A stretch of DNA of 33,942 nucleotides from Acidobacteriota bacterium (GTDB taxonomy: Bacteria; Acidobacteriota; UBA6911; JACQTF01), in assembly GCA_016210925.1 (NCBI GenBank), contig JACQTF010000154.1:1-33942 (forward strand), read 5' to 3'. Under the pieces are notes generated by a model, which saw only the letters and a list, made by a program, of their open reading frames with translations, was not told the DNA's origin and did no database searches. Below are positions 1-33,942 of this stretch, one piece after another. A program made the position numbers and the translations under genes. The stretch's first letter is position 1. Every line of letters starts with the position of its first letter.

Positions 1-107
1 CCGTGGACCAGCACGAAGCGGCGGCCCTGCCGCCAGAGCTCCGCCAGATCGTCGCAGATCGAGTCCCGATTCAAGCTCGATCCCCCGCCACATTTAATCA
101 CCCACAA
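1..107 (-). CDS. lysZ: N-terminus of [LysW]-aminoadipate/glutamate kinase (ArgB/LysZ-like), truncated by window edge
   Basis: Reverse complement reads (TTG start) LWVIKCGGGSSLNRDSICDDLAELWRQGRRFVLVHG, an amino-acid kinase N-terminus (KCGGGS). It lies directly downstream of lysW-lysX-lysY on the same strand. Not in the ORF track; start could also be GTG at 101. Confidence 0.75.
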   Translation of the reverse strand, partial: MWVIKCGGGSSLNRDSICDDLAELWRQGRRFVLVH

Positions 108-116
108 CTTGCGGTC

Positions 117-205
117 GCTGGTCATTGGTCGCTGGTCATTGGTCATTGGTCATTGGTCATTGGTCAAGTCCACGGTTGACCAATGACTGTTGACCATTGA
201 CTAAT
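117..205. repeat. Heptanucleotide repeat cluster (ggtcatt)n with inverted arm
   Basis: tggtcattggtcattggtcattggtcattggtcaa followed by the inverted form gttgaccaatgactgttgaccattgact. Confidence 0.85.
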
Positions 206-1276
206 TTAGATCGGGTGGAGGCCTGGAAACTCCAGACCTGTCCTCTCGTCCCACCCCATTCGCGCATTGAGAGCCTGGACCCCGTTGCCAGCGGCCCCCT
301 TCATCAAGTTGTCCAGGGCTCCCAGGACGACCAGGCGCCCCGACCGAGGGTCCAGCTCGAACCCCACATCGCAGAAGTTGGAGCCCGCGAGGATCTTCGG
401 CTCCGGGTACCGATAAATCCCCGCTTTGGATTTCGCCAGGCGCACGAAGAATTCTCCCCGGCAGGCCTCTCGGTAGATCTTCCAGAGGTCTTTCTCCGAG
501 AGGTCTTTCTTCAGAAAGACGTGGCTGGTGGTCAGGACTCCGCGTACCGCTTCGATGGCGGTGGCCGTGAAGTGAATGCGGGGAGGGGTGGAGCCGCATG
601 CCAATTCCTGCTCGATCTCTCCCGTGTGCCTGTGACCGGTGGGCGAGAAGGATCGGACCGCGCCGCTCCGCTCGGGATGGTGGGTGGCGAGGGAAGGCTT
701 GCCTCCCGCCGCCGAGGAGCCCACCTTGGCTTCCACGATCACCGAGTCCCGCCTGGCGACATCTTCCCGGAACAGGGGCCATAGGCTCAGAACGGCGCTG
801 GTGGCCAAACAGCCGGCGCCGGAGATGAATCGAGCCTCGCGAATTTGGGCCCGGTGCAGCTCCGGGATGCCGTAGACGAACTGGGCCAGGCGCTCCGGAT
901 CCGGATGTTCGACGCCGTACCACACGGGGTACGCCCGGGGGTCCTTCAAGCGAAAGTCGGCGGAGAGATCCACCAGGACCTCCGCCAGACCTTCCCAGCG
1001 GGAGAGGGATCCCATGGAATGGCCATGGGGCAGGCACAGGAAGAGGACGTGGCACGGGCGAAGATCGTCTTTGGAACAATAGGCAAGGTTCGTGCATCCG
1101 CGCAGGTTGGGGTGCAGGGTCGTGATGGGCTGGCCACGAAAGGTCTCCGAGCTCACCTGTTCCAACTGCACCCTGGGATGTCCCAGGAGCAGGCGGATCA
1201 ACTCGCCCCCAACGTATCCCGAGCCGCCAATGACGCTGGCTGTGATTCGATCCTTCATCCCGCACCTACTTCGCAT
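206..1276 (-). CDS. lysY: [LysW]-aminoadipate/glutamate phosphate reductase (ArgC/LysY family)
   Basis: N-terminus ASVIGGSGYVGGELIRLLLGHP, catalytic-region SGAGCLATSAVLSLWPL, C-terminal LGALDNLMKGAAGNGVQALN; adjacent to lysX/lysW. Confidence 0.9.
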   Translation of the reverse strand: MRSRCGMKDRITASVIGGSGYVGGELIRLLLGHPRVQLEQVSSETFRGQPITTLHPNLRGCTNLAYCSKDDLRPCHVLFLCLPHGHSMGSLSRWEGLAEVLVDLSADFRLKDPRAYPVWYGVEHPDPERLAQFVYGIPELHRAQIREARFISGAGCLATSAVLSLWPLFREDVARRDSVIVEAKVGSSAAGGKPSLATHHPERSGAVRSFSPTGHRHTGEIEQELACGSTPPRIHFTATAIEAVRGVLTTSHVFLKKDLSEKDLWKIYREACRGEFFVRLAKSKAGIYRYPEPKILAGSNFCDVGFELDPRSGRLVVLGALDNLMKGAAGNGVQALNARMGWDERTGLEFPGLHPI

Positions 1277-1361
1277 GAGCTCGTCCGGAGCTCAAGAATG
1301 AGACAAAACTTGAACCTTGCATCCCGTTTTGCCAGGAGCTTGCGACGAAGTAGGTGCGGGG

Positions 1362-2234
1362 TCACGACCGCGCAGTCCTTCCGGCGGGGACGACGGCTCC
1401 CCTCCCGACGGCCAGCGTATGCTCGACGATCCGGTCCTGGATCTCCACGCCCGTCACGTCCAGGGAATTCCGAAATTCCATGGTGTAGTTGACCTCGTTC
1501 ACCAGGAGGCCTTGAGGCGCTTCCAACAAGTCGATGGCCAGGACCCCCCCGCCCACCGCCCGGGCCGCTGCCTGGGAGAGGGCGTGGATTTCCTCGGTCA
1601 CGGGACAGTGAGAAGCGGTCCCCCCTCGGGCCGTATTGGTGATCCAATGGTCCGAGCTGCGGTAGATGGCTGCGATGGTGGCGTCCCCCACCACAAAGGA
1701 GCGAATGTCCCGGCCGGGCTTGTGGATGTATTCCTGGATGTAGAAGATGTGATGATGATAACTGCCGAGCACCTGCTTGTGCTCCAGGACGGCCTCCGCC
1801 GCCTGGCGGTTGTCCACCCTGGCGAGCAGCCTTCCCCAGGACCCGACGGCAGGCTTCAGCACCGCCGGATAGCCCACCTGCTCGATGGCAGCCAGCGCCT
1901 CCAGGATGGAAAACGCCACCAGCGTGCGAGGGGTGGGCACCCCGTGACGGATCAAAGCCTGGGTGGTCAAGAACTTGTTGCCGCAAGTGTCCGCCACTTG
2001 ATAGGCGTTCACCGTAGGGATTCCCCAATCCTCGAAGATCTTCAGGGCGAACAGCGCCACCGAGTGATTGATGCATCTCTCAAGGATGACGTCGAACCGC
2101 GGCGGCGGCTGGTGCAAGTCGAAGAGAAGCTTCCGCGGGTCCAACACTTCATAGGGAATGCCCCGCTTCTGGAAAGCCTGGATCAATAGCTTTTCTTCCT
2201 TGCGGATGACGCTGGCCAAAATCCCGACTTTCAC
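1362..2234 (-). CDS. lysX: LysW ligase, RimK-like ATP-grasp (LysX/ArgX family)
   Basis: ATP-grasp protein with [38 protein letters not shown] and [14 protein letters not shown]; next to lysW. Confidence 0.9.
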
Positions 2235-2246
2235 GTAGGCTCCTTG

Positions 2247-2310
2247 TTTAGTTCTCAGTTTTCAGTTTTCAGTTCAAACTGAGAACTGACGACTGAAAAC
2301 TGACAACTGT
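2247..2310. repeat. Heptad repeat with inverted symmetry (cagtttt / aaaactg)
   Basis: ttagttctcagttttcagttttcagttcaaactgagaactgacgactgaaaactgacaactg, between lysW and lysX. Confidence 0.8.
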
Positions 2311-2312
2311 TC

Positions 2313-2474
2313 TTACTCGCCCCAGTCTTCTTCCACCTTGGGCGCCGGCTCAAAGGCCAGAGGATCCACCGTGATCACCTCCAGCTCGGTGCCGCAATCC
2401 ACGCAGTGCACCAGCTCGCCCACTTCCGGCGATTCCACCGCGACCTCGGCATCGCATTCGGGACAGTTGCCCAT
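2313..2474 (-). CDS. lysW: Amino-group carrier protein LysW (53 aa)
   Basis: Hand translation of the reverse complement: MGNCPECDAEVAVESPEVGELVHCVDCGTELEVITVDPLAFEPAPKVEEDWGE*. CxxC...CxxC zinc motifs and C-terminal EDWGE are diagnostic. Below the length cutoff of the supplied track. Confidence 0.95.
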   Translation of the reverse strand: MGNCPECDAEVAVESPEVGELVHCVDCGTELEVITVDPLAFEPAPKVEEDWGE

Positions 2475-2485
2475 TCTGAACTCCT

Positions 2486-2563
2486 TTTGTAGTTGTCAGT
2501 TTTCAGTTCTCAGTTTTCAGTTTTGGGTTTTAACTGACAACTGATAACTGACCACTGACCACT
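2486..2563. repeat. Heptad repeat with inverted symmetry
   Basis: tttgtagttgtcagttttcagttctcagttttcag...taactgacaactgataactgaccactgaccact, between terminator and lysW. Confidence 0.8.
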
Positions 2564-2603
2564 AAAATAAAAAACCTGCTGGGTAGCTGAGTGTACCAGC
2601 AGG
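2564..2603 (-). terminator. Intrinsic terminator / expression platform of the riboswitch
   Basis: Minus strand CCTGCTGG-tacactcagcta-CCCAGCAGG-TTTTTTATTTT: GC-rich hairpin plus U-tract immediately downstream of the aptamer and upstream of lysW. Confidence 0.85.
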
Positions 2604-2610
2604 CTGGCTA

Positions 2611-2850
2611 CGCGCGGGAGCGCTCCATCCTTTCCGGATGACAGTCTGCATGCTGTTCACATGCAGCCCAACAGAAGCGCCTCAAGGATGCGCCCTGTTT
2701 CGGCGATGGCACCTTTCGCCCCACACCTAACCTCTAGTCATTGGTCAACGGTCAATCGCCAAGAGTGAATTTCACGAATGACGAATGATCATTGACCAGA
2801 GGTTAGGTGCGGGGCTACTCTTTGACATCGCGCCTCTACCCACGAGCACC
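2611..2850 (-). promoter_or_regulatory. Lysine riboswitch (L-box) aptamer with enlarged P2
   Basis: Minus strand carries L-box-like core blocks: GGGTAGAGGCGCG...AAGAGTAG; GCGAAAGGTGCCATCGCCGAAACAG; CTGTTGGGCTGCATGTGAACAGCATGCAGACTGTCATCCGGAAAGGATGGAGCG. Helices by eye: P1 CGTGGG/CCCGCG; P2 CCCCGCACCTAACCTCT/AGAGGTTAGGTGTGGGG; P3 AACAG/CTGTT; P4 CTGCATG/CATGCAG; P5 CATCC/GGATG. Confidence 0.85.
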
Positions 2851-2892
2851 TTTTTAGCAACCTTGCAGAGGGGTGTCAAGGGAAAAGGCTGT

Positions 2893-3957
2893 TTAGGGCG
2901 ATCGAAGCTCTTCTCGGGCGCGCTCGTAAAGCCGTTCGATTCCCGTCAACGTATTGTTATGCGTGGGCTTGTACAGGGCTTCCAGCTGAGTCCGTGCCTG
3001 TTTGGATGTGGGTCCGTTCAGAACGTACGCTTTTGCGAAGGCCGCCATGGCCGGCTCCCCCTGGCTCAACTGCCAGTAACAAAAGCCAAGCCGGAAGTAG
3101 GCGTGATCGTTGTGCTTGTCGTACTTGAGGGAGTTTTGAAACTGGGCCATGGCCTGTTGGAACTGGCTTCTCACGAAGGCCTCCTCCCCGAGCACGCGGT
3201 AGCAAAGGGCCCGTTGTTTGTCCCATTCCCCAGAGCCTTTGCCCGGGGTCTCCACGGCCTTCAGCGCCTGCCGGGCGTAGCGCGAAGCCTCCGGCAGATT
3301 ATTTTGGGTGGCATAGACTCGAACCAGTTCCATCAGCATCGGAAGATTGTCCGGATCATGCCGCAAGGTCTTGTTGGCCCACTCCACGAATTTCGGAGCG
3401 TTTCCAATGTCGTTATAGATCTTGGCCACGGAATACGCGGTGTCGGCATTGGGCATCTGGGCGTAAAGCTGCTGGGCGAACTCCACAAATTTCGCCTGGT
3501 TTCCCATCTTTTGGTACGCCTCGGTGGCTAGGCCAAGGAAAATGTCGTAGCTTTTCCCCTGGTAGAATTTCTTGCCCGCTTTTTGCAGGTCCGCATCCAG
3601 TCCCGCCGTAAAAGAAGCACCCAGTTGGAGAAACTTCTCGGATCCCCGTGCCACGGCCTGATGGTTCTGCTGCTTCCGGTAATCGGCAAGTGCCTGGATG
3701 TAGACGTTCAACACGTGGCTGCGGAGCATGTTCGAGGAGGAGGACTTCAGAAAGTTGGCCATGCGGGTCTCGCGCTGGGCCGGGTTCGATTCCTGTGTGG
3801 CACTTTGAAATTCGGCATACTCTTCTTGCGAGTAGTCTGCCTCATCTTGAAGGGCAGGGAAGGCGTGCGCCCCACTGCAGGCAAGGGCCAAGAGCAGGGC
3901 CGCCCAGCCGGCCGGCCTTCTGGACTGCCTCGGGTGACCGTTCTCAACTTCGACCAT
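2893..3957 (-). CDS. Secreted TPR-repeat protein
   Basis: Signal-like N-terminus (WAALLLALACSGAHAFP) and multiple TPR-like helices (NDHAYFRLGFCYWQLSQGEPAMAAFAKAYVLNG). Confidence 0.7.
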   Translation of the reverse strand: MVEVENGHPRQSRRPAGWAALLLALACSGAHAFPALQDEADYSQEEYAEFQSATQESNPAQRETRMANFLKSSSSNMLRSHVLNVYIQALADYRKQQNHQAVARGSEKFLQLGASFTAGLDADLQKAGKKFYQGKSYDIFLGLATEAYQKMGNQAKFVEFAQQLYAQMPNADTAYSVAKIYNDIGNAPKFVEWANKTLRHDPDNLPMLMELVRVYATQNNLPEASRYARQALKAVETPGKGSGEWDKQRALCYRVLGEEAFVRSQFQQAMAQFQNSLKYDKHNDHAYFRLGFCYWQLSQGEPAMAAFAKAYVLNGPTSKQARTQLEALYKPTHNNTLTGIERLYERAREELRSP

Positions 3958-4035
3958 AAGATACCTCCCTTGTTGGGGAATCCATTATACACCGGGTCGC
4001 GGGTGGAAAAATCATTTTCAGGGGGTCTCTCCGGC

Positions 4036-6270
4036 TCAGAAATCGAATAGACGCGTGTATTTGACCAGCAAGGCCCGGTTCAGGATTCCGGGGACGCCTT
4101 CCAAGGTGTCGTAACGTTCATTGTAGACCACGAAAAGGCCCGTTCCCGAAGTCCGGATGAATCCCACTCGGATGTTGGATGTGAACAGGTGAAACCGGTC
4201 GTTGTACTGCAGCAGGGCCTGGACGAAGTGGCGAGGGCTAAACGAATAGTTAAAATTGATGCCCACCAGGTTGGTGACGAAATCTTCATGGGGAAGGTCC
4301 ACGTCGTTGCGATCGTACCGGACCGTGACCTTGAGTTTCGCCCCGTGGCGGAAACCGGTGTCGCTTTCCACCACCCGGCGCTTGCCGTCGTAGAAACCCT
4401 GGATCGAGTAAGTGCCGGCGAAGAAGACCCGGGCACTGGGATCGCTGATGTAGTTCAGAGTCCACTCGCCCCAACTGTATCGACCGGCCGGGAGCGTCAC
4501 CCCGGGAAACACCTGGAAGGGCAAGATCAGGCGTTCGAACTTTCGGTTGTGGGCCAGGCCAATCTCGCCGCCGTCCTGCAGACCCACTTCGAAATCGTAG
4601 TGCTGCATCTGGCTTTCCTTGAACCCGGCCAGGTTGTAATACGTGGTCCAGGACGTGTGGGGACGGAACTGGCGAATCCATCTGTTCTTGGGCTCAGCGT
4701 TGAACTGGACCTGCACCTGCGGCCGGCGGAACCCCCGCCGGGGAACGAAGCCCACTTCGGCGTTGAAGTTTTCCTGAACCTCGGTGTAGCCGGCCTTGAT
4801 GATCCACCTGTCGCCGGTATAGTCGGCGAAAAGGTTACCCGCCCAATCCCGATCGGGCCTTCCCGGGGTGGCGCTCCGTGCCAAAAAAGCGGAGATCATC
4901 CCGTCCTTGCGGACTTCCAGGCGGCCGTCCACCCCCCAGACCCGGTTGTGATCCCCCTCGCGATCGGTGGCTTGCCGGTTGACGAAAATGAATCCCATGT
5001 TGGAACGCTGCCCGAATTCATGCTTCAGGCGCCCCACGAGAAAATTGTTGGCGGGTGCCACGTCTTCCACCTCTTCCGTCTGCATGTCCAGGAAACCCAC
5101 CTGGGTGTGTCCCAGCTTTCCGGTCAGCCGCGTGCCGGCCTCAATGGGAATCCCGATGCCACCTGGCCCAATGCCGATGCGTCGGGAGAAAAAGATATCA
5201 GCCGTCTGTCCAACCCCGAATTGAAACAGCCCGGCGTTCTCGAGAAAAAATGGGCGCTTCTCAGGAAAAAACAGGTCGAATCGCGTGAGGTTCACCTGCT
5301 CTTCGTCCACTTCCACCTGAGCGAAGTCGGTATTGATGGTCCCATCCAGGGTCAAGTTGGGGGTCAGGCTGTACTTGATGTCGAGGCCCACGTCTCGTTT
5401 TGCCCGGGTTCTGGAAGAGGATGCGGTGTAGTCGGTTTGGAACCCCCCCAGCGCATAGGGGGTGAATTTCAAATTTCGAGGAGTGGAAAGAACCAATCCT
5501 TCCAGGCGGCCCGCCAGGGAGACTCGATAGATGTTGTAGGATCGTGGGATAGGCGCCCAAAAGGACTGTTCGTTCTTGCGGCGAACGTTGCGCATGAAGT
5601 TGACGCCCCACTGCGTCTTGGATGTGGTGTAGCGGAGCGTCTTGAAGGGAATTTCCACCTCTGCCTCCCAACCCCGGGAGGTCAGGGCCGCCCGCACGGT
5701 CCATGCGCCGTCCCAGTTCAGGTTGAACCCGCTGATGGTACCCCTCTGGCTGGTGGTCTGCTGGCGGCTGGGGCTGATGAAACCTCCCCCGCCACGACCC
5801 TCACCGGTGATCTGGCCGTCGTACTCCAGCCCCAGCGGATTCGTGCCGAACAGAAATGCGTTCTGGTCGTCGTCGTACGTGTCCAGGAGAATTAAGATGG
5901 AGTCGGTATCGTTCAGATCGCCGTCCCGCCGGCCCTGGGTCACCACAATTTGATCGGGCTGTGAGTCCCAGCAGATCACGCCGACATAAAGCTTGTCCTT
6001 CGTGAAGAGGATCCGGACCTCCGTCTTTTCCGTGGCGGGCTCTCCCTCGTTGGGCTGGTTTTGGGTGAAGCCGGTGGCCGGCTCTGCAGCCTGCCAGAAT
6101 TCTTCCTGGAGCCGGCCATCGAGCGTGATCTCCCCTGTCAGGGGAAAGGCCCGCATCGCCGGTTGGGAATTGACGGTATCCGGGGAGCCCGCGGCGAAGA
6201 GGTTTACGATGAAGCTCGCCAGCAGGATCGGGACGAAGCCAAAAGGTGGGGGTACCTGGACCATGGGCAA
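4036..6270 (-). CDS. CBM9-like domain / DUF5916-type outer-membrane protein
   Basis: N-terminal GEITLDGRLQEEFWQAAEPATGFTQNQPNEGEPATEKTEVRILFTKDKLYVGVICWDSQPD; beta-barrel-like C-terminus with FPEKRPFFLENAGLFQFG. Confidence 0.8.
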   Translation of the reverse strand: MPMVQVPPPFGFVPILLASFIVNLFAAGSPDTVNSQPAMRAFPLTGEITLDGRLQEEFWQAAEPATGFTQNQPNEGEPATEKTEVRILFTKDKLYVGVICWDSQPDQIVVTQGRRDGDLNDTDSILILLDTYDDDQNAFLFGTNPLGLEYDGQITGEGRGGGGFISPSRQQTTSQRGTISGFNLNWDGAWTVRAALTSRGWEAEVEIPFKTLRYTTSKTQWGVNFMRNVRRKNEQSFWAPIPRSYNIYRVSLAGRLEGLVLSTPRNLKFTPYALGGFQTDYTASSSRTRAKRDVGLDIKYSLTPNLTLDGTINTDFAQVEVDEEQVNLTRFDLFFPEKRPFFLENAGLFQFGVGQTADIFFSRRIGIGPGGIGIPIEAGTRLTGKLGHTQVGFLDMQTEEVEDVAPANNFLVGRLKHEFGQRSNMGFIFVNRQATDREGDHNRVWGVDGRLEVRKDGMISAFLARSATPGRPDRDWAGNLFADYTGDRWIIKAGYTEVQENFNAEVGFVPRRGFRRPQVQVQFNAEPKNRWIRQFRPHTSWTTYYNLAGFKESQMQHYDFEVGLQDGGEIGLAHNRKFERLILPFQVFPGVTLPAGRYSWGEWTLNYISDPSARVFFAGTYSIQGFYDGKRRVVESDTGFRHGAKLKVTVRYDRNDVDLPHEDFVTNLVGINFNYSFSPRHFVQALLQYNDRFHLFTSNIRVGFIRTSGTGLFVVYNERYDTLEGVPGILNRALLVKYTRLFDF

Positions 6271-6341
6271 AAGGGGTACGTTCTTCGGGCAGTTGTTGTT
6301 TCAACCCGAAACCCTGGGCCTTGGGCCCAGCCTGAAACTCG

Positions 6342-6410
6342 GCGAATAAAAGCGTTTCAGGTCTTGAGTTTCGGAGTTTCAGGTTTCAGGTTTCCCAGTT
6401 TCAGGTTTCA
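6342..6410. repeat. Heptad repeat (caggttt)n
   Basis: gcgtttcaggtcttgagtttcggagtttcaggtttcaggtttcccagtttcaggtttca in the intergenic gap. Confidence 0.65.
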
Positions 6411-8057
6411 AGAGGCGGCCTGCTGTCGCAGCACCGCGCGCCGGATCTTCCCCGTTTCCGTCTTGGGCAACTCCTGGACGAACTCGATGGACCGGGGATA
6501 GGCATAGGCCGCCAAGCTCTTCCGTACATGCTCCTGGAGTTCCTTTACCAGGTCATCCGAGGGCCGAGCCTCTTTCGTAAGGACCACGTACGCCTTCACG
6601 ATATGCCCTCGTTCAGGGTCCGGGCTGGCCACCGCAGCGGCCTCCGCGACAGCCGGGTGCTCGATGAGCGCACTCTCCACCTCGAAGGGTCCGATGCGGT
6701 AGCCCGCGCTGATGATGACATCATCAGCGCGACCCTGGAACCAAACGTAGCCTTCTTCGTCCTGATTGGCAAGGTCCCGGGTGTGAAACCAGGGCCCTCC
6801 GAACACCTCTTGGGTATCTGCAGGGCGTTTCCAATAACCCAACGGGTAATGGGGATTGGAGCGGGCCTTCAGGCAGATCTCTCCCACGGCTCCTGGCTGC
6901 ACCGGCTGTTCGTCCGGTCCCAGAAGGGCGACCTCCCATCCCGGCAATGGGCGCCCCATGGAGCCCGGCTTGACCTCCATGGACGGGAAATTCCCACAGA
7001 GGGGGTAACTTTCCGTCAGGCCGTAAAAGTCGAAGATGGGGATTTCCCAGACCTCCCGGGACCACCGGATGACCTCGGGGTTGAGCGGTTCCCCGGCGCT
7101 GCAGGCCACTCGCAAGTGGACCGGATAGCGCCCCGGGTCCGGGACCTGCATCATCATGCGCAAAGCGGTGGGAGTCGCGAAGAGATTTTTCACCGGATAT
7201 TTGTTCAGCAAATAAAACGCCTTCTCCGGGTCAAACTTTCCCGGGCTGTTGTAAGCGAGGACGGTTGCACCATACTTCCACGGTCCCAGGAATCCGGGGA
7301 TGATGCCGGCGATCCAGGCCCATTCCCCGGTGGACCAGAAGAGCTCGTCGCCGCGGATGTCATGGCAGAACTCCAGCTCGTTGTGGGCGAGCAAATAGCG
7401 GTGGGCGTGGAGAATGCCCTTCGCCTGCCCCGTCGTTCCCGAGCTGTAATAGATCTGGGCCGGGTCCTGGGAAGTGGTGCGCACGTCCACCTGCCGGTCC
7501 GAGGCCTGCTCCAGAAGCTCGGAGAAGCTCAGCCAGTTCCCGCTGGAACGGGGCAGGTCCACAATGACGCCCTTTTGAAGCTCTTCCACCTCCTGGTGCA
7601 GGCCGTCGAACTTTTCAAGGTTCTCCTGGTTGGTGAAAATGACCTTGGGCCCGCTGTCCAGAACCCGGTGCCGAACCCCATCCTTTCCATAAAGGGATGA
7701 AAGCGAGATGAGAATCGCGCCGGCTTTGTAGACGCCCAGAAAAATGGCTACTGCCTCAGGGAGCCTCGGCAACAAAACCACCACCCGGTCTCCTTTCCGG
7801 ACTCCCAACCCTTCCAGCAGATGGGCCACCCGGTTGGAGAGACGGCTGAAGTCCTGGAAACTCAGGACCCGGACCTGGCCGTCGTGGTTTTCCCAAATCA
7901 TGGCCGTCCGGTTGGGGTCGTGCTTCTCACACACGTCCCAGGCGATGTTGTAGTTTTCCGGGACCTCCCACCGGAATTGGTGGCACATCTCCGGATACGG
8001 CCCCGTGGTATAGCGACGGTAGTTCATGCGGATCCCCCCAAACCCGTCAAAGGTCAC
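6408..8057 (-). CDS. AMP-dependent acyl-CoA synthetase (acetyl/medium-chain type)
   Basis: Motifs YYSSGTTGQAKGILHAHR, DFYGLTESYP, WFHTRDLANQDEEGYVWFQGRADDVIISAGYRIGPFEVE, PKTETGKIRRAVLR. Confidence 0.92.
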   Translation of the reverse strand: MTFDGFGGIRMNYRRYTTGPYPEMCHQFRWEVPENYNIAWDVCEKHDPNRTAMIWENHDGQVRVLSFQDFSRLSNRVAHLLEGLGVRKGDRVVVLLPRLPEAVAIFLGVYKAGAILISLSSLYGKDGVRHRVLDSGPKVIFTNQENLEKFDGLHQEVEELQKGVIVDLPRSSGNWLSFSELLEQASDRQVDVRTTSQDPAQIYYSSGTTGQAKGILHAHRYLLAHNELEFCHDIRGDELFWSTGEWAWIAGIIPGFLGPWKYGATVLAYNSPGKFDPEKAFYLLNKYPVKNLFATPTALRMMMQVPDPGRYPVHLRVACSAGEPLNPEVIRWSREVWEIPIFDFYGLTESYPLCGNFPSMEVKPGSMGRPLPGWEVALLGPDEQPVQPGAVGEICLKARSNPHYPLGYWKRPADTQEVFGGPWFHTRDLANQDEEGYVWFQGRADDVIISAGYRIGPFEVESALIEHPAVAEAAAVASPDPERGHIVKAYVVLTKEARPSDDLVKELQEHVRKSLAAYAYPRSIEFVQELPKTETGKIRRAVLRQQAAS

Positions 8058-8127
8058 TGGTCATTGGTCAACGGTCAACGGTCAATCGTCGCGACCGTTT
8101 TACGATTGACGGTTGACCAAATGCTAA
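8052..8127. repeat. Heptad repeat with inverted symmetry
   Basis: ggtcactggtcattggtcaacggtcaacggtcaatcg ... cgattgacggttgaccaaatg. Confidence 0.8.
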
Positions 8128-9119
8128 AAGTCCACCCGTGCTCCGATCCCGAGTTCCCGGGCTCTCTGGTACACGTGCTGGGCCACAGCCATGTCCTGGA
8201 TCGAGAGTCCACTGGCGACGAACACCGTCACTTCATCGGCCGACTGCCGTCCCCGTTTGTGCCCCAGGAGAATCTCTCCCAATTGCGCGTACACCTGGGA
8301 GCGGTTCAGCTTGCCTTGCTGGAGGGCCACCTGGATACCCCCGATGCGGGATGTTTGTTCCAGGTAGTCCACCACGAGGCGGGAGCGCGCGAACAGTTCG
8401 GCGGGGAGCTCTTCCCTGCCGGGGACGCTCACGCCAATGGAAGTGACGTGAGTGCCGGGGCGGACCCACTCGTTTTTCAAGACGGGTACCGTTGAAGTGG
8501 TGGCGGTGATCACGAGCCTGGCCTCCTCCACCAGGCGGTGCGGATCGGGGCATGGCTCGAGCGGGAATCGGATGCGGCCCTCCAGGCGGTCCACGAGCCC
8601 CTCGGCTCTGCCCTCCCAGGGATCATGGACCTGAGCGTTCCGGACCCTGACCACCTCTTGCAGACCTAGCAACTGCGTCTCGGCTTGAGGACCTGCGCCC
8701 AGGAGCCCCACGGTGAGGGGCCCATCCGCAGCCAGCTCACGCGCAGCGAGGGCGCCGATTGCCCCCGTTCTCATCATCGTGATGTACGTGGCATCCATGA
8801 AAGCCTGCGCGCGCCCCGTCCGGGGATCCACCAGCACCAGGCTGGCCAGCGTGCGGGGAAGCCCGTAGGTTTCCACGTTGTCCTCGAACGCGCCCACGAG
8901 TTTCACTCCTGCGGCATCCATCCCCTCCACGTAGGCCGGCATCAATCCCACCTTGCCTTTGTAGCGAGGCATATCCAGGTAGCGCCGTTCCAGGAGCTGG
9001 GCCCGGCCCCTTTGAAGCTCTTTCAAAGCTTCCTCCACGGCCCGGATGGCATCGGCCATGGTGAGCACTTCCCGGACAGCCGCGTCGTTCAACACCAGAA
9101 GTGGTTCTTTCATACCCAA
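8124..9119 (-). CDS. Ornithine cyclodeaminase / mu-crystallin family protein
   Basis: FMDATYITMMRTGAIGALAARELAADGPLTVGLLGAGPQAETQLLGL; VITATTSTVPVLKNEWVRPGTHVTSIGV. Confidence 0.88.
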   Translation of the reverse strand: MGMKEPLLVLNDAAVREVLTMADAIRAVEEALKELQRGRAQLLERRYLDMPRYKGKVGLMPAYVEGMDAAGVKLVGAFEDNVETYGLPRTLASLVLVDPRTGRAQAFMDATYITMMRTGAIGALAARELAADGPLTVGLLGAGPQAETQLLGLQEVVRVRNAQVHDPWEGRAEGLVDRLEGRIRFPLEPCPDPHRLVEEARLVITATTSTVPVLKNEWVRPGTHVTSIGVSVPGREELPAELFARSRLVVDYLEQTSRIGGIQVALQQGKLNRSQVYAQLGEILLGHKRGRQSADEVTVFVASGLSIQDMAVAQHVYQRARELGIGARVDF

Positions 9120-9140
9120 TCACCCCTTGCGCGCACAGCG

Positions 9141-10658
9141 TTACTGCCCCGGGCGTGCCGGGGACGCAGCCTCGGCGGCGAGCGGTTTACCTTCGATGTC
9201 GTACACCTCGACGGGCCCATACTTCTCCAGCACCGCTTTGATCCTGGTCCCGTCGCCCACGGCCACGACCTGAATCGCCTCGGGGCTGAGGTGCTTGCGG
9301 GCCACGCGCTGCACATCGTCCGCCGTCACCGCCATGATCCTGGTCGGGTAGGTGTCCCAGTAGTCGGACGGGAAGCCGTAAATCTTCCGGGTCATGGCGT
9401 AGTTCAGCAACCGCACGGGCTGTTCGAGCGAGAGGGCAAAGTTCGCCACCACTGCCCGCTTGCACTCCTCCAGTTCCGCTGCCGGCACTTTCTCCTCGCG
9501 GATGAGGCGGATCTCGTTGAGGAATTCGGTCATCGCCCCTTCGGTGGCTTCGGTGCGCATATCGCCTCCGGCGCGCCACGGGCCGGGGTACTTCAGCGCC
9601 ATCAAAGTGCTGTAGGCCCCGTAAGTATATCCCTTTTCCTCTCGCAGCCTGATGAACAGGCGGGCCGCTGGGCCATCGCCGACGACGCGGTTCATCACCG
9701 TCATCGGGATGTAGTCCGGATCACGGCGGTCCAGGGCGATGTTGCCCATGGCGATCGTCGTCTGCACCGAGTGCGGCCGGTCCACCAGGTAGAGCTTCCT
9801 GGCGAGGGCAGGAGCGGGATTGGGGAGCAACACTTCCTTCCGATCGGTTTTCTGCCAGCCCACGAGCCACTGCTTCAGCCTCGGGATCAGCTCGGCAGCG
9901 GCCACATCCCCGGCGATGCCCAGGATGGCGTTCTGGGGGGCATACCGTTCCTGATGCCACTTCGCCAGCGCCTCGGGTGTGAGGGCATCGATCGACTCGG
10001 CCGTCGGCGACACGACGCTGGCCGGATGGCTCCCGAACACGGCCCGGTTGAACCGCTCGGTGGCCAGGAAGCTGGGTGAAGACCGTTGCTGCCGCAACTG
10101 GACCTTGAGCCGCTGTTTGAGCTTGTTCAGTTCGCCGGCCGGGAAAGTGGGATAGAGCAAGATGTCGGTCACCAGGGCCAACCACGGGTCGAAATTGTCG
10201 GCGAGCCCGGAAGCAGTGATCACCGCCGCGGGCGAGCCAAACGCGGAAGAGGCGGACAGGGTGGCGCCGAGTTTTTCCACGTCTTCGACGATTTGCCTGC
10301 TGGTACGGGTCCTGGTGCCCTCCTGGAGCATTTGGGCGGTGACGTTGGCCAGTCCGGGCAGGCTGGGTGGGTCATAGAGGGGCCCGGCGCCGCTGATCTC
10401 GAGCTGGACAAAAATGGTGGGAAACCGGTGGTCTTCCAGGATGAGCACCGTGAGGCCATTGTCCAGGGTAGCCTCCACCGCCTTGGGCAGCTTCACGCGC
10501 AGGACCTCCTTCGATACGGGCGCCCTATTCTTGCGCTCAACCTTGCTGAGTGGTACTCCCTTGTCCTGGCCGGCCGCCTGGGGGACCGATAGCCACACGG
10601 CGGCTCCCAGCACCGGCGGCAGGAGGGATTTGCGGATGAAAGATTTCGCGCGGTTCAT
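9141..10658 (-). CDS. M16 peptidase-like protein, apparently non-catalytic partner (no HxxEH)
   Basis: LDNGLTVLILEDHRFPTIFVQLEISGAGPLYDPPSLPGLANVTAQML; C-terminal M16 region GPAARLFIRLREEKGYTYGAYS. The expected HxxEH position reads PGLANVTAQML. Confidence 0.85.
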   Translation of the reverse strand: MNRAKSFIRKSLLPPVLGAAVWLSVPQAAGQDKGVPLSKVERKNRAPVSKEVLRVKLPKAVEATLDNGLTVLILEDHRFPTIFVQLEISGAGPLYDPPSLPGLANVTAQMLQEGTRTRTSRQIVEDVEKLGATLSASSAFGSPAAVITASGLADNFDPWLALVTDILLYPTFPAGELNKLKQRLKVQLRQQRSSPSFLATERFNRAVFGSHPASVVSPTAESIDALTPEALAKWHQERYAPQNAILGIAGDVAAAELIPRLKQWLVGWQKTDRKEVLLPNPAPALARKLYLVDRPHSVQTTIAMGNIALDRRDPDYIPMTVMNRVVGDGPAARLFIRLREEKGYTYGAYSTLMALKYPGPWRAGGDMRTEATEGAMTEFLNEIRLIREEKVPAAELEECKRAVVANFALSLEQPVRLLNYAMTRKIYGFPSDYWDTYPTRIMAVTADDVQRVARKHLSPEAIQVVAVGDGTRIKAVLEKYGPVEVYDIEGKPLAAEAASPARPGQ

Positions 10659-10680
10659 TGCCGTCTCTCCCCTCGTCCCC

Positions 10681-11449
10681 CTACTCTGCCGATGCGGGCG
10701 GTGGCGCAGCCTTGGGTTTGGGCACGGTGGTGATCACGGTGCGGTTGCTGTCTCTCAGATAGGTGCGGGCGACCACCTGGATGTCGTCCTTGGTCACGCG
10801 ATGGATCTTCTGTTCCAGGGTGTTCAGGAGCCCGGGATCGTTGTAATAGACTGCGTACTGGCCCAGGAGGATGGCGCGCGCGAGGGTGCTCTGGAGCTGC
10901 TGGGCTCGCTGGCGTCGCACCTGCATCCGGGCTTTCTCCAGCTCCCAGTCGGCCACAGCTTCGTCCTTCACGCGCTCGAGCTCCTCATACACCACTTTCT
11001 CGATCTCCGCGAAGCTCCTCCCGGGCTGTGCCAGCACGACCCACGAGGCCAGCGAGGGGCCGCGGCGCTCCTGGGCTCCCCCCCATACGTTGACCGCCAC
11101 TTCTTTTTCTTTCACCAGCTTCGCCCTTGCCCACGTTCTCCGAGCCCTGGAACATCATGTGCTCGAACAGGTGGGCGAAGCCGGTCCGGCCAGGTCGTTC
11201 GTCCCGCGAGCCTACGTTGTACGTCACGCACACCGAGTAGGTGGGTGTGGAGTGGTCCTCCGACAGGATCACCCGCAGACCGTTTTTCAGCTTGAATTCC
11301 TGGAGAGGAATCTCTCGTGATGGGGCGCTCCGACCGACCTTCTGATCCTTCCCCGGCTCGGTGGGCTGTGTCAGTGCTCGAGGAGCAATCAGGTACAGGC
11401 AAAGGAGCCCTGCCAGCAGAAACTTCGGTCTTTCCATCGCATTCTTCAT
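10681..11449 (-). pseudogene. M16 zinc peptidase (catalytic type) with large internal out-of-frame deletion
   Basis: N-terminal ORF 10985-11449 carries LKNGLRVILSEDH...GFAHLFEHMMFQGSENVGKGE. C-terminal ORF 10681-11115 (KLVKEKEVAVNVWGGAQERRGPSLASWVVLAQPGRSFAEIEKVVYEELERV) follows in a different frame; the middle of the protein is missing. Confidence 0.8.
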
Positions 11450-11466
11450 TTCGCTCGGATCAGGAC

Positions 11467-14022
11467 TTAAAAGGTCAGGCGCAACGAGAATTGGGCCACG
11501 CGCCCGCTGTTCACAGTGTTGGTGATCAGGCCAAAGTCGTCATTGGTCAAAGTGAAGCCCGGTGCATCGAACTGAGCGTGGTTGAGCAGATTGAAGAAAT
11601 CGGCCTGGAACCGGAGCAGGGAGCCATCCCGGCCAAGCAGAGGCTTGCTCAGCGAGAGATTGAAATTGTTGGCACCGTCCTTGCGGAACGTATTCCTGCC
11701 CAGCGTTCCAGCACCCTCCACCGGCACCGAGGTGTTGAATGCCCCGGTCCGAAGAAGTTGGGAAGAGGTATCAGGGTCAGCGAAACTTTTTCCCAGCAGG
11801 GAGGTGCTCAGCAGATTCGGCCGATCCCCATCTTCGCCATCCACGTTTCCCAACCCTGGCGCGTCCGAGCCGGTGTAAACGGTGAAAGGAGTCCCGGATT
11901 TGAAAAGCACAGTGCCCCGGATCTGCCACTGGGAAAGCGCACGGGAGAGCCACTTCCAGGATCCGGGGAAACCGGGAGTTTCCACGACGTAGTGGAGTTC
12001 CATGGTTTGGGGCACATCGAAGTCGGAGGGGCCCTTCATGTCCCTGTGGATTTCCCCTTGCGTCTGCGAGTAGAGAGGCTTCCCGAACCCGGTGCTCAGC
12101 AGATTGGCGCCCGTGTCAAGGGCCTTGGAGATGGTGTACGTGGCCTCAAATCCCATGTGGGACTGGAATCGACGGCTGACCCTCCCCTGAAAGGCGTCCA
12201 GGTACCCATTTCCCATATTCACGATCCGCTTCACGCGAAAGGAATTCTGGTCGGGCCGGCGCTCGTTGATAGTCTTCGTGGTCCAGGGAATTCCCGGGAC
12301 GGGTCGGGCCCGGTTGCCGTTGTCATCGAGAATCAGCTTGAACGTCCTCCCCCCGATGTAGGCCAGTCGCGCCTCCAATGCCCAGGGCAGCTCTGTCTCC
12401 AGGGCCAGCGTGTAGTAATGGGTGTAAGGGCTGGTCAGGTCCGGGGAGACCAGGCGGCGGGAAGATCGGGTGAGCGACTGGAGGTCAATGCCGGCCAGGG
12501 GATCCTTCAAGCTGGGCCGGTTTACGACCACGTTCCGGATTCGCGGCGGGTTGAAACGAGCTGCTTGATAGGTGCCTTGAGAGATCTTGTCGTACAGCAG
12601 GCCGTACCCCGCACGGAGGGCCGTTCCGCGCCCGAGCCGCCAGGCCAGGCCCAGCGTGGGACCGACGTTGCTGTCGTGGCCGTAAGGAAGCTGGGTCCAT
12701 CCGTGGACTTCCCTGGGGCGTGTTGCCAGCTCCCAGCGAACACCCACCGTCAGGCGGAGCGCGGGCGTCAAAAGATAGGAATGGTTGCCGTAGGCCACCC
12801 CATCCCAGTTGCGGAAACCCCGATGCACGTTGCCCAGCGTGACGTTGTACCGGGAAGGCGCGCCGACCAAGAAATTCTCCACGGCGCTGTGGCCGAAATC
12901 CTCCTGAAAGATGAATTCTCCCCTGGTAAAGGATCCGACGCTGTCGTTGATCTGGTTCCGAAATGCTTCGACGCCCCAGTGCCAGTCGTGTTTCGACCCG
13001 CCTCTCGCGAAGCCGTAGAGGATTCCGAAGACGTTCTCATACCTCAGGAGGGGGAACTGGACTTCAGGGCCCAGTTGGGTGAAGGCTTCCGAAAATTTCA
13101 CGGTGGGTCCCACGGCACCGTCGGGGGAAGTCAAGAGGGTCTTTTTCCGCCGAAACTGAAAGGACAGTTGGGAGGTCGAGGCAGGTGAATGGTTGTGGTG
13201 CAGTGTCGCGGCGAAAGACTGCCTCCGGATTCGCGTATCGGTGTTCTCCCCGGCCACCAGTTGAAAGGCATCGATGAACGTGTCGTCAAAGGCGTAGCGG
13301 ATGAGCAGCCGGGACTCCGGGCGGACGGTGTACTGCCAGAACGTACTGGCCTCGGTCTGGTCGCTGTCCTGCCTCGCATTGGTGTTCAAAGACCGGGGAC
13401 TTACCCACGGCAGGTTGGGCACCTGGCGAGGAAAGCCCTTGAGGAATCCGCGAAGGATGGCGTCGGTTTCTGCGTCTCCCGAGCGGGGAGTCCTCTCGTT
13501 TGGAAGGGGAACCAGGACGTTGCCGTTCACGAACCCGCGGGCCTTTCGTTGTTCCGCCGTGACCACCATCGCCAGGGCCGGGGCCACGTTTCCTGACCAG
13601 GAGCCTCCGTACCAGTTGGTTCGAGCCGGCTGGACATCCCCCACCTGAAAGAAATTCCTGGCATTGAAGACGCTGTTCTGGTGGAACCAGAAGAACTCCC
13701 AGTGGACATCCCTGGAAGGGCGGGGTGTGAGGCGCAGCGGGGAAGGGGGTGGGACGCCGTATTCAGCGCCGAAACTCTCCCGCGAGGGATCCAGGCTCTC
13801 CAGGTACTGGATGCTGTAACCCTCCCGGCTCAGGCGCTCCTTCTCGGCCTCCGTGTCGTAGGCGTTGATCTGCCGGTTTTCGTTCCGCAGGGGCGTGGCG
13901 CGGGCCGATTGCGTCGCGGATGAATTCTCCCTCTTGCGAGCCTCCCCCTCGGGCTTGCCCCCCGGCTTCTTCTCCCCTCCCTGGGGCAGGAGGAGCAGCA
14001 TCAGCATCACGCCTTGCCACAC
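11467..14022 (-). CDS. Oar-like outer-membrane beta-barrel protein lacking a recognisable N-terminal CarboxypepD_reg/plug region
   Basis: HWEFFWFHQNSVFNARNFFQVGDVQPARTNWYGG resembles Oar-type barrels; repeated barrel segments (AYIGGRTF, FKSGTPFTVYTGSDAPGLGN, LLRFQADFFNLLNHAQFDAPGFTL) and C-terminal AQFSLRLTF. Confidence 0.75.
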   Translation of the reverse strand: MWQGVMLMLLLLPQGGEKKPGGKPEGEARKRENSSATQSARATPLRNENRQINAYDTEAEKERLSREGYSIQYLESLDPSRESFGAEYGVPPPSPLRLTPRPSRDVHWEFFWFHQNSVFNARNFFQVGDVQPARTNWYGGSWSGNVAPALAMVVTAEQRKARGFVNGNVLVPLPNERTPRSGDAETDAILRGFLKGFPRQVPNLPWVSPRSLNTNARQDSDQTEASTFWQYTVRPESRLLIRYAFDDTFIDAFQLVAGENTDTRIRRQSFAATLHHNHSPASTSQLSFQFRRKKTLLTSPDGAVGPTVKFSEAFTQLGPEVQFPLLRYENVFGILYGFARGGSKHDWHWGVEAFRNQINDSVGSFTRGEFIFQEDFGHSAVENFLVGAPSRYNVTLGNVHRGFRNWDGVAYGNHSYLLTPALRLTVGVRWELATRPREVHGWTQLPYGHDSNVGPTLGLAWRLGRGTALRAGYGLLYDKISQGTYQAARFNPPRIRNVVVNRPSLKDPLAGIDLQSLTRSSRRLVSPDLTSPYTHYYTLALETELPWALEARLAYIGGRTFKLILDDNGNRARPVPGIPWTTKTINERRPDQNSFRVKRIVNMGNGYLDAFQGRVSRRFQSHMGFEATYTISKALDTGANLLSTGFGKPLYSQTQGEIHRDMKGPSDFDVPQTMELHYVVETPGFPGSWKWLSRALSQWQIRGTVLFKSGTPFTVYTGSDAPGLGNVDGEDGDRPNLLSTSLLGKSFADPDTSSQLLRTGAFNTSVPVEGAGTLGRNTFRKDGANNFNLSLSKPLLGRDGSLLRFQADFFNLLNHAQFDAPGFTLTNDDFGLITNTVNSGRVAQFSLRLTF

Positions 14023-14116
14023 GAGCGCCTCTTGGACTAACCATTCGATGGTCCGTCAATCTGAATATAATGAAACGGGAAGGCGCACGCAACCGTTTTT
14101 CCACCGTTGAGCGTCA

Positions 14117-15586
14117 TCAATAAGGATCCGGAGCCGGCGGCGGCGTTGCCGAGTCCAGTTCGATCACCTGAGGGGGCACAGCCGACAGGAAGCGCAGCAA
14201 GTCGTTCCCGAAGAGCTCGAAAGCCAGGATGCCGTTGTCGGACCTGAGCCGGATGAATCCTCCCACCTGAGGCTCCAGGTTTTTTCCGTCGTCTGTGAAA
14301 AACTCCCGCAACAACCGCGCCCGGCGCGTCCTGGGACCCAGTCGGATGTTAGCGGCGCCCTGGCGGGTGCCGTCGTTTTTGAAGACCTCCAGGATCACGT
14401 TGGCTGCCTGGGTGGCCGATGGGTTGAGGATCGTCACGCCCGTGAAAAAACCCAGGCCGTCCGCCACCTGGGAGAAGACCAGATCCCGGATGGATTCGCC
14501 CGACAACGGGACCGACGCCAGGAAGGTGCCTTGCGGATCGCCGAAAGTGACGTTTCCCACCACGCCAGCGACGGAACTCTCCACCTGGATCCAGCCCACG
14601 GTAATTTCTGATTCGCTGGCAGGGAAACCGAACAAGTCGGCCACGCTGGCGGACAGCTTCTGGCCTGGCCCAAGGGACCGGGTGACCTGGTTTTGAGCGG
14701 CTCTGGGATGAGGCACCCAAACGCCGGTGGCCTCCTGGGAAGGATCAGCGGGCCCGTAAGCGATCAAAGTCACCGTAGCGACCTGGGAGGAAGCGTTCAC
14801 CAGCGTCAGTTGCGTGAAGAAGGGACCCCCGGTGGCCAACTGGGCAGAGTAAAGCACCCTGGCTCGGCTGCCTGGGTCCAGAGAGTTCAGTCCCGCCAAC
14901 ACTTGGTTGTTGCCGAAAAGCTCGAACCCCACTGTGCCGTTATGGCAGGTGGCCTTCACATAGCCATTCTGCGCACCGCTGAGACCGGGAAACAGCTCGT
15001 TGAGGCGCGCCGAGAGATTCCCGTTGGGCGCAATCTCCCGGGAAATTGCGGCGCTGAGGGGTTCCCCATTCGATCCGATCACCTGCAAGCTGACGTTCCT
15101 GACCGTGTCCGAGGGATTCGCAAGATGGATCTCGGCAAAGGCTCCGCCCCCCTCGCGGATCTCCGGAAAAATTTGTTGGATGAGGGGCCGGTATGAGACG
15201 TCCGCGCCGTCCAGGATCGTGCTTTTCGAATCGCCCACCAGGAAAAATCCCACGACGCCCCGGGTGGCACTTTCCAGACTGATCCAGCCCCGCGTGGCCT
15301 GAGCGGCGTTCAGCCCGAAGAATTGATCGCACAAAAAGGCGAGTTGCTGGTTGGCCTTCAACAGCTCGGTCTTCGCCGGTGCCAGCAGCGTTCCGTCGGA
15401 ACCCAGCAGCTTGAACGTGAGTTGGGCGTCGCCGCTCGTGGGGTTCGCAACCGCCAGGCCCGTGAACAGGTTGTTTCCGTCTCTCAGGGGTTCCGTGCGC
15501 TGAACGGGAAACGCTAGGGCGACCTGAGCCTGCGCCAGCGCTGGCGTCACAAAGGCTAAGAAGGCAAGGCAGAGCAAGGACCTCAT
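14117..15586 (-). CDS. Secreted protein with four internal repeats of about 100-120 aa
   Basis: Signal peptide MRSLLCLAFLAFVTPALAQAQ; recurring block 'xxxLxxANPSxxxxxxxLxxxGxDGxxL...GWIxxESxxxGVVGFxLFGD' seen four times. Confidence 0.75.
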   Translation of the reverse strand: MRSLLCLAFLAFVTPALAQAQVALAFPVQRTEPLRDGNNLFTGLAVANPTSGDAQLTFKLLGSDGTLLAPAKTELLKANQQLAFLCDQFFGLNAAQATRGWISLESATRGVVGFFLVGDSKSTILDGADVSYRPLIQQIFPEIREGGGAFAEIHLANPSDTVRNVSLQVIGSNGEPLSAAISREIAPNGNLSARLNELFPGLSGAQNGYVKATCHNGTVGFELFGNNQVLAGLNSLDPGSRARVLYSAQLATGGPFFTQLTLVNASSQVATVTLIAYGPADPSQEATGVWVPHPRAAQNQVTRSLGPGQKLSASVADLFGFPASESEITVGWIQVESSVAGVVGNVTFGDPQGTFLASVPLSGESIRDLVFSQVADGLGFFTGVTILNPSATQAANVILEVFKNDGTRQGAANIRLGPRTRRARLLREFFTDDGKNLEPQVGGFIRLRSDNGILAFELFGNDLLRFLSAVPPQVIELDSATPPPAPDPY

Positions 15587-15664
15587 TTTGACACCTCCCT
15601 GGGTGCGAGAACGTACCCGATGATTATTCCTGGCGCTGCCGAGATGGCCTTGGGCCTATTATCA

Positions 15665-15745
15665 GGCGTCAACGGCCAAAGGTCAATGGTCAAACGCCAA
15701 ACGTGAACGATTGACCAATGACCGTTGACGATTGACCAGCGTTTC
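15665..15745. repeat. Heptad repeat with inverted symmetry
   Basis: ggcgtcaacggccaaaggtcaatggtcaaacgcc ... gattgaccaatgaccgttgacgattgacc. Confidence 0.8.
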
Positions 15746-16739
15746 AGGGCAAAGGTAGGGTTCGGACTTGAATTTGCGGCTCGCTCTGAAGCTGTCGCGC
15801 GAATTCTCCCGGATCCGAATTACCTTGATGATAAGGGTAAACGACCTTGGGGCGAAACTGCTTCACGCACTCCGCCGCCTCCTGGGGAGGCATGGTGTAC
15901 GGCAAATTGATCGGGACGAACGCGATATCAATCTCCCGAAGATTTTTCATCTCCGGGATACACTCCGTGTCTCCCGCCACATAGACGCGCTTGACCCCGA
16001 AGACGAAGAGATACCCGTTGCCCTTCCCCGGGGGGTGGTATTTGATGCCCGGGCTTCGTTCCCTCACCAGATTGTACATGGGAACCGCTTGCACCTTGAT
16101 CCCCTGGAAATCATACTGGTCGCCGTTCTTCAAGACCACGCTCTTCGGAAGGTGGGCCTTGACCGCTTCCGGAGCCAGCACCAGCGTGTCGGGAGTGGAG
16201 ATCTTTCCAAGGGTTTCCAGCTCCAGGTGATCCGGGTGATCGTCGGTGATCACCACCAGATCTGGCCGGGGAAGTCGCCCGTAGTCTGTTTTTCCAATGG
16301 GATCCACGTAGATAGACCGGCCCTGGTATTGGAACAGGACCGTACCGTGAACCAGGGGCGTGATCAGGAGCTCTCCCTGTCCGGTGGATTCCACTGCCGT
16401 GCGCTCGTCCCGATAGCCCTGGACGGGAGCGGCGGAAGACGGAGCAGACTCAGGGCCCCGTGCACGGCTCAGGTACTCGATGATCACCTCCGCTTCCTCG
16501 GGGAAGATCTGTGCGCCGCGGGAAATCATGTCGTAGACGGTGGCCTTCCACCCTTCGGCATCCCTCTGTGGGGCGACTGCCGTCCGCAGCGCGTGGCACT
16601 GCACACAGGCGGCGGTCACCAATTCCTTGCCCTCACCTGGCGGCAGAGAGTCGGCAGGGTCTGGTTCTTGAGCCGTTAGCTGGGATGCTCGGAGCAGGAT
16701 GCTGGCAAGGATGATAGGCAAAAAGAGCAGTTTGATCAT
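15744..16739 (-). CDS. Cytochrome c-like domain fused to metallo-beta-lactamase-fold hydrolase
   Basis: Signal-like N-terminus, haem motif TAACVQCHALRTAV, then MBL-like PDLVVITDDHPDHLELETLGK, GVKRVYVAGDTECIPEM and VVYPYHQGNSDP. Confidence 0.82.
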   Translation of the reverse strand: MIKLLFLPIILASILLRASQLTAQEPDPADSLPPGEGKELVTAACVQCHALRTAVAPQRDAEGWKATVYDMISRGAQIFPEEAEVIIEYLSRARGPESAPSSAAPVQGYRDERTAVESTGQGELLITPLVHGTVLFQYQGRSIYVDPIGKTDYGRLPRPDLVVITDDHPDHLELETLGKISTPDTLVLAPEAVKAHLPKSVVLKNGDQYDFQGIKVQAVPMYNLVRERSPGIKYHPPGKGNGYLFVFGVKRVYVAGDTECIPEMKNLREIDIAFVPINLPYTMPPQEAAECVKQFRPKVVYPYHQGNSDPGEFARQLQSEPQIQVRTLPLP

Positions 16740-16943
16740 TATGTACTCCTTATCATTCGATTAACCCTTTACCTGAGTTTCGGAGCGAAGGGCGCATACT
16801 TCCACTTCAACGGAACCGCTTCCTATTCACAACGCCAAAAAACGCTTCATCACCCTTCACCTCTTGCGGGAGTCACGATTGGCTCCGTCAATCGCACCCC
16901 CAGGTTTCAAAAACGCCAACCTATTTGGCCCTTTCTGGCCGTT

Positions 16944-18845
16944 TCACACCCTTCGTGTTCGGGACAACGCCACAGAGTACTTGGGATACCAGGCGGAGTC
17001 GGCAGCCCATCCCGTCCGGCCGACGATTGCATCGATCAGGTACGCCTTCCCCTCCTGGGTGGAGCGCACCGCCCGTTCCAGAGCAGGTCGGATTTCCTCG
17101 GGACGTTCCACCTTTTCGCCGCCGATCTCGAAGGCGTGGGCGATCCTGGCGAAATCCACGTTCGGGTTGCCCAGGTAAGAGGTCATGTCTTTCTTGAGTT
17201 GTCCTTGTTTGCCGCCCGCGCCCAGAATCCGGTTCCGGGTCTCGTTGTAGCTTCGGTTGTTGAACAGGACGACCAGGATGGGAACTTCGTAGCGGGCCAG
17301 GCTCCACAAGGTTTCCAGTTGCCCGTACAGGATGCCACCGTCCCCCTGGAGCGAGACCACCTGACGGTCGGGCATCCCCAGCTTCACCCCGAGGGCGGCT
17401 CCAATCCCCCAGCCCAGGGCGGAGCCCGTCGTCCGCCCGATGCGGGCCTTACGATCTTTTCCGAACTCGAACTGGTTCAGCGCGGATGCCGCGGCGCTAC
17501 CCAGCTCAGGGACGATGATCGCATCCTGTTCCAACACCTGGTTCAGTTCCGCGGAGATCCGTTCCCAGGAGAGGGGCTGGGCATCCCAGCGGGCCTTCAC
17601 CGCCAGGGCCCGGGCCTGCCGCAGTTTTTCCGTGAAGGCCCGGGTGGCCTCCATGCGGCTGGACTTCAACTGTTCGCGCCGGACCTCGGTCAACCGGCTC
17701 TGGACTGCTTGGATCAGGTCCAGAACGGTCTCGCGGACCCCGGCGACGATTCCCAGGTCAGTGGGGACGATGCGGCCGATCAGCCCCGGATCGATGGTGA
17801 CGTGGATGACCCGGGCGCCTTCCGGTAGGGAGCCCGGCATCTTGGCACCCAGGTTGATGAAGAGGTCCACTTCCGTGGGGAACCGCATCCCGCGGCCGTA
17901 CTCGCCCACAAACAGGGCGTGGCTGGTGGGGAAATCGCTGAACAGGTCGTCCCCCTGGCTGACGGGGATGGCCAGCATTTCCGCCAGCGTCCGCACTTCT
18001 TCCGTGGCCCGGGAGCGCGATACCTCGGGCCCCAGGAAAAGAAGGGGACTCCTGGCTTCGATGAGCATTCGAGTAGCTTCCTCCACGAGCTTCGCACTCG
18101 GTCTGACTTCAGGCCGGACCCTGAACTTCGATGCGTCGATGATGACGGCCTTGGATTTTTGAGCGAGCAGGTCCTGAGGGAAAGCCAGCGCGACGGGGCC
18201 GCCCGGCGGGGTCGTAGCGAACTTGATCGCGCGTCGCGCGATTTCCGGAATCCGGTCTGCCTCTCCGACGCTCCACCGCCAGAGGGTGAAGCTCTCGGAG
18301 GGGCCCAGAAAGTCGTCCCACTCCTCGAAGGAATCCATGCCTCCCAGCACCCGGGTCGATCGCCTCTCCGAGCCGATCACGAGCGGCGTCCGATCCTTCC
18401 ACGCGTTGTACATGTTGTTCAAAGTGTTGGGAAAACCCACGCTGTCGTTGGCGGTGAAGGGAACGTCCCCGGTCGCCAGGGCGTAACCCTGAGCCACAGA
18501 GATCAATTGTCCTTCCTGAGGCACCTGGATGACGTGCATGTCACTGCGATCCAGCAAAGCGTCGAAGATCGGGTAGGTCCCGCTGCTGTTGCAGTTGAAG
18601 ATGAACTTCGTTCCCGACGATTGCAACTGTTCTACCAGCAGCTCGCCCCCCGTTCCTTCCACGACCCTGGAAGCTCCCGGCGGTAACTCCTGTCCCTGGA
18701 GTTCCTGTGCTTCGACGAAAGGCTCCAAGGATCTCACGATGGATTTTGCCGCCGCCAGGCTGAACCCCAGCGCTCCCATCCGGCGAAGCACCTGCCTGCG
18801 GGATATCTTGCGGCTGAGATACTCACCTACTAATCTTTGCATCAT
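16944..18845 (-). CDS. ThDP-dependent enzyme (acetolactate synthase/benzoylformate decarboxylase-like) with Tat-type leader
   Basis: N-terminus KISRRQVLRRMGALGFSLAAAKSIV; catalytic-type Glu in VPQEGQLISVAQGYALATGD; ThDP motif VSLQGDGGILYGQLETLWSLARYEVPILVVLFNN. Confidence 0.85.
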   Translation of the reverse strand: MMQRLVGEYLSRKISRRQVLRRMGALGFSLAAAKSIVRSLEPFVEAQELQGQELPPGASRVVEGTGGELLVEQLQSSGTKFIFNCNSSGTYPIFDALLDRSDMHVIQVPQEGQLISVAQGYALATGDVPFTANDSVGFPNTLNNMYNAWKDRTPLVIGSERRSTRVLGGMDSFEEWDDFLGPSESFTLWRWSVGEADRIPEIARRAIKFATTPPGGPVALAFPQDLLAQKSKAVIIDASKFRVRPEVRPSAKLVEEATRMLIEARSPLLFLGPEVSRSRATEEVRTLAEMLAIPVSQGDDLFSDFPTSHALFVGEYGRGMRFPTEVDLFINLGAKMPGSLPEGARVIHVTIDPGLIGRIVPTDLGIVAGVRETVLDLIQAVQSRLTEVRREQLKSSRMEATRAFTEKLRQARALAVKARWDAQPLSWERISAELNQVLEQDAIIVPELGSAAASALNQFEFGKDRKARIGRTTGSALGWGIGAALGVKLGMPDRQVVSLQGDGGILYGQLETLWSLARYEVPILVVLFNNRSYNETRNRILGAGGKQGQLKKDMTSYLGNPNVDFARIAHAFEIGGEKVERPEEIRPALERAVRSTQEGKAYLIDAIVGRTGWAADSAWYPKYSVALSRTRRV

Positions 18846-18867
18846 TCACCTCCCGCGAGACTCGAAG

Positions 18868-18942
18868 CGCAAAATCTAAGATCTAAAATCCGAAGCTCTT
18901 CCGAAATTTTAGGTTCTTAGATTCTAGATTTCACGTTTTTGT
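18868..18942. repeat. Heptad-phased inverted repeat
   Basis: gcaaaatctaagatctaaaatccgaagctcttccgaaattttaggttcttagattctagattt. Confidence 0.7.
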
Positions 18943-19199
18943 ATCATAGCGTCCTCGGCGCCACTTTGACAATTACCAAAGCACCTGAAGTCGACGACAC
19001 CTGCAATAAGGACTGGTTCTCTCCGCTGCCACGAGCGCCGCGATTTCTGAATGGGAGCCGTGTCGGTAGCAGCAACGACTTGCGCTGAGTCCCTATCGCG
19101 CTTCAGGCGACGCAGGTCGACGAGCAGGTCTTTCGCCGACTGATATCGTACCTCGCGGTCCTTCTCCAAAGCTTTATTCAGAATCTCCTCGAGTTTCTG
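18924..19199 (-). pseudogene. Fragment of Ser/Thr protein kinase (C-lobe end and juxtamembrane linker)
   Basis: In-frame reading QKLEEILNKALEKDREVRYQSAKDLLVDLRRLKRDRDSAQ, typical of the end of bacterial Ser/Thr kinase domains; no catalytic loop upstream, where the frame hits the mazF-like stop codon. Confidence 0.8.
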
Positions 19200-19202
19200 A
19201 CT

Positions 19203-19535
19203 TCAGTCCGCGAGTTCTAGCGCATGACTGAGTGCACGGTTCAATGCCTCGAGCTTGTCCGGTGACAAAGCACCCACAAAGTGCGTCAATTTCCTTTTGA
19301 ACATCAAAGTCAAAAAGTCACACCGAATGGCACTCTGGTGTGGTAAGCCGTCCTCAACGCCTAGCACGACTTCACTGCGAAGGCCCAGAGTCTCACTGTA
19401 AATGGGTGCACAGATGACTGTCGAAATGTCTTCATTTTCTGCGACAAAGTTGCGAGAGACCACGACGTAAAATCCCGGCTTATGTCCCCGTTCAGGTGCC
19501 TTCTCCCTGATGCGGTAGATCTCGCCGCGTTTCAC
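19203..19535 (-). CDS. MazF/PemK-family toxin
   Basis: MKRGEIYRIREKAPERGHKPGFYVVVSRNFVAENEDISTVICAPIYSE...GLPHQSAIRCDFLTLMFKRKL; 4-bp overlap with the upstream antitoxin gene. Confidence 0.85.
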   Translation of the reverse strand: MKRGEIYRIREKAPERGHKPGFYVVVSRNFVAENEDISTVICAPIYSETLGLRSEVVLGVEDGLPHQSAIRCDFLTLMFKRKLTHFVGALSPDKLEALNRALSHALELAD

Positions 19536-19771
19536 GGCCTGGCTTGCTCCTTCACCAAGGCAGCGGCTTGGCGATTGAGGCGTGAGCGGTGCCGGCGAAA
19601 GATTTTCCGCTCCCGCTCCTCCTCACCCATACGTTCCAGACGAGCTACAAATTCCTGAACCGCCTGTCGGACGACTTCTGACCGGCTTTTCCAAGATGTG
19701 CTTTCCACAGCCACAAGGCGGTCTATGCGCTGAAGCGTCGGTTCGTCAATAGTTATGGCAATAGTCTTCAT
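19532..19771 (-). CDS. Ribbon-helix-helix antitoxin (CopG/MazE-like)
   Basis: Likely start MKTIAITIDEPTLQRIDRLVAVESTSWKSRSEVVRQAVQEFVARLERMGEEERE, shorter than the listed ORF; ATGA overlap with the toxin gene. Confidence 0.85.
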   Translation of the reverse strand: MKTIAITIDEPTLQRIDRLVAVESTSWKSRSEVVRQAVQEFVARLERMGEEERERKIFRRHRSRLNRQAAALVKEQARP

Positions 19772-19838
19772 ATTAGAAATACTAGACCTTCGACACAATG
19801 TTGTCAACCATAGCCCAAACGAATGAAGGGCAAACCAG

Positions 19839-20070
19839 TCATACACGAGCGGGTTTCCCTTGGTTTCCGAAATTTCGGCCTGCGAGGTATTCCGCGTTCC
19901 GCCGGATGTTGGCGCGATCAGCCGAGACGTTTGGAATGGAGAGCGACTCGACGATCTCTGAAATAATCTGTGGCCGGCGCCCGGCCAGATACTCTTCGAT
20001 GCTGGCCCGCAGTTCCGCCGCGGACGCGCTGCTGAGAAAGGTTAGCCAGGTAACAGAAGCGCTGAAGTCG
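19839..20070 (-). pseudogene. N-terminal fragment resembling M20-family peptidase
   Basis: ELRASIEEYLAGRRPQIISEIVESLSIPNVSADRANIRRNAEYLAGRNF resembles M20 dipeptidase N-termini (ExLSIPNVsxDxxNIRRNAEyL), then stops. Confidence 0.55.
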
Positions 20071-20205
20071 GGGTCATCGTGACATCCACCACCATCATCT
20101 TGTTCCCATTGGGGTAAAGGAGCGCGCCCACAGCGGTTCCATCCCACCTTCAGCGGTAAACAGGAAGGCCTTGCCTCCCGGCAGAAAGTCCGGTGGCTTC
20201 GGGGT
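20060..20205 (-). pseudogene. Fragment of TolB/WD40-like propeller
   Basis: Reverse-complement readings PPDFLPGGKAFLFTAEGG and, in a shifted frame, GTAVGALLYPNGNKMMVVDVTMTPT resemble propeller blades of Acidobacteria-type kinases. Confidence 0.45.
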
Positions 20206-20713
20206 CGGGAAACACTGATTCAATCCAGCCCGCCGCGTCAAGATAGCCTAGCTCGTAACCGCCGGACTGCCGCCTGGCGTTTCTCAATGCCTGCGCCTCC
20301 GAACGCGAAACACCGGCAAACTCGTAATTGGGACGGATCTGCACACGGACCCCGCGTTCCTCCAAAGCTCGCCGAATCGCCTCCACCACCATCTGATCGG
20401 AGGCAACCGAGGTCACGAGCAACGCTGTTTCCCCGCGTTCCACTGCACCCAGTCCCGCACCCAGGAAGCCCGTCCTGTTGCGAGCCCACGAACGGGCCGC
20501 CGGCATCAGGTCCTCGACCGACTTCGGTTCCTTCAGGTACGCTGGAAACCGGGGCTCGGTATACTGGGCGGCCTCGAACCTTTGTTCTGCTATCTCCGCG
20601 ATTCCCATCATCAGGCCGAAGCCTCCCATCCAAGCCAAAAGGCGAAAGAATTTACCCCATCCCATCATCACCCACCTCCTCGAAACACCGAGATTTTTCA
20701 AACCGTTCCTCAA
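20150..20713 (-). pseudogene. Truncated M29/NicX-like paralog (N-terminal domain only)
   Basis: AAQYTEPRFPAYLKEPKSVEDLMPAARSWARNRTGFLGAGLGAVERGETALLVTSVASDQMVVEAIRRALEERGVRVQIRP parallels the N-termini of the full-length copies (YPRPRYLKIPKVSSIDQLLPSARHIIAREKGMNVRPGYGIKGSEKVLYVSS). It lacks the C-terminal putative metal-binding region. Confidence 0.7.
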
Positions 20714-20881
20714 ATTCTAGCCACAGTTGCGCGTGTCCAACCCCCGCATCAATCTCAGACGGGCCCTTCATTCGCTCACGTGCCCTTACAAAGATGGCAC
20801 CCTGACGTCTCGCTTCAGCGCTTGACCCATCGACTTGATTGGCGCCTTCCGGTTTAAAAGCCGAGGGCCGAAAGCTTATGC

Positions 20882-22363
20882 CTATTTACCAAAAAGGTGC
20901 GAATAGGCGCCTAGATGATCCTTGCGTATCCACGAAATTGGATCTGGCGCGTAGTCTTTCCAGTAATCGCCAGGTGCATTGATTCCCGGTATGGCGGGTA
21001 TCCAATCTTCCGTCAGGAGCTCGTCGGGCTTGCCATGTTTCGAGGCCGCCTGCCGGACCTCAGGCGCGTCCAAGACCCTTAGGCGGCCCTTGTCCACGAC
21101 CGTAATGGTCTTTCCCTCCCTGGTCTCCACCACGTAAGTGGGAAAGTACATATGAGTGTGGTCATGTCCCGCCAGGACGCCGCGACGGATCGCCCAATCG
21201 TCCAGGGGCCCGGTTGTGCCGAAACCCAAGTGCATGACGCCGGACCTTTTGCGATCGTTGGAGTTGAAGAAATTGTTGCCGACGTAGACGTAGGGCGGTC
21301 GAATCGCCTTGGGATTGGTGCCAATGGATGCTTCCATCCAGTATCCACCGCCCGGCCCTGGCAAGAACGGATACTGGATATCCTTTCGCAAGGAGAGCAA
21401 CTCCCTCCAGAGATCACCGTATTCGCCTCCTCCTTCCATCTTCACGACCTGATGATTTTTTACGGTAATCTTCAGGTGGGGAAAAGCGCCCTTGTGACTG
21501 ATGGTGGCGCCGACGACGCCCTCACCGTCGGACTTGTCTAGGGCGATCATGTAGGGAACGGCCATGATATGGTGGGGAACGAGGGGAACCTCCGATTGCC
21601 CGGGCTTGTACACGTAGCTGACTGCCCCGGGCAGCTTCACGGTCGGGTGGCTGCCTTCCACCACCTGCCAGTAGTCGGGAAACCAGGTGAACTTCAGATC
21701 CGTACCTTCCGGGTCGGTGATCCGAACTTTCCATGCGAGCCGCAGCTGTCCCCAAAGAGCCAGCTCGATGGCCTTCAGCAGCTCCTCCGGGTAGGTATTC
21801 TCAGCGCTAACCAGCAGCTCCGGCGTGGTCATGTCCTGCCGGATACCAAAGTAGTCGACGAGACCTTCGTCCTGAAAGGTCGAGCCGACGACGATGTCGT
21901 ACCCTCCTTCACGAGCCATCCGAATGATCCAGGGTGGCTCGCCGGTACCCTTGACGGGTTTCAGCCGGCGCCTCTGGAGCTCCACCGCGCTCACTCCGCG
22001 CTCGCTCCCTGCCACGTCTCGCGATTGTTGAAAAAACACATCGACCTTGACGCCCTTTTCCTGAAACGCCTTCAGGAACGCTTCCCTGATCAGAGCGTTC
22101 TCTCTTGGGCTGCTAACGTAGAGGACTTTCTCGCTTCCTTTGATGCCGTAGCCCGGCCGAACATTCATTCCCTTCTCGCGCGCAATGATGTGTCGCGCGC
22201 TCGGCAGCAACTGGTCGATGGATGACACCTTGGGAATTTTCAGATACCGCGGGCGGGGATACGCCGGCTGGGAGCCCTGGAAGCTGGACAGGGTGACCCC
22301 GTACAAGCTCAACAACCCCGCTAGGGCGAGAGTGATCGCGAAGATCCGACTGGATTGCTTCAT
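20882..22363 (-). CDS. Exported M29-aminopeptidase/NicX-like family protein, copy A
   Basis: Likely start MKQSSRIF (internal to the 511-aa ORF) with signal peptide; motifs VRITDPEGTDLKFTW, KMEGGGEYGDLWRELL, MEASIGTNPKAIRPP, RKRSGVMHLGFGT, AGHDHTHMYFPTYVVE. Confidence 0.75.
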   Translation of the reverse strand: MKQSSRIFAITLALAGLLSLYGVTLSSFQGSQPAYPRPRYLKIPKVSSIDQLLPSARHIIAREKGMNVRPGYGIKGSEKVLYVSSPRENALIREAFLKAFQEKGVKVDVFFQQSRDVAGSERGVSAVELQRRRLKPVKGTGEPPWIIRMAREGGYDIVVGSTFQDEGLVDYFGIRQDMTTPELLVSAENTYPEELLKAIELALWGQLRLAWKVRITDPEGTDLKFTWFPDYWQVVEGSHPTVKLPGAVSYVYKPGQSEVPLVPHHIMAVPYMIALDKSDGEGVVGATISHKGAFPHLKITVKNHQVVKMEGGGEYGDLWRELLSLRKDIQYPFLPGPGGGYWMEASIGTNPKAIRPPYVYVGNNFFNSNDRKRSGVMHLGFGTTGPLDDWAIRRGVLAGHDHTHMYFPTYVVETREGKTITVVDKGRLRVLDAPEVRQAASKHGKPDELLTEDWIPAIPGINAPGDYWKDYAPDPISWIRKDHLGAYSHLFGK

Positions 22364-22406
22364 GGTTTCCTCCGGTACCGCTGCTTCACGTCTTGTGCGC
22401 ACCGCC

Positions 22407-22457
22407 TCAAAAGACAAGCTTCAGCGCGAACTGAAATCCCGCGGGAGCGAGTTCAAC
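22407..22457 (-). pseudogene. Residual C-terminus of an Oar/TonB-type receptor
   Basis: Reverse complement reads VELAPAGFQFALKLVF*, matching the C-terminal ...QFALKFIF* of the intact receptor at 26359; located just upstream of copy A. Confidence 0.5.
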
Positions 22458-22559
22458 TTGTCCACCGCTGTCTGCATGCACTCCACCGACATTGACCGGC
22501 TGAATGTCTGACCGCGCTTGAGACGCTGTTTTATCCCGAGGATTCCTCGGCCCGGAACG

Positions 22560-23987
22560 TCAGGCCGCGAAGCGTTTCTTGATCCACTCGGCCATTTTGT
22601 CCGCAGCCTCGTCCCGCTGTTTACCGGCCCCACCTTTGGGTCCGGAGGGGCTGTAAGAATGGTCCGCACCGACGATCCAGACGATGGACTTGTCGCTGCT
22701 GCGGGCCACCTCCAGGTTGATCCGTGACCTTTCCATGCCTGGAAAGGACTCATCCGCCGTCCCGCAGATGACGAGCAACGGCAGGGTCAACTGACCGAGG
22801 TTGTGAGGCTGAATCCTGCCGGAATCCGGATCCCAGTCCCACATCCAGTTGTTGGTCCGGAGCGTGGAATACGAACTCAAGAACGCCCGCGGAGTGATCA
22901 GCTGAGGTTCTCGGAAGTGGATCGAGTAGTTCCCCAGATCGGGTCGGAACTGATAACGCCCCGTGGCCCGCACAATCCGATCGCTCGCATCCAGTGACAG
23001 GTCGGTGTAACGCGGATCAGCATGGGCGCGCGTGATCCTCATCCAGTGGCATTCGGTGGCCCGGCGCTCAATGGCCAACTGCTCGCTCAGGGGCCGTTTC
23101 TGAAAGTCGGGCGCCTCTTGCAGTTTCTTGTAGCTTTTCTCCTCGTCAATCAACGCCATCGCCTTGGCGTCCAGGCGCTTCATCCGGGCGAACTGCGCCG
23201 CACGATAACGCTTGATGAAATCTTCGCTGTACTTGCTCGAATCCGGCGGCCGGCGAAATCCGTTCTTCGGGTCGTACATGTCCAGGTCGGGATCGGTGGC
23301 GAACGGGTCGGACTCGTCCACCACCGACGGGTCGAGGCGCTCCCGGAAGATGGTCGAGCGGCCAGGGTGGGACGCCGAGAGAATAACGCCCTCTACCGGG
23401 ATCATCTTGTACTTGTTCAGATCCGGCGGGTCGCCGGCCGGGGTACTCGGAATGCGACCCGGGGGCGAGGTGATGGCCTGGGTGTGGTACATGACCGACA
23501 GCTGTCCCCCGCCACTGTGCCCCAGCAGGATGACGTGGCGCACGCTGTGCTCTTCCTTGAGGTACCGCACGGCGGCGGCCAGGTCCAGCATGAGTTCCTC
23601 ATGGATGTGGTGGGCGTCGTCGCTGGCGTAGCGACCCGCCACCCCCAGTGTCGGGATGCCTCGTTCGGCCAGAGCGATGCACTTCCAATCCCGCGTGCTG
23701 TCCCCGGTGGGGTGCATCGCGATGACCGCCACCCGGAGACTGGAGTCGGGCCGGCGGTACAGGACCCCTCGCGAGCGACCTCTGTCCTCGGCCGTCAAGT
23801 CGACCATCTGGCTGATCAGGCCGCCGGGCCCCTGAGGGGTCTGGGGCGCCGCCCACAGCGTCCCACTCATTCCCGCCGCCACGGCCGCCAGACTGCTTGC
23901 CCGAATGAAATCGCGTCTGCTGTGAGACTTTTCTTCTCTGTCTACCATGGCTTGCCTCCCTTGAGTCTGATGGAGCCGCCCTCCCAC
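22560..23987 (-). CDS. Tat-signal alpha/beta hydrolase
   Basis: KSHSRRDFIRASSLAAVAAGMSG leader; nucleophile elbow VILLGHSGGGQLSVMYH; VICGTADESFPG and GADHSYSP. Confidence 0.82.
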   Translation of the reverse strand: MGGRLHQTQGRQAMVDREEKSHSRRDFIRASSLAAVAAGMSGTLWAAPQTPQGPGGLISQMVDLTAEDRGRSRGVLYRRPDSSLRVAVIAMHPTGDSTRDWKCIALAERGIPTLGVAGRYASDDAHHIHEELMLDLAAAVRYLKEEHSVRHVILLGHSGGGQLSVMYHTQAITSPPGRIPSTPAGDPPDLNKYKMIPVEGVILSASHPGRSTIFRERLDPSVVDESDPFATDPDLDMYDPKNGFRRPPDSSKYSEDFIKRYRAAQFARMKRLDAKAMALIDEEKSYKKLQEAPDFQKRPLSEQLAIERRATECHWMRITRAHADPRYTDLSLDASDRIVRATGRYQFRPDLGNYSIHFREPQLITPRAFLSSYSTLRTNNWMWDWDPDSGRIQPHNLGQLTLPLLVICGTADESFPGMERSRINLEVARSSDKSIVWIVGADHSYSPSGPKGGAGKQRDEAADKMAEWIKKRFAA

Positions 23988-24124
23988 CCAGGGCGTCGCT
24001 CAAAACCCTTCTTCGGCTCAGATCACCAATCGGCGGGCCCACGTCGTTGCTCCCCACGTAGCCTTCGGTACCACTGGGTCGAAGCTTCCAGAGTGGAGGA
24101 AGGCGAGACTGCCTTCGTGCCCAT

Positions 24125-24734
24125 CTACCAGGTGATCTTAAGGCCTAACTGGATCTGCCGGGCGGTCGAGGCGGTGCTCGTAATCCTTCCAGCCCCCCCA
24201 CGCGTGCTCCCCGGCCATCGAACACCTGGGTCGCCGGGGGGCTGAAATTGGTCCGGTTCAACAGGTTGAAAAACTCCGCCCGGAACGAGACGCTTAACGT
24301 CTCGTCGCCGTCGCGTCCTGCGCCGAGCGCTGCTTGGGTATCTTGTTGAATTTCTCCCCCAGCGGCGTCGCCACCTCGTGGCGCAGGCCCGCATTGACTG
24401 TCAGCCGCGGCCCCACACGGATGTCATCTTGGAAAAACGCGGCGAAAAAGTTGTGGCGGTAGTTGCGCAACGGATCGGCAAGTTGCCGCAGCGCAATCTC
24501 AACCCGCGACGCATTCCCCTGCAAGAAATCTGCCAGAGATGCAAAACTCCAGCGGCTGTTTTGTCGGGTATGACCTATCAGATCGTCCCGAATCCACTGT
24601 AACTGGACCCCGGTTTTCACCGAGTGCCGCCCCCTCATGTAATTGGCGTGATAGTAGCGCCCGGTGATCCGGTAATGTGCGAACGGGGCTCGTGGCTGTC
24701 CAGCGGGCGTCATCAATGCATCTGAAGGAAGCAC
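24125..24734 (-). pseudogene. Degraded Oar/TonB-dependent receptor
   Basis: ANYMRGRHSVKTGVQLQWIRDD...FFAAFFQDDIRVGPRLTVNAGLRHEVATPLGEKF, then a jump to ETLSVSFRAEFFNLLNRTNFSPPATQVFDG, a further frameshift, and GRITSTASTARQIQLGLKITW*. N-terminus and most of the barrel are missing. Confidence 0.85.
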
Positions 24735-24824
24735 GCGCGCGACGCCGCCTTGGCAGCTTCGGGGAGGGGGTCGTTCCTCTCACTGACATAGAATGGACTG
24801 GCTTTATAATAATGCGCGCATTCC

Positions 24825-26315
24825 TCAATTGCTGAAAAGGTACGAATAAGCGCGACGGTTCTCCTTGCCAATCCACGAGATCGGATCCATCGCGTAGTCC
24901 TTCCAGTAATCGCCAGGGGCATTGATTCCCGGTATGGCTGGAATAAAATCTTCCTTCAGGAGCTCTTCCGGATTTCCGTGCTTTGCAGCGGCCTGCCGTA
25001 CTTCGGGCGCATCCAGGGCTGTGAGGCGACCCTTCTCTACCACATGGATCACCTTTCCTTCCTTCGTCTCCACCGTGTAGGTAGGGAAATACATGTGGGT
25101 GTGGTCGTGGCCCGCCAGCAACCCGCGGCGGGTTGCCCAGGCATCCAGCGGTCCGGTGGTGCCGAAGCCCAGATGCATCACGCCGGACCTTTTTCGGTCA
25201 TTGGAATCGAAGAACTGGTTGCCTACGTACACGTAGGGTGGCCGAATTGCCTTCGGATTCGTCCCGATAGAGGACTCCATCCAGTAACCGCCGCCGGGGC
25301 CGGGGAGGAAGGGATATTGGATGTCTTTCCGAAGTGCCAGCAACTCCCGCCACGCATCCCCGTATTCCCCCCCTCCTTCCATCTTGACGATCTGATGGTT
25401 TTTCACTGTGATCTTCAGATGTGGAAATGCGCCTTTGTGGCTGATTGTAGCGCCCACAATCCCCTCTCCATCCGACTTGTCCAGAACGATCATATAAGGA
25501 ACACCCATGACATGGTGCGGGACCAGCGGAATCTCCGACTGTCCGGGCTTGTAGACGTAGCTGAAGGCCCCGGGGAGTTTGATGGTCGGGTGGCTGCCTT
25601 CCACCACCTGCCAGTAGTCCGGAAACCAGGTGAACTTCAGGTCCGTTCCCTCGGGGTCCGTGATCCGGACCTTCCACGACACCCGCAATTGCCCCCACAG
25701 CGCCATCTCGATGACCTTCAGGAGCTCTTCCGGGTAGGTGTTTTCCTCGCTGGCCAGCAGTTCTGAGGAGTCCATGTCCTGCCGGATGCCGTAGTAGTTC
25801 AGGATGCCATCATCCATGTACGTCGGGCCGAGGACGACATCGTAGCCTCCCTCCCGGGCCATCCGGAAAATCCAAGGTGGCTCCCCGGTGGTTTTGAAGG
25901 GTTTGAGGCGACGCTTCTGGAGCTCCACGGCAGTGGCTCCGGAATACCCTCCTTCGCCTCCTCCCCCGCCGCCGGACTGCCTAAAAAACACGTCTACCTT
26001 GGCGCCCTTTTCCGCGAAGGCTTTCAGGAACGCCTCCCGGACGATGGGGCTTTCGCTCGGACTACTCACGTAGAGGACCTTTTCACCTCCCTTGATTGCA
26101 TAGCCCGGCCGGACGTTCATGCCTTTCTCCCGCGCGATGATGTATCGCGCGCTGGGCAGGAGCTGCTCTACGGAAGTCACCTTGGAGATTTTCGGGTACC
26201 GTGGTCCCGGATACTCTTGCTTGCTGACCTGTGAGCTGTAGGTGGTGAGGCCGCACAGGGCGGCCAGGATCGCCAGAGCGGCGGTGACGGCTAAGACTCG
26301 AAAAGACGGTTTCAT
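24825..26315 (-). CDS. Exported M29-aminopeptidase/NicX-like family protein, copy B
   Basis: Likely start MKPSFRVLAV with signal peptide; near-identical motif set to copy A (VRITDPEGTDLKFTW, MESSIGTNPKAIRPP, SGVMHLGFGT, AGHDHTHMYFPTYTVE). Confidence 0.75.
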   Translation of the reverse strand: MKPSFRVLAVTAALAILAALCGLTTYSSQVSKQEYPGPRYPKISKVTSVEQLLPSARYIIAREKGMNVRPGYAIKGGEKVLYVSSPSESPIVREAFLKAFAEKGAKVDVFFRQSGGGGGGEGGYSGATAVELQKRRLKPFKTTGEPPWIFRMAREGGYDVVLGPTYMDDGILNYYGIRQDMDSSELLASEENTYPEELLKVIEMALWGQLRVSWKVRITDPEGTDLKFTWFPDYWQVVEGSHPTIKLPGAFSYVYKPGQSEIPLVPHHVMGVPYMIVLDKSDGEGIVGATISHKGAFPHLKITVKNHQIVKMEGGGEYGDAWRELLALRKDIQYPFLPGPGGGYWMESSIGTNPKAIRPPYVYVGNQFFDSNDRKRSGVMHLGFGTTGPLDAWATRRGLLAGHDHTHMYFPTYTVETKEGKVIHVVEKGRLTALDAPEVRQAAAKHGNPEELLKEDFIPAIPGINAPGDYWKDYAMDPISWIGKENRRAYSYLFSN

Positions 26316-26358
26316 GACTGCCTCCGTTGGGGCGGGCCTTCCCATGATATGCCAGCCC

Positions 26359-29300
26359 TCAGAAGATGAATTTCAGCGCGAACTGGATCTGTCGGGAGGT
26401 GGAGGTGGTGCTGGTGATCCTCCCGAAATTTGCAGCGGGGATTCCGCTGGCCGCCCGAAAGATGGTCCGGGCTGGAATGGAGAAGTTCGGGCGGTTGAAC
26501 AGGTTGAAAAACTCAGTCCGAAACTGCAGCTGCTTTCCTTCACTGACCGAGGTATTTTTCACCAGGGAGAGGTCGACAGTAGCCAGTCCGGGGCCGATTA
26601 CCGTGTTCTTGCCCAGGTTCCCATAAAAGCCCGCGGGCGCCAGTTCAAACGCGTTCGGACCCACGTAGAGATCCGGGCCTCCCAAGACGGGATTGTTGGA
26701 GAAGCCCGGCTTCAAGTTGGGCCTCTGGCCCCCTCCTCCACCCCCGCGGGTCCGCTGGCGGGCGCTGTCGAAACCGAGGCCGACTGAGAACGGAGGTCCG
26801 GAACTGAGGGTGAGGATACCGCCCAGTTGCCAGCCTTCCAGGAGCTTCCCGGCGACGCCGCCGGCCGAGCTCAGCAGCCGCCCCCGTGGCCCTATGGGAA
26901 GATCCCAAGTGTAGTTGGTCACGAACGTATGCTCCACGCTGAAAGGTGAAAGCCCCCGGTCTGAGTTTCGGTCGTCGGGGTCCTGCGGTTCACCCGGCCA
27001 GGAGTTGAAGTCCGTCGCGCCCACCGTGTTGGACCCGTCGTCAATCGACTTGGACCAAGTGTAAGAGCTCTGGAATTGAAAGCCTCCCGCCAACCTTCGT
27101 GCCACACTCAGCAGGAGTCCGTTGTACGTGGCGTTGCCGTCCGTGAACTTGAACCGGAGAGCTTCAAAATTTGGATTTCTCCGGGGCAATCCTGCCGCAA
27201 AGAACTTACGCCCGTTCACGATCGTTGGCTCTGCGATGTTGGCCTGGACCTGGCGGATGGAGTGGACCGCCTTGGAGCCCACGTAGCCTAAGCTCACCAC
27301 GGTGCTGGGAAAGATTTCGCGTTGCAGGTTCAGGCTGTAGTGCATCCGATAGGGCTGGCCCGGCAACCAGACAAAGGGTTCCGCCCGTGGGGGCTGGTTG
27401 CTCCGAGTCCCGCCGAACGGGTTAGGAAAGGGCGGGGTTAGGATCTGGCCCTGCCGCACAAAGGGGGGATTATTGGTGACAGGGAACTTGTACACGAAGG
27501 GCAGATGCTGATCGTAAAAGATACCGAAACCCGCCCTGAGTGAAGTCTTTCCCGTGCCAAACGGATCCCACGCCAGACCTACCCGAGGCGCAAAGTTCTT
27601 CAAGCTGGGGTTCCGTCCGAACTGTTCGTCAGTCACCGTGAAGGCCGGATCCACCAAATGGATCAACGCGGACATGGCTCCGCGGGTTTCGATTGGGACC
27701 GTGATGAACTCGTAGCGCAGTCCCAGATTGAGGGTAAGCCGCGGCGTCATCCGAATGTCATCCTGGAGATAAAAGCCGAAGAGGCTCTGCCGGAAATAGC
27801 GCGTGGTAGAGCCCTCTTCAAACTCGAAGTTCCGCGGGATGTTTCTCAGGAAAGTCTCCAGGCTCGCGAAGCCGTACGAGCCCCCGAAGTTGCTGCTGGA
27901 GCGCACGATGTTCGCCTGGATCCTTTTGTAGTTCATACCTACCTTGAGAGAATGGCTTCCTCGGGTGTGGTACAGGTTCTCGGAGAATTCGAACAGGTTG
28001 AAAGGTTGCGACCGGGGGGTCAGGGTCCCCGGACCCAGGGTCCTCAGGCCCGAGACCCCGACCGATCCAAAGCGCGTGTCCGGAATGAACCATAGCGATG
28101 GACTGACGTTCGGAATCGTAAGGTCGTCGGCGCCACTCACCGATCGGTTCAACCCGAAGCGAAACAAGTTCAACGTGCTCTCGGTGAAAATTCGTTTTTC
28201 CTCCAGGGTCACGTACTGGTTTCTGGACTCTTCCACGTAGTTCTCGAATCCCAGGGAGTCCGGCGTGTTGAATGTGGCGTCGTCAAAGGTGTAGCGGGCG
28301 AAGAACGAATCGGAGTCGGAGAAGTTGTGGTCTACTTTCACGACGAAGAAGTGCTCGTCGGTGGGACGGGTGGGAGAGCTGAGGTACTCGGCGGTACCGT
28401 CGACAAACTGCCGTCCATTGGCTCGGGGGAAAAATTCCAGATACGGTCGGACCGCCTGATGGACGCCCACGTTCCTCAACTGTCCCGGGCGGCTGGGGTC
28501 GGGCAGGAACCCGTTTCGGGCATTCTCTCCGGGCACGGTGGCCACGTGGGAAAGACCCAGCCGCTCCCGCAGCGCCTCGTAGCTTCCCAGGAAGAAGGTT
28601 TTGTTCTTGGCGATGGGGCCCGAGGCCATGAATCCATATTGATTCCTCTTGAAGGGAGGAATGGGCTTGTTTAGAGCGTCGAAGAAATTCTTGGCATCCA
28701 GAGCGCTATTTCGGTGAAATTCGAACACGCTCCCGTGGAATTCGTTGGTCCCCGACTTGGTCACGGCATTGATGACGGCACCCGCCGTCCGCCCAAACTC
28801 CGCGCTGTAGCTGCCGGTCAGCACGCGAAACTCCCGCAGGGTCTCCACGCCCAGCATCACTCCCGCCACGCTTCCGGGGGTGCTGTTGATCATGTCGTTG
28901 GTGTCGGTGCCGTCCAGGAGAAATGAGTTTTGTTTGGGCCTGGAGCCCGCGATGGAGAGCTGCAGCCCCCTGCCCTGATTGATGCTCGCCGTCACAGTCG
29001 TGACCACGGCGGTGCCGGGCTGAAGTGCGATGAGCTGCGACAGGCTTCTTCCGTTCAGGGGTAGGTCATGCACCTTCCGCTCGTCCACCAGCCCCGAAAC
29101 CTCGGACGTGGTCACGTCCACCAGGGGTGCTTCGCCTGTGACCACCACTCTTTCGGAGATCTCTCCCAACGACAGGGTGAGGTCGACGACGGCCTGCCGG
29201 CCTACGGTCAACGTGATGCCCTCCCGGACGGCCCTTTTGAAACCCTGCAACTCGGCCTCGATGCGGTAGTTGCCCAGGGCCAGGTTCGAAAAGCGGTACC

Positions 29301-29499
29301 TACCCTGCTCGTCGGTCACCGACGCGTGGGTTCTCCCCGTGTCCACGTGGACCGCCGATACGGAGACAGCAGGGATCACCGCGCCGGACTCGTCCTTGAC
29401 GGTTCCCGACACTCCTGACCCGGTTTCTTGCCCCAGCAGTGGGGTCAGGATAGAGGAGAGCAGAATCAACACGATTGGGAAGATCTTCAAAACCTTCAT
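26359..29499 (-). CDS. Oar-like TonB-dependent receptor with N-terminal carboxypeptidase-regulatory domain
   Basis: Likely start MKVLKIFPIVLILLSS; GVSGTVKDESGAVIPAVSVSAVHVDTGRTHASVTDEQGRYRFSNLALGNYRIEAE; plug QNSFLLDGTDTNDM; C-terminal GRITSTTSTSRQIQFALKFIF*. Confidence 0.92.
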   Translation of the reverse strand: MKVLKIFPIVLILLSSILTPLLGQETGSGVSGTVKDESGAVIPAVSVSAVHVDTGRTHASVTDEQGRYRFSNLALGNYRIEAELQGFKRAVREGITLTVGRQAVVDLTLSLGEISERVVVTGEAPLVDVTTSEVSGLVDERKVHDLPLNGRSLSQLIALQPGTAVVTTVTASINQGRGLQLSIAGSRPKQNSFLLDGTDTNDMINSTPGSVAGVMLGVETLREFRVLTGSYSAEFGRTAGAVINAVTKSGTNEFHGSVFEFHRNSALDAKNFFDALNKPIPPFKRNQYGFMASGPIAKNKTFFLGSYEALRERLGLSHVATVPGENARNGFLPDPSRPGQLRNVGVHQAVRPYLEFFPRANGRQFVDGTAEYLSSPTRPTDEHFFVVKVDHNFSDSDSFFARYTFDDATFNTPDSLGFENYVEESRNQYVTLEEKRIFTESTLNLFRFGLNRSVSGADDLTIPNVSPSLWFIPDTRFGSVGVSGLRTLGPGTLTPRSQPFNLFEFSENLYHTRGSHSLKVGMNYKRIQANIVRSSSNFGGSYGFASLETFLRNIPRNFEFEEGSTTRYFRQSLFGFYLQDDIRMTPRLTLNLGLRYEFITVPIETRGAMSALIHLVDPAFTVTDEQFGRNPSLKNFAPRVGLAWDPFGTGKTSLRAGFGIFYDQHLPFVYKFPVTNNPPFVRQGQILTPPFPNPFGGTRSNQPPRAEPFVWLPGQPYRMHYSLNLQREIFPSTVVSLGYVGSKAVHSIRQVQANIAEPTIVNGRKFFAAGLPRRNPNFEALRFKFTDGNATYNGLLLSVARRLAGGFQFQSSYTWSKSIDDGSNTVGATDFNSWPGEPQDPDDRNSDRGLSPFSVEHTFVTNYTWDLPIGPRGRLLSSAGGVAGKLLEGWQLGGILTLSSGPPFSVGLGFDSARQRTRGGGGGGQRPNLKPGFSNNPVLGGPDLYVGPNAFELAPAGFYGNLGKNTVIGPGLATVDLSLVKNTSVSEGKQLQFRTEFFNLFNRPNFSIPARTIFRAASGIPAANFGRITSTTSTSRQIQFALKFIF

Positions 29500-29988
29500 G
29501 AACCTGTTCCTCCTTCCAGAGACTGTGACGAGTGAATCTCCACTGAGCGTGTCGCGTTGCCGGTCCGGCCAGTGCTCTCGACGGTTGGCGATTCCTTTGG
29601 TCGCAGGTTTCATTTTCGGCACCTCCGAGTATGCAGGAACCCTAGGCTCTCTTTACCACCCAGCGGGATGATTTATCAACAAAAAAGCAGAAAAATCTTG
29701 CAAGCCCGTAGTCGGTGGGGCGTAGCCGGATCAGGGTGGTCGCAGGGTGGCCAATTCTTGGAATCAGCTTGACAGGGGGGAGGCAGCAGCTATAATCGCC
29801 CCGTCAGGATCAGGAAAGGATCCTTCGAGTCCGATTTTCCACCCCCCGCTGCCGAGCGGAGAACCGCTGAAGGGTGACTGCGCGTCACAGTTTTCACTTG
29901 AAGGTGTCGCGGGAATTCCGCGCTTCTTTGAGTAGTTTCCTCACTGCAATTTTTGACCATGTGGCAAAGCCTGCAAGGAGATGAAAAG

Positions 29989-31905
29989 ATGAAAAAGACA
30001 TCTGGCTCAGTTTTGGTCATGGTTTTGTGCTCTGGTCTGGCCTGGGCCCAGGGTGAGCAAAAGATCCTGGCGAAGCTGGGCTCTCCACAGACCATTGTGT
30101 ATAACGCCAAGATCGTGACGGTGGAAGACGCTTCGTTCAGTTCCAACTTGGGGACCATTGCCCAGGCCATGGCGATTCGGGACGGAAAGGTCCTGGCGGC
30201 GGGAAGCAACGACGAGATCAGAGCCCTGGCGGGTCCTCAGACCCGGTTGACGGACCTGAAGGGCAGGACCGTCGTGCCGGGCTTTATCGCGGTGCACAAT
30301 CATCCGCAGGACTGGGCGCCCGTGGTTCCGCAGATCATGCAGAAGGTAGTGCCTGAGAGCCTCATGGTGAATCGCTTCTTGACCGGGCCTCCCAGGGAGC
30401 AGATCGAAAAGTTTCCGCAGGTTCTGGACGAAGCAGTGAAGGCTGCCAGGCCCGGGGTTTGGATTCAGATCGTCTTCTTCTGGGACATCACCGTCTCACC
30501 CGAAGACCCGTACATACGCTGGGCGGGGACCCGCATCACCAAGGAACAACTGGATCGGGCGGCGCCCAATCATCCGCTGTTGGTGCGATCGCGTCCGGCC
30601 ATTTTGGCCCAGGACATCAGCGGTATGTTCAATCAGAAAGCGATCGACGTGTTCCGAAAGGAAGGCCCGCCGGACTTTATGAAGGACTATGACCAGCTGG
30701 CCCGAGAAGAGAAAACGGGTGTTTTAGGCGGGTTAATCTATCGGACGCTGATACCGGAGGTCATCTTCAAGAATCACCTGGATCTGTATACGGAGATGAT
30801 GAGGCTGGACCTTTCCTGGTGGGCCGGGCTTGGGCAGACGACGTTCGGGACCTTTCTCTATCATTACCCGAACGTGCTTAAGGCGTTTCGGCTTTTGGAC
30901 CGGCGGGGACAGATGGATAATCGATTGGCCTGGGGATGGGGCGAGCTGCCCCAGGCGGCCTGGGAGCGGGACTTCGAAGACCCCTTTTTGGTTGCCGATC
31001 TGGCCACGCGGGAGGGAACGGGTACCGACTACATGTGGTACATGGGGACCGGTGAGGTGGGCGGCCCCTGCACCAGCATGGAGCCGCTCCCCTCCAGACC
31101 GAAGGGAACCCGCCTGGTCTTGCCCGGCGGAGGCTGCGAAGGCGAGTACCACCCCGGGGGAGCGGTCTGGAATGCTCTTTACAAAGTGGTAAAGGAAGGA
31201 GGCCGAGTGATTGGCTCCCACCAATGGGGGGACGTGGATATCAACAACATTTTGAACTTGATCGAACAAGCGAGCAAAGAGGGTGGCTTGACGCCCGAGG
31301 AGATCCGGGCCCGGCGGCACACGGCCGACCACATGCAGGGGTGGCCTTGGCCGGATCAAATCCCTCGGATCAAAGAGTTGGGAATGATCCTGGGAGGAAC
31401 CAACCTGTTCATTTTTCAGGACTCGCCACGCTGGCTGCGGGATTACGGAGAGAAGGCCCTGGACATGGTGGTTCCCCGCCGGAGTTTGGTGGAGGCGGGA
31501 ATCATGAGCGGTATCGAGCTGGACAAGCCGTACGAGGTGACCGACAAGAACGTGTTTACTTACCTTTCCTGGTCGATTCACCGGAGAGCCCAGGACGGCA
31601 AAGTCTATGCGCCCCGTCAGCGAATCAGCCGGGAGGTGGCCCTGAAGACCGCCACCATCTGGCCTGCGCACTATGTCCTGAAAGAAGACGTGTTGGGTTC
31701 GTTAGAACCGGGGAAGTTTGCCGATTTTCTGGTGCTCGACAAGGACTATCTGAGAGTTCCCGAAGACGAGATCGCCAACGTTCGTGTTCTCATGACCGTG
31801 GTAGGAGGAAAGGTGGTGCATCTCGTTCCTTCCCTGGCCAAAGAGCTGGGGATGCAGCCCACCGGCGCCGCGGTCGAGCTGGGAGGGCCGGCGGCGAAAT
31901 ACTGA
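29989..31905 (+). CDS. Secreted amidohydrolase (YtcJ-like family)
   Basis: Signal peptide MKKTSGSVLVMVLCSGLAWAQ (internal start of the ORF at 29953); IVYNAKIVTVED, RDGKVLAAGSNDEI, RTVVPGFIAVHNHPQDW, LGSLEPGKFADFLVLDKDYLRVPEDEIANVRVLMTVVGGKVVH. Confidence 0.85.
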   Translation: MKKTSGSVLVMVLCSGLAWAQGEQKILAKLGSPQTIVYNAKIVTVEDASFSSNLGTIAQAMAIRDGKVLAAGSNDEIRALAGPQTRLTDLKGRTVVPGFIAVHNHPQDWAPVVPQIMQKVVPESLMVNRFLTGPPREQIEKFPQVLDEAVKAARPGVWIQIVFFWDITVSPEDPYIRWAGTRITKEQLDRAAPNHPLLVRSRPAILAQDISGMFNQKAIDVFRKEGPPDFMKDYDQLAREEKTGVLGGLIYRTLIPEVIFKNHLDLYTEMMRLDLSWWAGLGQTTFGTFLYHYPNVLKAFRLLDRRGQMDNRLAWGWGELPQAAWERDFEDPFLVADLATREGTGTDYMWYMGTGEVGGPCTSMEPLPSRPKGTRLVLPGGGCEGEYHPGGAVWNALYKVVKEGGRVIGSHQWGDVDINNILNLIEQASKEGGLTPEEIRARRHTADHMQGWPWPDQIPRIKELGMILGGTNLFIFQDSPRWLRDYGEKALDMVVPRRSLVEAGIMSGIELDKPYEVTDKNVFTYLSWSIHRRAQDGKVYAPRQRISREVALKTATIWPAHYVLKEDVLGSLEPGKFADFLVLDKDYLRVPEDEIANVRVLMTVVGGKVVHLVPSLAKELGMQPTGAAVELGGPAAKY

Positions 31906-31942
31906 GTCTGTCTCGAAAGAGAATTCCCGTGCACGTCTTGAC

Positions 31943-32515
31943 TCAGTGCATGTAAAAGAAGCAGCCATAGAGAGGCACGTCCGGCGGGATGACGGTGATG
32001 ACTCCATCCATGCCTCGCGCTTCCAGTGTCTTTCCGTCCACCGACCGCACCTTCTGTTTCGAGTTCTTCAGCTTGATCACAGTATAAGCGGCGGCATCCT
32101 TGGCCACCTCAAAAGCCAGTTTGAGCAATTCCCCTTGGGAAATGGCCTCGGTGGCGGACATTTCGACCTGCAAGAGACTTTGTTCGGCGTTGTCTCCGGA
32201 ATCCTTCAGCCGCGTCTTGATTTCAGCCCCCGCCGATTCCGCAGCGGAACCTTTGATGGCCTCCCTGAAGGAAATCAGCTTCCCGGGGAAGGAGATTTCC
32301 AAGGAAATGTGTGCTGTCCGAAAGTCGTCCGTCGTGGAAAGAGTGACTGGCAAGAATGCCTGTTTACCGGGAGGGGTGTTATCCACCCCTACGTCCACGG
32401 TGACGCCGGACTTTCCCTGTGCCTGGACCCCTGTGGTCGCCAGCCAGAGGGGCAGGGCCAAAGCCAAGGCAGCCCGTCTTATGAAGCTATTCCGAGAGGT
32501 GTGCCTAGTTTCCAA
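31943..32515 (-). CDS. Secreted cohesin-like beta-sandwich protein
   Basis: VTVDVGVDNTPPGKQAFLPVTLSTTDDFRTAHISLEISFPGKLISFREAIKGSAAES and GELLKLAFEVAKDAAAYTVIKLKNSKQKVRSVDGKTLEARGMDGVITVI resemble cohesin-type domains; TTG start overlaps the upstream stop. Confidence 0.6.
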   Translation of the reverse strand: METRHTSRNSFIRRAALALALPLWLATTGVQAQGKSGVTVDVGVDNTPPGKQAFLPVTLSTTDDFRTAHISLEISFPGKLISFREAIKGSAAESAGAEIKTRLKDSGDNAEQSLLQVEMSATEAISQGELLKLAFEVAKDAAAYTVIKLKNSKQKVRSVDGKTLEARGMDGVITVIPPDVPLYGCFFYMH

Positions 32516-33830
32516 CGGGCGGTATCCAGTCCTCTCTTAAGAGTTGATCCGGGTTGCCGTACTTGGCGGCAAGGGCGCGAACTTCGGGGTCATCCAACAC
32601 CATCAGGTGCCCGTCTTTGACAATCGTTTTCCCGTCTAAGATATAAGTCGCGTGATAGAGCTCCGTGTCGCGGTGCTGAACGGGATGCCCTGATCGCTTC
32701 TGGAATTCCAGGTTTCCATTCGCCCCAATGCTGGTTCCATAGGCCAGGTGCAGAACTCCGGATCGCCTGCGCCCTTGGGCTCCGCCCCACCATTTGGCGC
32801 CACCCGTGAGTTTTTCAACATTCAGCGCCCGGATCGCTTTCGGGTGAGTTCCCAACGATATCTCTTCCAACCAGGCGATGCCGGGTTCTCGAAACCCTGG
32901 ATAGTGTATATCCTTATACTTTTCGTTGACCGCCTTGAGGGTCTCACCGAATTTGCCACCCCCTTCGATGGACACCGCCTTGCTGTCCTGAATGGTGAGC
33001 TTGATCTTCGGGACCGGCCCGGTATGAAGTTGATTGGCGACTTCCACCCCGTTTGCCCTCGTATTGTAGGCTGCCGGCCGCATGGTAATGTGGCCCGGGG
33101 TGCGAGGGACGTCAAGGCCTCCAGGCAGTTTCTTCATGTCCTCCCAGAATCGGGGATCGATCTCGACGGTCACATCGGTGCCCAACGGGTCGGTCACCTT
33201 CAACTGGCGGGCGTTCACCATCTGTGCCCAGACCTTCTTGTTGATGAGGTCAAACAGTTCACGGGGAAAAGAAAGTTCGCCCGAATACAGCAACTCGGGG
33301 GTGACCCAGGGAAAGCGAACCCAGCGCGCATCGTGTTTCTTCCTGTGCCCATACCAGTCATCGGGCAAAAGATGCGCATCGGTGAAGCGCGCGATCGGAA
33401 TGACCAGGTCCGCGGTCTCCATGGCCTGAAAGACATAGTCGGGCCACCAGACCTTCAAGAATACTTCTTCCAGGATGTCGCTGGCATCCGTGAGTTCGGG
33501 AAACCCTCTCAGTTTGATCACCGTCAGATCCACTCTTGGCACTTCCAAAATGCCGGTTTCGAGCGCTTCGACCACCAGCGGATCCACCGTTCTGTCGGTC
33601 ACGATCAGCACTTTCTCGCCGCCCTTCAAATTCGGTGCGTTGCCGCCATCGCCCATTTTCCCTTGAAGGTAATTGCGCACATTCGGCAACAGATCCTGTT
33701 TGGTGAGTTTCTTGTTGGCGTAAGTGGGCACCCGCGGCTGCAGGTAATTGTCCGCTGCCGCTGCAACTGCCGTCACCAGGGCGGCCACCACGACCAGAAC
33801 CGTGGAAAAGTGTTTATGCGTTGCCCTCAT
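32505..33830 (-). CDS. Exported M29-aminopeptidase/NicX-like family protein, copy C (divergent)
   Basis: Signal peptide MRATHKHFSTVLVVVAALVTAVAAAA; motifs LKVTDPLGTDVTVEID, SIEGGGKFGETLKAV, LEEISLGTHPKAIRA, RRSGVLHLAYGTSIG, VQHRDTELYHATYI. Confidence 0.75.
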   Translation of the reverse strand: MRATHKHFSTVLVVVAALVTAVAAAADNYLQPRVPTYANKKLTKQDLLPNVRNYLQGKMGDGGNAPNLKGGEKVLIVTDRTVDPLVVEALETGILEVPRVDLTVIKLRGFPELTDASDILEEVFLKVWWPDYVFQAMETADLVIPIARFTDAHLLPDDWYGHRKKHDARWVRFPWVTPELLYSGELSFPRELFDLINKKVWAQMVNARQLKVTDPLGTDVTVEIDPRFWEDMKKLPGGLDVPRTPGHITMRPAAYNTRANGVEVANQLHTGPVPKIKLTIQDSKAVSIEGGGKFGETLKAVNEKYKDIHYPGFREPGIAWLEEISLGTHPKAIRALNVEKLTGGAKWWGGAQGRRRSGVLHLAYGTSIGANGNLEFQKRSGHPVQHRDTELYHATYILDGKTIVKDGHLMVLDDPEVRALAAKYGNPDQLLREDWIPPVGN

Positions 33831-33847
33831 TGTCCGTCCTCCTCAGC

Positions 33848-33942
33848 TCAAAAATTCACTCTCAACGCGAACTGAATTTGCCTGGACGTGCTGCGGGTCT
33901 CCCCGATCACTCCGGCCGATGGATTGTAGTTCCCGTTTGCCA
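33848..33942 (-). CDS. C-terminal end of another Oar/TonB-type receptor, truncated by window edge
   Basis: Reverse complement reads ANGNYNPSAGVIGETRSTSRQIQFALRVNF*, matching the C-terminus of the receptor at 26359 (TSTSRQIQFALKFIF*). Confidence 0.85.
   Translation of the reverse strand, partial: ANGNYNPSAGVIGETRSTSRQIQFALRVNF

Follow-up and report, generated by a model that had tools for sequence, protein, structure and literature searches.

The carrier-protein (aminoadipate) route is the less common route to lysine, and the locus described here raises the question whether such a pathway can be controlled by a lysine riboswitch with a terminator, as an earlier note on this DNA had claimed, and whether the operon concerned makes lysine. 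Known targets of lysine riboswitches are genes of the diaminopimelate (DAP) route and transporters (PMC5584792). The window (the whole stretch of DNA analysed, 33,942 nucleotides) is an entire contig that ends within lysZ. The computed gene order of the operon, all on one strand, is as follows.

2481–2485, minus strand: Shine-Dalgarno sequence AGGAG of lysW, read from the sequence
2313–2474, minus strand: lysW, carrier protein of 53 aa with C-terminal EDWGE (TIGR01206, 74.7 bits, cut-off 53.2)
1362–2234, minus strand: lysX, LysW ligase of the ATP-grasp type (TIGR02144, 329.2 bits, cut-off 275.6)
206–1276, minus strand: lysY, argC family reductase (TIGR01850, 355.5 bits, cut-off 233.6)
1–107, minus strand: 5' end of lysZ, an amino-acid kinase gene truncated where the contig stops (sequence KCGGGSSLN...RFVLVHG)

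The order lysW-lysX-lysY-lysZ given in the earlier note holds for the first three genes, which score above their NCBIfam cut-offs, whereas lysZ is represented by a fragment of ~107 bases at the contig end. The remainder of lysZ was not found in the genome, where the AA_kinase matches are only lysC, argB and pyrH. LysW has Cys pairs in addition to its C-terminal EDWGE, the solved structures nearest to the window LysX are the LysX-like chains 3vpd and 1uc8, and the window LysY is mostly 50–62% identical to LysY proteins from LysW clusters.

Upstream of lysW, a single structured RNA was identified.

2610–2846, minus strand: lysine riboswitch aptamer with five helices (cmscan, RF00168)

The match to the lysine riboswitch family RF00168 occupies 2846–2610 of the minus strand and covers model positions 1–182 of 182 with 86.7 bits, compared to a curated cut-off of 30 bits; its E-value, computed for the whole window, is 1.3e-21. 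RF00168 is the sole Rfam family above threshold in the 33.9 kb window, and this is the only match to it genome-wide. The covariance-model check proposed in the earlier note for the reverse strand thus yields a full-length match far above the cut-off, confirming the L-box core and the five helices that had been read there, with the conserved core bases present (AGAGG, GAGUA, GAAAGG, UCGCCGAA, GACUGUCA and GGAGCGCU). When aligned with 23 relatives, the aptamer forms a five-helix junction in which the core columns are invariant. Covariation, also put forward as a check, is found as compensatory changes in 24 of the 35 consensus pairs (24 aptamers, i.e. the window and its relatives), and the bit score of the window aptamer is higher than that of most relatives. 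The RNA itself is an ordinary member of its family and the novelty is the regulated pathway. For this predicted aptamer, we infer L-lysine as the ligand. Weak microRNA matches over the P2 hairpin were rejected, being below cut-off and caused by the long inverted repeat. An aptamer tree grouped the window with four homocitrate-synthase aptamers with a support of only 0.50 and was not relied on.

Around the aptamer, the following elements were found.

2851–2879, minus strand: promoter-like site, TTGACA (2879–2874), 17-nt spacer and TAAAAA (2856–2851), read from the sequence
2836–2844, minus strand: 5' strand of P1, CGUGGGUAG, which pairs with CUCCCGCG (2620–2613) in folds of successive 3' truncations
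2564–2603, minus strand: intrinsic terminator, stem CCUGCUGG/CCAGCAGG (2603–2575) and U-tract UUUUUUAUUUU (2574–2564), −15.5 kcal/mol
2580–2586, minus strand: CUACCCA, candidate antiterminator partner in the terminator loop and 3' arm (truncation folds)

The predicted transcript start falls at ~2846–2843, just ahead of P1. This promoter-like site is unlisted by a generic promoter scan because that scan demands a T at the last −10 position. The GC hairpin with a U-tract that had been noticed downstream of the aptamer is confirmed as a GC-rich stem of 8 bp (2603–2575), missed by a generic terminator scan since the loops allowed there are at most 8. Under the criteria of a stem of 8 bp or more, 5 or more GC and a minimum of 6 T in 7 positions, it is the only hairpin of its kind in the window on both strands; 40 Markov sequences of equal length gave an expectation of 0.0.

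Folding at successive lengths indicates that P1 in early transcripts (CGUGGG-u-AG) is paired with CUCCCGCG. In a transcript reaching ~2578, where the terminator is incomplete, the 5' strand of P1, UGGGUAG (2842–2836), moves to CUACCCA (2586–2580) in an alternative pairing of 7 bp. Once the terminator is complete, P1 together with the terminator is the most stable arrangement, at −136.2 versus −131.9 kcal/mol for the alternative, both energies being ligand-free predictions. Of shuffled terminators, 1.7% attain a 7-bp match with P1, and the folds make this pairing a plausible antiterminator. An earlier antiterminator candidate, in which GGUGC upstream of P1 would pair, was abandoned, since the predicted start falls inside it. 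In the computed alternative pairings, the terminator and the fold that uses P1 are predicted to be mutually exclusive, which is the expected layout of a ligand-off attenuator.

The direction of control that we infer is that of a class-typical lysine riboswitch, which would govern the lysWXYZ operon of the alpha-aminoadipate (LysW) route by transcription attenuation. At low lysine, UGGGUAG of the 5' strand of P1 would pair with CUACCCA in the terminator, allowing readthrough into lysW. Lysine bound at the five-way junction would hold P1 closed, upon which the terminator would form and transcription would stop before lysW. As this is a draft genome of 240 contigs, a chance resemblance or a misassembly joining a riboswitch to an unrelated operon was considered as well, but given the E-value above it is exceedingly improbable. 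Promoter, aptamer, terminator, Shine-Dalgarno and lysW moreover succeed each other within ~400 bases on one strand, and the same logic is found at homocitrate synthase in other genomes, as described below. The covariance model, the terminator and the gene context thus support the claim of a riboswitch and terminator controlling the LysW operon.

One part of the aptamer is unusual.

2718–2815, minus strand: extended P2 hairpin with an insert of ~82 nt, arms 80% complementary, partly a short dispersed repeat (GACCAATG-like)

While the five helices described in the earlier note stand, this extra P2 hairpin had been left unmentioned. It is near-perfect and has words in common with short repeats scattered between the genes of this contig. 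Several of the gaps, at 120–180, 2267–2300, 2486–2540 and 8055–8075, are filled by short tandem words (GACCAAT heptads and AACTGAAAACTGA-like words), and words like these also occur in the P2 insert. In addition, L2-L3 kissing is not detectable in the window aptamer, where the longest complement is 4 nt, a length that 90% of shuffles also reach; it is likewise undetectable in several relatives of the alignment. Mutations in L2-L3 are reported to lower termination, for which the interaction matters, and sequence conservation of the kissing bases is reportedly poor across the lysine riboswitch class (PMC3764141). Kissing was taken as a supporting, class-variable feature that is not required for RF00168 membership.

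An 82-nt insert derived in part from dispersed repeats, together with the lack of kissing, might indicate a decayed riboswitch, in which a repeat inserted in P2 has left the RNA unable to switch and the operon constitutively attenuated or unregulated. We consider this decidedly unlikely, as all core helices remain intact, as do the conserved bases of the core, with a score exceeding that of most relatives, and enlarged helices are also found elsewhere, namely P2 in L006 and P5 in L140, both upstream of lysC. Because the kissing bases are poorly conserved, kissing is undetectable in several relatives and L006 and L140 have enlarged helices too, the P2 insert and the undetected kissing are a caution and not a refutation of a working lysine riboswitch.

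RF00168 matches occur in 43 genomes of a phylum-wide sample of 396, and in 42 of these the match is above the cut-off. Apart from the window, all 34 riboswitches whose downstream genes were read precede DAP-route genes (L002–L017 and L126–L143, excluding the marginal L018; many stem from one family, so there are fewer than 34 independent cases). The genes that follow are lysC, or an M20 peptidase, in most cases with asd also visible. L018 was rejected as a class-mate riboswitch, since it has 23.8 bits, below the cut-off, and no lysine gene was seen downstream.

RF00168 was also found in six of 80 LysX-bearing genomes, whose LysX proteins are those most similar to that of the window. In each of these six (L116–L121), the riboswitch and a U-tract terminator lie directly upstream of the gene for homocitrate synthase, the enzyme that opens the aminoadipate route and commits carbon to alpha-aminoadipate. 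The homocitrate synthase of L116 scores 487 bits against TIGR02146 (cut-off 413.6) and those of the other five were named from the matching sequence STLREGEQF.... All six are MAGs, labelled Acidobacteria, Terriglobia, Acidimicrobiia, Ca. Versatilivorator and Chloroflexi; lysA is above cut-off in four of them and not in the other two. In three of these genomes, lysW-lysX-lysY is split from lysZ (L019:2700-4351, L020:3411-4511 and L052:7056-8726), with a carboxypeptidase-regulatory-like protein and a hydrolase-like protein encoded between lysY and lysZ.

A survey of lysW upstream regions, suggested in the earlier note, returned no further lysW with a riboswitch (core-motif scan across the 80 LysX loci); the six RF00168-positive genomes carry theirs elsewhere. 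Lysine feedback on the carrier-protein pathway, as had been proposed, is strengthened by the riboswitch and terminator before homocitrate synthase in these six genomes. Because of the DAP-gene and homocitrate-synthase contexts, RF00168 tracks lysine-synthesis genes including those of the aminoadipate route. Judged from sequence, lysine riboswitches are found on the aminoadipate route in no fewer than two phyla, going by record labels, to which the window contributes the lysW operon as a target.

The cluster had also been said to make lysine rather than arginine only. The substrate stretch of the window LysX, EFRNS, resembles EFKNS of TtLysX (VNHTMEFKNS), compared to EFKGF in StArgX (LNDVPEFKGF), and the protein is closest to Thermus-type LysX. 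Replacing Asn-Thr by Gly-Phe in the substrate signature makes Sulfolobus LysX shift from aminoadipate to glutamate (PMC10433800); in our reading of the alignment, the LysX/ArgX signature would be located in the EFRNS stretch. The genome has a separate argR-argC-argD-argF'-argB cluster (L109:2216-7145, G000:C236), the argF' of which scores as N-acetylornithine carbamoyltransferase (438 bits, cut-off 288) and not as ornithine carbamoyltransferase. Since LysX has lysine-type residues and arginine has a cluster of its own, lysine is likely the product of the operon.

These two observations speak for the claim, but no homocitrate synthase above the cut-off of 413.6 bits was found in this genome (90% complete, with the operon tail missing), nor in the searched class-mates. 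The two genome matches to the homocitrate synthase model, with 279 and 178 bits, are LeuA and a synthase-like protein on contig C9. With 178 versus 413.6 bits, the latter was rejected as homocitrate synthase. It is a DRE-TIM synthase-like protein of 462 aa (L106:6435-7820, minus strand; FDDETLRDGLQSPS) that lies below all isopropylmalate, citramalate and homocitrate synthase cut-offs, and similar sub-cut-off matches recur across the phylum. On the same contig, argH is followed by pyruvoyl-type arginine decarboxylase-like and deoxyhypusine-synthase-like genes (L106:399-5754, G000:C9), by sequence a possible bacterial agmatine/polyamine cluster. Because the assembly is incomplete and breaks inside the lysW operon, and homocitrate synthase is located within the lysW cluster in many genomes, the missing gene may lie in the lost operon tail. 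A large and a small subunit that may or may not be LysT/LysU (homoaconitase) are encoded on C154, scoring over the broad hacA_fam and LEUD_arch cut-offs but with IPM dehydratase models nearest, and the DAP-route genes lysC, asd and lysA are present in the genome.

The absent homocitrate synthase and the presence of lysA would also fit a real lysine-responsive riboswitch on a LysW operon that makes ornithine/arginine, or both, with lysine cross-regulating arginine synthesis or a bifunctional pathway; archaea do have bifunctional LysW routes (PMC10433800). Such a product is unlikely here in view of the LysX-type residues, the arginine cluster elsewhere in the genome, which includes ArgR and N-acetylornithine carbamoyltransferase, and the six LysX-bearing relatives that carry the riboswitch at homocitrate synthase. 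A lysine sensor controlling an arginine operon would also make little sense. Taken as a whole, a lysine riboswitch attenuator controlling a lysine-making lysWXYZ operon is, with good confidence, the best explanation.

Compared to the L-box of Bacillus subtilis lysC and that of Thermotoga maritima, the RNA described here has the same aptamer architecture, core and downstream terminator, but its target is lysWXYZ, its P2 has the 82-nt insert and no L2-L3 kissing is visible. The LysW lysine route of Thermus thermophilus has homologues of lysW, lysX, lysY and lysZ and nearly the same LysX substrate stretch; here, in contrast, there is probable lysine riboswitch control in a host with lysA, lysC and asd, and homocitrate synthase was not found. 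The riboswitches of L116–L121 similarly combine RF00168 and a terminator on an aminoadipate-route gene, but regulate the first enzyme of the route instead of lysW, before which none was found in these genomes. A 'lysW riboswitch' of Firmicutes and Gammaproteobacteria also lies before a gene called lysW, which, however, encodes a transporter of the NhaC type that has 11 transmembrane segments (PMC5584792) and is unrelated to the 53-aa carrier protein; the name is a trap in searches. A Caldithrix study treats LysW genes and riboswitches separately (PMC5317091). The earlier note was not aware of a published pairing, and the open-access literature likewise yielded no report linking a lysine riboswitch with the carrier protein LysW or with homocitrate synthase, although priority is uncertain.

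The operon is probably shut off by lysine through the mechanism known for the DAP route and transporters. Classic RNA feedback would thereby extend from the DAP route to an unrelated carrier-protein route, with the same effector and RNA class acting on different enzymes. More tentatively, and with somewhat more doubt than belief, lysine riboswitches may be a general feedback on the aminoadipate/LysW route in bacteria, which in two-route genomes would be confined to the aminoadipate branch, at homocitrate synthase or at lysW. Telling lysine-making from arginine-making LysW clusters is a recurring annotation problem, for which the riboswitch would offer a sequence-only marker. If such a general feedback exists, lysine would in two-route genomes halt lysine synthesis for protein while the cell wall keeps its diaminopimelate, a hint of how two-route bacteria may separate protein lysine from cell-wall diaminopimelate.
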